In this document: positions 1-64,000 of the stretch, in pieces | How positions within the stretch are numbered: the stretch's first letter is position 1 | Layout of the letters: every line of letters begins with the position of its first letter | Assembly: GCF_030406045.1 (NCBI RefSeq) | Contig: NZ_CP128988.1 | Span: 1,213,438 to 1,277,437, forward strand | Length of the DNA: 64,000 nt | Origin: Thiohalobacter sp. IOR34 | GTDB taxonomy: Bacteria > Pseudomonadota > Gammaproteobacteria > Thiohalobacterales > Thiohalobacteraceae | Reading direction: 5' to 3' | Notes under the pieces: generated by a model | Database searches by the model: none | What the model saw: the letters and a program-made list of their open reading frames with translations, nothing else | What the model was told of the DNA's origin: nothing | Position numbers and translations under genes: made by a program

Positions 1-155
1 AGCCCGGCCGCGAGCAGGAAGTTGCGCTCCCGGGGCAGGCGGCGGACGAAGAACTCGAACACCGCCGTCTCCTCCAGGCCATGATCGAGATAGGACTGCA
101 TCATGGTCAGCTGGTAGAGGTCGGTGAGCAGGGGGCTGTCGCTACGGTATCTCAT
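1..155 (-). CDS. pncB: Nicotinate phosphoribosyltransferase, N-terminal fragment (cut by window edge)
   Basis: Only the first 51 codons are inside the window. The translation begins MRYRSDSPLLTDLYQLTMMQ and continues with an SYLDHG segment and a VRRLPRERNFLLAAGL segment, the usual start of the nicotinate phosphoribosyltransferase family (LLTDLYQLTM is its signature opening). The family makes nicotinate mononucleotide from nicotinate and PRPP in NAD salvage. The start codon overlaps the stop of the upstream nicotinamidase gene as ATGA, so the two are probably translationally coupled: nicotinamidase makes nicotinate and this enzyme consumes it. The remaining roughly 85-90% of the protein lies to the left of the window. 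Confidence 0.85.
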   Translation of the reverse strand, partial: MRYRSDSPLLTDLYQLTMMQSYLDHGLEETAVFEFFVRRLPRERNFLLAAG

Positions 156-751
156 GCCGTCAGCTCTTCGCAGCGTGCCAGCCTAGCGCCGGCCCCGAGC
201 ATCTCCTGCAGGGCGCGCTCGCCGTCGCCGGGCCGGACGTCCACGGCACGGACCGCATCGCCGAGCAGCACCACCCGGAAGCCGGCGCGCAGGGCATCCC
301 GCACCGTCTCCAGCACGCAGTAGTCGGTGGCCAGCCCGCCGATGAATAGCCGTTCCACACCGGCCTCGCGCAGGCGGCTCTCCAGCCCGGTTCCCTGGAA
401 GCCGGAATAGGCCTCCTGGCTGGCATGAGTCGCCTTGGAGACGATCAGGGTGTTCGCGGGCAGCTGCAGGGTCTCCGGGAAGGCGGCGCCGGGCGTGCCG
501 GCGATGCAGTGGGCCGGCCAGGGGCCGCCCTGTTCCCGGAACGAGCAGTGATCCCGCGGATGCCAGTCGCGGGTGGCGATCACCGGCAGGCCAAGCCGGT
601 CGAACAGGGCGGCGCAGCGGTTCAGGGGGGGGATCACCCGATCGCCCTCGGGGACCGCAAGGCTGCCGCCGGGCAGGAAGTCGTTCTGCACGTCGACGAT
701 GAGCAGGGCATCGCCGGGAGCGAGGTGGAACGCACTCGGGGTCTCAGCCAC
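152..751 (-). CDS. pncA: Nicotinamidase
   Basis: A 199-residue isochorismatase-fold hydrolase that converts nicotinamide to nicotinate and ammonia. The expected triad is visible: Asp20 in VDVQNDF, Lys106 in VSKATH and Cys145 in GLATDYCV. The metal-site region DWHP is at about residues 62-65. Length is normal for the family. The start is GTG (complement of 749-751), preceded by a G-rich stretch; no nearer ATG in frame gives the family N-terminus. It overlaps pncB by four bases (ATGA), giving a two-gene NAD salvage operon transcribed leftward. It diverges from the PRPP-related operon at 896 across a 144-bp spacer. Confidence 0.93.
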   Translation of the reverse strand: MAETPSAFHLAPGDALLIVDVQNDFLPGGSLAVPEGDRVIPPLNRCAALFDRLGLPVIATRDWHPRDHCSFREQGGPWPAHCIAGTPGAAFPETLQLPANTLIVSKATHASQEAYSGFQGTGLESRLREAGVERLFIGGLATDYCVLETVRDALRAGFRVVLLGDAVRAVDVRPGDGERALQEMLGAGARLARCEELTA

Positions 752-895
752 GGTCCGCCCCCGTTCCCCGATCGCTCACCAGTGGCCCCGGTCCATGCGG
801 CTGCGGTTGTGATCGCTTGATGTGGGACAACATAAAAACCGCCGTATTTTTACTATGCTTGCCTATATTACGGTAGCACGCAGGAGGCAACAGGG

Positions 896-1573
896 ATGCA
901 ACTACCTATACCCGATCGCCGCGCCGCCGGCCAGGCACTGGCCGAGGCCCTGCAGGGTTACCGCGGACGGAAGGATCTGATCGTCCTGGCCCTGCCGCGC
1001 GGCGGGGTGCCGGTGGCGGCCGAGATCGCCGATGCCCTGCAGGCACCGCTCGACCTGATGCTGGTGCGCAAGCTTGGGGTACCCGGCTACCCCGAGCTGG
1101 CCATGGGGGCGATCGCCAGTGGCGGCGTCCAGGTGATGAACGACAGCGTGCTGCGCGGCAGCGGCATCGGCCCCGAGGCGATCCAGGCCGTGGTGGAGGC
1201 GGAGCGCCGCGAGCTGGTACGCCGCGAACGGGCCTATCGCGGTGACCGCCCCTGGCCGAAGCTCGAGGGGCGCTGCGTGATCCTGGTCGACGACGGCCTC
1301 GCCACCGGCGCCACCATGCGTGCCGCGGTCGACGCGGTGCATGTCCAGCGGCCGGCCCGCATCGTGGTCGCGGTGCCGGTGGCGCCGCCGGATACGGTAC
1401 GCATGCTGCAGCGGAAGGTGGACGAGGTGGTCTGCCTGTTCCAGCCCGAGCCCTTCATGGCCATCGGCCAATGGTATGTGGATTTCTCCCAGGTCTCGGA
1501 CAGCGAGGTCGAGGCGCTGCTGGCCGAGCGCTGGGGATCCCGGGCTTCGGCGCCGGGCGAGGGGGCGGAATGA
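896..1573 (+). CDS. Predicted phosphoribosyltransferase (COG1926 type)
   Basis: A 225-residue type I phosphoribosyltransferase. The PRPP-binding loop is LVDDGLATGATM at about residues 130-141, and the N-terminal ALPRGGVPVAAEIA segment is characteristic of the COG1926 group. A clear ribosome site (AGGAGG) lies about 8 bases before the ATG. The physiological base substrate of this group is not settled. It is the first gene of a four-gene coupled operon: its stop overlaps the next ATG (ATGA), followed by a serine hydrolase and a PRPP synthetase. Proteins of this group are often found next to or fused with dienelactone-hydrolase-like domains, which fits the third gene here. Confidence 0.85.
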   Translation: MQLPIPDRRAAGQALAEALQGYRGRKDLIVLALPRGGVPVAAEIADALQAPLDLMLVRKLGVPGYPELAMGAIASGGVQVMNDSVLRGSGIGPEAIQAVVEAERRELVRRERAYRGDRPWPKLEGRCVILVDDGLATGATMRAAVDAVHVQRPARIVVAVPVAPPDTVRMLQRKVDEVVCLFQPEPFMAIGQWYVDFSQVSDSEVEALLAERWGSRASAPGEGAE

Positions 1574-1977
1574 CAGACATCGAGGTGCCTGAGGCCCAGT
1601 GGCCGGCGTTCTGTGAGGCCTTCAGCCTGGAACATCACGGCTGGCTGGTGAATGTCAGACGGGTGGCGACCGACCTCCTCGGCCGCGACCGGGCCGCTGC
1701 CATCGAAGCCGGACATCTCTTGGCGCAGGAGCAGCCACTGCAGGGGATCAGCCTCCAGCCAGGGGATGAGTGGCCGCGGCTGGAGGTCAGTGTCGGCGAG
1801 GCAGGCCGGCCAGAGTGCTTTCCGGTCGCGGCAGTGAGGCGACTGTTCCGGGAACGGGTCAATGAGCAACACCAGGGGTTGCGGATCGACGCCAGTGACG
1901 GTCAGAGCCTGCTGGTGGAGTTCCGTACGCCGGCACGTCCAGAATCCCTGGACGGCCTGGCGGCATCCGAGTTGTGA
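1570..1977 (+). CDS. DUF5335-like protein
   Basis: A 135-residue soluble protein beginning MTDIEVPEAQWPAFCEAF, then HHGWLVNV, a central PLQGI segment and a C-terminal DGQSLLVEF strand. By memory this matches the small DUF5335 family (IPxxxWxxFLxxFSxxHxGWLV, then PLxGI); the family has no defined function. The ATG overlaps the stop of the phosphoribosyltransferase (ATGA), which decides the start over an in-frame upstream ATG inside that gene. No signal peptide, membrane segment or catalytic motif is visible. The family call is moderate; the gene itself is well supported by coupling and composition. Confidence 0.7.
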   Translation: MTDIEVPEAQWPAFCEAFSLEHHGWLVNVRRVATDLLGRDRAAAIEAGHLLAQEQPLQGISLQPGDEWPRLEVSVGEAGRPECFPVAAVRRLFRERVNEQHQGLRIDASDGQSLLVEFRTPARPESLDGLAASEL

Positions 1978-2001
1978 TGCCGGCATCAAGGGGAATGCAG
2001 C

Positions 2002-2676
2002 ATGACTGATCAGCCCTCGATAGCGACCCACGAGATCCTGGTTCAGGCCGGGGCGCAGGCTCTGCCCGGCTTCCTGACCCTGCCGGCGTTCGCGACGGGG
2101 CTGGTGATCTTCGTTCATGGCAGCGGCAGCAGCCGTTTCAGCACGCGCAACCGCTATGTCGCCGAGGTGCTGAACAGCGGCGGGCTGGGCACCCTGCTGT
2201 TCGATCTGCTGACCCCGGAGGAAAACGAGATCGATCTGGTCACCCGTGCGCTGCGCTTCGATATCGGCCTGCTCAGCGAACGCACCGTTGCCACCCTCGA
2301 CTGGGTGGCCGCCGAGCCGGCCCTGGCCGCGCTGCGGATCGGCCTGTTCGGGGCCAGTACCGGTGCCGCGGCGGCGCTGAATGCCGCGGCCGAGCGGCCC
2401 GGGCAGGTGGCCGCCGTGGTCTCGCGTGGCGGGCGTCCGGATCTTGCCATCCCCAGGCTGCCGGAGGTCGAGGCACCGACCCTGCTGATCGTCGGCGGTC
2501 TGGACACGCCGGTCATCGAGATGAACCGGGAGGCGGCCCGTCACCTGCGTGCGCCCTGGCGACTGGAGATCGTCGAGGGCGCGACCCACCTGTTCGAGGA
2601 GCCGGGCACCCTGGAGCAGGTCGCGATCCTGGCCCGCGACTGGTTCCTGCAACACCTGGCGGCTGCCGCAGCATGA
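2002..2676 (+). CDS. Dienelactone-hydrolase-like alpha/beta hydrolase
   Basis: A 224-residue alpha/beta hydrolase. The oxyanion-region motif FVHGSGSS is at residues 37-44, the nucleophile elbow is GASTG with Ser119, and the probable acid and base are Asp168 (GGLDTPV) and His196 (EGATHLF). The enzyme is cytosolic, with no signal peptide; its substrate cannot be inferred. It starts 24 bp after the DUF5335-like gene. Its stop overlaps the start of the PRPP synthetase (ATGA). Co-occurrence of this hydrolase type with COG1926 phosphoribosyltransferases is common, suggesting both act on one phosphoribosylated or esterified compound (inference). Confidence 0.85.
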
Positions 2677-3659
2677 GCCAGGGTGCGCTGCGCCTGTTTG
2701 CCCTCGAGGCCAGCCGTGACTATGGCCGGGCGGTGGCCCGCCATCTGGGGATCGATCTCGGGTTACACGAGGAACGCGGGTTCGAGGACGGCGAGCACAA
2801 GGCACGCCCCCTGGAGAGCGTGCGCGGCGCCGACGTCTTCGTCATCGCTTCGCTCCATGGCGACGAGCGCTTCAGCGTCAACGACAAGCTGGTGCGCCTG
2901 CTGTTCTTTCTCGGCGCGCTGCGTGATGCCGCAGCAGGCCGGCTCACGGCGGTCGTTCCCTATCTCTGCTATGCCCGTAAGGACCGCAAGACCAAGTCGC
3001 GCGATCCGGTGACCACCCGCTATGTCGCGGCCCTGTTCGAGGCCGTGGGCGTGGATGGGGTGATGACACTGGATGTGCACAATCTGGCCGCCTTCCAGAA
3101 CGCCTTCCGCTGCCGAACCGAGCATCTGGAGGCGCGGCCCCTGTTCGTGGAGCACTTTGCCGCCCAGGTGGGGGACGCGCCGCTGGTCTGCGTGTCACCC
3201 GATGTCGGTGGCATCAAGCGGGCCGAACGCTTCCGGGAATCCCTGAGCCGGCGTCTGGGGCGGGCGGTGGACAGTGCCTTCATGGAGAAGAAGCGCAGTG
3301 CGGGTGTGGTCAGCGGTACGGCGCTGGTCGGCGAGGTGGCGGGTCGCACGGCGATCATCATCGACGACATGATTGCCGGTGGCACTACCCTGGCCCGTAC
3401 CGTCGAGGCCTGCCGGGCAGGCGGGGCGGCACGTATCCTCGCGGCGGCCACCCATGGCCTGTTCGTGGGCGATGTGGGCCACAAGCTTGCCCTGCCGGCC
3501 CTGGAACAACTGGTGATCACCGACAGCGTGGTGCCTTTCCGCCTGGCGGGCACACCGGCGGCGGAGCGTCTCGTCGTCCTCGACAGTGCCAGGCTGGTCG
3601 CCGAGGCGATCCACCGCATGCACGAGGGCGGTTCCCTCGTCGAGCTGATGGCGGACTGA
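2673..3659 (+). CDS. prs: Ribose-phosphate pyrophosphokinase
   Basis: A 328-residue PRPP synthetase. ATP-loop residues [16 protein letters not shown] lie at about 97-112, LDVHN at 133-137, and the PRPP/ribose-phosphate loop [13 protein letters not shown] at 228-240. It makes PRPP from ribose 5-phosphate and ATP. It departs from the E. coli-type housekeeping enzyme in several surface segments, for example [18 protein letters not shown], so it may be a second, pathway-specific copy. It is the last gene of the operon started at 896 and is translationally coupled to the hydrolase. PRPP made here could feed both the phosphoribosyltransferase at 896 and PncB across the divergent spacer. Confidence 0.9.
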
Positions 3660-3686
3660 GAGCCGTCGAGGCCTGCTTTTCTTGGA

Positions 3687-3755
3687 ATCGCGGCCTGGAG
3701 GCCGCTCCTACGGGGCATGGCGGCACCCTGGCAGGGGCGGCCTCCAGGCCGCGAT
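3687..3755. repeat. REP-type palindrome pair (copy 1)
   Basis: Two head-to-head copies of a 20-25 bp palindromic unit, core ATCGCGGCCTGGAGGCCGCT followed by CCTAC, separated by about 20 bp. The second unit reads as the reverse complement and its end is slightly degenerate. The same unit recurs at 6911-6978, 32345-32369 and 41318-41379. It lies between convergent genes. Confidence 0.85.
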
Positions 3756-3816
3756 CAGTCACCGGCCGGAAACTCATGGCCTGGCTGCCGTCGGGTTTTT
3801 TCGCGTCGCTGTCGGC

Positions 3817-4839
3817 TCAGTCCAGCAGTTCAATATGGCTGCTGGCCAGCTGGAGGTAGGCGCGGGTCTTGCGCGCCCATTTCCCGGAGGAGCCGCGCGG
3901 CGGGTGGTCCTGCAGGTGGGCCGCGGACAGCTTGGCCCGGAGCAGGGCGCGGTGGCTCTTGTAGAAGGCGATCAGCGCCGTCGGTGGCCGGTCGGCACAG
4001 CGGCTTGCGTAGCTGTCGAACAACAGCGGGCCGATCCACAGCGCACCGGCGGCCTCGCATTCCATGCTCAGAAAGGCGAGCTCGTCCGCCGGGTCGAGCA
4101 GCCGGAAGTCGCGCTTGAATTCCAGGCAGTCGATGAATACCGGTGGTTCGATCAGGCAGACGTGCTCGGGACGCAGGTCGCCGTGGGCCTCGATGATGCG
4201 CCCCGCGTCGGCCCGCGCCTCGATCAGAGGCGCCTGCCGGTCGAGGAAGCCAAGCAGGGTCTGGCCGACGGCCTCGACCTGTCCGGCCGGCAGCTCGCAG
4301 GCGGCGGTCGCCAGCGCCTGCTGGTTGTCGTGTATGGCCGCGAGGAAACGCCGCCGGTAGTCCGCCCCACTCATGTCGACCGGCTTGGCGCGGCGGTAGA
4401 AATCCGCCAGCACCTCTCCGACCCGGCGGATCTCCGCTTCCTTGAGCGCGCCGCGTTCGATCAGCTGGTCGAGCATGCGTTCGCGGGGAAGGCGCACCAT
4501 CTTCACCAGCCAGTCGATCGTCCTGCCGTCACCATCCAGGGCCAGCCGCCCATCGGCCTCCAGGGTCAGGGCGACCAGGCCCAGGTAGACCCGGGACGCC
4601 AGGCGGCGGTTCAGACGCAGCTCTTCCTGGCAGTCGTGATGCCGACGCTCCAGGGTGCTGAAGTCGAGAAAGTCGTAGCGCACCGGCTTCTTCAGCTTGT
4701 ACACCCGGTGCTCGGTGAGGAACACCCAGGACATGTGGGTCTCGACGACCTCGACCCTGTGCGGATGGTCGGGGTAGGCCGCCGGCCGGCTGAGGAAGGC
4801 GACCTTGTCCTCGATGTCCACCGACTGTCGTTTGCTCAT
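3817..4839 (-). CDS. Aminoglycoside phosphotransferase-family kinase-like protein (COG2187 type)
   Basis: A 340-residue protein with an APH-type kinase fold. Visible are a nucleotide-binding lysine segment HRVYKLKKPVRYDFLDFS, the catalytic loop EAHGDLRPEHV and a metal-binding FIDCLEFKRDFRLLDPADELAF. This matches the COG2187 family, members of which are often fused to a C-terminal AAA kinase; that second domain is absent here. The substrate is unknown; nothing suggests antibiotic resistance. I start at ATG 4839 (MSKRQSVD), because the 26 residues upstream look non-coding and the conserved region begins soon after. It is convergent with prs and divergent from nrdJ. Confidence 0.8.
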   Translation of the reverse strand: MSKRQSVDIEDKVAFLSRPAAYPDHPHRVEVVETHMSWVFLTEHRVYKLKKPVRYDFLDFSTLERRHHDCQEELRLNRRLASRVYLGLVALTLEADGRLALDGDGRTIDWLVKMVRLPRERMLDQLIERGALKEAEIRRVGEVLADFYRRAKPVDMSGADYRRRFLAAIHDNQQALATAACELPAGQVEAVGQTLLGFLDRQAPLIEARADAGRIIEAHGDLRPEHVCLIEPPVFIDCLEFKRDFRLLDPADELAFLSMECEAAGALWIGPLLFDSYASRCADRPPTALIAFYKSHRALLRAKLSAAHLQDHPPRGSSGKWARKTRAYLQLASSHIELLD

Positions 4840-4976
4840 GGGCGGCCCTGGCGCGGCTGATTGCTGGCAGGGGATTCCTGCCGTTTCGACGATAGGCGTT
4901 CGGCCGCCGCATCTCAAGTTTCACGGACTCACGGGGCAGTGGAAGACGACGAAGCATCCGGGCTAGACTGCAGCAG

Positions 4977-6845
4977 ATGCTTCCGCCACTGGAGTGGACC
5001 GTGACCGAGCCCTACCTGAACACCCCGCTGGCCCGGCATATCTGGGAGACCAAGTACCGGCTGCAGGCGCCGGAGGCTGCCCCCGAGCCGGACATCGAAG
5101 CGACCTGGTGGCGGGTGGCACGCAGCCTGGCGGCCGTGGAGTCCAGGGAGCGGGAACACTGGGCGCGACGTTTCTACGCCATCCTCGAGGATTTCCGCTT
5201 CCTGCCCGGTGGCCGCATCCTGGCCGGTGCCGGCAGCGGTCAGCGGGTGACCCTGTTCAACTGCTTCGTGATGGGTGTCATCGAGGACAGCCTGGACGGC
5301 ATCTTCGAGCGCCTCAAGGAGGGGGCGCTGACCATGCAGGCCGGCGGCGGCGTCGGTTACGACTTCTCGACCTTGCGTCCGGCAGGCAGCATGGCGAGAC
5401 ACAGCGGCCGCATCGCCTCGGGCCCGGTGTCCTTCATGCGCATCTGGGATGCCATGTGCGCCACCATCATGTCCACCGGTTCCCGCCGCGGCGCCATGAT
5501 CGGCAGCCTGCGTTGCGACCATCCCGACATCGAGGCCTTCGTGGATGCCAAGCGCGAACCCGGGGCGCTGCGCCACTTCAATCTCTCCGTCCAGATCACC
5601 GATGCCTTCATGCAGGCCATCGAGGAGGATGCCGACTGGCCGCTGCTGTTTCCCCTCGATCAGTTGCAGGCGGGCGGACAGGGCGAAGTCCTGGAACGCG
5701 AGTGGACCGGGCGGCGGGAGCCGGTGCCTTGCCGGGTGTTCCGGCGGCTGCCGGCCCGCGAGCTATGGGAGAGGATCATGCGCGCGGCCTACGAGACCGC
5801 GGAACCGGGGGTGCTGTTCATCGACCGCATCAATGCCCTCAACAACCTGGGTTACCGGGAGCAGATCACCACCACCAATCCCTGCGGCGAGATCCCGCTG
5901 CCGCCTTATGGCGCCTGCGATCTGGGATCGATCAATCTGCCGCGCTTCGTGCAGGCTCCCTTCAGCAGGGCGGCGCGCCTCGATCTGGAGGGGATCCGCG
6001 AGACGGTGATCCTCGCCACCCGGCTGCTGGACAACGTGATCGACGCCTCGCAGTTTCCCCTCCCGGCCCAGGCCGAGCAGGCGCGCGGTGCGCGCCGCAT
6101 CGGTCTCGGCATCACCGGCCTGGCCGATGCGCTGATCATGCTCGGCCTGCACTATGGCGAGCCGCCGGCGCGGCGCCTGGCGGCCGAGGTCATGCAGACC
6201 GTCTGCCATGCCGCCTACCGCAGTTCGCTGCAGCTGGCGCAGGAGAAGGGGGGCTTTCCCTTTCTCGAGGCGGAGGCCTATCTGCAGCGTCCCTTCATCC
6301 GTGCCCTGCCGGCGGACATCCGCCAGGGCATTGCCGCGGGCGGCATTCGCAACAGCCATCTGACGGCGATCGCCCCCAACGGCACCATCAGCCTGCTGGC
6401 CGGCAACGTCTCCAGCGGCATCGAGCCGGTGTTCGATTTCCACCACCGGCGGCGGGTGCTGGATGCCGGCGGCGGCTACCGGGTGTTCGAGGTGGAGGAC
6501 TACGCCTACCGGCTATGGCAGCAGGGCGCGGGAGCGGAGGCGGAACCGCCGCCGTTCTTCGTCAATGCCCGCACGCTGGCGCCGCAGGCCCACCTGGAGA
6601 TGCAGGCGGCGCTGCAGCCCTTCGTCGACAATGCCATCTCCAAGACCATCAATGTGCCCGAGGACTATCCCTTCGAGGCGTTCCGCGGTCTCTACCACAG
6701 TGCCTACCGGGCCGGGGTGAAGGGCTGCACCACCTTCCGTCCGACGGCCCTGCGTGGCTCGGTGCTGATCAGCGAAGGGGAGGCCGGGCTGGAGGAGGGG
6801 GCGATCAGCCCGCACTGCTGCAGCATCGAGCGCGAGGCCGACTGA
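4977..6845 (+). CDS. nrdJ: Adenosylcobalamin-dependent (class II) ribonucleotide reductase
   Basis: A 622-residue reductase that makes deoxyribonucleotides using a B12-derived radical. Evidence: PGGRILAGAG near residue 77, the first redox cysteine Cys96 in FNCFVMG, AGGGVGYDFSTLRP, the catalytic finger NPCGE at residues 301-305, and a cysteine pair (614-615) at the C-terminus for reduction by thioredoxin. The FNCF/GGVGYDFS combination is typical of the B12-dependent group rather than NrdA. It is shorter than many class II enzymes, with no N-terminal ATP-cone obvious. It is a single gene, with a REP pair in the spacer after it. It implies cobalamin synthesis or uptake and tolerance of varying oxygen. 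Confidence 0.93.
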   Translation: MLPPLEWTVTEPYLNTPLARHIWETKYRLQAPEAAPEPDIEATWWRVARSLAAVESREREHWARRFYAILEDFRFLPGGRILAGAGSGQRVTLFNCFVMGVIEDSLDGIFERLKEGALTMQAGGGVGYDFSTLRPAGSMARHSGRIASGPVSFMRIWDAMCATIMSTGSRRGAMIGSLRCDHPDIEAFVDAKREPGALRHFNLSVQITDAFMQAIEEDADWPLLFPLDQLQAGGQGEVLEREWTGRREPVPCRVFRRLPARELWERIMRAAYETAEPGVLFIDRINALNNLGYREQITTTNPCGEIPLPPYGACDLGSINLPRFVQAPFSRAARLDLEGIRETVILATRLLDNVIDASQFPLPAQAEQARGARRIGLGITGLADALIMLGLHYGEPPARRLAAEVMQTVCHAAYRSSLQLAQEKGGFPFLEAEAYLQRPFIRALPADIRQGIAAGGIRNSHLTAIAPNGTISLLAGNVSSGIEPVFDFHHRRRVLDAGGGYRVFEVEDYAYRLWQQGAGAEAEPPPFFVNARTLAPQAHLEMQAALQPFVDNAISKTINVPEDYPFEAFRGLYHSAYRAGVKGCTTFRPTALRGSVLISEGEAGLEEGAISPHCCSIEREAD

Positions 6846-6910
6846 AGGCCGAATACGACCTGCTGGATGGCCGGGTTAATAGCTGCCCAGGGCCTCTTGA
6901 CACCACGCCG

Positions 6911-6978
6911 ATCGCGGCCTGGAGGCCGCTCCTACCAGGGTGCCCCATGCGCCGTAGGAGCGGCCTCCAGGCCGCGAT
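6911..6978. repeat. REP-type palindrome pair (copy 2)
   Basis: Two inverted units with the core ATCGCGGCCTGGAGGCCGCT, flanked by CCTAC/GTAGG and separated by about 18 bp. It lies between nrdJ and the convergent cupin gene. A little further on, at about 6999-7018, is a CAACCTATTCGGTTGCCGGG motif that resembles the hairpin at 52065-52099. Confidence 0.85.
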
Positions 6979-7023
6979 CCCCGGCGGCAGAACACAACCT
7001 ATTCGGTTGCCGGGTTAGTAAAG

Positions 7024-7374
7024 TCAGTTACCTCCGTTCCCGGCGGCGAGGCCGAAATAGAACAGGCGCAGGGGGTGGTCGTGGGGATTGCTCAGGCGGT
7101 GCTCTTCGCCGGGTTCCACCCACAGGCAATCGCCGGCGGCCAGGGACAGGGTGTTGCCGTCGATCTCGGCCTGTCCCTGGCCGGACTCGACCAGGAAGAT
7201 CTCGTGCATGTCCGGGTGACGATGGGGCCGGGTGTGCTGGCCGGGCTGCAGGCTGACGCGCGCCAGCTGGGTGAGCGGCGCCAGCTCGCCCGCCTCCAGC
7301 AGGATCTCCTTCATCATCTGCGGATCGTGGCTGACCGGCGCCCGCCGGGCCGTGCGGGCGGCGATGTGCTTCAT
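7024..7374 (-). CDS. Cupin-domain protein
   Basis: A 116-residue single-domain cupin. The metal-binding pattern is complete: His51, His53 and Glu58 in PHRHPDMHEIF, with His92 in PGEEHRL. The second cupin motif GDCLWVEPGEEH is at about 82-92. Small cupins of this kind bind a metal and act as dioxygenases, isomerases or sensors; the specific role is unknown. The start overlaps the stop of glnD by four bases (ATGA), so it is probably cotranslated with glnD. Whether that reflects a role in nitrogen control or only operon economy cannot be told. Confidence 0.85.
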   Translation of the reverse strand: MKHIAARTARRAPVSHDPQMMKEILLEAGELAPLTQLARVSLQPGQHTRPHRHPDMHEIFLVESGQGQAEIDGNTLSLAAGDCLWVEPGEEHRLSNPHDHPLRLFYFGLAAGNGGN

Positions 7375-10070
7375 GACGCCGCCTCGCGCAAGGCGTTGAG
7401 GATGTGCCGGCGCAGGCAGTCGAGGATGGCTTCATCCTCGATCGCCCGGTGATTCTGGTCGGTGATGTAGAAGACGTCCTCGGCGCGCGAGCCGAAGGTG
7501 GCGATGCGCGCGTTCTCCAGATTCACACCGCAGGCGGTGAAGGCGCTGCCGACCAGCGACAACAGGCCCGGCCGGTCGCCGGTGACCAGTTCCATCACCG
7601 TGCGCCGGTTGGCCTCGTCGCGGCTGAAGTCGATCCGGGTGCGGATGTCGAAGTGCCGGAACTGGCGCGGCATGCGCCGCGTCACCCGTGGCCGCTCGCC
7701 GCCCGCCGCGGCCAGTCCCCGGCGCAGCACCTCGTGGATCTGCTGGATCTGGTGTTCGTCCTGGATCGGCTGGCCGCGGTTGTCCAGTACCAGGTAGGTG
7801 TCCAGCGCATGCTGGTCATGGCTGGTGAGGATGCGGGCGTCGACGATGTTCAGGCCCAGCTGGTCGAGCAGCGCGGTCATCTGCTCGAAGAGACCGCGGT
7901 GGACCCGCATGTAGACGAAGATGCCGGTGCCGCCGCGCTCATGATTGGGGCGGATGGCCACCACGGGTTCGCCCTCCGTGCGGCGGCGCAGGATGGTATG
8001 GGCATGCCAGACGATCTCCTCCGCCGAGTGACGCAGGAAGTACTCGTCGGCGAACTGGCTCCACAGGGCCTCGATGTCCGCCGTCTCGAAGTCGTCGGCC
8101 TGCAGCTTGTCGAGGGCCTCGCGCCGCCGGGCGGCGATCAGCTCGGCCTGATCCATGGGGTTCTCCAGGCCGCGGCGCAGTGCCTTGGCCGTGGACTGGT
8201 AGAGATCGTAGAGCAGCGAGCCCTTCCAGGAGTTCCACAGCGTGGGGTTGGTGCCGCGGATGTCGGCCACGGTCAGCAGGTAGAGATAGTCCAGGCGGAC
8301 ACGGTTGCCGACCTGGCGGGCGAATTCGTTGATCACCGCCGGCTCGCTGATGTCGCGGCGCTGGGTGGTGGTGGACATCAGCAGGTGGTTGCGCACCAGC
8401 CAGGCGACCAGCCGGCTGTCGTGGTCGGACAGGCCGTGATGGCGGCAGAAGGCCTCGGCGTCGCTGGCGCCGAGTTCGGAATGGTCGCCGCCGCGGCCCT
8501 TGGCGATATCATGGAACAGGCCGGCCAGCAGCAGCAGCTCCAGCTTGGGGATGGTCTTGATCAGCTCGCTGGCAAAGGGCAGCTCGTCGGCGAATTCCTC
8601 GACCGTGAAGCGGCGCAGGTTGCGCACCACGAACAGGGTGTGCTCGTCCACGGTGTAGGCATGGAACAGGTCGTACTGCATCTGGCCGACGATGCGGGCG
8701 AAGGCCGGGATGTAGGCGGCGAGAATGCCGTAGCGGTTCATGCGCCGCAGTTCGTGGGTGACGCCCTGTGGCTGGCGCATCAGTTCCATGAACAGGCTGC
8801 GCGCCCGCAGGTCGTTGCGAAAGTCGTCGTCGATCAGATGACGGTGATCGCGGATCAGCCGGATGGTGGCGGCGCGCACGCCCTTCAGCGCCGGGCGTTC
8901 GGCGAGCAGCAGGAAGACCTCGAGCAGGGCGAAGGGGTAGCGCTCGAAGATGCCGGGGTGGCTGACCTCGAGGAAGCCGTGCCGTGACTGGAAACGGCGG
9001 TTGATGGGCTGCGGCTCGCCGGGGTCGTCGGCGTGCAGGATGTGCTCCTTGAACAACTGCAGCAGCATCTCGTTGAGCCGCTCCAGCTCCATCACCGTCT
9101 GGTAGTAGTCCTTCATGAACAGCTCGACCGCCAGATTGGGGCTGTCCTTCGCCGCCCGGTAGCCGAACAGCTCGGCCAGGCTGCGCTGGTGGTCGAACAG
9201 CAGCCGGTCCTCGCGGCGCCGGCTCAGGGTGTGCAGGGCGAAGCGGATCCGCCAGAGAAAGGACTGGCCCTCGATCAGGGTGCGGTATTCGTGGTCGGTG
9301 AGAAAGCCGTGCTCGACCAGGCCGTGCAGGGTGGTGCAGCCGTAGTGACGCTTGGCGACCCAGCCGATCATCTGGATGTCGCGCAGCCCACCCGGGTTCT
9401 CCTTGATGTTGGGTTCCAGGTTGTAGGCCGTGTCGTGGAACTTCAGGTGGCGCGCCTGCTGTTCCTTCAGCTTGGCCTCGAAGTATTCCGGCCCGCTCCA
9501 CATGCGGTCCGCCGCGGTGACCCGGCGCATCGCCTGGAACAGCGTCTCCGCGCCGGCCAGCAGACGCGCCTCCAGCAGGTTGGTGGCCACGGTGATGTCG
9601 GCCCGGCCCTGCTCGATGCAGTCGGCGATGCTGCGCACGCTGTGTCCCACCTCCAGTCCCAGATCCCAGAGGGCGGTGAGGAAGGCCTCGATCTGCGCCG
9701 CGTGGCGGGCCTCGGCCTCCTCCTCGAGCAGGATCAGCAGATCGATGTCGGAGCCGGGCAGCAGTTCGGCGCGGCCGTAGCCGCCGACCGCCACCAGGGC
9801 GATGTCGTCCTGGCTGGTGCCGAACAGATGGCGCCAGGCATGCTGGATCAGCCGGTCGCACAGCCAGCAGCGGCCGTAGACCAGCTGCACGGCGTCGGCC
9901 CCCTGTTCGAAGTGCCGGCGCAGGGCGGCATCGCCCCGCTTGAGCGCCTCGCGCAGCAGCGGCAGGGGCGTCTCGCAACCGGCCAGGTCACGTTCCAGGG
10001 CGGGCCCGTCGAGCAGGCCGTCGAGAGCCGGCCGCCCCGGGTACAGGTCGAGGGGTTCGAGGGTGGACAT
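7371..10070 (-). CDS. glnD: Bifunctional PII uridylyltransferase / uridylyl-removing enzyme
   Basis: An 899-residue nitrogen-status sensor that uridylylates PII proteins when glutamine is low and removes UMP when it is high. Domains in order: nucleotidyltransferase with GGYGR (96-100) and SDIDL (107-111); helical domain with the family segment NIKENPGGLRDIQMIGW; HD phosphohydrolase with FHDIAKGRGGDHSELG; two C-terminal ACT domains, the last around PGLLSLVGSAF. Length is normal. It lies 7 bp downstream of map, the same order as in many gammaproteobacteria (map-glnD), and precedes the cupin gene. Confidence 0.97.
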   Translation of the reverse strand: MSTLEPLDLYPGRPALDGLLDGPALERDLAGCETPLPLLREALKRGDAALRRHFEQGADAVQLVYGRCWLCDRLIQHAWRHLFGTSQDDIALVAVGGYGRAELLPGSDIDLLILLEEEAEARHAAQIEAFLTALWDLGLEVGHSVRSIADCIEQGRADITVATNLLEARLLAGAETLFQAMRRVTAADRMWSGPEYFEAKLKEQQARHLKFHDTAYNLEPNIKENPGGLRDIQMIGWVAKRHYGCTTLHGLVEHGFLTDHEYRTLIEGQSFLWRIRFALHTLSRRREDRLLFDHQRSLAELFGYRAAKDSPNLAVELFMKDYYQTVMELERLNEMLLQLFKEHILHADDPGEPQPINRRFQSRHGFLEVSHPGIFERYPFALLEVFLLLAERPALKGVRAATIRLIRDHRHLIDDDFRNDLRARSLFMELMRQPQGVTHELRRMNRYGILAAYIPAFARIVGQMQYDLFHAYTVDEHTLFVVRNLRRFTVEEFADELPFASELIKTIPKLELLLLAGLFHDIAKGRGGDHSELGASDAEAFCRHHGLSDHDSRLVAWLVRNHLLMSTTTQRRDISEPAVINEFARQVGNRVRLDYLYLLTVADIRGTNPTLWNSWKGSLLYDLYQSTAKALRRGLENPMDQAELIAARRREALDKLQADDFETADIEALWSQFADEYFLRHSAEEIVWHAHTILRRRTEGEPVVAIRPNHERGGTGIFVYMRVHRGLFEQMTALLDQLGLNIVDARILTSHDQHALDTYLVLDNRGQPIQDEHQIQQIHEVLRRGLAAAGGERPRVTRRMPRQFRHFDIRTRIDFSRDEANRRTVMELVTGDRPGLLSLVGSAFTACGVNLENARIATFGSRAEDVFYITDQNHRAIEDEAILDCLRRHILNALREAAS

Positions 10071-10077
10071 GGCGGCC

Positions 10078-10866
10078 TCAGGGGAGGATGGGCATGTGGT
10101 CGAGCGATTCCTCAGGGTGCAGGGTCAGCACCTCGACGCCGCTCTCGGTGACCAGCACGGTATGCTCCCACTGGGCCGAGGGGCTGTGGTCCTTGGTGAC
10201 CACCGTCCAGCCGTCGGCCAGGAGCCGGGTGAAGCGCTTGCCCGCGTTGACCATCGGTTCGATGGTGAAGGTCATGCCCGGCTGCAGCTCCAGACCGGTG
10301 CCCGGTGTTCCGTAGTGCAGCACCTGCGGCTCCTCATGGAACTCGCGGCCGATACCGTGGCCGCAGTACTCGCGGACGATGGAACAGCTGTGACTCTCGG
10401 CATACTGCTGGATGGCATGGCCGATGTCGCCGAGGCGGACCCCCGGACGCACCATCTCGATGCCGATACGCATCGCTTCGTAGCTGACCTGGACCACCCG
10501 TTTCGCCTTCAGCGGGGGTTCGCCGATCAGGAACATGCGGCTGGTGTCGCCATGGAAGCCGTCCTTGATCACCGTGATGTCGATGTTGAGGATATCGCCC
10601 GCCTTCAGCGGCTTGTCGCCGGGGATGCCGTGACAGACCTGGTGGTTGAGCGAGGTGCAGATCGACTTCGGGAAGCCGCGGTAGTTGAGCGGAGCCGGGA
10701 TCGCCCCCTGCTCGTTGACGATGTAGTCGTGGCAGATGCGGTCCAGCTCCGCGGTGGTGACCCCGGCGCGCACGTGCGGACGGATCATCTGCAGCACATC
10801 GGCGGCCAGGCGCCCGGCGACACGCATCTTCTCGATTTCTTCGGGGGTCTTGATGATTACGCTCAT
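10078..10866 (-). CDS. map: Methionine aminopeptidase, type I
   Basis: A 262-residue enzyme that removes N-terminal methionine from nascent proteins. Metal ligands visible are Asp96 (NIDITVI), Asp107 (HGDTSR), His170 (CGHGIG), Glu203 (TIEPM) and a C-terminal Glu in QWEHTVL. The start is ATG at 10866 (MSVIIKTPEEIEKMR); longer in-frame extensions run into the rpsB promoter region and lack similarity to the family. It is divergent from rpsB, the classic map/rpsB arrangement, and followed 7 bp later by glnD. Confidence 0.96.
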   Translation of the reverse strand: MSVIIKTPEEIEKMRVAGRLAADVLQMIRPHVRAGVTTAELDRICHDYIVNEQGAIPAPLNYRGFPKSICTSLNHQVCHGIPGDKPLKAGDILNIDITVIKDGFHGDTSRMFLIGEPPLKAKRVVQVSYEAMRIGIEMVRPGVRLGDIGHAIQQYAESHSCSIVREYCGHGIGREFHEEPQVLHYGTPGTGLELQPGMTFTIEPMVNAGKRFTRLLADGWTVVTKDHSPSAQWEHTVLVTESGVEVLTLHPEESLDHMPILP

Positions 10867-10934
10867 GCAGTTGGAAATCCCGGTCTGGCCGCGCTGCGGC
10901 GGGGCGCGCAGGGCCCCTTGGCAACGGCGGCGAA

Positions 10935-10963
10935 TTGTTGGAGGGGGGAGTTTATGGTATAAA
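10935..10963 (+). promoter_or_regulatory. Candidate sigma-70 promoter of rpsB
   Basis: TTGTTG, a 17-base spacer, then TATAAA, correctly oriented upstream of rpsB in the map-rpsB divergent spacer. It would give a leader of roughly 160 nt before the rpsB start. The leader contains several G+C-rich inverted segments (for example around 10985-10998 and 11055-11085), consistent with the S2-autoregulated rpsB leader known in gammaproteobacteria. That regulation is an inference here. Confidence 0.5.
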
Positions 10964-11129
10964 GTGCGGCTTGTTAAGTTGTTGACCCCACAAGGGGTAA
11001 GGCAATCTTGACAAAATTCGCACACGCGCCGACACATGTGGCGGGGTGCCCGGGGCGGGCCGGCAGGCCGGCTTCGGGTTGCCGCATGGGGCGCGTGGAG
11101 GCCAAACCCTGACAATCGGAGTCAATTCA

Positions 11130-11903
11130 ATGGCAGACGTCACCATGCGCCAGATGCTTGAGGCAGGCGTACATTTCGGGCACCAGACCCGCTTCTGGAA
11201 TCCGAAGATGGCACCTTACATCTTCGGCGAACGCAGCAAGATCCACATCATCAACCTCGAGAAGACGCTCCCGCTGTACAACGAGGCGATGAATTTCATC
11301 GGCAGCCTGGCCGCCAAGGGCGGCACCATCCTCTTCGTGGGCACCAAGCGCGCGGCGCGCGAGGTGATCGGCGAGGAGGCCAAGCGCTGCGGCATGCCCT
11401 ATGTCAATCACCGCTGGCTGGGCGGCATGCTCACCAACTACAAGACGGTGCGCCAGTCCATCAAGCGTCTCAAGGAGCTGGAGACCATGGCCGAGGACGG
11501 CAGCTTCGAGCGGCTCAGCAAGAAGGAGGCGCTGATGCTGCGCCGCGAGCTGGACAAGCTGGAGCGCAGCCTGGGCGGCATCAAGGACATGCGCGGTATC
11601 CCCGACGCCCTGTTCGTGGTCGACGTCGGACACGAGAAGATCGCGGTCAGTGAGGCCAGGAAGCTGGGCATCCCGGTGGTCGGCGTGGTGGACACCAACA
11701 ACTCGCTGGACGGTGTGGACTACGTGATCCCCGGCAACGACGATGCCATCCGCGCCATCCAGCTCTATGTGCGCGGTGCGGCGGATGCCGTGCTCAGCGC
11801 CAAGGGCAGCAGCGTCAAGGCCGCCGGCAGCGAGGACGAGTTCGTCGAGATCAACGAGGCAGCGGAGGCCAAGGAGGCCGGCGAAGGCGCCGCCTCGGCC
11901 TGA
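11130..11903 (+). CDS. rpsB: 30S ribosomal protein S2
   Basis: A 257-residue S2 protein: [20 protein letters not shown] at the start, then [12 protein letters not shown], the [13 protein letters not shown] motif and a C-terminal [20 protein letters not shown]. It binds 16S rRNA in the small subunit and is needed for S1 binding. The start is ATG 11130 with GGAG about 10 bases upstream; the longer open frame upstream is leader. It is the first gene of the rpsB-tsf-pyrH-frr run. Confidence 0.98.
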
Positions 11904-11922
11904 TCGACCGGTCCTTATCTTG

Positions 11923-11958
11923 CAGCCCGGACAGGTCCGACCTGGCCGGGCTGTTTTT
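11923..11958 (+). terminator. Intrinsic terminator/attenuator between rpsB and tsf
   Basis: The inverted repeat CAGCCCGG / CCGGGCTG carries an inner CAGGT / ACCTG arm and is followed immediately by five T. A terminator in this spacer is the classic rpsB-tsf attenuator arrangement and would let S2 be made in excess over EF-Ts. Confidence 0.85.
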
Positions 11959-12007
11959 GAATTCTCATTGTTCAAGAAGCAACAGACATACTTTGGGAGA
12001 TGAGCGC

Positions 12008-12892
12008 ATGGCAATCTCAGCCGCACAGGTAAAGGAACTGCGGGAACGCACCGGTTCCGGGATGATGGAATGCAAGAAGGCACTGGTCGAGGCCGACGGC
12101 GACATGGAAGCGGCCATCGAGGCGCTGCGCAAGTCGGGTCTGGCCAAGGCCGACAAGAAGGCCGGCCGGGTCGCTGCCGAGGGGCTGATCGTGATCGAGA
12201 TCAGCGCCGACGGCAAGGAGGCGGCCCTGGTCGAGGTCAACTCCGAGACCGACTTCGTGGCCAAGAAGGACGAGTTCCAGGACTTCGCCCGCCAGGTGGC
12301 GAAGCGGGTGCTGGCCAGCAAGCCGGAGTCGATCGAGGCCCTGCTGGAGATGCCGCTGCGTGACGGCGAGGATACCACCGTCGACATGGCGCGCAAGGAG
12401 CTGGTCGCCAAGCTGGGCGAGAACATCGGTGTGCGTCGCTTCGAGCTGGTGCAGACCGACGGCACCCTTGGCTACTACCTGCACGGTTCGCGCATCGGTG
12501 TGCTGGTCGAGCTGGAGGGCGGCGACGAGGCCCTGGCCCGCGACATCGCCATGCACGTCGCCGCCAGCCGTCCGCTGTCGGTGTCGGCCGACGACATGCC
12601 GCAGGAGGTGCTGGACAAGGAGCGCGAGATCATCGTCGCCCAGGCCCAGGAGAGCGGCAAGCCGGAGAACATCATCGAGAAGATGGTCGAGGGCCGGATC
12701 CGCAAGTTCCTCGCCGAGGTGACCCTGCTCGGTCAGCCCTTCGTCAAGGACCCGGACACCACGGTCGGCAAGCTGCTCGACAAGAGTGGTGCCAAGGTGC
12801 GCAGCTTCCGCCGCATGGAGCTGGGCGAGGGCATCGAGAAGAAGCAGGAGAACTTCGCCGACGAGGTGATGGCGCAGGTTCGCGGCGACTAG
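12008..12892 (+). CDS. tsf: Translation elongation factor Ts
   Basis: A 294-residue guanine nucleotide exchange factor for EF-Tu. It opens with [20 protein letters not shown] and [21 protein letters not shown] (UBA-like domain). The EF-Tu-contacting segment [12 protein letters not shown] and the C-terminal [18 protein letters not shown] are conserved. The start is ATG 12008 with a GGGAG site nearby; an in-frame ATG 51 bp upstream is rejected because it lies in the attenuator tail. The next gene of the usual operon (pyrH) is separated by a mobile-type repeat at 12957-13202. Confidence 0.98.
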
Positions 12893-12956
12893 CCGCGGTG
12901 ACGGGGGCAGCGGAGGTTTTGCCGCTGTCGGCCGTGAGCATGACGGGGCCGCCTAG

Positions 12957-13202
12957 CCCGGATATTGCACCAAGGATTCGATTCTCAGGGCGGAGCTGGC
13001 AAAGCAGCTTGGCCGATCACCCGCAGAAGCATAGCCGTAGCCATGGTTCAAGGGGGATCGACCAGGATGCGCAGCCAGATGCGTCCTGAAATCGAACAGG
13101 CACAAACCGTACCCCGCCACGAGGGTCCATTTGCGAGCCTCCTGGCCTTGTATACCAGCCTGCACTCCGATTCATAGGGGCCGCCTTGGCGCAATATCCG
13201 GG
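12957..13202 (-). mobile_element. MITE-like element, family 1, copy A
   Basis: A 246-bp element with ends CCCGGATATTGCACCAAGG and its near reverse complement. It is flanked by the direct duplication CTAG (12953-12956 and 13203-13206). It is in the opposite orientation to copies B-E. The internal hairpin arms are 13010-13018 and 13056-13064. It has no coding capacity. It sits inside the otherwise conserved tsf-pyrH junction. The rest of the 12893-13330 spacer shows only A+T-rich sequence before pyrH. Confidence 0.85.
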
Positions 13203-13330
13203 CTAGCGGCCCCGTCGTGTGCATGGCATTTGCTTCAAAAAAAGACGACAATAGGCGCGGCGCGGGGCCAGGGCGACTATCGGCCTGGCCGCGGACGCAT
13301 ATTGCAATCCACTAATATATAAGCACAAAC

Positions 13331-14065
13331 ATGACAGCATCCTGCCCGAAATATCGACGCATCCTTCTCAAGCTGAGCGGCGAGGCCCTGATGGGCGCGC
13401 AGGAGGCCGGCATCGATCCCGCGGTGTTGCTGCGCTTTGCCGAGGCGATCCACGACATCGTCAGCGACGGCGTCCAGGTCGGCCTGGTGATCGGCGGCGG
13501 CAACATCTTCCGCGGCGCCGGGCTGGCGGCGGCCGGCATGGACCGGGTCAAGGGCGACCAGATGGGGATGCTGGCCACGGTGATGAACGCGTTGGCCATG
13601 CAGGATGCCCTGCAGCGCCTGGGCAGCGAGGCGCGGGTCATGTCGGCGCTGCCCGTCGCTGGCGTCTGCGAGGGCTTCTCGCGCGACCAGGCGCTGCGTC
13701 ATCTGGACCAGGGCCGGGTGGTGCTGTTCGCGGCAGGCACCGGCAACCCCTTCTTCACCACGGATTCCGCGGCCAGTCTGCGTGCCATCGAGATCGGTGC
13801 CGACATCCTGTTCAAGGCGACCCAGGTCGACGGCGTCTACACCGACGATCCGCAGACCAACCCCAAGGCGGAACGCTTCGATCGCCTCAGCTACGACGAG
13901 GCCCTGGCCCGCAAGCTGATGGTGATGGACGCCACTGCCCTGGTGATGTGCCGTGACCACGACATGCCGCTGATGGTTTTCAACATTCACCAGCCGGGCA
14001 ACCTGATGCGCGCCGTCTGCGGCGAGCCGGTGGGCACGCTGGTGCTCAGGGACACAACGGAGTAA
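13331..14065 (+). CDS. pyrH: UMP kinase
   Basis: A 244-residue bacterial-type uridylate kinase: [16 protein letters not shown]-like start (here [13 protein letters not shown] is KYRR-type, beginning [17 protein letters not shown]), the nucleotide-binding GGGNIFRG, and [12 protein letters not shown] for UMP binding. It converts UMP to UDP in pyrimidine synthesis. No strong ribosome site precedes ATG 13331, and the spacer contains a MITE copy. A run ACTAATATATAAGC just upstream might act as a -10-like region, giving pyrH-frr their own transcription start (weak inference). frr follows after 6 bp. Confidence 0.96.
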
Positions 14066-14071
14066 GGGCGG

Positions 14072-14629
14072 ATGATCGACGAAATTATCGAGGATGCCAA
14101 GGTTCGCATGGGCAAGAGCGTGGAGTCGCTGAAGACCGATCTCAGCAAGCTGCGCACCGGTCGGGCGCACACCAGCCTGCTCGACCACATCATGGTCGAC
14201 TACTACGGCAGTCCCACGCCGCTGAAACAGGTGGCCAACGTCGCCGTGGAGGATGCCCGGACCCTCACTGTCACCCCGTGGGAGAAGAACATGGTGCAGG
14301 TGATCGAGAAGGCCATCCTGGAATCCGACCTCGGCCTCAACCCCAACACCGCGGGCACGGTGATGCGCATCCCGCTGCCGCCGCTGACCGAGGAGCGGCG
14401 CAAGGACATGATCCGCCTGGTGCGCCAGGAGGGTGAGGCCGCCCGGGTGGCGATCCGCAACATCCGGCGTGATGCCAACAACGACTTCAAGGAGCTGCTC
14501 AAGGAGAAGGAGATCTCCGAGGACGATGCGCGCCGCGCCGAGGAGCGGGTGCAGAAGCTCACCGACCAGTTCGTCGCCGAGATCGATCAGATCCTGCAGG
14601 CGAAGGAAAAGGAACTGATGGAGATCTGA
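14072..14629 (+). CDS. frr: Ribosome recycling factor
   Basis: A 185-residue protein that releases ribosomes from mRNA after termination, with EF-G. Conserved segments are [28 protein letters not shown], the Asn/Pro-rich [23 protein letters not shown] and the C-terminal KELMEI. The length is exactly that of the family. It starts 6 bp after pyrH, and uppS follows after 15 bp, as in most gammaproteobacteria. Confidence 0.98.
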
Positions 14630-14644
14630 GCGGATCCCCTTCCC

Positions 14645-15409
14645 ATGTCCGAGATCAGCCAAATCGACAGCCGGCTGCTGCAGGAGAGACCGCAGCACAT
14701 CGCCATCATCATGGATGGCAACGGCCGCTGGGCGCGTCGTCGCGGCCTGCCGAGACCGGCCGGACATCGCGAGGGGGTCAAGGCGGTGCGCGGCATCGTC
14801 GAGGCCTGCCGCAACCAGGGGATCGGCGCGCTGACCCTGTTTGCCTTCAGCAGCGAGAACTGGCGCCGGCCGCGCACCGAGGTGCGGCTGCTGATGGACC
14901 TGTTCATCAACACCCTCAAGCGCGAGGTGCGCGACCTGCACGCCAACAACGTCCAGGTCAGCTTCATCGGTGACCGCAGCGCCTTCTCCGACAAGCTGCG
15001 CCGGCTGATGGACGAGAGCGAGTCCCTGACCGCCGACAACGACGGTCTGCGGCTGGCCATCGCCGTCAACTACGGCGGCCGCTGGGACATCGTCGAGGCG
15101 GCGCGGCGCCTGGCCGCCGAGGCGCGGGACGGCGATCTGGATCCGTCCGAGATCGACGAGGAAAACTTCAGCGCCTGCCTCAGTCTGGCCCAGCTTCCGG
15201 AGCCGGACCTGTTCATCCGTACCGGGGGCGAGCAGCGGATCAGCAACTTCCTGCTCTGGCAGCTGGCCTATACCGAGCTCTATTTCACCGAGACCCTCTG
15301 GCCCGACTTCGATGCCCAGTGCCTGAGCGAGGCGCTGGAGTGGTTTGCCGGGCGGCAGCGCCGCTTCGGCCACACCGGCGAGCAGGTGGAGCGCCTGAAG
15401 GGTGCTTGA
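14645..15409 (+). CDS. uppS: Undecaprenyl diphosphate synthase (cis-prenyltransferase)
   Basis: A 254-residue enzyme that elongates farnesyl diphosphate with isopentenyl diphosphate to the C55 lipid carrier. The catalytic Asp24 lies in IIMDGNGRWARRRG. FAFSSENWRRP and the C-terminal RTGGEQRISNFLLWQLAYTE (read in two parts) are family signatures. It overlaps cdsA by 8 bp. It works with the isoprenoid genes dxr, ispD and ispF, also in this window. Confidence 0.97.
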   Translation: MSEISQIDSRLLQERPQHIAIIMDGNGRWARRRGLPRPAGHREGVKAVRGIVEACRNQGIGALTLFAFSSENWRRPRTEVRLLMDLFINTLKREVRDLHANNVQVSFIGDRSAFSDKLRRLMDESESLTADNDGLRLAIAVNYGGRWDIVEAARRLAAEARDGDLDPSEIDEENFSACLSLAQLPEPDLFIRTGGEQRISNFLLWQLAYTELYFTETLWPDFDAQCLSEALEWFAGRQRRFGHTGEQVERLKGA

Positions 15410-16214
15410 GGTCCGGATTCTCAGCGCGCTCATCCTGATCCCCCTGGTTATCTGGGCCGTGCTGGCGCTGCCGGCACCGGGCTTCGCCGCGGCCAGCGGC
15501 CTGCTGCTGCTGGCTGCCGCCTGGGAGTGGACGCGCCTGGTGCCACTCGCCGGCCTCCCGACCCGTCTCGCCTTCCTTGCCGTGCTGGGCCTGCTGCTCG
15601 GCGTGCTCTATCCGCTGCTCGACCAGCCGGCCGTCTCCCGGGCAATCGCCTCGGGTGCGCTGCTGTGGTGGCTGCTGGCCGGGATCTGGCTGCGCTGGCC
15701 GCACTGGGGTCAGGAACGGGCCGGGTTGAAGGCGGTGCTGGCCCTGCCGGTCCTGGTGCCTGCCTGGGTGGCGCTCAATCTGCTGCAGGGGCAGGGCGGA
15801 ACCGGTCCCCAGCTGCTGCTGTTCATCCTGGTGCTGATGTGGGTGACCGACAGCGCCGCCTATTTCACCGGCCGGGCCCTCGGCCGTCACAAGCTGGCTC
15901 CCCGGGTCAGTCCGGGCAAGACCTGGGAAGGGGTGGCCGGCGGCCTCGCGGCCAGCGGCCTGGCTGGCGCGCTCGCCGCCCTCTGGTTCGGCTGGGACGG
16001 TCCTGTGCTGGCTGGCTTCGTGCTGCTGGCGCTGGCCTGCAGCGCCCTGTCTGTGGTCGGCGATCTGTTCATCAGCCTGCTCAAGCGTCAGGCGGGCCTC
16101 AAGGACAGCGGCCAGCTGATTCCCGGCCATGGCGGGGTGCTGGACCGGATCGACAGCCTGCTTGCGGCCGCGCCGCTGTTTGCCTTCGGCATCCAGATGA
16201 TGGGGGTGGCATGA
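15402..16214 (+). CDS. cdsA: Phosphatidate cytidylyltransferase (CDP-diglyceride synthase)
   Basis: A 270-residue integral membrane enzyme making CDP-diacylglycerol from phosphatidate and CTP. It has about seven or eight hydrophobic segments. The CdsA signature is seen in [12 protein letters not shown] and the C-terminal [15 protein letters not shown]. The start is GTG 15402, inside the uppS end, giving [14 protein letters not shown]. It overlaps dxr by four bases (ATGA). Confidence 0.95.
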
Positions 16215-17410
16215 GACCTTGCGGACTCTGTGTGCTGGGGGCGACCGGTTCCATCGGTCGCAGCACCCTGGACGTGGTGGCCCGGCATCCACGGCGGCAC
16301 CGGGTGCTGGCGCTGACTGCCAACCGCGACGTCGACGGCCTGTACGAACTCTGTCGCCGGCACCGGCCGCGCTATGCGGTGCTGGCCGATCCTGCCAGCG
16401 CCCGGCGGCTGGAGGAACGGCTGGGGCAGGAGGGCCTGCCGATCGAGGTGCTGGCCGGTGTCGAGGGCCTGCTGCGGGTGGCGGCCCTGCCCGAGGTGGA
16501 CGCGGTGATGGCGGCCATCGTCGGTGCCGCCGGTCTGCCCCCCGCGCTGGCCGCGGTGCGTGCCGGCAAGCGCGTGCTGCTGGCCAACAAGGAGGCGCTG
16601 GTGATGGCCGGCGCCCTGTTCATGCGCGAGGTTCGGGCGCACGGTGCCCTGCTGCTGCCGATCGACAGCGAGCACAATGCCATCTTCCAGTGCCTGCCGG
16701 CGGATTTCAGCCCGGGCCGCCGGCCGGCCGGGGTGCGCCGCATCCTGCTCACCGCTTCCGGCGGGCCGTTCCGCGATACCCCGCCGGAGCAGCTGGAGCG
16801 GGTGACCCCGGAACAGGCCTGCGCCCACCCCAACTGGGACATGGGCCGCAAGATCTCGGTCGATTCGGCGACCATGATGAACAAGGGGCTGGAGGTGATC
16901 GAGGCCTGCTGGCTGTTCGACCTGCCCGCCGAACAGGTGCAGGTGGTGGTGCATCCGCAGAGCGTGATCCACTCGATGGTCGACTATGTGGACGGATCGG
17001 TGCTGGCCCAGCTCGGCAATCCCGACATGCGCACCCCCATTGCCCATGCCCTGGCCTGGCCGGAGCGCATCGATTCCGGCGTCGAGCCCCTGGACCTGTT
17101 CGCGGTCGGCCGGCTCGACTTCCGGGCGCCTGATCCGGACCGCTTCCCCTGTCTGGCGCTGGCCTACCGGGCCTGGCGCGAGGGCGGCACCGCGCCGGCC
17201 ATCCTCAATGCCGCCAACGAGGTCGCGGTGCAGGCCTTCCTCGACGGCCGCCTGGGTTTCACCGCCATTGCAGCGGTCATCGAGGCCTGTCTCGACGGCC
17301 TGGATCCGCGGCCCGTGGAGGATCTCGACGGTCTGCTCGAGGCCGATGCCGAGGCCCGGCGGCTGGCCGAGGCGCGGATCGCCGAGATGGCGCAGAGGAG
17401 CGTCTCGTGA
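16211..17410 (+). CDS. dxr: 1-Deoxy-D-xylulose 5-phosphate reductoisomerase
   Basis: A 399-residue NADPH enzyme of the MEP isoprenoid pathway. The Rossmann motif [14 protein letters not shown] lies at residues 8-21; [10 protein letters not shown] and [12 protein letters not shown] bind metal and substrate; ASGGPFRD is the flexible-loop segment. The start is ATG 16211 (MRPCGLCV), coupled to cdsA. The same frame stays open far upstream over cdsA but that part has no family similarity. The stop overlaps the GTG start of rseP. Confidence 0.97.
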
Positions 17411-18771
17411 GCGGCATCCTGTTCACCCTGGCGGCCTTCGTCCTGGCGCTCAGCCTGCTGGTCACGGTGCACGAGTTCGGCCACTTCTGGGTGGCGCGGC
17501 GGCTCGGTGTGCGCGTGCTGCGTTTCTCGGTCGGCTTCGGCAACCCCATCTGGCGCTGGCAGCGCAGCCCCGAGGATGTGGAGTTCGTGATCGCCACCAT
17601 CCCGCTCGGCGGCTATGTGAAGATGCTCGACGAGCGCGAGGGCGAGGTGCCGCCCGAGCAGCTCGATCGTGCCTTCAACCGCAAGCCGCTGGCGGCACGC
17701 ATGGCGGTGGTGGTGGCCGGCCCGCTGTTCAATTTCCTGTTCGCCATCCTCGTCTACTGGATGATGTATGTCGGTGGCGTACCCGGGGTCAAGGCGGTGG
17801 TCGGCGAGGTGCTGCCGGACACGCCCGCGGCCGAGGCCGGCCTGCAGCCGCGCGATCAGCTGCTGCGAGTCGATGAGCGCGAGACGCCGACCTGGCAGAC
17901 GGCGGTCCTGGCGCTGCTCGACGGCGCGCTGGATCACCGCGATCTGCAGCTCGAGGTGCAGGGTGGCGACGGGGTGCTGCGCCGGCTGACCCTGCGCCTC
18001 GACGGCGTCGATGACCTGCTCGATCGCGGCAACCTGCTGGAGCGGCTCGGTATCCGCCCCTGGCGGCCGGTCCTGCCGCCGGTGATCGGCAAGCTGGTGG
18101 CCGGCGGAGCGGCGGAGCGGGCCGGGCTGCGGCCTGGTGACCATATCCTCTCCGCCGACGGCCAGCCGATCCCGGACTGGAGTGTCTGGGTGGAGTATGT
18201 GCAGGCCCGCCCCCAGCAGCCGATCCGCCTCGAGGTCGAGCGCGACGGCCAGCGTCTGCAGCTCGATCTGCAACCGGAACGGGTGGAGATCGACAACCGG
18301 GACATCGGGCGCATCGGTGCCTATCCCGAGGTGCCTGAATCGCTCGGCGCCGAGCTGCGCACCGAGATCCGCCACGGGCCGCTGGAGGCCATTGGCCCGA
18401 GTCTCGCCAAGACCTGGGAGATGACTGCCCTGACCCTGCGCACCCTGTGGAAGATGCTGGTGGGGGAGGCCTCGGTGGAGAACATCAGCGGCCCGATCAG
18501 CATCGCCCAGTATGCCGGCCACACGGCGAGCATGGGGCTGGCCAGCTTCCTCGGTTTCCTCGGTGTGGTCAGCATCAGCCTGGGTGTGCTCAACCTGCTG
18601 CCGATCCCGGTACTGGATGGCGGCCACCTCTTGTATTACCTTATTGAGCTTTTCAAGGGCAGCCCGCTGTCGCCCGAGGCGGAACTGTTCGGTCAGCGGA
18701 TCGGCATTGCCATCCTGCTGGCCCTGATGAGCCTGGCCGTCTTCAACGATTTTTCACGTCTGCTGAACTGA
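17407..18771 (+). CDS. rseP: Site-2 zinc metalloprotease RseP
   Basis: A 454-residue inner-membrane protease that cuts anti-sigma factor RseA in the envelope stress response. The zinc motif HEFGH (22-26) lies in the first membrane segment; two PDZ domains occupy about 120-300; the second active-site motif [13 protein letters not shown] lies near the end. The start is GTG 17407, overlapping the dxr stop. It stands directly before bamA, whose misfolding is one of the signals for this pathway. Confidence 0.96.
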
Positions 18772-18804
18772 CAACGCTACCAACAACAGTCGGACCCGCA
18801 TCAA

Positions 18805-21087
18805 ATGAGATCACGCCTTTCCGCCCTCTTGCTGGCCGTCCTGGTCACCAGTCACGCCTGGGCCTTCGAACCCTTCGTCGTCAGGGATATCCGGGTCGAG
18901 GGATTGCAGCGCATCACCGCCGGAACGGTGTTCAACTATCTGCCGGTGAAGATCGGCGAACGCTTCGACGATGCGCGTTCCGAGGCGGCGATTCGGGCGC
19001 TGTTCCGTTCCGGCTTCTTCAGGGACGTGCGCATCGAGCGTGAGGGTGACGTGCTGGTGGTGGCGGTGCAGGAGCGGCCGGCGATCTCCAGCATCGAGAT
19101 CAGCGGCAACGAGGACATCGAGACCGAGCCGCTGCTCGACTCGCTGAAGCAGATCGGTTTCGCCGAGGGCCGGGTATTCAATCGATCCCTGCTGGACAAG
19201 GTGGAGCAGGAACTGCGCCGCCAGTATTTCTCGCGTGGCAAGTACGCGGTGCGTATCGAGAGCACGGTTACACCGCTGGAACGCAACCGGGTCGGGATCA
19301 GCATCCAGGTCTCGGAGGGACGCGCCGCGCGCATCAAGCACATCAGCATCGTCGGCAACAAGGTATTCGATGACGAGACGCTGCTCGACCGTTTCAAGCT
19401 CAGTACCCCGACGCTGCTCTCCTTCTACACCCAGGCCGACCAGTATTCCAAGCAGAAGCTGGCCGCGGACCTGGAGACCCTGCGCTCCTTCTATCTCGAC
19501 CGCGGCTACATCAATTTCAACATCGATTCCACCCAGGTTTCGATCACTCCCGACAAGAAGGACATCTATATCACCATCAATATCACCGAAGGCGAGCAGT
19601 TTCGCGTCAAGGAGGTGAAGCTGGCCGGTGACTTCGTGGTGCCGCCGGAAGAGCTGTTTCCGCTGGTCGGTATCAATCCGGGGGACATCTTCTCGCGGCG
19701 CTATGTGACCTCCACGGTGGACGCCATCGGCGAGTATCTCGGCGACCAGGGTTATGCCTTCGCCAACGTCAATACCATTCCCGAGGTCGACGAGAAGCAG
19801 CGGCTGGTGACGGTGACCTTCTTCGTCGATCCGGGCAAACGGGTCTATGTGCGGCGCATCAACATGGTGGGCAATACGCGCACCCGTGATGAGGTGCTGC
19901 GCCGCGAGATGCGGCAGATGGAGGCTGGCTGGTTCTCGGCCTCGGCGGTGGAACGTTCCCGCACCCGCCTCGACCGGCTCGGTTACTTCGAGGAGGTGAA
20001 CGTCGAGACGCCCAGCGTGCCCGGCACCCCCGATCAGGTGGATGTCAACTATTCGGTGACCGAGCGACCCTCCGGCAACCTGCTGCTCGGCCTCGGCTAT
20101 TCGCAGACCTCGGGCATCCTGTTCAACGCCAGCGTCAGTCAGAACAATTTCCTGGGCACCGGCAAGCAGGTGAGCTTCAGTTTCAACAACAGCCAGGTCA
20201 ACACCGTCTACAGTTTCAACTATGTCAATCCCTACTACACGGTGGACGGGGTGAGCCGTGGTTTTGGCGCCTACTTCCGGCAGACCGATGCCAGCCAGGC
20301 GAACCTGGCCAGCTACAACGTCGACACCTACGGTGGCAATGTCAGCTTCGGCGTGCCGATCAACGAGTTCGACCGGGTGCGGCTGAATGCCGAGTTCGAA
20401 CACCTGGAACTCTCCCAGACCGCCTTCTCGCCCCAGGTGGTGGCGGATTACATCAACGCGCAGGGCGATACTTTCGACAACATCCGCCTCACTGCCAGCT
20501 GGGCGCACGACACCCGCAACAAGGCCCTGTTCGCCGATCGTGGCATGTTGCAGCGATTGTCCGCCGAGGTGACCCTGCCCGGACTCGATCTGCAGTACTA
20601 CAAGATCAACTACCGGCATTTGCTCTACGTGCCCCTGACCCGCTATCTGACCCTGTCGCTGAATGGCGAGATCGGTTATGGTGACGGCTACGGTGACTAT
20701 GATCAGCTGCCGTTCTTCAAGAACTTCTATGCCGGCGGTGTGCGCTCCATCCGCGGCTTCCAGGACAACACCCTGGGTCCCAAGGACAGTGCCACCAGGC
20801 AGCCGATCGGCGGTGCCTTCAAGTTGCTCGGCAATGTCGAACTGTATTTCCCGCCGCCGCTGCTGTCGGAACTGAAGTCCTTCCGCATGAGCACCTTCTT
20901 CGACATCGGTAACGTCTTTGCCGATTTCAACGACTTCGAGGCCGGCGAACTGCGCTACTCGGTGGGTGTCGGCGCCACCTGGCTGTCGCCACTCGGCGCC
21001 CTGACCTTCAGTCTGGCCAAGCCCCTGAACGAGAAGGAGGGGGATGACACCCAGATCTTCCAGTTTACAATTGGTACCAACTTCTAG
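18805..21087 (+). CDS. bamA: Outer-membrane protein assembly factor BamA
   Basis: A 760-residue protein with an N-terminal signal peptide (cleavage after SHAWA), five POTRA domains to about residue 415 and a 16-strand beta-barrel. The conserved loop-6 motif appears as SIRGFQDNTLGPKD, and the chain ends in an aromatic (TNF), the BAM recognition signal. It inserts beta-barrel proteins in the outer membrane. It begins 33 bp after rseP and is followed 23 bp later by the chaperone gene skp. Confidence 0.97.
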   Translation: MRSRLSALLLAVLVTSHAWAFEPFVVRDIRVEGLQRITAGTVFNYLPVKIGERFDDARSEAAIRALFRSGFFRDVRIEREGDVLVVAVQERPAISSIEISGNEDIETEPLLDSLKQIGFAEGRVFNRSLLDKVEQELRRQYFSRGKYAVRIESTVTPLERNRVGISIQVSEGRAARIKHISIVGNKVFDDETLLDRFKLSTPTLLSFYTQADQYSKQKLAADLETLRSFYLDRGYINFNIDSTQVSITPDKKDIYITINITEGEQFRVKEVKLAGDFVVPPEELFPLVGINPGDIFSRRYVTSTVDAIGEYLGDQGYAFANVNTIPEVDEKQRLVTVTFFVDPGKRVYVRRINMVGNTRTRDEVLRREMRQMEAGWFSASAVERSRTRLDRLGYFEEVNVETPSVPGTPDQVDVNYSVTERPSGNLLLGLGYSQTSGILFNASVSQNNFLGTGKQVSFSFNNSQVNTVYSFNYVNPYYTVDGVSRGFGAYFRQTDASQANLASYNVDTYGGNVSFGVPINEFDRVRLNAEFEHLELSQTAFSPQVVADYINAQGDTFDNIRLTASWAHDTRNKALFADRGMLQRLSAEVTLPGLDLQYYKINYRHLLYVPLTRYLTLSLNGEIGYGDGYGDYDQLPFFKNFYAGGVRSIRGFQDNTLGPKDSATRQPIGGAFKLLGNVELYFPPPLLSELKSFRMSTFFDIGNVFADFNDFEAGELRYSVGVGATWLSPLGALTFSLAKPLNEKEGDDTQIFQFTIGTNF

Positions 21088-21110
21088 ATCGGGCAGGGGG
21101 CCCAGAAGCG

Positions 21111-21626
21111 ATGAAAAGACATATCCACAGTATCCTGCTGCTCTGTGCTTTGCTGCTGCCGGGGCTGGCGGCAGCCGAGGTCAAGGTCGGTTTCGTCAAC
21201 ACCGCCAAGCTGATGGAGAAGGCGCCGCAGGCCAAGGCCGCGATCAGCAAGATGGAGGCGGAGTTCGCGCCACGGGAGAAGGATCTGGTTGCCCTGCAAC
21301 GCGAAATCAAGAGCAAGGAAGAGAAGCTGGCTCGCGACGGCGCAGTGATGAGCGAGGCCGAGAGGTCCAAGCTGGAACGCGAACTGATCAGCCGCAAGCG
21401 CGAGCTGAAGCGTTCCCAGGACGAGTTCCGCGAGGATCTCAACATTCGCCGCAACGAGGAACTGTCCAAACTGCAGCGCCGCCTCTACGAGGCCATCGTC
21501 ACCCTGGCCAAGGAGGAGAAGTTCGATCTGATCCTCAGTGAAGGTGTGGTCTTTGCCAGCAAGCGCATCGACATCACCGATGCCGTTCTGCAGCATCTCG
21601 ACAAGGCCTTCAAGTCGTCCAAGTAG
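21111..21626 (+). CDS. skp: Periplasmic chaperone Skp/OmpH family
   Basis: A 171-residue protein with a signal peptide (cleavage after GLAAA) and a long charged coiled coil rich in Lys, Glu and Arg (about 45-130), the tentacle of the jellyfish-like trimer. VKVGFVNTAKLMEKAP is the family start. It holds unfolded outer-membrane proteins for BamA. The bamA-skp-lpxD order is conserved. Confidence 0.94.
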   Translation: MKRHIHSILLLCALLLPGLAAAEVKVGFVNTAKLMEKAPQAKAAISKMEAEFAPREKDLVALQREIKSKEEKLARDGAVMSEAERSKLERELISRKRELKRSQDEFREDLNIRRNEELSKLQRRLYEAIVTLAKEEKFDLILSEGVVFASKRIDITDAVLQHLDKAFKSSK

Positions 21627-21640
21627 CCGGGATCCTCGAC

Positions 21641-22663
21641 TTGAGCCTGACCCTGGGAGAACTCGCTGAACGTACTGGTGCGCGCCTGCAAGGCGAGCCG
21701 GGGTTGCGTATCGAGGGGGTCTGTACCCTGCAGCATGGGCGTCCGGACTGCATCAGCTTCCTGTCCAACCCGAGTTACCGCAAGTACCTGGCCGGCACCC
21801 GCGCCGGAGCCGTGATCCTCGCTCCGGAGGATGCCGCCGACTGTCCGGTCCCGGTGCTGATCAGCGAGCGGCCCTATGTGACCTATGCGCGGGTCGCGGC
21901 CCTGCTCAGTACCGAACCCTCACCCGAACCCGGGGTGCATCCCAGTGCGGTGATCGGGGATGGCTGCGAGATCGATGCCAGCGCCAGCATCGGACCACTG
22001 ACGGTCGTCGAGGACGGGGTGCGGATCGGTGCCCGGGTGCGGATCGGTCCCGGTTGTGTGCTCGGCCGGGGCTGCCGGATCGGCGACGACAGCCGCCTGG
22101 TGGCCAGGGTCACCCTCTGTCACGGCGTGCAGCTCGGCCGGCGTTGCCTGGTGCATCCGGGGGCGGTGATCGGCAGTGATGGCTTCGGCATCGCCGACGA
22201 CGGTGGTCACTGGGTCAAGGTGCCCCAGCTCGGAGGAGTGCGGATCGGTGACGATGTCGAGATCGGTGCCAACACCACCATCGACCGCGGGGCGCTGGAG
22301 GACACGGTGATCGAGGAGGGTGTCAAGCTGGACAACCAGATCCAGGTCGCCCACAACGTGCATATCGGTGCCCACACGGCAATCGCCGGCTGCGTCGGTA
22401 TCTCCGGCAGCGCCCGCATCGGCAGTCACTGCATGCTCGCCGGCGGAGTGGGGGTGGTCGGTCACCTGGAGATCGCCGATCACGTGGTGGTGACCGGCAT
22501 GTCGATGGTGACCAAGTCGATCACCGAGCCGGGGGTCTATTCCTCCGGCCTGGCGGCGATGCCCAATGAACAGTGGAACAAGGTCTTCGTGCGCCTGCGG
22601 CGACTGGACGAGATGGCGCGGCGACTGCGAAAACTGGAAAAGAAACTCTCCGATGAACAATGA
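21641..22663 (+). CDS. lpxD: UDP-3-O-acylglucosamine N-acyltransferase
   Basis: A 340-residue lipid A enzyme that adds the second acyl chain. The N-terminal uridine-binding domain includes [11 protein letters not shown]; the left-handed beta-helix of hexapeptide repeats runs from about 105 to 300, with the catalytic His in QVAHNVHIG. The C-terminus is the usual short helix. The start is TTG 21641 ([13 protein letters not shown]); no ATG or GTG fits. It overlaps the next ATG by four bases. Confidence 0.95.
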
Positions 22664-23157
22664 GCGCCCCCCGGGCGCCAATCAGACTGGACGCGAGCAT
22701 GACCGATATCAATATGGACATCAATGCCATCATGCAGTACCTGCCGCACCGCTACCCCTTCCTGCTCATCGACCGGGTCGTGGAGTACGTGCCGGGCGAG
22801 TCGCTGCTGGGCTACAAGAACGTTACCTACAACGAGCCCTTCTTCCAGGGACATTTCCCGCAGCGGCCGATCATGCCCGGGGTGCTGATCATCGAGGCCA
22901 TGGCCCAGGCCACCGGCCTGCTGGCCTTTCGCACCGTCGGTCAGGACGGGCGCAACGAGAACACCCTCTACTTCCTGGTCGGGGTCGACAAGGCGCGCTT
23001 CAAGCGCGCCGTCGAGCCCGGTGACCAGCTGATGCTGGAGGTGAAGGTGAAGACCAGCAAGCGTGGCATCTGGGTGTTCGAGGCCACCGCCAGGGTCGAT
23101 GGCCAGCTCGCGGCCAGCGCCGAGATCATGTGCACCGAGCGGGAGGTGGGCGCTTGA
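22660..23157 (+). CDS. fabZ: 3-Hydroxyacyl-ACP dehydratase FabZ
   Basis: A hot-dog-fold dehydratase of fatty acid synthesis. The catalytic His65 is in [10 protein letters not shown] and Glu79 in LIIEAMAQ, numbered from the coupled ATG at 22660 (165 residues). An internal ATG at 22699 would give 152 residues, closer to the usual length of about 150; either start is possible, and the ATGA overlap with lpxD favours 22660 as the reinitiation site. The lpxD-fabZ-lpxA-lpxB order links the supply of hydroxyacyl-ACP with lipid A synthesis. Confidence 0.95.
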
Positions 23158-23924
23158 TCGACGCGCGTGCCGTCATCGATCCGGCCGCCGAACTGGCCGA
23201 CGACGTGGAGGTCGGCCCCTTTGCGGTGATCGGCGCCGGGGTGAAGATCGACAGCGGCTGCCGCATCGGGCCGCATGCCGTGATCCGCGGGCCGACCCGG
23301 ATCGGCCGTGACAACCGGATCTTCCAGTTCGCCTCCATCGGCGAGGACCCCCAGGACAAGAAATACGCCGGGGAAGCGACCGAGCTGGTGATCGGCAATG
23401 GCAACACCATCCGCGAGTTCGTGACCATCAATCGGGGCACGGTGCAGGATGCCGGTGTCACCCGGATCGGTGACGACAACTGGATCATGGCCTATGTGCA
23501 CATCGCCCATGACTGCGAGGTCGGCAACCACACCATCTTCGCCAATTCCGCCTCGCTGGCCGGTCATGTGCGCGTCGAGGACTACGTCATCCTCGGCGGT
23601 TTCACCCTGGTGCACCAGTTCTGCACCCTCGGGGCACACTGCTTCACCGCCTTCGGTACCGCGATCGGCAAGGATGTGCCACCCTACGTCATGGTCTCCG
23701 GCCAGCCGGGCCGGCCGCACGGCCTCAATACCGAGGGTCTGAAGCGGCGTGGTTTCAGCGCCGAGACCCTGCTGGCGCTGAAACGGGCCTACAGGACCCT
23801 GTACCGTTCCGGCCTGGGACTGGAAGACGCCATCCGCCGCCTCGAGAAACAGACCGCGGAGGAGCCGGCATTGCAGCCCTTCGTCGATTTCCTCAAACAC
23901 CAGCGTCGCGGCATCATCCGCTGA
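23154..23924 (+). CDS. lpxA: UDP-N-acetylglucosamine acyltransferase
   Basis: A 256-residue first enzyme of lipid A synthesis. It starts [20 protein letters not shown], then a hexapeptide-repeat helix with the catalytic His in [12 protein letters not shown] and the C-terminal [11 protein letters not shown] helical segment. The start is TTG 23154, coupled to the fabZ stop; the in-frame ATG 24 bp upstream would add eight residues not seen in the family. Confidence 0.95.
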
Positions 23925-23932
23925 GCCGGCCC

Positions 23933-25093
23933 GTGGTTGCCATCTCCGGGGACCGTCCACTGCGCATCGGCCTGGTGGCCGGCGAGGCCTCCGGCGACCT
24001 GCTCGGTGCCGGGCTGATCCAGGCCCTGCGCGAGCGTTGCCCCGGGATCGAGTTCGAAGGCATCGGCGGTCCGCTGATGCAGGCGGCCGGCTGCCGCAGC
24101 CTGTTTCCCATGGAACGCCTCTCGGTGATGGGGCTGGTCGAGGTGCTGCGCCATCTGCCCGGCCTGCTGCGGCTGCGCCGCCAGCTGGCCGGGCATTTCC
24201 TCGCCCGGCCGCCGGACCTGTTTGTCGGCATCGATGCGCCGGATTTCAATCTTGGCCTGGAGCGCCGGCTGCGGGCGGCGGGCATCCCGGTCGCCCACTA
24301 CGTCAGTCCCTCGGTCTGGGCCTGGCGCCGTTACCGGCTGCCCCGGATCGCGCGCAGCGTCGACCGCATGCTGACCCTGTTTCCCTTCGAGGCCGAGTTC
24401 TATCGTGAGCATGCCGTGCCGGTACGCTTCGTCGGTCATCCGCTGGCGGACATGATCCCCGCCGAGGTGGATGCCGCCGCGGCCCGCCGCGCCCTGGGGC
24501 TCGAGCCGGGGGCGCCGCTGCTGGCCCTGCTGCCGGGGAGCCGCCGGGGTGAGGTGACGCGCCTCGCCCCGTCCTTCATCGGGGCCGCTGCCGAGCTGGC
24601 ACGGCGCCGCCCCGGCCTGCAGTTCGCTGCCCCCTTTGCCACCGCGGCCACCCGCGCCCTGTTCGAGGCCGAGCTCGGCCGTCATCCCGAGGCGCCGCCG
24701 ATCCGCTGTCTCGACGGCCAGTCCCGGGAGCTGATGGCCGCCGCCGATGCGGTGCTGCTCGCCTCCGGTACCGCGACCCTGGAGGCGCTGCTGCTCAGGC
24801 GACCGATGGTGGTGGCCTACCGACTGGCACCGCTCAGCTACCGGTTGCTGCGCCGCCTGGTCCGGCTGCCCTACTATTCACTGCCCAACCTGCTGGCCGG
24901 CGAGGCGCTGGTGGAGGAGCGCTTGCAGGCGGCGGTGGAGCCCGTCACCCTGGCGGACGACCTCGAGCGGCTGCTGGACGACACGCCCCGCCGCGAGCGT
25001 CTTGCGCAGCGCTTTGCCGCCATCCATGAGCAACTGGGGGGCGATGCCAGCGGCCGGGCCGCCGAGGCCGTGCTGGAGCTGCTCGGTCGATGA
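23933..25093 (+). CDS. lpxB: Lipid-A-disaccharide synthase
   Basis: A 386-residue GT19 glycosyltransferase that joins UDP-2,3-diacylglucosamine and lipid X. Signatures: [15 protein letters not shown] near the N-terminus, [23 protein letters not shown] and, in the C-terminal half, [10 protein letters not shown] and [11 protein letters not shown]. The start is GTG 23933, 8 bp after lpxA. The stop overlaps the rnhB ATG. Confidence 0.96.
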
Positions 25094-25710
25094 GCGGGCA
25101 GCTCGTCTTCGGTTTCTCGGGCGACTGCCGGCACCTGGCCGGGGTGGACGAGGTCGGCCGCGGTCCCCTGGCCGGACCGGTGGTGGCGGCGGCGGTGATC
25201 CTCGATCCGGAGCGGCCGATCGCGGGGCTGGCCGATTCCAAGAAGCTCAGCGAGCGACGTCGCGAGGCCCTGGACGACGAGATCCGGGAACGGGCCCTGG
25301 CCTGGGCGCTGGGCCGTGCCGAGGTCGAGGAGATCGACCGGGTCAACATCCTCCAGGCCAGCCTGCTGGCCATGCGCCGGGCCCTGCTGGCCCTTGAACC
25401 GCCGGCCGACTACGCTCTGATCGACGGCAACCGCTGCCCACGGCAGTTGCCCTGCCCGGCCGAGGCCGTGGTCAAGGGGGACAGCCGGGTGGCGGCCATC
25501 AGCGCCGCTTCCATCGTCGCCAAGGTGGCGCGCGATCGGGAGATGGTGGCGCTGGACGCCCGCTACCCGGGCTACGGTCTGGCCCGCCACAAGGGCTATC
25601 CCAGCCGGGCCCACCTGGAGGCGCTGCAGCGCCTGGGGGTGAGCCCCGTCCACCGCCGTTCCTTCGCCCCGGTCAGGCGCCTCCTGGAGGGCAGTGACGG
25701 AGGGCGTTGA
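25090..25710 (+). CDS. rnhB: Ribonuclease HII
   Basis: A 206-residue enzyme removing ribonucleotides from [22 protein letters not shown] (residues 18-36) holds the Asp20 and Glu21 metal ligands, LIDGN the next Asp, and [13 protein letters not shown] is a family motif. It is coupled to lpxB by ATGA. In most relatives dnaE follows directly; here a small membrane protein gene and a MITE intervene. Confidence 0.96.
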
Positions 25711-25790
25711 GACTACAGGTAACTCAGTGACTTGCCGCTATCTTCCAGAGGAGGCATGAGGGCATGGGAAGGTGCCTTCAATGATGCATG

Positions 25791-25800
25791 GGAGGGGAGG
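25791..25800 (+). promoter_or_regulatory. Strong Shine-Dalgarno that fixes the start of the 25807 gene
   Basis: GGAGGGGAGG, centred about 10 bases before GTG 25807. It is much stronger than anything before the upstream in-frame ATG at 25756, which has its AGGAGG only one base away. I therefore place the start at 25807. Confidence 0.6.
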
Positions 25801-25806
25801 AACCCC

Positions 25807-26445
25807 GTGGTTACATTGAGCGTCGCGACCTTCGTCGCCTTGCTGGAAGTGCTGGTCGTGCTGCTGGTCCTGGTAGGGGTGCTGGCCTGGCTGCTGCGGC
25901 GCAGTCGCCAGCAGCTGGCTGAGGCACCGCAGCACTATCTGCGCCGCGAGATTCGCCTTGCCCGCCAGCGCCTGGCCGAGCGGGACTGCCTCCAGCAGCG
26001 GCTGCGCCTCGCCCTGCTCGAATTCGAACAGACCCTCGCCGGGGCGCCGGCGGCCGTCCGTGATGCGGCCTTCTGGGAGGGGCTGGAATCCCGCCTGGCG
26101 GAGCTGGTGGAGGCAGCCGGACTGACGGCGGCAGAGGTCGCCCCCCGGGCCGGAGATGAGGCAGAGGATGAGCCCCCGACCGCCGGGCTGGTGCAGCAGC
26201 AGGCCAGGGCCATCGAGCGGCTGCGCGGCCTGGTCCGCGAGCTGCTGCAGCGACTGGGAGAGGAAACCCTGAGCCAGGGCGAGGACATCGATGCGCGACT
26301 GCACGAGCTGGAGAACAGCAACCGCGAGCTGCACCAGTGCGTGCAGGTACTCGAGGACGAGAACGAATTCCTTCGCCGCCAGATCGCTGCCCTGCTGCAG
26401 ATGGGGCAGGAAGACAGGGCCCAGACCGGGACGGAAGCAGGCTGA
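25807..26445 (+). CDS. Single-pass membrane protein with cytoplasmic coiled coil, unknown function
   Basis: I do not recognise a named family. From the GTG start the protein has 212 residues: a hydrophobic segment at about 4-30 (VATFVALLEVLVVLLVLVGV), then an Arg-rich boundary (RRSRQQ), and a long Leu/Glu/Arg-rich region predicted to be helical, with a clear coiled coil near the end (ARLHELENSNRELHQCVQVL). The topology suggests N-out/C-in anchoring. It sits between rnhB and dnaE. Its TGA stop lies inside the TGAA target duplication of MITE copy B. It may be a scaffold or envelope-associated factor; no function is inferred. Confidence 0.65.
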   Translation: MVTLSVATFVALLEVLVVLLVLVGVLAWLLRRSRQQLAEAPQHYLRREIRLARQRLAERDCLQQRLRLALLEFEQTLAGAPAAVRDAAFWEGLESRLAELVEAAGLTAAEVAPRAGDEAEDEPPTAGLVQQQARAIERLRGLVRELLQRLGEETLSQGEDIDARLHELENSNRELHQCVQVLEDENEFLRRQIAALLQMGQEDRAQTGTEAG

Positions 26446-26446
26446 A

Positions 26447-26690
26447 CCCGCCTATTGCACGAAGGCGGCCTTGCATGCGTAATTTTTCCGGCATTTATCG
26501 AGGCAGTGATCACCTATGCGAGCAATTGTGCCCTGTTACGGTTTGTGCCTGTTCGAGTTCAGACCAAATCTGGCGGCGCATTTTGCCCGCCTCCCTTGAA
26601 CCCTAGCTACGGCTATGCTTCGGCGGGCGATCGAACAGACTGCTTGGCCAGATTCGCCCTGAAACTCGAATCCTTCGTGCAATAGGCGGG
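26447..26690 (+). mobile_element. MITE-like element, family 1, copy B (divergent)
   Basis: A 244-bp element. Its ends are the variant CCCGCCTATTGCACGAAGG and its reverse complement, and it is flanked by TGAA on both sides (26443-26446 and 26691-26694). The internal sequence is the most divergent of the six, but the right half (GGCTATGCTTCGGCGGGCGA and following) matches copy D. A half-end resembling the right terminus recurs at about 26728-26745 (CTGGTGCAATAGGCG), perhaps a remnant of another copy. The remaining spacer up to dnaE shows no gene. Confidence 0.85.
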
Positions 26691-26794
26691 TGAAGGGGGC
26701 TGCCACAGGAGGCGGATCGAGGCCGTCCTGGTGCAATAGGCGAACAGTCCCTGTCAAGCTTGAATAGTCGGCCGCAAACCCGGAAACTCGCCGC

Positions 26795-29700
26795 ATGCCG
26801 GTGTCCTTCGTCCATCTCCGCCTCCACAGCGAATACTCCCTGGTCGACGGCCTGGTGCGCATCAAGCCACTGGTCCGCGCCGTGGGCGAGGCGGAGATGC
26901 CGGCGGTGGCGATCACCGACCAGTGCAACCTGTTCGCCATGGTCAAGTTCTACCGGGCGGCCATGGCGGCTGGCATCAAGCCCATCGTCGGCGTCGATGC
27001 CTGGATCGGCAATCCCCAGGATCCCGCCCAGCCGAGCCGACTGGTGCTGCTCTGTCAGGACCGCCGCGGTTATCTGAATCTCTCCGAACTGATCTCGCGC
27101 AGCTACACCGAGGGCCAGCACCGCGGCCTGCCGATCATCGACCGGCGCTGGCTGGAGGGCTTGAGCGACGGCTTGATCGCCCTCTCCGGCGGACGCGAGG
27201 GCGACATCGGCCAGGAACTGCTCGCCGGGCGGGAGGCGGAGGCCCGGCAGCGACTTGCCGGCTGGCAGCGCCTGTTCCCCGGCCGCTTCTATCTGGAGCT
27301 GCAGCGCACCGGTCGCAGTGACGAGGAGGACTATCTGCACGCCGCGGTGGGACTGGCGGCGGCCGAGGGGGTGCCGGTGGTGGCCACCAACGACGTGCGC
27401 TTCCTCGGCCGCGAGGACTTCGAGGCCCACGAGGTGCGGGTCTGCATCCACGATGGCCGCACCCTGGACGACCCGCGCCGGCCGCGCTTGTACAGCGAGC
27501 AGCAGTATCTGAAGACCCCGGAGGAGATGGCCGAGCTGTTCGCCGACATTCCCGAGGCGCTGGAGAACACGGTCGAGATCGCCCGCCGCTGCAACCTGGA
27601 ACTGACCCTGGGCAAGAATTTCCTGCCGGATTTTCCCATCCCGGACGGCCTCACCGAGGCGGAGTATTTCCGGCAGCTGGCGCGTGAGGGGCTGGAGAAG
27701 CGGCTCGACCGGCTGTTCGACCGCAACGCGCCGGACTTCGCCGAACGGCGCCGGCCCTACGACGAACGGCTGGAGACCGAGCTGGAGGTCATCATCCAGA
27801 TGGGCTTCCCCGGCTACTTCCTGATCGTCGCCGACTTCATCCAGTGGGCCAAGGCCAACGGCGTGCCGGTGGGGCCGGGGCGCGGCTCCGGCGCCGGTTC
27901 GCTGGTCGCCTATGCCCTGACCATCACCGACCTCGATCCTATCGCCTACGATCTGCTGTTCGAGCGCTTCCTCAATCCGGAGCGCGTGTCCATGCCCGAT
28001 TTCGACGTCGACTTCTGCATGGAGGGCCGCGACCGGGTGATCGACTACGTGGCCCGGAAGTACGGCCGCGAAAAGGTGTCGCAGATCATTACCTACGGCT
28101 CCATGGCGGCCAAGGCGGTGGTGCGTGACGTCGGCCGCGTGCTCGGCCATCCCTACGGTTTCGTCGACCGCATCGCCAAGCTGATCCCCTTCGAGATCGG
28201 CATGACCCTGGACAAGGCGCTGGAGCAGGAGGAGGCGCTGCGCGAGGTCTACGAACAGGAGGAGGACGTGCAGGCGGTGATCGACATGGCGCGCAAGCTG
28301 GAGGGCCTGTCGCGCAACGCCGGCAAGCATGCCGGCGGCGTGGTCATCGCCCCCTCCAAGCTCACCGACTTCACGCCGCTGTACTGCGAGCAGGGCGGCG
28401 CCAACCTGGTCAGCCAGTTCGACAAGGACGACGTCGAGGCGGTCGGCCTGGTCAAGTTCGACTTCCTCGGCCTGCGCACCCTGACCATCATCGACTGGGC
28501 GCTGAGGACCATCAACCGCCAGGGCGCGGAGCCGGTCGACATCGAATCCATCCCGCTCGACGACCCGGCCGCCTTCGAGCTGCTCAAGGGCTGCAGGACC
28601 ACCGCCGTGTTCCAGCTCGAATCCAGCGGCATGAAGGATCTGATCCGCCGCCTGCAGCCCGATACCTTCGAGGACATCGTCGCCCTGGTGGCGCTGTTCC
28701 GCCCCGGTCCGCTGCAGTCCGGCATGGTGGACGACTTCATCGCCCGCAAGCACGGCCGGCAGAAGGTCGAATATCCCCACCCGGACCTGGAACCCATCCT
28801 CAAGCCGACCTATGGCGTCATCCTCTACCAGGAACAGGTGATGCAGATCGCCCAGGTGCTGGCCGGCTACACCCTCGGCGGGGCCGACATGCTGCGCCGT
28901 GCGATGGGCAAGAAGAAGCCGGAGGAGATGGCCAAGCAGCGAGCGATCTTCACCAAGGGTGCCCTGGAACGCGGGGTGGACGAGAAGACCGCCACCTACA
29001 TCTTCGACCTGATGGAGAAGTTCGCTGGCTACGGCTTCAACAAGTCGCACTCGGCGGCCTATGCCCTGGTGTCCTACCAGACCGCCTGGCTCAAGGCCCA
29101 CCATCCGGCGGCCTTCATGGCCGCGGTGCTGTCGGCGGACATGGACAACACCGACAAGGTGGTCACCCTGATCGACGAATGCCGCGACATGAAGCTCGAG
29201 GTGGTGGCGCCGGACATCAACCGCTCCCACTACCAGTTCACGGTGGAGGGCGAGGACACCGTGGTCTACGGCCTGGGTGCCATCAAGGGCGTGGGCGAGG
29301 CGGCCATCGAGGGCATGCTTGCCGAGCGGGAGGCCGGTGGTTCCTTCGCCGACCTGTTCGACTTCTGTTGCCGGGTCGATCTGCGCAAGCTCAACCGGCG
29401 GGTGCTGGAGGCCCTGATCCGTGCCGGCGCCTTCGACCAGACCGGCATGAATCGCGCCAGCCTGATGGCCAATCTGCCCAAGGCGCTGAAGCTGGCCGAG
29501 CAGCACGAGCGCGACCGGGGCATGGGGCAGAACGATCTGTTCGGTTCGTCCGATGCGGCGGCCACGGTAGCGGTCGCCGTGGAACGCAGCGAACTGCCGG
29601 AGTGGGACGAGGAAACCCGACTCAACGGTGAGAAGGAGACCCTCGGCCTCTACCTCACCGGACATCCCATCGCCCGCTACGAGGCGGAACTGGCGCAGAT

Positions 29701-30277
29701 CGTCAGCGGCCGGATCGCCGACCTGACCAGCGGGGCCGGGGAGGGCGGGGGGCGCGGCGGCGAGCGCAGTGTGGTGGTGGCCGGCCTGGTGATCGGCCTG
29801 CGGGTGCGCAATACCCGCCGCGGGCGCATGGCCTTCGTCACCCTCGACGACCGCAGCGCGCGGCTGGAGATGCGGGTCTTTTCCGAGACCTTCGAGCGCT
29901 ATCGCCAGCTCTTGTCCAGGGACCGGGTGCTGGTGGTGCGCGGCACCCTGGGGCTGGACGACTATTCCGGTGGTTTCCAGCTCACCGCCGACGAGATCTA
30001 CGACATCACCCAGGCGCGTGAGGTCTTCGCCCGTGGCCTGCTGATCCGGGTCGACGCCGCTCAGGCGGGCAACGGTTTCATGCAGCACCTGGCCGAGACC
30101 CTGCAACCCTACCGGGAGGGCGGCTGCCCGGTCTGGCTGGACTACCGCAACGAGGTCGCCCGCGCCCGGCTCGCCCTGGGCGACGAATGGCGGGTCCGCC
30201 CCGAGGACGAACTCCTGCATCGGCTGCACGAACTGGCGGGCCCGGAGCGGGTGCAGCTCCAGTACCGGGAGGGGTAG
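26795..30277 (+). CDS. dnaE: DNA polymerase III alpha subunit
   Basis: A 1160-residue replicative polymerase. The N-terminal PHP domain begins [15 protein letters not shown]. The catalytic aspartates are in MPDFDVDF (Asp402, Asp404). [14 protein letters not shown] and [11 protein letters not shown] belong to the palm and fingers. The C-terminal third contains an OB-fold ([18 protein letters not shown]) and the tau-binding tail. Length matches E. coli DnaE (1160). The start is ATG 26795. An equally long open frame on the opposite strand is only a codon-composition shadow. Confidence 0.98.
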
Positions 30278-30294
30278 GGGACTGCTCCACGGCC

Positions 30295-31206
30295 ATGCTC
30301 GTTACCCTGCTCCAGATGTTTGCCCTGATCGGCGCCGGTCTGCTCTGGGCCTGGTTCAACCCGGCGCGGCTGGACGCCACCCACATCCGCCGGGTGATCA
30401 CCGACCTGGTCTATTTCCTGTTTCTGCCGGCGCTGGTGCTCAAGGTGCTCTGGCTGGCGCCGCTCGGTGCGGATTCGCTGCACATCGCCGCCGTGGCCGC
30501 AGCGGGCGTGCTCGGCATGCTGGGCGCCGGTCTGCTGCTCTGCCGCCTGTGCCGGGTGCAGCGGCCGGTGGCCGGGGCGGTGCTGCTCGCCTCGGCCTTC
30601 CCCAATGCCACCTATCTCGGCTACCCGCTGCTGATCAGCCTCTATGGCGAGCGGGGCGGAACGGTGGCGATCCAGTACGACCTGTTTGCCTGCACCCCGT
30701 TGCTGCTGTCGGTGGGGATCCTGCTCGCGGCCCGCTACGGCGACAGGGGCGAGCGTCCCCATCCCCTGTGGATGCTGGTCCGGGTGCCGCCGATCTGGGC
30801 GGCGCTGGCCGCCGTGGCCTTCAACCTGAGCGACCTCCCGGCACCGGAGTGGCTCATCGGCCTGCTCGGCATGATGGGCTCGGCGGTGGTGCCGCTGATG
30901 CTGATCGCCGTCGGCCTGGCCCTGGTGCGGGGGTTCGCCGAGCTGAGCCATGCCGGCAGCATCCTGCCGGTGGTGGTGCTCAAGCTGGCGTTGCAGCCGC
31001 TGCTGGTGTGGGGCATGGCCCTGTTGCTGGGGATGACGGGTGAGTTGCGCACCGCCGTGGTCCTGGAGGCCGCCATGCCCAGCATGGTGCTGGGCATCGT
31101 GCTTTGCGACCGCTACGGCCTCAACACCGGCATCTATGCGGCGGCCGTGACACTCACCACGCTGCTCAGCATCCTGACCCTGCCGCTCTGGTACGGCTGG
31201 GCCTGA
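30295..31206 (+). CDS. AEC-family auxin efflux carrier-like transporter
   Basis: A 303-residue membrane protein with about ten hydrophobic segments in two halves of five, as in the AEC family. Typical features are the N-terminal [30 protein letters not shown] (the NxxxxGxP motif) and [15 protein letters not shown] near the end. Family members move small organic anions or amino acids; the substrate here is not predictable. The start is ATG 30295, 17 bp after dnaE. It interrupts the common dnaE-accA adjacency. Confidence 0.85.
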
Positions 31207-31289
31207 GCGGTCGGTGGCCAGGGCTGTGTAACTTTGGCAGGAAACCGGTAAAATCCACCGATCCTGCAGCAATCCGACGCGACCCGACC

Positions 31290-32252
31290 ATGAACCTCAA
31301 TTTTCTGGATTTTGAACAGCCGATTGCCGAACTCGAGGCCAAGATCGAGGAGCTGCGCTATGTCGGCGACGATGCCGAGATCAACATCAGCGAGGAGATC
31401 GGCCGGCTGCAGGAGAAGAGCCGCAGTCTCACCGAGTCGATCTTCTCCAAACTCACGCCCTGGCAGGTCTCGCAGCTCGCCCGCCACCCCCAGCGGCCCT
31501 ACACCCTGGACTACATCGAGCGGATCTTCACCGATTTCGAGCAGCTGCACGGTGACCGGGCCTTCGCCGACGATCCCGCCATCGTCGGCGGTGTGGCCCG
31601 GCTGGAAGGGCAGCCGGTGATGATCATCGGCCAGCAGAAGGGGCGCGACACCAAGGAGAAGCTGACCCGCAACTTCGGCATGCCCCGGCCCGAGGGTTAC
31701 CGCAAGGCCCTGCGGCTGATGGAGCTGGCCGAGCGTTTCCGGCTGCCGCTGTTCACCTTCATCGACACGCCCGGTGCCTATCCCGGCATCGATGCCGAGG
31801 AGCGCGGCCAGAGCGAGGCCATCGCCCGCAACCTGCAGGTCATGTGCGGTCTGCGCATCCCGGTGATCTGCACCGTGATCGGTGAGGGCGGTTCCGGCGG
31901 TGCCCTGGCCATCGGTGTCGGCGACCGCCTGCTGATGCTGCAGTACAGCACCTATTCGGTGATCTCGCCCGAGGGCTGCGCCTCCATCTTGTGGAAGAGC
32001 GCGGAGAAGGCGGCCGATGCCGCCGAGGCGCTGGGTATCACCTCCAGCCGGCTGAAGGATCTGGGACTGATCGACGACATCGTCGAGGAGCCGCTGGGCG
32101 GGGCACATCGCGATCCCGCGCTGATGGCCGAGCGGCTCAAGCAGAAGCTGCTCACCGAACTCGAGACCCTCAAGGCGGTGCCGGTCGACCAGTTGCTCGA
32201 TTCCCGCCACCGGCGGCTGATGGGCTACGGGGAGTTCAGCGTCAAGTCCTGA
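31290..32252 (+). CDS. accA: Acetyl-CoA carboxylase carboxyltransferase subunit alpha
   Basis: A 320-residue subunit that with AccD transfers CO2 from biotin to acetyl-CoA. The N-terminal helical arm is [18 protein letters not shown]; the crotonase-like core has [29 protein letters not shown] and the oxyanion segment [15 protein letters not shown]. The start is ATG 31290; the frame open upstream belongs to the 3' part of the transporter region. Confidence 0.97.
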
Positions 32253-32278
32253 CCGCGTGGCAGGGGGGGCGTTGAGGG

Positions 32279-32340
32279 TAAGAAGCCAGAATTCAGAAGC
32301 CAGAATTCAGAAGCTAGAAGCCAGAAGCTAGAAGCTAGAA
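32279..32340. repeat. Imperfect minisatellite of GAAGC/CAGAATT units
   Basis: Alternating units of the type AGAAGCCAGAATTC and AGAAGCTAGAAGC repeat about six times. A related inverted segment, TTCTGAATTCTGGATTCTTC, is at about 32659-32678, so the stretch 32279-32680 is bounded by inverted copies. The sequence between them has no gene I can support; it holds a single REP unit and a motif with repeated ACCCACGAA. Confidence 0.6.
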
Positions 32341-32344
32341 GTGT

Positions 32345-32369
32345 GTAGGAGCGGCCTCCAGGCCGCGAT
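32345..32369 (-). repeat. Single REP-type unit (copy 3)
   Basis: One unit of the 25-bp palindrome (GTAGGAGCGGCCTCCAGGCC and onward to GCGAT), identical to the right-hand half of the pair at 6911-6978. No partner is nearby. Confidence 0.8.
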
Positions 32370-32714
32370 GTTCGCGGATCTCCCGCTGAATGCGCGTGGA
32401 ACAGCACGCCCCGGAGATCGCGGAGGACGTCGGAGGCGGCAAACGGCTTTCCTCTGTGGCTTCTGTGGTTCAGGCCAGCGGTATCGGTTTGCCGCAAGAG
32501 CCGGATGGCCACGGAACCCACGAAACCCACGAAAAATCCTTTCATCCTTTTCGTGCCTTCCCAGGCTATGAAGAGCGGGCGGAAACCGGCGTCGCTGGCC
32601 GCCCTACGTCTGAGAGGCACGAAAAGCGCACGCTATCCGGGATCCAGCAGGAATCTCATTCTGAATTCTGGATTCTTCCCCCTGATTTCCGTAGCCATGG
32701 CACAGCGGGGTTAA

Positions 32715-32959
32715 CCCGGATATTGCACCAAGGCGGCCCCTATGATCGGAGTGCAGGCTGGTATACAAGGCCAGGAGGCTCGCAAATAGGCCCTCGTGGC
32801 GGGGTACACTTTGTGCCTATTCGATGTCAGGCCGACTCTGGCTGCGCATCTTGGGTGATCCTCCTCAAGCCATGGCAACGGCTATGACTTTTCGGACGAT
32901 CACCCAAGCTGCCTTGCCAGCCTCGCCCTGAGCATCGAATCCTTGGTGCAATATCCGGG
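32715..32959 (+). mobile_element. MITE-like element, family 1, copy C
   Basis: A 245-bp element with perfect 19-bp ends CCCGGATATTGCACCAAGG, flanked by TTAA on both sides (32711-32714 and 32960-32963). The central hairpin has a perfect ten-base stem TTGGGTGATC (32851-32860) / GATCACCCAA (32898-32907). It lies 13 bp before the tilS start. Confidence 0.9.
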
Positions 32960-32972
32960 TTAAAATGGCCCC

Positions 32973-34334
32973 ATGGATTTCTTCCCCGATGAATTGCCCG
33001 CCAGGCTGCAGGCGCTCTGTCCGGAGGCCGGGGGCTTCTGGGTGGCGTTCAGTGGTGGCCTGGATTCGCGGGTGCTGCTGCAGGCCCTGGCATCGGTTCG
33101 CGAGCGGTTGCCCGCGGCCCCTGGTGCGGTGCATGTCGAGCATGGCCTGCAGCCGGAGGCGGCGGCCTGGGCAGAGGACTGCCGGGCCTTCTGTGCCAGC
33201 GCAGACATCCCCTTCGTCCATCTGCAGGTCGATGCCCGGGCCGCTGCTGGCGAGAGCCCGGAGGCGGCGGCCCGAAGCGCCCGCTACCGGGCGCTGGCCG
33301 ACTGGTTGCCGCCGGGTCATGCCCTGCTGACCGCGCACCATCAGGACGACCAGGCCGAGACCCTCATGCTGCAGCTGCTGCGCGGGGCGGGGCCGCGCGG
33401 CCTGGCGGCCATGCCGGCCCGCAGCCCCTTTGCCCGCGGCTGGCTGTTGCGGCCGCTGCTGGAAAGTGGTCGCGAGGACCTGCGTCGCTACGCGGCGACG
33501 GTCGGTCTGCGCTGGATCGAGGATCCCAGCAACCGGGACCGGCGCTATGACCGCAATCTGCTCCGTCACGAGATCCTGCCGCGACTGCAGCAGCGCTGGC
33601 CGGCGACTGCGGCCGTGCTGTCACGGGTGGCGGCGCACCAGGCCGAGGCCGCCGGTCTGCTCGACGAGCTGGCCGCGCTGGATGCCGCCGCGGCTGCGGG
33701 GGCGGAAGCGGGCACCCTCTCGGTGGCCGCGCTGCGCGCCCTGAGGTCGCCACGGCGGCGCAACCTGCTGCGTTACTGGCTGCGCGGGCACGGTCTGCCG
33801 CTGCCGAGCAGTGCGGTGCTGGCACGCATCGAGCGCGATGGCCTGGTCGAGCGGGCCGATGCCGAACCCTGCATCCGCTGGCCCGGCGGCGAGGTGCGCC
33901 GCTACCGCGATGCGCTCCATGCCCTCGAACCCCTGCCGCCGCCGGAGGCGTCCGAGCGGGAGTGGGCAGCCGAGACGCCGCTGGCGCTGGCCGGTGGCCT
34001 CCTGCATGCGCGTCCGGTAAGCGGCCGGGGGCTGGCGAGGCGGGCCCTGGCCGACGGCCCCTTGCGGATCCGGCTGCGGCAGGGCGGTGAACGCCTGCGC
34101 CCGGCGGGCCGGACCCATCAGCGGCCGCTGAAGCATCTGTTGCAGGAGGCGGGGGTGCCGCCCTGGGAACGGGCGCGGCTGCCGCTTCTGTACCGCGGTG
34201 ACGAGCTGCTGGCGGTGGCCGGCCTCTGGGTGGCGGAGGGCTGGCAGGCGGCGGCCGGCGAGAGCGGTCTCTGGCTCGAGTGGAGCCGTCTGCCGGGACG
34301 CTCTGCGGGCAGCTCCCAGATTGTGTGCGACTGA
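32973..34334 (+). CDS. tilS: tRNA(Ile)-lysidine synthetase
   Basis: A 453-residue enzyme that turns C34 of the minor tRNA-Ile into lysidine so that it reads AUA. The PP-loop is AFSGGLDSRVLL (SGGLDS at 27-32). AHHQDDQAETLMLQLLRGAG, WIEDPSNRD and RYDRNLLRHEILP are family signatures. The C-terminal domain includes LRQGGERLRPAGR and PPWERARLPLLY. The start is ATG 32973, just right of MITE copy C; no clear ribosome site is visible between the element end and the start. Confidence 0.95.
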   Translation: MDFFPDELPARLQALCPEAGGFWVAFSGGLDSRVLLQALASVRERLPAAPGAVHVEHGLQPEAAAWAEDCRAFCASADIPFVHLQVDARAAAGESPEAAARSARYRALADWLPPGHALLTAHHQDDQAETLMLQLLRGAGPRGLAAMPARSPFARGWLLRPLLESGREDLRRYAATVGLRWIEDPSNRDRRYDRNLLRHEILPRLQQRWPATAAVLSRVAAHQAEAAGLLDELAALDAAAAAGAEAGTLSVAALRALRSPRRRNLLRYWLRGHGLPLPSSAVLARIERDGLVERADAEPCIRWPGGEVRRYRDALHALEPLPPPEASEREWAAETPLALAGGLLHARPVSGRGLARRALADGPLRIRLRQGGERLRPAGRTHQRPLKHLLQEAGVPPWERARLPLLYRGDELLAVAGLWVAEGWQAAAGESGLWLEWSRLPGRSAGSSQIVCD

Positions 34335-34422
34335 CCCTTCTGGTATCGTTTCCTCCCGTCCCGAGCACAGACGCCGTCGTTGTCTGCCTGCGCTCTGTCC
34401 CTGTTCCTCCGAACCTGTTTGA

Positions 34423-36081
<1,659 letters not shown>

Positions 36082-36124
36082 GCCCTGCGGTAGCCGCCAC
36101 GGCCCTGACGAGACTGAATTGACC

Positions 36125-36961
36125 ATGCAACTCTGTGGCTTCCAGGTCGGTATCGACCACCCCCTGTTCCTGATCGCCGGTCCCTGCGTGATCGAGAGCG
36201 AGCAACTGGCGCTCGACACTGCCGGTGAGCTGAAGGCGATGACCGAACGTCTCGGTATCCCCTTCATCTACAAGTCCTCCTTCGACAAGGCCAACCGTTC
36301 CTCGACCGCCAGTTTCCGCGGACCCGGTCTGGAGGAGGGGTTGCGCATCCTGCAGAAGGTCAAGGAACAGATCCAGGTGCCGGTGCTGACCGACGTGCAC
36401 GAGGATACGCCGCTGGCCGAGGTGGCCGCGGTGGTGGACGTGCTGCAGACCCCGGCCTTCCTCTGCCGCCAGACCAATTTCATCCAGAACGTCGCCCGCC
36501 AGGGGCTGCCGGTGAACATCAAGAAGGGCCAGTTCCTCGCCCCCTGGGACATGCAGAACGTGGTCGACAAGGCGCGCGAGGCCGGCAACGAGCGGATCAT
36601 GGTCTGCGAGCGCGGCGTCTCCTTCGGCTACAACACCCTGATCTCCGACATGCGCGGCCTGGCGATCATGCGCAGGACCGGTTGCCCGGTGGTGTTCGAC
36701 GCCACCCACTCGGTGCAGCAGCCGGGCGGGCAGGGCACCCGCTCCGGCGGTCAGCGCGAGTTCGTTCCGGTGCTGGCCCGCGCCGCTGTGGCGGCCGGTG
36801 TCGCGGGGGTCTTCATGGAGACCCACCCGGATCCGGACCAGGCCCTGTCGGACGGCCCCAACGCCTGGCCGCTGGGGAAGATGGCGGAACTGCTGGAGAC
36901 CCTGAAGATCATCGACCAGGCGGTCAAGCAGCAGGGCTTTGCCGAGGCGGCGTACTTGTGA
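36125..36961 (+). CDS. kdsA: 3-Deoxy-D-manno-octulosonate 8-phosphate synthase
   Basis: A 278-residue enzyme condensing arabinose 5-phosphate with phosphoenolpyruvate to Kdo8P, the precursor of the lipopolysaccharide core sugar. Signatures: [43 protein letters not shown] and [15 protein letters not shown] choose ATG 36125 (MQLCGFQVG); a TTG two codons upstream is less likely. It supplies the same envelope pathway as lpxA-D upstream. Confidence 0.96.
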
Positions 36962-37028
36962 CCCGCATATCGCCAGCCGACGGCGAAGCGGGTTACAATG
37001 TCCGGATCTGATCCAGAGATAGAATTAA

Positions 37029-38351
<1,323 letters not shown>

Positions 38352-38484
38352 CAGTCCGTCCGGGGCGTGATGAAGCGTCTGCCAGCCCGGCACGGCGGCC
38401 TGCATGGTTCCTGCCATGCACCGCGGGCGATCCTGAAGACCGACCTGTCCGCCGGGGGGGGCGGCAAACTGGGCAGGCCCCTAG

Positions 38485-38731
38485 CCCGGATATTGCACCA
38501 AGGCGGCCTCAATGATCGGAATGCAGGTTTTGATATACAAGGTCGGGAGGCTCGTAAACGGGCCCTCGTGGCAGGGTACAGGTTGTGCCTGTTCGATTTC
38601 AGGACGCATCTGGCTGCGCATCCTGGCCGATCGCCCTTGAACCATAGCTACGGCTATGCTTCGGCGGGCGATCGAACAAACTGCTTGGCCAGCTTCGCCC
38701 TGAAACTCGAATCCTTCGCGCAATATCCGGG
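38485..38731 (+). mobile_element. MITE-like element, family 1, copy D
   Basis: A 247-bp element with ends CCCGGATATTGCACCAAGG and the right-end variant CCTTCGCGCAATATCCGGG. It is flanked by CTAG (38481-38484 and 38732-38735). It separates eno from ftsB, two genes that are usually adjacent. No gene is visible in the rest of the 38352-38747 spacer. Confidence 0.88.
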
Positions 38732-38747
38732 CTAGCGGGCACTGCGC

Positions 38748-39041
38748 ATGCGTATCTTCGGCGTGCTGCTGGTTCTCCTCTTCCTGCTCCTGCAGTACCA
38801 GCTCTGGGTCGGCGACGGCAGCCTGGCGGAGGTCTGGCGCCTGGGGCAGGCCGTGGAACGGCAGCGGGCCGAGAACCGGCAGCTGCGGGAACGCAACCAA
38901 GCGCTGGATGCCGAGGTCCGCGACCTCAAGCAGGGACTGGAGGCGGTCGAGGAGCGGGCGCGCACCGAACTCGGCATGATCCGGCGTGACGAGCTGTTCT
39001 ATCAGGTCGTGGAACCGGCGGCGGACGGGGGAGGGGACTGA
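38748..39041 (+). CDS. ftsB: Cell division protein FtsB
   Basis: A 97-residue single-pass protein: a short cytoplasmic start, a membrane segment FGVLLVLLFLLLQYQLWVG, then a coiled coil (about 30-65) and the conserved ARTELGMIRRDELFYQV. It forms the FtsQLB divisome complex. The start lies only 12 bp from the CTAG that ends MITE copy D, so any native upstream signal was displaced by that insertion. ispD follows after 3 bp. Confidence 0.95.
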   Translation: MRIFGVLLVLLFLLLQYQLWVGDGSLAEVWRLGQAVERQRAENRQLRERNQALDAEVRDLKQGLEAVEERARTELGMIRRDELFYQVVEPAADGGGD

Positions 39042-39044
39042 GCG

Positions 39045-39743
39045 ATGGCCAGATACTGGGCCATGGTGCCGGCGGCCGGGGTTGGGCGGCGCATGGCGGC
39101 CGACCGCCCCAAGCAATATCTTACCCTGGGCGATCGCACGGTGCTGGAGCATAGCCTGGATGCCCTTTATGCCTGTCGGCGGATCGCTGCCGTGGTGGTG
39201 GCCCGTGCCGACGATGATCCCTACTGGGACGGGTTGTCACTGAACTACGACCGGCCGCTGTGGCAGGCACCGGGCGGGGCCGAGCGCTGCGACTCGGTGC
39301 GCAACGGGCTGGCGGTGCTGGCCGAGCATGCCCATGACGACGACTGGGTGCTGGTGCACGACGCCGCCCGTCCCTGCCTGCGCCAGGAGGATCTGCAGAA
39401 GCTGATGGACAGCCTGCGCGATCATCCGGTCGGCGGTTTGCTGGCGGTGCCGGTGCGCGACACCATGAAGCAGGCGGATGCCGCCAACCAGGTCGCCCTG
39501 ACCCTCGATCGCAGCCAGCTCTGGCATGCGCTGACCCCGCAGATGTTCCGCTTCGATGCCCTGCGCGCGGCACTGGCGCGGGCCGAGGCCCGGGGCGAGG
39601 CGGTCACCGACGAGGCCTCGGCCATGGAGCTGGCCGGCGGTCATCCGCAGCTGGTGGAGGGCCATGCCGATAACATCAAGATCACGCGTCCGGAGGATCT
39701 GGCTTTGGCGGAATTCTATCTGCAGCGGCAGGGGCGGCTATGA
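39045..39743 (+). CDS. ispD: 2-C-Methyl-D-erythritol 4-phosphate cytidylyltransferase
   Basis: A 232-residue MEP-pathway enzyme. The CTP-binding loop is [18 protein letters not shown] at about 8-25, with [11 protein letters not shown] and [14 protein letters not shown] as further family marks. The start is ATG 39045. It overlaps ispF by four bases (ATGA), as usual; the two act at successive-but-one steps of isoprenoid precursor synthesis. Confidence 0.96.
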
Positions 39744-40219
39744 GAGTCGGTCAGGGGTTCGACGCGCACGCCTTCAAGGCAGGCGGGCGGCTGGTGCTGG
39801 GCGGGGTGGAAATCCCTTCCGAACGAAGCCTGGCCGCGCATTCCGACGGCGATGTCGTGCTGCATGCCCTGTGCGATGCCCTCCTTGGGGCGGCCGCGCT
39901 GGGTGATATCGGTCATCACTTTCCGGACAAGGATCCGCAGTTCAAGGGCATCGACAGCCGTGTCCTGCTGCGCCGGGTCGTCGGGCTGATCAGGGAGGAA
40001 GGATTTTCGGTCGGCAACGTCGATGTCACCATCGTCGCCGAGGCGCCGCGGCTCGCGCCCTACATCGAGGCCATGCGGGTTTATGTTGCCGAGGATCTGC
40101 TTGTGCCGGTCAACCGGGTCAGTATCAAGGCGACGACCACCGAACGCATGGGGTTCACCGGCCGTGGCGAGGGCATCGCGGCCCTCGCGGTGGCGTTGCT
40201 CAAAGAGGGGCCGGGCTAG
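39740..40219 (+). CDS. ispF: 2-C-Methyl-D-erythritol 2,4-cyclodiphosphate synthase
   Basis: A 159-residue trimeric zinc enzyme. The metal ligands Asp8 and His10 lie in GQGFDAHAF, with [20 protein letters not shown] and [12 protein letters not shown] following. [16 protein letters not shown] is the C-terminal signature. It is the last gene of the run begun at dnaE/accA, and its stop is the first part of a strong terminator hairpin. Confidence 0.97.
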
Positions 40220-40257
40220 CACGAAAAAGGCCGGTCATCGACCGGCCTTTTTCGTGC
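40219..40257. terminator. Bidirectional intrinsic terminator between ispF and prx
   Basis: A perfect inverted repeat: GCACGAAAAAGGCCGGT, a TCATCG-type loop, then the complementary ACCGGCCTTTTTCGTGC. It has A and T runs on either side, so it can stop transcription from both convergent genes. Confidence 0.93.
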
Positions 40258-40272
40258 GACTGTCAAAGCGTC

Positions 40273-40878
40273 TTACAGTTTGTCGGCGTTCTCGGCCAGG
40301 TACTCGGCCACGCCTTCCGGCGTGTCCTTCATGCCCTTCTCGCCTTCGTGCCAGTTGGCGGGGCAGACCTCGCCATGCTCCTCATGGAACTGCAGGGCGT
40401 CGACCATGCGCAGCATCTCGTCGATGTTGCGGCCCAGGGGCAGATCGTTGACCACCTGATGACGCACCACGCCATCCTTGTCGATGAGGAAGGAGCCGCG
40501 GAAGGCCACGGCGCCGTCGGGGGTCTCGACGTCATAGGCCTTGCAGATGGCGTGGGTCATGTCGGCCACCAGGGGGTAACCCACCGGACCTATGCCCCCC
40601 TCGTTGATGGGGGTATTGCGCCAGGCGTTGTGCGTGTAGTGAGAATCGATGGAGACGCCGATGACTTCCACGTTGCGCTTCTTGAACTCTTCCAGGCGGT
40701 GATCGAAGGCGATCAGTTCGGAAGGACAGACGAAGGTGAAGTCCAGGGGATAGAAGAAGACCACCGCATACTTGCCATCGACGGCCTTGGAGAAGTTGAA
40801 ATCATCGACGATGGAACCGTCGCCCAGTACGGCCGGGGCGGTGAAATCAGGGGCTTTGCGGCCTACGAGAACTCCCAC
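40273..40878 (-). CDS. Typical 2-Cys peroxiredoxin (AhpC/Prx1 type)
   Basis: A 201-residue thiol peroxidase. The peroxidatic Cys51 is in YPLDFTFVCPSE and the resolving Cys172 in GEVCPANW, followed by a C-terminal YLAENADKL helix. It reduces hydrogen peroxide and organic peroxides, probably with thioredoxin or AhpF. The start is ATG 40878 with GGAGG-like AGGAGGAT just upstream on its strand. It is convergent with ispF. It begins an accessory stretch that separates ispF from truD, genes usually adjacent. Confidence 0.95.
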   Translation of the reverse strand: MGVLVGRKAPDFTAPAVLGDGSIVDDFNFSKAVDGKYAVVFFYPLDFTFVCPSELIAFDHRLEEFKKRNVEVIGVSIDSHYTHNAWRNTPINEGGIGPVGYPLVADMTHAICKAYDVETPDGAVAFRGSFLIDKDGVVRHQVVNDLPLGRNIDEMLRMVDALQFHEEHGEVCPANWHEGEKGMKDTPEGVAEYLAENADKL

Positions 40879-41020
40879 GAGAGTATCCTCCTATGTCCAG
40901 TTGTTCAGGTTGCTGTGTCGATGCGGATGATGACAGAAACGGCGAAAAAAAACAGGGGGGATTCCCATGGAATGGTTCGGGATTGGCGCAGAACTGAGGA
41001 AATAGAGCAAATAGAGAGCA

Positions 41021-41250
41021 AATAGGGGCCAGGTCTCACAATCCAACACTCCGACACTTCATAGCAAATAGGGGTCAGGTCTCACAATCCAACAATGAGG
41101 AGCAAAAGAAATAGGGGTCAGGTCTCACTATCCAACACTCCGACACTTCAAATCGCCATACTGCCCGGCGCGCTGTTGCAGAGTTCATGGAAATAGAAAA
41201 TAGTGGAATGTGAGACCTGCCCCCTTTTTCTCTGACCCCTTTTTCTTGAC
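41021..41250. repeat. Repeated GGGGTCAGGTCTCAC motif cluster
   Basis: Three direct copies of a unit AATAGGGGTCAGGTCTCAC followed by AATCCAACACTCCGACACTTC occur at about 41021-41060, 41066-41095 (shortened) and 41109-41150. An inverted GTGAGACCTGCCCC lies at about 41211-41224, then degenerate TCTGACCCC, TTGACCCC and TCTGACAC tails. Motifs of this kind are common around REP-associated tyrosine transposase genes in gammaproteobacteria (recollection); no transposase reading frame is left here. Confidence 0.6.
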
Positions 41251-41317
41251 CCCATTTTTCTGACACTTTGCGCCTGTTCGACTGACTCCGGGCATTGCCC
41301 GCCGTGGATCCCGTCCA

Positions 41318-41379
41318 ATCGCGGCCTGGAGGCCGCTCCTACAACAGGTTGTGCGTAGGAGCGGCCTCCAGGCCGCGAT
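41318..41379. repeat. REP-type palindrome pair (copy 4)
   Basis: Two inverted units with core ATCGCGGCCTGGAGGCCGCT and CCTAC/GTAGG outer bases, separated by about 12 bp including a small ACAACAGGTTGT palindrome. It lies just left of MITE copy E. Confidence 0.88.
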
Positions 41380-41405
41380 TGGTGTAGAGCCAAGGCCCTA
41401 GCTAG

Positions 41406-41649
41406 CCCGGATATTGCACCAAGGCGGCTGGCATGAAGGGGGTTCGTGCTGTAATCCAAGGACGCCATGGCCATGAAAGGCCCCTTGGGCGGGTTACAGT
41501 TTGCGCCTATTCGATGTCAGGTCGACTCTGGCTGCGCAACCTGGGTGATCCTCCTCAAGCCATGGCAACGGCTATGACTTTTCGGACGATCACCCAAGCT
41601 GCCTTGCCAGCCTCGCCCTGAGCATCGAATCCTTGGTGCAATATCCGGG
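41406..41649 (+). mobile_element. MITE-like element, family 1, copy E
   Basis: A 244-bp element with perfect 19-bp ends CCCGGATATTGCACCAAGG, flanked by CTAG (41402-41405 and 41650-41653). The hairpin stem is TGGGTGATC (41542-41550) / GATCACCCA (41588-41596). Its right two-thirds is nearly identical to copy C while its left part differs. The right-hand CTAG supplies the stop codon of the glycine-rich gene on the other strand. The 40879-41405 stretch to the left has only the repeats listed and no supported gene. Confidence 0.9.
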
Positions 41650-41979
41650 CTAGCGGAAGCGGCCGGCCGAGCCGTGGCCTATGGCCCGTCCCCGGCCATA
41701 GGCCGCGCCGCTGCCGGCGATGCCGCCCTTGCCGATGACGATCCCCTGGCCGGAGACGGTGCCCGTGCCCCGCTTCCGGTGCAGATCGCCGTTGGCGTCC
41801 CGGTAGATCACCATGCCGCTGCCGCTGGCGGTACCCGAGCCCCGGGCGATACCGGCGCCGCGCGCGGCACCCTGGCCCTTGGCCCAGCCCTGACCCTGTA
41901 CCTTGCCGGCCAGAACCGGGGCGGCGGCCGTGGCGAGGAAGAGAAGGGAGGCAATGCTGACGAGGGATGTCCTGTTCAT
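41650..41979 (-). CDS. Secreted glycine-rich low-complexity protein
   Basis: A 109-residue protein with a clear signal peptide (MNRTSLVSIASLLFLATAAA, cleavage after APVLA). The mature part is rich in Gly, Ala and Ser with repeated G-x-G units (GQGWAKGQGAARGAGIARGSG and IVIGKGGIAGSG), basic and without cysteine. The start is ATG 41979, with an AGGAG-like site upstream. The TAG stop is formed by the CTAG bordering MITE copy E, so the original C-terminus may have been changed. I do not recognise a family; a structural or surface role is possible. The 278 bp upstream show no other gene. Confidence 0.6.
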   Translation of the reverse strand: MNRTSLVSIASLLFLATAAAPVLAGKVQGQGWAKGQGAARGAGIARGSGTASGSGMVIYRDANGDLHRKRGTGTVSGQGIVIGKGGIAGSGAAYGRGRAIGHGSAGRFR

Positions 41980-42257
41980 GGTGTTTTCTCCTGTGTCCTG
42001 AGGGATGTGAATCTTCTGCCTACAGGAGTTCACAACGCCACGTCGCGGAATCGGTTGACAGCCCGGCTGACTGTGACCGGTTGCCGGTTTTCGGAAAGGG
42101 CCGTGAAATCCGGCCTTCAGGCTGTGTTCCAAACTTCCGAATCGGGATACAACGAGGAGAAGGTCATGTGCAGCACACCGCGGTGCTCCGGCCTCATCAA
42201 CCACTTGGCCTGCGCCAGGCCGGGCCACGGAGGCAGACTGCGGGTCGATTCGCCGTT

Positions 42258-43634
42258 TCAGCCAGGTCGGCGCAGCGAGCTTCCCAGCAGGCGGCGTTCC
42301 TCGGCAATCAGCCGGGCCAGGTTTTCCCGGCGTCCGGCGGGGACGGTCTCGAGGGCCATGAGTCGTTCGCCGTAGTCCGCGGTGCGTTCCAGGATGTCGA
42401 CCAGGATTTCCGCCGCCTCGCGCTGGCTGAGGCCGAAGGCATGGCCGAGCGCGACCAGGTTGTCACCCAGCCCGATTCCGGGCTCGAAGGCGATGGGGAT
42501 GGCCGAACGCAGGTTGTGGCGCGGCCAGGCGCGCATCGGTGCCGGGTCGTAGACCGGCGCCACCCGGACCGCCTCCGGGCCGCCGAGGAAGGCCAGGTTT
42601 TCCAGGTGCAGATCGCCGTTGCCGGTGCAGAAGGCCAGAACGAAGCGGCGATAGACCTCGCGCTGCGCCACGCGCCGGTCCAGGTCGACCAGGGTGGCGA
42701 GCCGCTCCAGCATGCGGCCGACGGCGCTCAGTTCGGTATCCCCGGTGCCGAACACCCGGTGGTTGCCGGCGGCCATCACGGAAAGGAAGCTCTCCATGGG
42801 CAGCGGGCGTCCGTGGGTATCGCGGTCGAAGCGTTCCACCGCCAGCAGCCGCAGGCCGTCGACCTCGGCCAGCCAATGGCGCGGCACCTCGAAACCGAGT
42901 TCGCGGTGGATGTCCAGGCACAGTCCCTCCAGCGCCAGGACCCCTTCGTACTGGGGCGGTTCCACCTTGAGCACGACCTCGACGCAGGCCTGTGGGCCGA
43001 TGCGTTCCGTCCCCGGCGCGGCAAAGCGGCCGTCCCAGTCGGCCGTATCGGGGATGGCGGCCAGCAGCTTGGGGATCATGCCGCCGACCGAGGGGGTGGG
43101 GCCGAGCAGGTCGCTGATGACGTCGGGGTCCACGCTGTGCGCCGTCTGTCTGACCTCCTCGCGAACGAAGCGCCAGACGGCGGAGCGCCGGCCGATCGCC
43201 TCGCCGCCAGCCGGCTGGCGTTCGTACCAGTCCCGCGCCTGCAGGTCGTCGGCGAACACGTCGAGATGGCCGATGCCGCCATGGCCGGCGAGCAGCAGCA
43301 GCGCCCATTCGGTCTCGAAACCGGGTCGCGGCGGTGTCGGTTGGCGGGCCAGCAGGGCGGTGAGCACGCGCCGTTGCAGATTGCCCGGGGTATCACCGGG
43401 CAACAGGGCCATCAGGCGGGGGTGCAGGGGCATGCGCGCGCTGCTCGGGTAGACCACGGCCTCGCGGTCATAGAGCCCTGGAGGGGCGATCAGGGACAGG
43501 CCCGGCAGGCCCGGCCGGCCGAGGAAGTCCTCGGTATAGCTGAAGCGGCACTCGGTGGGGGTGGCCACCAGATTGCCCATCTTCAGCGGACCCTCGGGGC
43601 CGCGGGTCCAGATCACGGCATGGCGGTCGGTCAT
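42258..43634 (-). CDS. hipA: HipA-family serine/threonine kinase toxin
   Basis: A 458-residue HipA-like kinase. The N-terminal subdomain (about 1-100) includes PGLSLIAPPGLYD. A glycine-rich loop SVGGMIPK is at 182-189, an ATP-binding lysine in VVLKVEPP (223), the catalytic loop TGNGDLHLENLAF (Asp341, Asn346) and the metal Asp363 in VYDPAP. Family members phosphorylate aminoacyl-tRNA synthetases or related targets and arrest growth. The loop reads GDLHLEN instead of the E. coli TDAHLKN. The gene follows a HipB-like gene with an ATGA overlap, the standard antitoxin-toxin order. Confidence 0.88.
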   Translation of the reverse strand: MTDRHAVIWTRGPEGPLKMGNLVATPTECRFSYTEDFLGRPGLPGLSLIAPPGLYDREAVVYPSSARMPLHPRLMALLPGDTPGNLQRRVLTALLARQPTPPRPGFETEWALLLLAGHGGIGHLDVFADDLQARDWYERQPAGGEAIGRRSAVWRFVREEVRQTAHSVDPDVISDLLGPTPSVGGMIPKLLAAIPDTADWDGRFAAPGTERIGPQACVEVVLKVEPPQYEGVLALEGLCLDIHRELGFEVPRHWLAEVDGLRLLAVERFDRDTHGRPLPMESFLSVMAAGNHRVFGTGDTELSAVGRMLERLATLVDLDRRVAQREVYRRFVLAFCTGNGDLHLENLAFLGGPEAVRVAPVYDPAPMRAWPRHNLRSAIPIAFEPGIGLGDNLVALGHAFGLSQREAAEILVDILERTADYGERLMALETVPAGRRENLARLIAEERRLLGSSLRRPG

Positions 43635-43912
43635 TCGAAGAAGCGTCCCTGGCGCAGGGCCTCCAGCCGGTCGTCGTCCGGAAGCAGGCTGAGCCGCAGG
43701 CCGACGATCGCGGCCAGCCGTTCGATGGTCGTCAGCTCCCCGCTACCGCGCTTTTTCATCCGCGACAGGGTCTCCGGCGTGATCCCGGCGCGGCTGGCCA
43801 GCTGTTGCTGGGTGAGGCCCCGCTCGCGCGCGGCAGCCAGGATCTGTTCCAGCAGCGTCGTCGATGGCTCGGGCATGGGGTTGAACCCGGCGTCAATCAT
43901 TGTGCGAATCAT
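43631..43912 (-). CDS. hipB: HipB-like XRE-family antitoxin and repressor
   Basis: A 93-residue helix-turn-helix protein. The HTH runs from about 22 to 76: LLEQILAAARERGLTQQQLA, then SRAGITPETLSRMKK and LTTIERLAAIVGLRL. It should neutralise the HipA kinase and repress the operon. The start at ATG 43912 is close to a GGAAG; a second in-frame ATG lies 12 bp later, so the first four residues are uncertain. An inverted repeat upstream is a likely operator. Confidence 0.88.
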   Translation of the reverse strand: MIRTMIDAGFNPMPEPSTTLLEQILAAARERGLTQQQLASRAGITPETLSRMKKRGSGELTTIERLAAIVGLRLSLLPDDDRLEALRQGRFFE

Positions 43913-43930
43913 CTTCCAAGTAAATCAGAA

Positions 43931-43946
43931 TTGACGTACAAGTCAA
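43931..43946. promoter_or_regulatory. Candidate hipBA operator
   Basis: The inverted repeat TTGAC-6-GTCAA lies 19 bp upstream of hipB. On the minus strand the same bases give TTGACT, a good -35 box, so repressor binding would block the promoter. The matching -10 is weak. Confidence 0.45.
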
Positions 43947-44100
43947 GAAAAGGCGTGTGCAGGCTGTTAAAAGCAGTCTAATTGATCATTTCGTCAATTC
44001 ATGGCGACCCGCATTTGCGGCCCCTGCCTGGCACAGTAGAATGCCCCCTCCCATATCGTCCATCAGAGCGCCCGGCGCCACACACGGAGGAACCCTGCCC

Positions 44101-44889
44101 ATGCGTTGTCATGAAGTGGACTACGAGATCATCGGTCACAGCATGCAGATGGTGGAAGTCGAGCTCGACCCGGGCGAGACGGTGATCGCCGAGGCCGGTG
44201 CCATGAATTACATGGAAGAGGGGATCGTCTTCGAGACGCGGATGGGCGACGGCTCGGAACCTGAGCAGGGCCTGATGGGCAAGCTGTTCAGCGCGGGCAA
44301 GCGCATGATCAGCGGGGAATCGCTGTTCATGACCCACTTCAGCAATCGGGCCAGCGGCAAGCGGCGGGTCGCCTTCGCCTCGCCCTTCCCCGGCGCCATC
44401 CTGGCGCTCGATCTCGCCACCCTGGGCGAGGAGGTGACCTGCCAGAAGGATGCCTTCCTCTGTGCCGCGCTCGGCACCCGGGTCGACATCGCCTTCAACC
44501 GCAAGCTCGGTGTCGGCTTCTTCGGCGGCGAGGGTTTCATCCTGGAACGCCTGCAGGGTGACGGCATGGCCTTCATCCATGCCGGCGGCACGGTGGTGGA
44601 GAAGGAACTGAAGGGCGAGACCCTGCGCCTGGATACCGGCTGCCTGGTCGCCTTCACCCGCGGTATCGAGTACGACATCGAGATGACCCCCGGCCTGAAG
44701 AGCATGTTCTTCGGCGGCGAGGGGCTGTTCCTCGCCACCCTGCGCGGTCACGGCAAGGTCTGGATCCAGAGCCTGCCGTTCTCGCGCCTCGCCGACCGGG
44801 TGCTGGAGCATGCCCCGGGGGCCGGCGGCAAGGATCAGGGTGAGGGCTCGGTGCTGGGCGGTATTGGCCGCCTGCTCGATGGCGACTGA
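44101..44889 (+). CDS. TIGR00266/AIM24-family protein
   Basis: A 262-residue protein of the TRAP-like beta-roll (AIM24) family: [46 protein letters not shown] and [19 protein letters not shown]. The biochemical role of bacterial members is unknown; the yeast member is a mitochondrial inner-membrane organiser. No signal peptide is present. The start is ATG 44101 with GGAGG 10 bases before; the open frame extends further left but lacks family similarity. It is convergent with the DUF3149 miniprotein. Confidence 0.87.
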
Positions 44890-44901
44890 ACGCGGGGGCG
44901 A

Positions 44902-45036
44902 TCAGCTCTGCGGCGGTTGCTGCGAGTTCTTTATGAACCAGGAGAACAGGAAGATCGCCATGCCGATGATGAACACCACCACGAACAGCGACAGCAGGCC
45001 GGTGAAGTTGCCGAACAGTTCCGAGAGCAGTTTCAT
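44902..45036 (-). CDS. DUF3149 membrane miniprotein
   Basis: A 44-residue protein, MKLLSELFGNFTGLLSLFVV followed by VFIIGMAIFLFSWFIKNSQQ and a short tail ending PPQS. It has one membrane segment (about 12-34). The pattern MKLxxELF...GLxSLxVVxFxxGM matches the small DUF3149 family, which lacks a known function. A GGAGG lies 7 bases before the ATG on its strand. It is divergent from truD across about 110 bp and convergent with the AIM24-type gene. Confidence 0.8.
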   Translation of the reverse strand: MKLLSELFGNFTGLLSLFVVVFIIGMAIFLFSWFIKNSQQPPQS

Positions 45037-45147
45037 TGCACGCCTCCTTGAGGTCCAGATATCGATTCCCGTGTCCGCCAGCCTAGTAGGCGCGCGCCGT
45101 GCTCACCATGACGGGCATCAATAAACCGGTCGGCCTGGCAGTGGACC

Positions 45148-46197
45148 ATGAACGGGAATGAGACCTTGCCCGGCCCCTTCGGCCCGCCCCTGGGCACGGC
45201 GCAGATCCGCTGCCGGCCGGAGGACTTCCGCGTCTTCGAGATGCCGCCCTGCGAGCCGGACGGCGCGGGCGAGCATGCCTGGCTGAAGCTGCGCAAGCGG
45301 GAACAGAACACCGAGTGGCTGGCCCGGCAGATTGCCCGCCTGGCCGGCGTCCGGCCGCGCGATGTGGGTTTCGCCGGTCTCAAGGACCGCCATGCGGTGA
45401 CCGAGCAGTGGTTCTCGGTCTACCTGCCGGGGCGCCCCGATCCGGACTGGACGGCCCTCGAGGATGGCCGGGTGGAGGTGCTGGCGGCGACCCGCCATGG
45501 CCGCAAGCTGCGTCGCGGGGCGCTGCTCGGCAACAGATTCGAGCTGCGGCTGCGTGATGTGGCGGCCGATGCCCGGGCCGTGGATGCGCGCCTGGAAGCG
45601 CTGCGCGAGCGGGGGATGCCCAACTATTTCGGCGCCCAGCGCTTCGGTCGCGACGGCGCCAATCTGACACGGGCTGCGGCCCTGTTCGCCGGCGAGCTGC
45701 GGCGGCCGCCGCGGCACCAGCGGGCGCTCTACCTGTCGGCCGCGCGCAGCCTGCTGTTCAACCAGGTGCTCGCGGCGCGCATCGGACAGGGAGTCTGGGA
45801 CCGCTGTCTGCCGGGCGACGTGCTGCAGCTCGACCGGCGGCGCGGCCGTTTCCGTATCGAGGCCGTGGACGAGGAAACCCGCGGACGCTGCGAGCGCCTG
45901 GAGATCCACCCCACGGGGCCGCTCTGTGGCCGTGGACCGGTGGAGGTGGAAGCCGAGGCGCTGGCCCTGGAACAGGCGGCGCTGGCCGGACGGGAAGACT
46001 GGATCCGCGGCCTGGAGCGCCTTGGTCTGGAGGCCGACCGGCGTGCGCTGCGGGTGCGGATCGCCGGCCTGGTCTGGGAATGGGCGGCGGCGGACGAGCT
46101 GTGGCTCGGCTTCGAATTGCCTGCCGGCAGCTATGCCACGGTGTTGCTGGAACAGCTGTTTCGCATCGAGGACCGGGCGCTCAGCGCAGCGCCTTGA
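45148..46197 (+). CDS. truD: tRNA pseudouridine(13) synthase
   Basis: A 349-residue TruD. The catalytic Asp80 lies in GFAGLKDRHAVTEQWFSV. GNRFELRLRD, GMPNYFGAQRFGRDG and LSAARSLLFNQVLA are family segments. It modifies U13 in tRNA-Glu. Its 3' end overlaps the 3' end of the convergent smrA-type gene by 17 bp. In relatives it lies directly between ispF and surE; here both junctions are interrupted. Confidence 0.95.
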   Translation: MNGNETLPGPFGPPLGTAQIRCRPEDFRVFEMPPCEPDGAGEHAWLKLRKREQNTEWLARQIARLAGVRPRDVGFAGLKDRHAVTEQWFSVYLPGRPDPDWTALEDGRVEVLAATRHGRKLRRGALLGNRFELRLRDVAADARAVDARLEALRERGMPNYFGAQRFGRDGANLTRAAALFAGELRRPPRHQRALYLSAARSLLFNQVLAARIGQGVWDRCLPGDVLQLDRRRGRFRIEAVDEETRGRCERLEIHPTGPLCGRGPVEVEAEALALEQAALAGREDWIRGLERLGLEADRRALRVRIAGLVWEWAAADELWLGFELPAGSYATVLLEQLFRIEDRALSAAP

Positions 46198-46744
46198 GCA
46201 GCACGTAGACGGCGCCGGTGCCGCCGTCCACCGGCCGCGCCGAGCAGAAGGCGAGTACCTCGTCGCGCTGTCGCAGCCAGTGGTCGACCTTGCGCTTGAG
46301 CACCGGGATGCGCTGTACCGAACCGTGTCCCTTGCCGTGGATGATGCGCACGCAGCACTGCCGGTTGAGCCGGCTGTGCAGCAGGAACTCGGCCAGCACC
46401 TGGCGGGCCTCGGCCACGGTCAGGCCGTGCAGGTCGCATTCGGCGTCGATCGGCAGCTGACCGCGGCGCAGCCGCTTGAGCAGCCGTCCCTGCAGGCCGG
46501 GGCGGGCGAACAGCAGCTCCTCGCCGGTTTCCAGTTCGGCCGCGTCGAAGGCGTCGGAGAGCATGTCGCGCAGCACGGCCCGCTCGTCCGCCTGACGGAA
46601 GCGCGGCTGCGGTGGCGGGCGGCGCGGCGGGTGCTGCACCCGGTCCGAGCGCAACGGCCTGACCGGTCCGACACTGTCCCGGAACAGGGCGCGATCGGCG
46701 GGGTCGACGGAGGCTGCCGCCGGGGGGCGCTTGCGGCGGGACAT
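46181..46744 (-). CDS. Smr-domain protein
   Basis: A 187-residue protein with a C-terminal Smr domain: DAECDLHGLTVAEARQVLAE (LDLHG-type motif), VRIIHGKGHGS and DGGTGAVYVLLK. The N-terminal half is basic, Pro/Arg-rich and probably disordered. Stand-alone Smr proteins of this type nick DNA or RNA. It is antiparallel between truD and surE and overlaps the truD end. The start is ATG 46744. Confidence 0.9.
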   Translation of the reverse strand: MSRRKRPPAAASVDPADRALFRDSVGPVRPLRSDRVQHPPRRPPPQPRFRQADERAVLRDMLSDAFDAAELETGEELLFARPGLQGRLLKRLRRGQLPIDAECDLHGLTVAEARQVLAEFLLHSRLNRQCCVRIIHGKGHGSVQRIPVLKRKVDHWLRQRDEVLAFCSARPVDGGTGAVYVLLKALR

Positions 46745-46818
46745 GCGGGGTTCCTGTGTGTGAGAAGCGGTGCGCTTCCAGTATAGTGTGGGCTGTCCAA
46801 AGGTAAAACCGCTTGAGC

Positions 46819-47562
46819 ATGCGCATTCTGATCAGCAACGACGACGGCTACCGGGCACCGGGTATCCGCTGCCTGGCCGAGGCACTGGCCGGGCTGGCCG
46901 AGGTGACGGTGGTGGCCCCGGACCGCGACCGCAGCGGTGCCAGCAATTCCCTCACTCTGGACAATCCGATCCGCGCCACCGAGGCCGAGAACGGTTTCAT
47001 CCGTGTCGACGGTACCCCCACCGACTGCGTGCACCTGGCCATCACGGGCCTGCTCGACGACGAACCCGATCTGGTCGTCTCCGGCATCAACGCCGGGGCC
47101 AATCTCGGTGACGACGTGCTCTATTCGGGGACCGTGGCGGCGGCCATGGAGGGGCGTTTTCTCGGCTTGCCGGCGATCGCCGTGTCCATGGTCGCCGCCC
47201 GGCCGCGTCACTTCGAGACCGCCGCGCGCATCGCCTGCCAACTGGTGAAGCGGCTGCGCCAGCAGCCGCTGGCCGGCGATACCATCCTCAACGTCAACGT
47301 GCCCGATCTCGCCTACGAGGATCTGGCCGGGATCCGCGTGACCCGCCTCGGTCACCGTCACAAGTCGGAGCCGGTGATCCGCATGCAGGATCCGCGCGGC
47401 CGGCCTATCTACTGGGTCGGTCCGCCGGGTGGCGAGCAGGATGCGGGGGAGGGCACCGACTTCCACGCGGTGCGCAACGGCTTCGTCTCGGTGACGCCCA
47501 TCCATGCCGACCTGACGCGGCACGATGCCCTGCAGCGCATCGCCGGCTGGCTGGAGGTCTGA
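46819..47562 (+). CDS. surE: 5'/3'-Nucleotidase SurE
   Basis: A 247-residue survival protein and nucleotidase. The metal site is in [28 protein letters not shown] and [20 protein letters not shown] are signatures. I choose ATG 46819 over a TTG two codons upstream. It shares one base with pcm (TGATG). The surE-pcm-nlpD-rpoS order is conserved and linked to stationary-phase survival. Confidence 0.96.
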
Positions 47563-48218
47563 TGCACACCCGGATCAGCGGCATCGGCATGACCTCGCAG
47601 CGCACCCGAGACCGGCTGGTGCAGCGGCTGCGCGCCAAGGGTATCGTCAATGAGGCCCTGCTGGAGGTGATGGGGCGCATGCCGCGGCACCTGTTCGTCG
47701 ACGAGGCCCTGGCCAGCCGCGCCTACGAGGACACGGCGCTGCCGATCGGCTTCGGCCAGACCATCTCCCAGCCCTATATCGTTGCGCGCATGACCGAGGA
47801 GCTGCTGCGTGGCGAGCCGCGGCGGGTGCTGGAGGTGGGTACGGGGTCGGGTTATCAGGCCGCGGTGCTGTCGCAGCTGGTCGAGAAGGTGTTCACCGTG
47901 GAGCGTATCGACGCCCTGGCCCGGCGTGTCCGCCAGCGTTTCCGGCAGATGGGGTTCCGCAACATCCAGCTCAAGCACAGCGACGGCAGCTGGGGCTGGC
48001 CGAGCAAGGCACCCTTCGATGCCATCCTGGTGACCGCGGCACCGCCGGAGATTCCCACCGGTTTGCTGGAGCAGCTGGCCGATGGCGGGCGCATGGTGAT
48101 CCCGGTCGGCGGGCGCAACGGCCAGACGCTGGCAGTGATCACCCGGCGGGGTGCCGTCTGTGAACGCGAGGATCTGGAGGCGGTCAGCTTCGTGCCCCTG
48201 CTCGGAGGGGCCGGCTAG
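47562..48218 (+). CDS. pcm: Protein-L-isoaspartate O-methyltransferase
   Basis: A 218-residue repair methyltransferase for isoaspartyl residues in aged proteins. The AdoMet-binding motif is [34 protein letters not shown] and [16 protein letters not shown] are conserved. It is coupled to surE by one shared base and to the next gene by a shared G (TAGTG). Confidence 0.96.
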
Positions 48219-48796
48219 TGGGCCTGTTCAACGGCCTCTACGAGCGGACCATGCGCTGGTCGCGCTCACCCCGCGCCCCCTGGTATCTTGCCGCCCTCAG
48301 CTTTGCCGAGTCGTCCTTCTTCCCCATCCCGCCGGACGTGATGCTGGCGCCGATGAGCCTGGCGCGGCCGGCCCGTGCCCTGGGCCTGGCGGGGCTGACC
48401 ACCCTGGCTTCGGTGCTCGGTGGCTTCCTCGGTTATGCCATCGGCTATTTCGCCTTCGAGGCCGTCGAGCCGCTGATCCGCGACCTCGGCTACTGGGAGA
48501 AATACGCCACGGCCCGTGCCTGGTTCGATACCTGGGGCTTTTGGGCCGTGCTGTTGGCCGGCTTCTCGCCCATCCCCTACAAGGTGTTCACCATTGCCGC
48601 CGGCAGTCTGTCGATGGCGCTGCTGCCCTTTGCCGCCGCCTCGCTCGTCGGCCGGGGCACGCGCTTCCTGCTGGTCGCCCTGCTGATGGCCTGGGGTGGC
48701 CCGCGGCTGGAGCGGGTGCTGCGCGACTACATCGAGGGCATCGGCTGGCTGCTGGTGGTTGCGGCCGGCGTGGCCTATCTCGTCCTGCGGAGTTGA
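48218..48796 (+). CDS. YqaA-type membrane protein (DedA/VTT superfamily)
   Basis: A 192-residue membrane protein with about five hydrophobic segments. Family marks are AALSFAESSFFPIPPDVMLAP, GGFLGYAIGYFAFE and AGFSPIPYKVFTIAAG. VTT-domain proteins take part in lipid scrambling and envelope homeostasis; the YqaA branch has no precise assignment. The start is GTG 48218, coupled to pcm. This gene is often found between pcm and nlpD in related bacteria. Confidence 0.9.
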   Translation: MGLFNGLYERTMRWSRSPRAPWYLAALSFAESSFFPIPPDVMLAPMSLARPARALGLAGLTTLASVLGGFLGYAIGYFAFEAVEPLIRDLGYWEKYATARAWFDTWGFWAVLLAGFSPIPYKVFTIAAGSLSMALLPFAAASLVGRGTRFLLVALLMAWGGPRLERVLRDYIEGIGWLLVVAAGVAYLVLRS

Positions 48797-48807
48797 ATCG
48801 GGCGGCC

Positions 48808-49626
48808 ATGCTGGGTGCGGCGATGCTTCCCGGGATTCTGCGCGCGACTCCGCTCCGCTTGCTGACACTCCTGCTCTGTCTGCTGCTCGCCGCCTGTTCG
48901 GGTTCCAGGGCCCGGGCACCGGTGGGGGAGCGCCTGCCGGTCGCAGTCCCTGCGAGTTCGCCAGCCAGCCGGCCGGCGGTGCATCTGGTGCGGCGCGGCG
49001 AGAGCCTGTTCTCCATCGCCTGGCAGTATGGTCTCGACTATCACCGCCTGGCGCAGATCAATGGCATTGGTCCGCCCTACACCATCTATGTCGGTCAGCG
49101 GTTGCGCCTGAAGGCGGCCCCGGCGGTGCCTGCCCCGCCCCGGAAGAAGGCCACGTCACCCGCCCCCCAGCGGAAAGGAACCGCCAGGAAAGAAGCTCGG
49201 ACGAAGGCCGCGGCCGGTGTGCGCAGGCAGGCAAGATCGGCGCAGCCGGCAGTGGCCTTGCGCTGGCAGTGGCCGGTGCGCGGGCGGCTGTTGAAGCGTT
49301 TCGATGGCCGTTCCACCGGTAAAAAAGGTATCGCCATCGCCGGTCGTGCCGGCCAGAAGGTAAAGGCCGCGGCGGCTGGCCGGGTGGTCTATGCGGGGAG
49401 TGGACTTGTTGGTTACGGACGGCTTATCATCATCAAGCATAACAACATCTTTCTCAGCGCCTATGGTCACAACCGCAGGCTGCTAGTGAAGGAGGGCGAT
49501 GCGGTCCGAGCCGGGCAGGTGATTGCCGAGATGGGCAACAGCGGTACCAACCGGGTCATGCTGCATTTTGAAATCCGGCGCAATGGACGGCCGGTTGATC
49601 CACTCGGGTACCTGCCGCGATCTTGA
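48808..49626 (+). CDS. nlpD: NlpD-type lipoprotein with LysM and degenerate LytM domains
   Basis: A 272-residue envelope protein. The lipoprotein signal is LLTLLLCLLLAAC with Cys30. A LysM domain (HLVRRGESLFSIAWQYGLDY and QINGIGPPYTIYVGQRL) binds peptidoglycan. A basic Pro/Lys linker follows, then a C-terminal LytM/M23 domain (VKAAAAGRVVYAGSGLVGYG, GNSGTNRVMLHFEIR). The HxxxD zinc motif is missing (GIAIAG), as in NlpD, which activates amidase AmiC rather than cutting itself. The start at 48808 or five codons later (48823) cannot be separated. Confidence 0.92.
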   Translation: MLGAAMLPGILRATPLRLLTLLLCLLLAACSGSRARAPVGERLPVAVPASSPASRPAVHLVRRGESLFSIAWQYGLDYHRLAQINGIGPPYTIYVGQRLRLKAAPAVPAPPRKKATSPAPQRKGTARKEARTKAAAGVRRQARSAQPAVALRWQWPVRGRLLKRFDGRSTGKKGIAIAGRAGQKVKAAAAGRVVYAGSGLVGYGRLIIIKHNNIFLSAYGHNRRLLVKEGDAVRAGQVIAEMGNSGTNRVMLHFEIRRNGRPVDPLGYLPRS

Positions 49627-49707
49627 GCGGCGGTTCAGGGTAGACAGACAGCACGCGTCACCGTTCGGGGGAGCGGGGCCGCAGTGCGGCAACACTGGAG
49701 GTGGACG

Positions 49708-50682
49708 ATGGCGCGTGATCGCGACGCCGAACAGCTGGAAACGGACCCGGCGGTACCGGTCCCGGATATGGATGCCGAGGCATCTCTGCCAACCGAGCCG
49801 GCCGAGTTGCCCGGCGACACCGTGTTCGAGGTCGGGGAAGTCTCCAGCCAGCATCTGGATGCCACCCGCCTGTATCTCAACGAGATCGGTTTCTCTCCCT
49901 TGCTCAGTGCCGAGGAAGAGGTCTATTACGCGCGTCTTGCCCAGAAGGGCGACGAGGCGGCGCGCAAGCGGATGATCGAATCCAATCTGCGGTTGGTGGT
50001 GAAGATCGCCCGGCGCTACATGAATCGCGGCCTGGCGCTGCTCGATCTGATCGAGGAAGGTAACCTGGGGTTGATCCGGGCGGTGGAGAAGTTCGATCCG
50101 GAGCGCGGTTTCCGCTTCTCCACCTATGCCACCTGGTGGATCCGGCAGACCATCGAACGCGGCCTGATGAACCAGACCCGTACCGTGCGCCTGCCCATCC
50201 ATGTGGTGAAGGAGATCAACGTCTATCTGCGCGCGGCCCGCAAACTGGCCCAGACCCTGGACCATGAACCCAAGCCCGAGGATATCGCCGAGCTGCTCGA
50301 CAAGCCGATCGAGGACGTCAGGCGCATGCTCGGCCTCAACGAACGCACCGCATCGGTGGACAGCCCGCTCGGTTATGGCAACGAGCGCTCGCTGCTGGAC
50401 GCGATTCCCGACGACAACAATCCCGATCCGTCCGAGCTGCTGGCCGAGATCAGCGTGCGGCAGAACCTCGACTTCTGGCTCGACCAGCTGAACGACAAGC
50501 AACGCGAGGTGGTGGAACGGCGCTTCGGTCTGCACGGCCGCAAGATCAGCACCCTGGAGGAGGTCGGCAACGAGATCGGCGTCACCCGGGAGCGGGTGAG
50601 GCAGATCCAGATGGATGCCCTCAAGCGACTGCGTGAGATCCTCGAGAGCGAGGGTTTCTCCCAGGATGCGCTGCTGCGCTGA
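49708..50682 (+). CDS. rpoS: RNA polymerase sigma factor RpoS
   Basis: A 324-residue sigma-70-type factor for general stress and stationary phase. Region 1.2/2.1 starts [20 protein letters not shown]; region 2.4 is [19 protein letters not shown]; region 4.2 is [20 protein letters not shown]. The position after nlpD identifies it as RpoS rather than RpoD, and it lacks the long region 1.1. The start is ATG 49708 with GGAGGT upstream; a GTG 24 bp earlier is less likely. In other gammaproteobacteria a promoter for rpoS lies inside nlpD. Confidence 0.95.
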
Positions 50683-50694
50683 TCTGCGGGCTAG

Positions 50695-50855
50695 CAGCCT
50701 GTCGGACTCAGGACTGATCTACTGCGCGGGTGGGAGAGCGGCCCGAATCTCCCCGATTTCTCGTTGCGTAGTGCCCGCTATGCGCCTCGAAATCGTGAAG
50801 ATTCGTTCTCGTTCTCCCACCCTGCTCGCTACGATCGCCTAAGTCCGACAGGCTG
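50695..50855. mobile_element. MITE-like snap-back element, family 2
   Basis: A 161-bp element with ends CAGCCTGTCGGACT(C/T)AGG in inverted orientation. Further inverted arms lie inside it (GGTGGGAGA/TCTCCCACC, CGAATCT/AGATTCG, CGATTTC/GAAATCG), so the whole element can fold into one long hairpin. It is flanked by CTAG at 50691-50694 and 50856-50859. The right CTAG is also the left flank of MITE family 1 copy F. Confidence 0.8.
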
Positions 50856-50859
50856 CTAG

Positions 50860-51176
50860 CCCGGATATTGCACCAAGGATTCGATTCTCAGGGCGGAGCT
50901 GGCAAGGCAGCTTGGCCGATCGTCCGCGGAAGCATGGCCGTAGCTATGATTCAAGGGCGATCGGCCAGGATGCGCAGCCAGATGCGCCCTGACAAAATCG
51001 CCGGGAGCGATTTTGAACAGCCGCAAGGCTGGCCCGAAGGGCGGAGGGCAGGATGCCCGGAGTCAATCGAATAGGCACAAAGCGTACCCCGCCACGAGGG
51101 CCTATTTGCGAGCCTCCTGGCCTTGTATACCAGCCTGCACTCCGATCATGCGGGCCGCCTTGGCGCAACATCCGGG
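50860..51176 (-). mobile_element. MITE-like element, family 1, copy F (long form)
   Basis: A 317-bp element in the same orientation as copy A, flanked by CTAG (50856-50859 and 51177-51180). It is about 70 bp longer than the others because of an internal segment at about 50994-51066. The hairpin stem TGGCCGATC (50913-50921) / GATCGGCCA (50959-50967) is perfect. The right end is degenerate (CGCAACATCCGGG). From 51181 to 51401 there is only A+T-rich leader sequence before the PEP-CTERM gene. Confidence 0.87.
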
Positions 51177-51401
51177 CTAGGGGATCGAGCGGTCCGCTCC
51201 AGTTTTCCGGTCGTTCCGGTGGATGCGAGCCTGCTGTGTCAGGGGATTTTACAGTCTTCTCGGGGATGCGCCCTTGTGTCAATGTAACGCATTGTTTGAT
51301 AGGTAAAAGAATAATTGGAACGGAATCTGCAGGTCGATAGATCAAGAGCGTATATCAATCTGCGATGTACAAAACAAGCTGCGGCAAGGGAGGGAGCACC
51401 C

Positions 51402-51992
51402 ATGAACATCATCAGATACATGCATACGACTGTGGCCCTGGGCCTGGCGTTGTTGCTGCCGCTGGTGGCGCATGCCTTCCCCATCGCAGCACCGGGAACC
51501 GAGGGTCTGAAGGTGATCGTCGGCAACTCGAACCCGATCATCGCCACCTACCAGGGCAACTCGGCGATGTACAGCAACGACCTGTACCTGGTGCAGGGCG
51601 ACGGCGATGTCTTCATCTTCAACAACCACAGTTCCGCGGTGGGCAGCCAGGTCAACCTCGGCTCCTTCCCGGTGGGTACGGAACTGGTCTTCCGCCTGCA
51701 TGTCAACAACACGGGCTATGACTACTTCACCGGTCCGGCCAGCCGCAATCCGGACCAGCATGTGCATGCCCGGGTGCAGGAGAACTGGCAGCCGAAGGAG
51801 ACCCTGGTGAGTTTCGAGGACCTGTACAACGGTCCCTTCAACTACAACGACCTGAGCTTCTCCTTCACCAATACGGTGACGACACCCCCGCCCCCGCCGA
51901 CGGGTGGGGTGCCTGAACCGGCCGTTGCCAGCCTGTTCCTCATCGGCTTGGCAGCCAGTGGTGTGGCAGCTCGGAGCAAGCGGCGGCGCTGA
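51402..51992 (+). CDS. PEP-CTERM sorting-domain protein (DUF4114-like)
   Basis: A 196-residue exported protein. It has a signal peptide ending LLPLVAHA, then a beta-rich domain with LVSFEDLYNGPFNYNDLSFS, resembling the DUF4114 signature (FEDL...DYNDL). A proline linker follows, then the C-terminal sorting signal VPEPAVASLFLIGLAASGVA and the basic tail RSKRRR. Exosortase (EpsH-type) should cleave at the PEP-like motif and release the protein to the surface or matrix. No exosortase is in the window. The start is ATG 51402 with GGGAGGGAG upstream; the longer frame to 51315 is rejected. Confidence 0.88.
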   Translation: MNIIRYMHTTVALGLALLLPLVAHAFPIAAPGTEGLKVIVGNSNPIIATYQGNSAMYSNDLYLVQGDGDVFIFNNHSSAVGSQVNLGSFPVGTELVFRLHVNNTGYDYFTGPASRNPDQHVHARVQENWQPKETLVSFEDLYNGPFNYNDLSFSFTNTVTTPPPPPTGGVPEPAVASLFLIGLAASGVAARSKRRR

Positions 51993-52020
51993 GTTTCGTC
52001 CACCGTTCGTTATTCGCATT

Positions 52021-52050
52021 GCGCCCGGTTCTGCCGGGCGCGTTCGTTTC
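52021..52050 (+). terminator. Terminator of the PEP-CTERM gene
   Basis: A GCGCCCGG / CCGGGCGC stem with a five-base loop, followed by a T-rich GTTCGTTTCT tail, 28 bp after the stop codon. Confidence 0.7.
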
Positions 52051-52064
52051 TGCTTTGGGATATT

Positions 52065-52099
52065 GTCAACCCGGCAACCTATTTGGTTGCCGGGTTGAC
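52065..52099. repeat. Perfect 15-bp inverted repeat hairpin
   Basis: GTCAACCCGGCAACC, loop TATTT, then GGTTGCCGGGTTGAC. It has no T-run on either side. The CAACCTATTTGGTTGCCGGG part has a close relative at about 6999-7018, so it may be a second, rarer dispersed palindrome. It stands between the PEP-CTERM gene and the convergent cytochrome cluster. Confidence 0.75.
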
Positions 52100-52145
52100 A
52101 GGAAGAGGGTATTCGAGAGACGGTCGCCTTGATCCGGGGCTCTGA

Positions 52146-52673
52146 CTACATGGCGTGGCAGGCGATGCACAACCGGCCCGGTTCCGGGCCGGTGGTGAGA
52201 TCGGCGCTGGCGGTGCAGTTGTTGGCGGACGAGGGGCTGCGGTCGGATACCTGGGTGGTGTGGCCAGCGTCGCGTGTCCGGTGACAGGAGATGCAGGTGA
52301 CGGTGCCGTTTTCCAGCCGGATGCGCGGGTCGAGCTTGCCCGGCGCGACATAGACCGCCGGATTGCGGCGGGCATGGCGAGCGTAGGACATGCCCACGGG
52401 ATGATCCAGAGTGCGGTGGCCGCGGATCTGCATGGGGCTGTCCGCATCCTTGATGGTGATCGCCGTGGCGCTGCTGCCGTCATGGCACTGCATGCAGTGC
52501 CGTGCCTGGCTGGCGCGTGAGAGCTGGTCTTGCGCCGCTAGCACGCTGGCCTCGGCCGGTGAGCCGAGCACGAAATCGCGGAACGCATCGGCAAAGCCGC
52601 CGGCCATGGCGTTTCCAACCAGGCTGAACATCATCGCCAAGATGCTGAGATATCGAGCGAAACCGCTATTCAT
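52146..52673 (-). CDS. Small periplasmic triheme c-type cytochrome
   Basis: A 175-residue exported protein: signal peptide to about residue 25 (NAMA|GGF), then three CxxCH motifs: CMQCH (about 60), CISCH (about 132) and CIACH at the very end. A GHRTLDHPVGMSYA segment supplies histidines for axial ligation. The doubled-CxxCH style (CMQCHDGSSA, then HPVG) matches the larger cytochromes upstream. I start at ATG 52673 rather than the TTG two codons earlier. It lies 148 bp after the 24-heme gene on the same strand, the probable last gene of the cluster. Confidence 0.85.
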   Translation of the reverse strand: MNSGFARYLSILAMMFSLVGNAMAGGFADAFRDFVLGSPAEASVLAAQDQLSRASQARHCMQCHDGSSATAITIKDADSPMQIRGHRTLDHPVGMSYARHARRNPAVYVAPGKLDPRIRLENGTVTCISCHRTRDAGHTTQVSDRSPSSANNCTASADLTTGPEPGRLCIACHAM

Positions 52674-52821
52674 GCCCAAGTTTCCTGTGCTCGCGGCGGT
52701 TTCGGGCCGGGCAGCGTGTGGACGCTGCCCCCGTCGGGACCGCTGATGAAAGCAGGGGGATCTGCCCTGTTATCGGGAACCCGGGGGGAATCCTTGAGCC
52801 GGTAGAGGAAGCGGGGCGGGC

Positions 52822-55800
52822 TCAGCGGGCCAGGGAATGCTTGATATGGCCCTTCTTGGCATGGAAGTACTTGTATCGGTAGAGGGAATCGGGGCCGTGA
52901 CAATCGGCGCACAGGAAGTCGCGGGTATCCGACAGGCGCAGGAAGCTGCTGGTGACATCGCCTTCCTCGTTGCGGCCGCTGCCTGGATGGTCGCTGCCGG
53001 CTCGCCAGCGATGGGGGTCGTGGCAGGACGGACAGCTGATGTTGCCGATGCTGGCCTGCTTGCCGTTCTCGTCAAAGACCGGCACTGCGCCGTGGCTGCC
53101 GGGTCGCAGGCCGGCGCGGAGGCTTTCCGCCCAGACCAGGATGCGGGTTGGATGCTGGCTTTCCACCGGGATCTTGGCCGAGGCCGATGCCCCCGCGGCA
53201 TGGCAGCTGCGGCACAGTCGTTCCACCGGGTTGCTGCCCGTGGCACCGGGGACGCGTGCCCAGAGACGCAATTCGCTGCCCGCGTTGTGCACGCCATGGC
53301 ATTGGCCGCAGAGGCCGGATTCGGACACGGTCTGATGGCGGGCGTTGACCGCAGTCGGAGCGGTTACCGCCAGATCATGGTCGGTACCAAGGATGGCCGC
53401 CTGCTGGCGGTGGCAGTCGGCACAGAGATCGCCCTTCTCGGCGCTGATGCGCAGAAAACTGGTGCGTGCATCCCCTTCGGTCTTCATGTCGTCGGTCTGG
53501 CGCGGCCTGTCTGGATTCCACTGGTGCGGATTGTGGCAGCTGGCGCAGTCCAGATGACCTTTCTCGTCATGGCTGCCCCTGCTGCTGAACAGCGGCAGTC
53601 GACGTGGCCGGTAGGGGGGAGAAGGCTTGATGCCCAGCGGATGGCTGTGTTCGCCCGTGGTGTGCTCCTTGGCGGCCCCGTCAGCACGGTGGCAGTCGGT
53701 GCAGAGGCGCTGTACGGCAGTGCTGCCGGGTCCCATATCACGAGCCCAGAGAAAGGGGCCGCGCGCCTGATGGGGCCGGTGGCAGAGGCTGCAGCTCCCC
53801 CGCCCGCTATTGTCCGGCAGTGAGAGCCGGGCTTGAGCATGGCGGCTGCGTGCGACCACGCTCTTCTGCAGATGGCAGTTGGTGCACAGTGCACTGCGAC
53901 CGCCGTCGGCAATGCGCAGGAAGCTGCTGTCGGCATCTCCTTCGACCTTCACCTCCGGCTTGCCGCGGGTCGACCAGCGGTGCGGATCGTGACAGGTGGC
54001 ACAACCGACCCGTCCCTCGTGGGTGCTGCGCCTGCCGGCAAGATCGAACAGAGGCAGGGGGGTGGGCGGAAGGATGCCCAGACGCTGAGGCAGACGGCTC
54101 AGCCAGCGGTCCAGCGTGGCCTTGATACCCAGCCGGCCGATGGGTACGTCGAGCGGGTGGTTGTGGCCGTCGATCGCTTTCTTGGCGGCGGGGCCGTCCT
54201 GGCGATGGCAGCTCAGGCAGGGCGCGGCGGTCGGCCGGATACCTGCCGGCAGTTGCCGCGCCCACATCAGCGGGCCGAGGCCGTTGTGTACCCGGTGGCA
54301 GTTGCCGCAGAGACCGGCCTGTTTTGCCGTCTTGCCGCCCGCCGTGCGCGCCTTGGGTGCGGAGCGCGCCAGATCGTGCTCACTGCCGGCAATGGCCCGC
54401 TTGCTGATATGACATCGACGGCAGAGTTTCGAGTTACTGTCGTTGGCGATGCGCAGGAAGCTGGTTCGTTCATTGCCTTCTTCCTTGCTGTTGCCGCGTC
54501 GATCGGCGTGAGCTGGATCCCACTGGTGAGGATCGTGGCAGCTTGCGCAACTCAGCATGCCCTTGCCATCGCCCTGGTGTTTGACACCCGTGGCGGAGAA
54601 CGCCGGCAGGCTGACCGCCTGGCCCAGCCGCGCGATAGGCGCGCCGACCGGATGGCTGTGACGACCGGTCCGGTGTTTGCGGGCCATACCGTCCGCCTGG
54701 TGGCAACTCAGGCACAGCGTGGCCATCGGGTCGAGGCCGGGTGGGCGATCACGCGCCCACATCTTCGGTCCTTTGCCCTGGTGCGGCCTGTGACAGGCAG
54801 CACAGGTACCGCTCGTGCTGTCCCGCTTGCCGGGCTCGAGCTCGGCCACATCATGTTTGCCACCGATCACGCCTCGCTGCTGGCGATGGCAGCTCAGGCA
54901 CAGACGGGAAGCGGCATTGCTTGCCGTTAGCAGGCCGGACGGGGACTTGGCGTCGTGCGGCCGATGGCAGGTCTGGCATATCAGCTCCCCGCGGGGACCC
55001 CTCCTGGCACCCAAGCTGATCAGACGGGGAGGGATGGAGGCCTTGCCTGGCTGCAGATTGACCGGATGGGTGCGGGCTTCGGCGGCTGCCTGCAGCGAGT
55101 GGGTGTAACGGTCGGCATGGCAAGTGCCGCATAGCTCGGAACGCGGATTGGAAACGACCAGCAGCTTCTCCTCCGGTGCATCATGTGCGGTATGGCAGCT
55201 CTGACAGGTGATCCTGCCATCGTTGCTCAGTTTGGCATGTGTAGTTCGAAACAGAGCGGGTGGATTCTCCAGCGGCTTGTCGATTGGATGGCTGCCACTG
55301 GCGGGGCCATGGGTCTTCTCCTCGTGGCAGGATTGGCAGAGTGCCCCGTCGATACTGCGGACGCGCATGAAGATGGGCGAGTCGGTTGTCTCCCAGTCGA
55401 CCCCGTGCGCCGAATGGCAGCTGCCACAATAGATGTTTCCATCGTCATTGAGGGGGAACAGATTCTTGCCATTCTTTACCGGAAGGCTGATGCGTTCCGA
55501 GGGCTTGACCCCGACCGGATGCTGATGCCTTCCCTTCTTCCATAGGAAACGTGAGTCGAGCACGAAGCCATCATGGCAGGAAAAGCACATACGTGGGGTG
55601 CTGACCACGTCTTGTCGGCCGGTTTCGAGAACCGGCTTTGGTTCGTAAGGGATCAGGGTCTGCACGTCTTCACGCTTGAATGCCTTGATCCACATGACAT
55701 GACAGATGGCGCATTCACGTTGTGCGCCAATATCTCGGGCAGCAAATGTCTGGTTGTTGAAGATCAGGGCAAGTGCCAGGAGCAGCAGCAGAAGCACCGC

Positions 55801-55833
55801 CTGGGTGTTGTGAGGGGTGCGTGTGGAAATCAT
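52822..55833 (-). CDS. 24-heme c-type cytochrome with four tetraheme modules
   Basis: A 1003-residue exported protein; signal peptide to about residue 31. I count 24 CxxCH motifs: eight in the first 316 residues, then four modules of about 165 residues each with four hemes, starting at Cys344, Cys509, Cys681 and Cys842. Each module runs CxxCHRPHxGxGPxxWAR, CLSCHxxDG, a HxHPxG segment, CxxCHDPHxW, a TSFLRI segment and LCxxCH; the first three end with an xHDLA-like segment. No membrane anchor or peptidase domain is seen. It should be a long electron wire in the periplasm or at the surface. The ATG overlaps the stop of the NHL gene (ATGA). No exact named family is recognised. Confidence 0.92.
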   Translation of the reverse strand: MISTRTPHNTQAVLLLLLLALALIFNNQTFAARDIGAQRECAICHVMWIKAFKREDVQTLIPYEPKPVLETGRQDVVSTPRMCFSCHDGFVLDSRFLWKKGRHQHPVGVKPSERISLPVKNGKNLFPLNDDGNIYCGSCHSAHGVDWETTDSPIFMRVRSIDGALCQSCHEEKTHGPASGSHPIDKPLENPPALFRTTHAKLSNDGRITCQSCHTAHDAPEEKLLVVSNPRSELCGTCHADRYTHSLQAAAEARTHPVNLQPGKASIPPRLISLGARRGPRGELICQTCHRPHDAKSPSGLLTASNAASRLCLSCHRQQRGVIGGKHDVAELEPGKRDSTSGTCAACHRPHQGKGPKMWARDRPPGLDPMATLCLSCHQADGMARKHRTGRHSHPVGAPIARLGQAVSLPAFSATGVKHQGDGKGMLSCASCHDPHQWDPAHADRRGNSKEEGNERTSFLRIANDSNSKLCRRCHISKRAIAGSEHDLARSAPKARTAGGKTAKQAGLCGNCHRVHNGLGPLMWARQLPAGIRPTAAPCLSCHRQDGPAAKKAIDGHNHPLDVPIGRLGIKATLDRWLSRLPQRLGILPPTPLPLFDLAGRRSTHEGRVGCATCHDPHRWSTRGKPEVKVEGDADSSFLRIADGGRSALCTNCHLQKSVVARSRHAQARLSLPDNSGRGSCSLCHRPHQARGPFLWARDMGPGSTAVQRLCTDCHRADGAAKEHTTGEHSHPLGIKPSPPYRPRRLPLFSSRGSHDEKGHLDCASCHNPHQWNPDRPRQTDDMKTEGDARTSFLRISAEKGDLCADCHRQQAAILGTDHDLAVTAPTAVNARHQTVSESGLCGQCHGVHNAGSELRLWARVPGATGSNPVERLCRSCHAAGASASAKIPVESQHPTRILVWAESLRAGLRPGSHGAVPVFDENGKQASIGNISCPSCHDPHRWRAGSDHPGSGRNEEGDVTSSFLRLSDTRDFLCADCHGPDSLYRYKYFHAKKGHIKHSLAR

Positions 55834-56822
55834 GGTGGAGGCAGATCCAGTTGAAAGACAGAGACCCGGTTGGCGAGCATCTCACAGACATATAACAGTC
55901 CATTATTGCCCAGGGCGAGGCCACTCGGTGTGGTGAAGCCACGCGAGGGGTCATCCGTTAGGAGCTGGAACCGGAAACGACTGTCGCTACTGAAGACCTG
56001 AATTGCATTGAGGTAGCTGTCGGAAACCAGTACCACACCACTGCTTGTAGCAGCCACCCCTTTGGGGCGGTAGAAGTTGCCGGGCCGTACCCCCCATTCT
56101 CCGATCTGCACCAGGAATCGTCCATCCTCGGAAAACTTTTGTACACGTGTGTTGAGGACATCGACGACATATATCGAGCCGGTGCCATCGAGGGAAAGAG
56201 TGGCCGGGTAGCGGAATTGGCCTTCGTCGACGCCTTCACCTCCCCATTGGCTGAGATAGCCTCCATCGCGGGTGTAGACCATAAGGCTGTGATTATTGTT
56301 GCCGGTAATGAAAAGCCGGCTGCCATCCGCAGAAACAGCGACATCGATCGGGTGGATGGAATACTTCCCGGACCGAAGCGGGATATCCTGGATCAATTTG
56401 CCATTCAGGGTAAATCCCAACACCCGACTGTTGTTGCGATCGGCGACGAACAGGATGCCGTCTGCAGAAATCCCGATGCCTACGGGTCCGTTCATGCCGT
56501 TGAACTGCTTGCCTTTCCGGCCTATTTCATAGAGCCATTTTCCTGTGCTGGAGAAGACTGCAATCCTGTTGTTGCCGCCGTCGACGACATAGGCCCGGCC
56601 GCTGCTGTCCAGGACCACATCGCTGGGCAGGCTGAGCGGACTGCCCGGTGGTCCTTGCAGGTCATACAGGTGCTTGGCCACCAGGGTATGTGGCTCACTG
56701 GCAAGGCATGGCGTGATTGCGATGAAAGAGATCAGGACAAACAGGAGGGCTACAGCCAGCCACTCCTGCATGGTCTGGGTGGAGGATCTGCCATGGCGAG
56801 ACCTGTCAGCGTGTCCGATCAT
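55830..56822 (-). CDS. NHL-repeat beta-propeller protein, exported
   Basis: About 330 residues. A hydrophobic signal (WLAVALLFVLISFIAITPCL, cleavage near LAS) is followed by about six NHL/YWTD-like repeats, for example PSDVVLDSSGRAYVVDGGNN, GPVGIGISADGILFVADRNN, YPATLSLDGTGSIYVVDVLN and PSGLALGNNGLLYVCEMLAN. NHL propellers are scaffolds for protein binding. The start is uncertain: ATG 56822 (used here, overlapping the upstream cytochrome by 17 bp), ATG 56861 or ATG 56771. It is coupled to the 24-heme gene, suggesting that the two proteins assemble together. Confidence 0.82.
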   Translation of the reverse strand: MIGHADRSRHGRSSTQTMQEWLAVALLFVLISFIAITPCLASEPHTLVAKHLYDLQGPPGSPLSLPSDVVLDSSGRAYVVDGGNNRIAVFSSTGKWLYEIGRKGKQFNGMNGPVGIGISADGILFVADRNNSRVLGFTLNGKLIQDIPLRSGKYSIHPIDVAVSADGSRLFITGNNNHSLMVYTRDGGYLSQWGGEGVDEGQFRYPATLSLDGTGSIYVVDVLNTRVQKFSEDGRFLVQIGEWGVRPGNFYRPKGVAATSSGVVLVSDSYLNAIQVFSSDSRFRFQLLTDDPSRGFTTPSGLALGNNGLLYVCEMLANRVSVFQLDLPPP

Positions 56823-57858
56823 CGGTCTTTTCCCACCAGGGTTTCTGACGGTTCCTGTCATCAGGGCTTGCCAGGACCTTGCTGCTGGAATGGCCAGTCA
56901 GGTTTTCCAGCGGGGGCAGGGATTTTTTCGATTTAAGGAGATTTGGGATATAGAATTTTTTGTATTTCTCGACCAGGCCGATGATATTGAGATTGGTCAG
57001 GTTTTCCTGCCTCTGTTCGGTGAATCCGAGTGCAGAAAAGTCGAGATAGGGTTCCTCGCGATTGTGGCATCTGCTGCAGAAACGGCCCTTGGGTGTGACG
57101 AGTTTGTGAAATCGCTCCTTGACCGCTTCACGGTCGCGATCACTCAAATGCTTGTAAACACTGTAGAATTCGCGTGCCTCGGGTCTATCTGGTGTGATCT
57201 CCAGCAGTTGACCGTCACTGTATGCGACGATCTTCGAGTAATAATCGTCGGTCTCGATCAGGTCGCCGGTTTGCTGGTTGATATCAGTTCCGAAATGGGG
57301 GCCATCGACCTCGATTCCAGAGTAGTTCAACCATCCGAAGGACAACGATGACTCCGGTATGAGTCGAGGATCGTTGTGGCATGTCATGCAACCAATGAAC
57401 TGGGTATGCATGTTCAGGATGGTGCGAATCATTCGCTCCTTGGAATGTGGGAAATCACCATGGCAGAGGAGGCAGACTGCCTTTTGCCCGCGGGTCGGGT
57501 CTATTTCTGCAGAAATATTGTGAAAGTGCCTGATGCGTTCATGCTTGCGTTGTGCCTCGATCGCACTCATCAGGGTTGGTTCTTCTTTCTCAGTCCTTGG
57601 CTTGGCATAGGTCTCATAGAGTGTCGCCAGCAACTCCAATGCTAGGCTGCCGATGATCGCGACCAGTATGGTCGTGGTCAGAAAGGCGATCACCGGATGG
57701 TCGCGCCTGATGCCGGATATGCTGAATGGGTCATGCGTGAAACCACCTGGCAATCGTGCCTTGTGATCGATAAGCACGAGTATCGCTATTCCCAGGAAGA
57801 AGAAGAGCAGTACCGTTATTACAATGAGAACGGCAATTGGTGATTCTGACTGAGGCAT
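56806..57858 (-). CDS. Membrane-anchored triheme c-type cytochrome
   Basis: A 350-residue protein with two membrane segments (about 8-30 and 56-78), then a periplasmic domain with three CxxCH motifs: CLLCH (129), CMTCH (157) and CSRCH (about 264). The first two heme motifs are about 28 residues apart; the third is distant, followed by a charged tail (KPWWEKTDDRTR). It could pass electrons from the cytochrome b to periplasmic cytochromes. It does not match NapC/NirT (no four-heme pattern). I do not recognise a specific family. Confidence 0.85.
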   Translation of the reverse strand: MPQSESPIAVLIVITVLLFFFLGIAILVLIDHKARLPGGFTHDPFSISGIRRDHPVIAFLTTTILVAIIGSLALELLATLYETYAKPRTEKEEPTLMSAIEAQRKHERIRHFHNISAEIDPTRGQKAVCLLCHGDFPHSKERMIRTILNMHTQFIGCMTCHNDPRLIPESSLSFGWLNYSGIEVDGPHFGTDINQQTGDLIETDDYYSKIVAYSDGQLLEITPDRPEAREFYSVYKHLSDRDREAVKERFHKLVTPKGRFCSRCHNREEPYLDFSALGFTEQRQENLTNLNIIGLVEKYKKFYIPNLLKSKKSLPPLENLTGHSSSKVLASPDDRNRQKPWWEKTDDRTR

Positions 57859-57882
57859 GATTCTCTTCCTGTTGCTATAGGT

Positions 57883-58002
57883 TCATTCAGGATGGGTGAG
57901 TATCAACCAGATGGCAAAGAGTCCAAGCAGTGTCCATATCAGAATGATGAACAATGATGCATAGGCGACTACTTTCTGCCATGCCTTCAGTGGCTTCATC
58001 AT
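57883..58002 (-). CDS. 39-residue single-span membrane peptide in the cytochrome cluster
   Basis: MMKPLKAWQKVVAYASLFII followed by LIWTLLGLFAIWLILTHPE: a short basic N-terminus and one membrane helix (about 11-34). It lies between the cytochrome b stop (10 bp away) and the triheme gene (24 bp away), on the same strand. Small helices of this type are common accessory subunits of membrane redox complexes. The frame stays open further upstream, but that part overlaps the cytochrome b gene. There is no strong ribosome site, so the call is moderate. Confidence 0.55.
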   Translation of the reverse strand: MMKPLKAWQKVVAYASLFIILIWTLLGLFAIWLILTHPE

Positions 58003-58012
58003 GGCAATAGGC

Positions 58013-58957
58013 CTAGTCGGCTGGTTCAGGTACCGGTGCTGGCTGCTCATCGTCTTCGTTGATGAGTTCACGGCTTTCCATCATCTCTCGCAGGTAAGCG
58101 CGTTCTTCCGGGATCTCGACCAGATTGCGCAGATATTCGAGGAAATGCTCTTCCATCTGGTGTTCACGGGTTATTCTTCCGGTGAGGAATGTCCACTGCA
58201 TGGGGAAACGTCCAGGCGCAAGGTGCACGTTGTACCAGTGCCAGAAAGCAATGACCAGCAGAGCGAGAAGTGCCTCATGTGGATGCGATAGACGCATCAA
58301 CTCCTGAAAATGTGATGATATCGATGGCGGCAGTACGCTGGCCCAGAACTCTGGGAACAGGAACGAGGAACCTGATATAACCATCACCATGTTGCCGAAA
58401 GCGGCAGCGAAATAATGGATCTTCTGCTTGTACATGAACTTGTCCATTTCCGGACGCTGATCGCGTCTGCCGCTGAAATAGAGCAGATCGTCCTTGAAAT
58501 CGCGGATATCCTTGAACAGCGGGATGATGGTGCGTTGCAGGTCGAACCTGTTGCGCATGATTTGTAATGCGGGGCCAAGTGTAATGGTGAATACATGGTA
58601 GATCATCGAGAAGATCATCACCGAGGCCAGGGTGCGGTGAATGATGCGGGTGATCTCGACGCCGCCTAGCATGGTATTGAGAGGTTCGGCCCAGAATGCA
58701 TCACTGAAGTGAATCGGCAGTCCGGTGAAAGCAAGTGCCAGGAAGGTGACGAAGGTGAGCATGTGCTGTAGGCGGATATGGATGGAATAACGTGGCAAGT
58801 CGCCAATCGGATTCGAAACCACGTTCTTGTAGAGGAGGACGCGGTCGTCGGGCAAGGAATCGATCAGTGACATGATCTCGTCGCGGTCCTTGTCAGTGAC
58901 CTTGTTTTGCTGCATGCAACGCTCGATGACCTTTTGTGCTTCGCTAGACAGTTTCAT
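58013..58957 (-). CDS. Cytochrome b of the FdnI/HydC type
   Basis: A 314-residue protein. A 50-residue soluble start precedes four hydrophobic segments (about 62-85, 107-130, 181-205, 226-246). Candidate heme ligands: His60/His65 in HIRLQHML, His107 (IIHRTL), His121 (IYHVFTI), His181, His227 and His240 (AFWHWYNVH). The ARYSIHxRLQHxL pattern and the C-terminal HLAPGRFPMQWTFLTGRITR resemble the gamma subunit of formate dehydrogenase and hydrogenase cytochrome b. It should exchange electrons with the quinone pool. It follows an 8-heme cytochrome by 42 bp. Confidence 0.88.
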   Translation of the reverse strand: MKLSSEAQKVIERCMQQNKVTDKDRDEIMSLIDSLPDDRVLLYKNVVSNPIGDLPRYSIHIRLQHMLTFVTFLALAFTGLPIHFSDAFWAEPLNTMLGGVEITRIIHRTLASVMIFSMIYHVFTITLGPALQIMRNRFDLQRTIIPLFKDIRDFKDDLLYFSGRRDQRPEMDKFMYKQKIHYFAAAFGNMVMVISGSSFLFPEFWASVLPPSISSHFQELMRLSHPHEALLALLVIAFWHWYNVHLAPGRFPMQWTFLTGRITREHQMEEHFLEYLRNLVEIPEERAYLREMMESRELINEDDEQPAPVPEPAD

Positions 58958-58999
58958 GATTCATTGTCCCATTTGCATGGCGGGTTAATAACCACTTAT

Positions 59000-60121
59000 T
59001 CATACGATGCGATCCCGATCTCTGGGCGATTTGCGCCACCAGGATGAACCGTGGCGAATCTTCCAGATGACTCCGTCGCGACGGCGACCGATGGTTTCGA
59101 ACAGGGAAATGCCCACCAAACCTATTATCACTACGTCGCCAATGACGTTATATATGAGTTCCGCATAATAGCGGAATGGATTGTCTTGCGGATGGCTGGT
59201 TGGGTGTGGATCCAGCCTGACATAATTTTCATCCGCATAGATATGGCACTTCCGGCAGGCTTCTACGCGGTTGCTCTCGTGCATCGGTGACTTCGGATCG
59301 CGTGAAGGGAGAATTTCGTGAACGCTTCTGTAGTAATTGACTTCGCTGGCATGGCAGTCAAGGCAATTCGGCGTCTTGCTGAAGCCATATCCGGTTAGCT
59401 TTCCGTGGAAGCTTTCATTGTAGGATTCGACAGCGAAAGCGAACTTGCGGCCGAGCTCTCGATCCTCCTCCTTGGCGAGTTCCATACGGCGCTTTATGAA
59501 TTCCGGGTCGCCGTGGCAGGAGGAGCATAATGCTACGATTTGCTCGGATGACCTGCGTACCTCCCTGATTCGCCGGCTCGTATGATTGTACCAGCGGTTG
59601 GCGAATTCCCTGTCTTCATGACATACGACACAGCGGTCGACGATCCTCTTTGGCGGGGCGGATTCAGCGGGGTTGTACAGGGGGTTGGTGTGACAGGTGA
59701 TGCAGTAGGGCTTGTCTGTATCTGCGCCGTGTGCAAGCTTGTCACGGCCGTGAACACTGCTGCGGTAGGTATTGTAGATCGGCTTGTGCGAGAATGGCTT
59801 TCCGGTGGCCGGATTGTTTATTGAATGGCATTCGATATTGCAGCTGACCCCTTTCTTCACCGGTCTGTGCGGCAGTTCCTTGATGTAGTTGTGGCAGTCG
59901 CGACAGGGTACGTTCCTGTGGACGGTCTTCGAGAAGATGCCTGGTACTATGAAATAGGAACGGAACACGCCTTCTTCGGTCATTCTTCCCATCATGGGAT
60001 ATTTGTGGCACATGAGACAGGATTCGTCATCGGTGAAGCTCATTGCCTGTGCTGCAAACAATGCCGACATGACGAACATGAGCCTGCATACCATGCTGAG
60101 GACAGAATGTCTGTTATTCAT
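59000..60121 (-). CDS. Membrane-anchored octaheme-type c-type cytochrome
   Basis: A 373-residue exported protein: signal peptide (cleavage near AAQAM), seven CxxCH motifs (CLMCH 35, CRDCH 73, CITCH 140, CVVCH 164, CSSCH 199, CLDCH 253, CRKCH 289) and one CxxxCH (CNIECH, 94). A C-terminal membrane helix lies at about 322-343 with a basic cytoplasmic tail. A multiheme domain anchored by a C-terminal helix and encoded next to an FdnI-like cytochrome b is the layout of Geobacter CbcA/CbcB quinol oxidoreductase. That functional link is inference from architecture. Confidence 0.9.
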   Translation of the reverse strand: MNNRHSVLSMVCRLMFVMSALFAAQAMSFTDDESCLMCHKYPMMGRMTEEGVFRSYFIVPGIFSKTVHRNVPCRDCHNYIKELPHRPVKKGVSCNIECHSINNPATGKPFSHKPIYNTYRSSVHGRDKLAHGADTDKPYCITCHTNPLYNPAESAPPKRIVDRCVVCHEDREFANRWYNHTSRRIREVRRSSEQIVALCSSCHGDPEFIKRRMELAKEEDRELGRKFAFAVESYNESFHGKLTGYGFSKTPNCLDCHASEVNYYRSVHEILPSRDPKSPMHESNRVEACRKCHIYADENYVRLDPHPTSHPQDNPFRYYAELIYNVIGDVVIIGLVGISLFETIGRRRDGVIWKIRHGSSWWRKSPRDRDRIV

Positions 60122-60165
60122 CGTCTTTACCTGCTGCTGATTGCTACTAGGGTTGACGGCTTCAT

Positions 60166-61248
60166 CTATTTGTCATGGCAGATCGTGCAAATCTTCGTGC
60201 TGCGCAAGCGGTCCTTGTTCGTGGCACCCACGCCGGCAGCGCCGGCAACCACCCCTTCCTCATGCGGGTTGTGGCAGGTTGCGCAAAATATCTTTCCATT
60301 CGTCGGATCAAGAGGCATGATCACGCCTCTCTCCGCGGAAATTTCCACTAATCTCTCATGCATGGCTCGATCAGGCCTGATGAGGTGATTTGGTGGCTTG
60401 GCGTCCGAGAAGAGACGGAATTTCCCGCCAGGATGGGGAGTCCAAGGGTGGCAACCGAGGCACATCTGGCGAAGGTCGGACTTTATATGGAAGTCGACAT
60501 CTGAGATGCCTCTGGCTGAACCCAGTGCCTCGATATTTTCGTGGCACAAACGGCAACTCGGCTTCCGAATGTTACCCTCGTCATCAATCTGTTCGTGTGG
60601 GTTCAATCGCACATGGCGTTCCTGGTCATGACACAAATAGCACACGTCACTACGACTTTTCCTGATCCCTCCACGGACGAAATCCGGGTTGGTCTTCTTT
60701 TCGCTGATGCGTGATGGAAGACACTGGGAGCGCATGTCATGGCATGTTGTGCAGACGATGTTCTGTGCACGCATCGAATTGCGGTAATCACGTGGCATGC
60801 GCCGCAGCATGTCCGTCCTTGGTCGAATATTGGATGTGTGAAGCAGCTTGTTGCTGGCGAGTCGCGAATGGCAGGTGTTGCAGATTTCCTCCCGTGCGCC
60901 CTTGCGCAAGGAAGACAAATCCGCTGCAGGCTGCTCGAGGTGACAGATATCGCAGCTGTCCGGGTTCCAGTGAGGATTCGGTATCTTTTCATCGAGAAGC
61001 CGGTCTCCGACGATCTGCAGCAGTGTGTATTTCGCAGCGATGGCATCGTCATCTCCGATGTCAGCCTGGATATCCATCGCCATTACTCCCATGGATGCAG
61101 TCAGTATGAACAATCGTGACAACAGGCGTAGTATCAATGTACAGATGAACCCGCTTGCAGGAATGTCTTCTATCTCGACTGTCGGGTGAAACGTATTGCT
61201 GTCTGATACAAGCAAGCGCCCCTTCAACGCAGGGGGAGGCATGCCCAT
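60166..61248 (-). CDS. Octaheme c-type cytochrome
   Basis: About 360 residues from ATG 61248, with eight CxxCH motifs in order: CDICH, CNTCH, CTTCH, CYLCH, CRLCH, CLGCH, CATCH and CTICH. A hydrophobic export segment (FICTLILRLLSRLFILTASM) lies about 35 residues in from the chosen start, so the true start may be a downstream alternative codon. The start is therefore uncertain. The end (CATCHNPHEEG...CTICHDK) repeats the CxxCHNPH style of the other cluster proteins. It begins 8 bp after the 12-heme gene and ends 44 bp before the next cytochrome. Confidence 0.85.
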   Translation of the reverse strand: MGMPPPALKGRLLVSDSNTFHPTVEIEDIPASGFICTLILRLLSRLFILTASMGVMAMDIQADIGDDDAIAAKYTLLQIVGDRLLDEKIPNPHWNPDSCDICHLEQPAADLSSLRKGAREEICNTCHSRLASNKLLHTSNIRPRTDMLRRMPRDYRNSMRAQNIVCTTCHDMRSQCLPSRISEKKTNPDFVRGGIRKSRSDVCYLCHDQERHVRLNPHEQIDDEGNIRKPSCRLCHENIEALGSARGISDVDFHIKSDLRQMCLGCHPWTPHPGGKFRLFSDAKPPNHLIRPDRAMHERLVEISAERGVIMPLDPTNGKIFCATCHNPHEEGVVAGAAGVGATNKDRLRSTKICTICHDK

Positions 61249-61255
61249 ATAACAT

Positions 61256-62971
61256 CTACATGCCACCGCCACCGCCCATTCCACGCGGATATGAGAAATT
61301 CCGATGTTGCCGGTTATGGCACCGCAGACTGCAGCTGCCAGCAAAACGCCCATTGTCCGTGAATGCCAGTTCTCCCCAGCGGTTCGGGCTTACCACGGAT
61401 GTATCAAAATTGATCAGATGGGTATTGTTCGTGCTGTTGCCCTGGGTGTCGCTGATGCCGTGTGGATCATGACATATGTTGCACGGCGCCTTCTGGCCGA
61501 CGATATGCCGGCGATGCTCGCTGAAGCTTTCATTGCCAAGGATGCTGTTCCTGTCGTGGCAGCCGTAACAAAGCGCATAGTTGGCCGGGCTTTCACGGGT
61601 ATAGTCAAGAGTGACGTATTGTCTGATGAGTATTGGTTCATAGTTCGAGCCGTGCGGACCATTGGCGCCGGATCCTCCAGCCAGGGTCGAGCTGTCACTA
61701 TTGTGACAGTCTGTACATTCGATCTGGCTCGTGCTGTTCAATGGCGAGATCAGGCTCGGCACGTCAGGGTTGCGTCCAGGCCCGGCAACAGGGTGAAATG
61801 AGGGGTTGGTGGTGGCGAATTCGAGCCGTGTGTTGATCTGCGATATCTGCCTCGGCGTCGCCGGTGCAGGCTGTCCCGGGCTGTCTGAATGACAACGAAA
61901 GCAGAGCTGGTGTGTACTGCTGATGGTTTCAAGTCCTGATCCGTTGATATCGATACCTCGGACCAATGCAAGCGGTCCAAGCGTCGCAATGCTATCGCTA
62001 CGTGCAGCATGTGGATTGTGACAGTCCTGGCATTCCGCGTGTCGATTGCTGACGATGGTGCCTTCTCCTGCATCATGAACGCCGGTATAGGAGTAAATTG
62101 GGTGTGCAGAATACTTGCTGAACTGCGACATGATATCTTTACTGGCGACATTGCCGTTATGGCAGGCAGAGCAGTTGTCCTCTTCGGCCTGGTGCTTGAG
62201 TAGCAAGGTGCTGCTACCTGCCGAGTGTGGTCGATGGCAGTTCAGGCAGGCATTGTCACTGACTGTTTGCCAATCGGTGTCGGACCAGGGGTCCGGGGGG
62301 ATGCCATTCCAGTCCGCATTCGAAAGGCTGTGTGACGCCTGCAGCCAGCCGTGCTTGATATGACAGGTGGTACAAAGTCTGGATGCGCGGTTGGGCATGA
62401 CCAGGAACTTGCCAAAGCTGTCATTGTGCGGATCATGACAGCTCGTGCACTGCAATTGTCCGCTTTTGTCGAGGCGCACCGTACCTGTCAGTTGGCCGGG
62501 GTCGACGAGCTCGCCTTGCTGTGCTGCGAGTGACGCGGAGTAGACGAATGAAACAGGGTGGTCGTCAGAGAGATCCGTGCCAAGTCTGGTTGCGCCAGGC
62601 GGCATGGTGGTCACCCCTCCCGACATGCTGATCTCATTGCTCTGGCTGATTATCTTGCCGAGGGCAATGGTTCCGTCATGGCAACTCAGGCAAAGAATCG
62701 AGGCGCCAGTCGGCTGGCCCGGTTGGGCGACAGCAGTCGAACTGGAGTAGGGTATGTACAATGCCGCCGATTGTTCACGGTTCCAGAGTGGAGCTGCAGA
62801 GGAGGCATTGTGCGGGGTATGACAGAAGATGCAGATTCTGGATTCCTGGTCCGATTTGATGGTCCCGGGTCCAGAAACTGAAAGGTTATGTTTGGTACTG
62901 GCGATGCCTGCAACTGCCGGCATGACCGCAAGCATCTGAAAGAGCAGGGAGAACAGCCAGCGCACCCTCAT
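61256..62971 (-). CDS. Dodecaheme-type c-type cytochrome
   Basis: A 571-residue exported protein; signal peptide to about residue 21 (AVMPAVAG). Eleven CxxCH motifs (first CIFCH at 47, last CNICH at 497) and one CxxxCH (CSLRCH at 547). Many are of the doubled-CxxCH type with CHxPH (CIFCHTPHN, CTSCHDPHN, CLNCHRPHS, CQDCHNPHA, CNICHDPHG). The tail is a Gly/Met run. Ser/Asn-rich, relatively acidic surface segments suggest an outer-membrane or extracellular place. The ATG overlaps the stop of the NHL lipoprotein (ATGA). Confidence 0.92.
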   Translation of the reverse strand: MRVRWLFSLLFQMLAVMPAVAGIASTKHNLSVSGPGTIKSDQESRICIFCHTPHNASSAAPLWNREQSAALYIPYSSSTAVAQPGQPTGASILCLSCHDGTIALGKIISQSNEISMSGGVTTMPPGATRLGTDLSDDHPVSFVYSASLAAQQGELVDPGQLTGTVRLDKSGQLQCTSCHDPHNDSFGKFLVMPNRASRLCTTCHIKHGWLQASHSLSNADWNGIPPDPWSDTDWQTVSDNACLNCHRPHSAGSSTLLLKHQAEEDNCSACHNGNVASKDIMSQFSKYSAHPIYSYTGVHDAGEGTIVSNRHAECQDCHNPHAARSDSIATLGPLALVRGIDINGSGLETISSTHQLCFRCHSDSPGQPAPATPRQISQINTRLEFATTNPSFHPVAGPGRNPDVPSLISPLNSTSQIECTDCHNSDSSTLAGGSGANGPHGSNYEPILIRQYVTLDYTRESPANYALCYGCHDRNSILGNESFSEHRRHIVGQKAPCNICHDPHGISDTQGNSTNNTHLINFDTSVVSPNRWGELAFTDNGRFAGSCSLRCHNRQHRNFSYPRGMGGGGGM

Positions 62972-64000
62972 GACTGCCCCCCCGAATAACGGAACATCTG
63001 TACGCGCTGATTATGTGAGTCAGTGATGTAGATGGTGTCGTCCGAGCTGATAAATATCCCGGTAGGCAGCCAGAATTGCCCAGGAGCTTGTCCCTGATCG
63101 CCGATGAACAGGAGAAGAGCACCCTGCTCATCGAAGATCTGGAATGCATGAAACATGGCATCGACGACATAGATATGGCCAGCGCTATCGGTTGCCAGGC
63201 CCTTGGGTCGTGAAAACGCGCCCGCCACGTCACCTGCCCTGCCAAAACTGCCGAGATAGCTTCCCTGCAGGTCGAATGTCTGGATCCGGTAATTCAGTGA
63301 ATCCGTCACCCGGACCAGGCCATGCGCATCGATCGAGATGTGTGTCGGGTAATTGAATTCCGAAGCACCGGTGCCGCGCCTGCCGAAGCTTCCAAGATAG
63401 CGGCCATTGGTGGAAAAGATCCTCACGCAATGCGAGGCTGCATCCACGATATATAGGTTGTCTGACAGAGGGTCGATTGCAACCCCGGTTGGTTGTTCCA
63501 GCTCAGACTCGAGTTGCATCCTCTTCAGGACCTTTTCCCCTTTGGCAAGAGAAAACACTGCACCTAGGGCAGAGTCCGTCACATAGACGGTGCCATCTTC
63601 TGCGATCGCGATGCCTACGGGTGATGGAAGTGGCTGCCGCTTTTTACGCTGGAGAAATGTATACTGACCTGTGGCAAGGTCAAAACGATGTATGCCGCGT
63701 GCACCGGGATCGGTAACAAGAAGCAGATTGCCGTGATCAGCGCTGGCAACCGCCATGGGGCGAATCAGCCTGTTCTCGGACACACCTCCCAGCCAGTCGC
63801 CAAGATGTTGCCAGAAAGACTTTTTGATACCGAGATCTGCAGGTGTTCTGAAGCTGCCAAGATAACTGATGTAGGCCGGTGCCGGAGCTGGTGGCCAGGC
63901 GATTTCCTGCTCCGAGCCGATGGTCGTTGTCTGGATGCTGCAGGCGGCAATAAACAGCGCTGCTGCTGCAGCTACCAGGCGGAGAAGAAACGGTTTCTGG
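62968..64000 (-). CDS. NHL-repeat lipoprotein (N-terminus cut by window edge)
   Basis: The frame is open to the right edge; 344 codons are visible. Near the edge it reads PFLLRLVAAAAALFIAACS, a lipoprotein signal with lipobox IAAC, so only a few residues including the start are missing. After a Pro/Ala linker (WPPAPAPAY) come about six NHL repeats, such as PVGIAIAEDGTVYVTDSALG, PTGVAIDPLSDNLYIVDAAS, YPTHISIDAHGLVRVTDSLN and PKGLATDSAGHIYVVDAMFH. A GTG at 63783 is inside the protein and is not the true start. It is coupled to the 12-heme gene and may anchor it to the outer membrane. Confidence 0.9.
   Translation of the reverse strand, partial: QKPFLLRLVAAAAALFIAACSIQTTTIGSEQEIAWPPAPAPAYISYLGSFRTPADLGIKKSFWQHLGDWLGGVSENRLIRPMAVASADHGNLLLVTDPGARGIHRFDLATGQYTFLQRKKRQPLPSPVGIAIAEDGTVYVTDSALGAVFSLAKGEKVLKRMQLESELEQPTGVAIDPLSDNLYIVDAASHCVRIFSTNGRYLGSFGRRGTGASEFNYPTHISIDAHGLVRVTDSLNYRIQTFDLQGSYLGSFGRAGDVAGAFSRPKGLATDSAGHIYVVDAMFHAFQIFDEQGALLLFIGDQGQAPGQFWLPTGIFISSDDTIYITDSHNQRVQMFRYSGGQS

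Follow-up and report, generated by a model that had tools for sequence, protein, structure and literature searches.

How a chain of 24 hemes is built into a single protein, and what such a chain might connect, is the question raised by one gene in the window analysed here, a 64,000-nucleotide stretch of the genome of Thiohalobacter sp. IOR34. An initial annotation had proposed a linear, extendable heme wire, perhaps of variable length between strains, grown by tandem duplication of a tetraheme module. The protein is 1003 residues long; counting motifs gives 24 CxxCH, and all its cysteines lie within them. The span first given for it, 52822-54861, is too short for the gene (52822-55833) and corresponds to residues 325-1003, the last two thirds of the protein.

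Modular organization of the 24-heme protein

The gene and the parts of its product, all on the minus strand, are as follows.

52822..55833, minus: 24-heme c-type cytochrome (P0001), complete gene, 1003 aa (ORF and CxxCH count)
55741..55833, minus: probable Sec signal peptide, residues 1-31, ending ...NNQTFAA (read from sequence)
55207..55713, minus: T0, degenerate tetraheme unit, residues 41-209, hemes 1-4 (heme spacing, unit alignment)
54979..55206, minus: D1, diheme unit, residues 210-285, hemes 5-6 (heme spacing)
54805..54978, minus: D2, diheme unit, residues 286-343, hemes 7-8 (heme spacing)
54310..54804, minus: T1, tetraheme unit, residues 344-508, hemes 9-12 (spacing, unit alignment, T1-T2 model)
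53794..54309, minus: T2, tetraheme unit, residues 509-680, hemes 13-16 (unit alignment, model, OmcE match)
53311..53793, minus: T3, tetraheme unit, residues 681-841, hemes 17-20 (spacing, unit alignment)
52825..53310, minus: T4, tetraheme unit, residues 842-1003, hemes 21-24 (spacing, unit alignment)

The four repeated tetraheme units recognized in the initial annotation are real. Their first cysteines lie exactly at residues 344, 509, 681 and 842 (spacings 165, 172 and 161), and the units are 36-48% identical over six pairs, with z scores of 7.5-21.8 against 300 shuffles per pair in which every CxxCH was kept in place. The shared order of motifs described for them holds for units 1-3, with substitutions (RVH and HPLD in unit 2), while unit 4 diverges further, with CGQCHGVHNAGSELRLWAR, CRSCHAAGAS, QHPTRI and SFLRL as its deviant motifs. 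The expected period of 160-172 residues emerges from gapped alignment; because the unit lengths differ, an ungapped self-shift of the protein gives weak peaks (165 and 337), and the period is therefore visible only when gaps are allowed.

The N-terminal eight hemes had been taken for older, degenerate versions of the same unit. By their spacing they form a tetraheme-like unit (T0) and two dihemes, and a family search places the best Paired_CXXCH_1 stretch at residues 206-241, supporting D1. The likeness of the N-terminal blocks to the four later units is weaker (z 3.1-6.3 against CxxCH-preserving shuffles), and for several N-terminal pairs the best of 300 shuffles scored near or above the real alignment.

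A conserved row of cytochrome and NHL genes

A pattern scan of genome contigs returned 42 distinct loci with related genes. Neighbors were counted by tblastn (E<=1e-5) in those loci with enough upstream sequence, referred to below as testable. The 24-heme gene closes a conserved row that combines a cytochrome b / multiheme c module with an NHL protein, and the genes of the row lie close together on one strand:

52146..52679, minus: 3-heme c-type cytochrome, 177 aa, downstream of the 24-heme gene; a similar gene in 4/42 loci
55830..56861, minus: NHLc, NHL beta-propeller protein, 343 aa, directly upstream; 36/39 testable loci
56806..57858, minus: c350, 3-heme cytochrome; 38/38 testable loci (weakest L042, 62 bits)
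58013..58957, minus: cytochrome b561/formate-dehydrogenase-gamma-like membrane protein; 35/36 testable loci
59000..60121, minus: 7-heme cytochrome; 36/36 testable loci (weakest L042, 89 bits)
60166..61353, minus: 8-heme cytochrome, start codon probably over-extended; 24/35 testable loci
61256..62971, minus: 11-heme cytochrome, UetJ-like by heme number and neighbors only
62968..64000, minus: NHLb, NHL protein that passes the window edge (L003:6406-7566)
L003:7452-9350, beyond the window: 632-aa outer-membrane-barrel-like protein, judged by eye
L003:9819-10955, beyond the window: NHLa
L003:11026-11730, beyond the window: OmcE-like tetraheme cytochrome

As read from the sequence, c350 has apparent membrane helices and the 7-heme cytochrome an apparent C-terminal membrane helix. 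The barrel-like protein was recognized in 2/42 loci, many of which are short. Two RuBisCO large subunits and a DsrA were found above cut-off in the window genome, a gene content that would suit an autotrophic sulfur oxidiser and suggests that the host may fix CO2 and oxidise sulfur.

Homology of the tetraheme module to OmcE

The tetraheme module is homologous end to end to the subunits of OmcE-type nanowires. In a histidine-first register, where the module starts at the histidine following the previous unit's last heme, its order is HDL - CxxCHxPH..LW - CxSCH - HP - CxSCHxxH - FLR - LCxxCH, and in the tetraheme subunit of OmcE the heme and ligand motifs follow each other in the same way. A profile of 52 modules (alignment A3; 52 of 126 module references, mostly T4 modules and near copies having been left out) aligned by hhalign with a profile of 18 OmcE-like proteins (alignment A4; 18 of 19 matches, 11 in wire-gene loci and 7 in other genomes) from end to end over 145 columns, with prob 99.7 and E 2.4e-26. 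The whole-protein profile matched the same 18-protein set at T2 (prob 99.3, E 7.2e-21). As controls, the row's 7-heme family reached prob 20.7 against the module profile, and its 8-heme family prob 97.5 and E 6.5e-12, but locally, over 48 columns. Two further alignments, A5 and A6, hold 15 hand-picked rows each. Comparison of profile with profile was needed here, since the module HMM scored the neighboring 4-heme gene alone at 23.6 bits, which is not above CxxCH-keeping shuffles (best 24.8). This 4-heme gene, upstream in the cluster, is itself a full-length OmcE homologue (1.4e-21).

Among PDB entries, the best matches of the module profile were OmcE (7tfs, 3.4e-10) and 9yuq (8e-10), another multiheme cytochrome with 16 chains per entry, followed by a next match at 4e-5; the 7tfs value is the sum of three pieces, the best single piece having an E of 0.003. 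A full-length AlphaFold2 model built on 26 homologues was discarded (pLDDT 50.7, pTM 0.40). A model of T1-T2 built on 105 rows reached pLDDT 89.6 and pTM 0.85, and in VIA-align OmcE 7tfs was the sole match at Z>=2 among the 34 chains compared (Z 5.9, which is modest by the program's own note; rmsd 3.0; 136 aligned of 202; 26% identity). Residues 485-655 of the window protein align in this comparison with OmcE 30-231, again in the histidine-first register. A Foldseek search of the T1-T2 model against the PDB returned nothing at E<=0.001; its best hits, at E 2.4, were P450s.

Heme ligands and the ends of the chain

Three features bear on how the hemes would be ligated and joined.

55690..55713, minus: heme 1 site C41AICHVMW48, with Trp replacing the distal His of other 'a' hemes
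54376..54378, minus: H486, linking histidine (HDL motif) after heme 12; conserved 26/26, register from the OmcE comparison
52861..52896, minus: C-terminal cap, residues 980-991 (...RYKYFH), with H991 as candidate ligand of heme 24

Among 26 homologues with 23-24 hemes, 23 histidines outside the CxxCH motifs are conserved in at least 85% of rows (actual values 96-100%), and in chain order they fall one to each heme, heme 1 excepted. The equivalents of H486 are H665 (RHAQ in the window protein) and H819 (HDL), each present in 26/26 homologues. With ligand pairing read from the spacing, the histidine before each of T1-T4 would ligate the last heme of the preceding unit, so that the OmcE filament joint would be made inside one chain.

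The two ends depart from this pattern. At heme 1 the +7 position, which is the His site of the other 'a' hemes, is Trp in 26/26 rows of alignment A1 and in 68/73 of a wider set of relatives, and there is no conserved His before heme 1 in the 26 homologues; the distal histidine of this heme would have been lost to tryptophan. At the other end, H991 in RYKYFH is conserved in 26/26 rows, and an own His at the last heme is found in 69/73 relatives. Among these 73, the 32 rows that come from whole-genome profile searches have the Trp in 28/32 and the cap His in 29/32. For the 42 loci the scan patterns included the heme-1 and C-cap regions, which favors conservation of those ends.

In OmcE and OmcS filaments, the histidine of a neighboring subunit is described as ligating a heme (PMC9473688; PMC12954529). 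Of the 19 OmcE-like proteins, 18 end two residues past the last CxxCH (the nineteenth runs off its contig), and their last heme therefore has no downstream His of its own. By its sequence, the window protein does not leave its last heme to be completed by a neighbor in the OmcE manner; heme 24 would be ligated by its own C-terminal histidine, H991. Both ends of the 24-heme chain thus look closed, and OmcE-style polymerisation is not expected, because no conserved His precedes heme 1 and the C-terminal site appears filled.

Heme number and module history among relatives

Setting aside two loci in which the contig stops within the ORF (19 and 14 hemes), the main ORFs of the 42 loci have 24 hemes (23 loci), 23 (2), 18 (11), 28 (2), 38 (1) and 37 (1). 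One locus, L036, is from Noviherbaspirillum denitrificans TSA40, a culturable carrier of the gene. All 24 hemes of the 24-heme forms align with those of the window protein, and the 18-heme forms are without one diheme and one tetraheme relative to them. In a tree of 38 rows (12 with 18 hemes and 26 with 23-24) over 720 shared columns, made by a quick method, with several long branches and without L024, L031, L034, L042, L048 and L050, the 18-heme rows do not group together as a single clade (AU test with all twelve, p 0.003; with the eight that fall outside the Desulfobulbia/delta group, p 0.017). The diheme and tetraheme block has therefore been gained or lost at least twice. Alignment A2 was made without L005, L043, L024, L027, L042, L044 and L048.

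In a comparison of eight 24-heme proteins, mean identity was 50-54% for modules that occupy equivalent positions in different species, as against 35-44% for different positions, and the duplications are therefore old and the modules are not being homogenised. Later extension has also occurred in some lineages: the 38-heme member L034 carries a tandem 10-heme block with copies 76% identical, and the 49-heme member L131 (2093 aa) has three 10-heme-type blocks, 54-62% identical, and one extra CxxCH. Block copies that have diverged this far make assembly artefacts unlikely in both.

A profile search found matches at E<=0.001 in 49/369 genomes of the window genome's class, 13 of the 49 matching at E<=1e-40 and the remainder weakly; G376 is the genome that carries the Desulfocapsa-labelled locus L045, and in its phylum 37/395 genomes match at E<=1e-10. 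No match was found in 10 genomes of the window's own family (0/10), so the distribution is patchy. The wider set comprised 124 ORFs at E<=1e-40, reduced to 89 non-redundant ORFs, of which 16 were cut at an end and excluded from the counts; the 73 closed at both ends have 12 (5 ORFs), 14 (1), 15 (1), 16 (6), 18 (14), 20 (4), 22 (5), 23 (3), 24 (28), 28 (2), 29 (1), 37 (1), 38 (1) and 49 (1) hemes. These counts include a few that look broken or distant (both L105 pieces, L059, L106, L122 and L042). Near relatives are mostly at 24 hemes. The four Thiobacillus-labelled loci have 24 each.

The architecture is thus not fixed among homologues, and unit alignments and the comparison of modules across species support growth by tandem duplication of the tetraheme module, as first proposed. 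Growth by four hemes is part of the history; dihemes have been inserted too, and in the 38-heme member a 10-heme block was duplicated. We have dropped the idea that length increased solely by fours, as the 18- and 24-heme forms differ by a diheme and a tetraheme. No difference between strains was seen, with one genome per species sampled in the length comparison; the variation described here is between species.

A probable fixed-length heme wire

The computed evidence consists of the modules, their homology to OmcE, the conservation of residues at the ends and the neighboring genes. On this basis we favor, as the probable explanation, a protein in which OmcE-type modules have been joined covalently into one concatemer with capped ends, and which would serve as a fixed-length heme wire connecting the quinone pool to a conduit in the outer membrane. 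The chain would run from T0 through two diheme spacers to T1-T4 as a linear stack of hemes. Electrons to or from the quinone pool would travel through cytochrome b, c350 and the 7-heme protein and then follow the 24-heme chain to outer-membrane parts, and the wire would most likely cross the periplasm. It appears to be the gene, and not polymerisation, that determines how long the wire is.

The OmcE filament is reported to rise 34 Å per subunit of four hemes (PMC12954529). Six tetraheme-equivalents stacked at this spacing would make the window wire about 20 nm long, and members with 12, 18, 38 and 49 hemes would measure about 10, 15, 32 and 42 nm. The usual width of the periplasm is near 20 nm, and 32-42 nm is longer; the long members may therefore lie otherwise.

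A different use of the same hemes would be storage. An electron-storage capacitor in the periplasm, in which heme number sets charge capacity and there is no point-to-point wire, has been proposed for GSU1996, and a capacitor function is given as the most likely one for the monomeric periplasmic 'nanowires of hemes' GSU1996, GSU0592 and GSU2210 (PMC10138318). Heme numbers ranging over 12-49 are what capacity might produce, but near-constant ends around a variable middle suit a connector better, as does the tie to a membrane redox module (7-heme cytochrome in 36/36 and c350 in 38/38 testable loci), and we regard storage as an unlikely primary role.

We would also give a low probability to a secreted, extracellular wire that extends the conduit outward or joins one end of the filaments formed by the cluster's 4-heme OmcE-like protein. 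Its modules are homologous to an extracellular filament subunit, an OmcE-like monomer is encoded in the same cluster, and lengths estimated from heme counts exceed a periplasm in some members; against this, no lipobox was seen in the 24-heme protein with a simple lipobox pattern, and the lack of a His before heme 1 together with a self-capped last heme leaves no OmcE-style docking site. That heme 1 is instead an open, Trp-capped catalytic site for nitrite, sulfur species or a metal, fed by the other 23 hemes, is very unlikely: it is the one heme with a conserved Trp in place of a conserved distal His, but residue 47 beside it varies (M in 21/26), and the family matches over cut-off are all cytochrome domains, none of them an enzyme.

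If the 24-heme protein is a fixed-length wire, its relatives, with ends nearly constant and the middle variable (12-49 hemes, n=73), raise a more speculative possibility. The constant ports (Trp-capped heme 1 and RYKYFH-capped last heme) with a changeable number of OmcE-type modules between them might serve as a genetic ruler that tunes the reach of an insulated wire, an idea that we hold tentatively and that is somewhat doubtful at present. Were it true, a reach of 12-49 hemes, or roughly 10-42 nm, would be matched to the gap bridged, and a nanowire would in effect have been polymerised via gene duplication instead of assembly.

The length of a cytochrome nanowire that assembles as a polymer is not predetermined. 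With a natural wire made of one chain, with defined ends and in a series of lengths, conduction, heme capacity and reach could be measured against module number, and a shared origin of polymer wires and long single-chain multiheme proteins could be tested. It also offers a concrete candidate for how electrons cross the periplasm in lineages with these gene rows.

Comparison with known systems

The Geobacter Cbc gene clusters contain a 7-heme cytochrome and a cytochrome b, and the window row shares this pair with the CbcBA / Cbc5 inner-membrane module, a likeness by gene content alone. The role of CbcBA is described in PMC10553843. The undecaheme electron transfer (Uet) cluster of Tenderiales and Gallionella, whose composition is given in PMC10734462, is resembled by the genes that lie upstream of the row in this genome, where 11-heme, tetraheme and NHL genes and a barrel-like protein (by eye) are adjacent; this likeness is to Uet as known by description. 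Uet also has three triheme cytochromes and a peptidyl-prolyl isomerase, and, as described, no 24-heme protein (PMC10734462).

Published proteins equal or exceed this heme number, which is therefore not new by itself. Geoalkalibacter ferrihydriticus has 24- and 38-heme proteins (PMC12016550), Desulfuromonas acetexigens up to 86 motifs (PMC12133095), and PCC3 up to 63 heme motifs (PMC5566968); such large multiheme cytochromes are compared with the window protein by heme number alone. Long PCC3 cytochromes proposed to span the periplasm are likewise already known, with 21, 24 or 27 hemes in Gallionellaceae and long linear models (PMC10734462). These counts suggest steps of three, unlike the window protein, which is set apart by PCC3's description. 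PCC3 combines a porin with two many-heme cytochromes, one extracellular and one periplasmic; here there are a barrel-like protein (by eye) and several cytochromes. The PCC3 inner-membrane protein is described by two WX3HX13H motifs and SGXXG (PMC5566968), and in the window cytochrome b a single HX13H is present, while both WX3HX13H and SGXXG are absent. Membership of PCC3 was not adopted, this signature being missing from the row's cytochrome b.

Single-chain wires of tandem triheme domains are known from GSU1996, and the Geobacter periplasmic 'nanowires of hemes' comprise GSU1996 (12 hemes), GSU0592 (12) and GSU2210 (27) (PMC10138318). Like GSU1996, the window protein carries its heme modules in tandem along one chain. 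It is set apart by the description of GSU1996, whose triheme domains each have one His-Met heme (PMC10138318): judged by sequence, the window modules are not of this kind, being tetraheme (and diheme), with a conserved His for 23/24 hemes. A single-chain OmcE-type concatemer with capped ends and a changing number of modules was not found in searches of a library of open-access papers. The window protein is related to OmcE (7tfs) and the OmcE-like tetraheme proteins by common module order, end-to-end profile homology and a structural match. Against these, the window protein has several modules per chain and a last heme with its own candidate His, and the filament joint is absent at its ends.

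Distribution and variation of the proposed wire protein

The 24-heme wire protein (window 52822-55833, minus strand) had no match in any of the ten same-family genomes searched (G001-G010), and loci encoding relatives are present in other classes and phyla. This patchy distribution could reflect either loss or transfer. Two individual relatives were noted:

G621:C33:12800-20800 (locus L131), 49-heme relative, a single ORF of 2093 aa
L042:7224-14801, 37-heme relative of about 2526 aa

The 49-heme ORF contains three copies of a block made up of one diheme and two tetraheme units, with an additional CxxCH inserted within one module. The 37-heme relative has neither end cap and carries a tail of 778 residues beyond its last heme.

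Two genomes each carry two distinct long-wire genes. Those in the genome of L023 (L095 and L098) encode 24 hemes apiece, and their start positions are separated by about 11 kb; those in the genome of the Desulfocapsa-labelled locus L045 (L097 and L100) encode 18 and 22 hemes, respectively.

Other genes near the proposed wire gene and elsewhere in the genome

Further features were recorded in Thiohalobacter sp. IOR34:

window 51315-51992 (+), gene for a PEP-CTERM protein, oriented towards the cytochrome genes
L003:7452-9350, barrel-like protein of 632 aa, beyond the edge of the window
G000:C1:2358436-2358726, further paired-CXXCH ORF (681 aa), elsewhere in the genome

For the barrel-like protein no Pfam match was found at E<=0.01, and a single NCBIfam match fell below the cut-off. 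No evident signal peptide was seen at the start of this ORF; the true start may lie further upstream.

A diverged module, of 6-heme cytochrome, cytochrome b and c350 type, is found near the wire gene at ten loci (L009, L010, L011, L015, L017, L023, L027, L038, L039 and L041). It shares about 27-37% identity with the corresponding module of the window, and at most of these loci a near-identical counterpart of the latter lies next to it.
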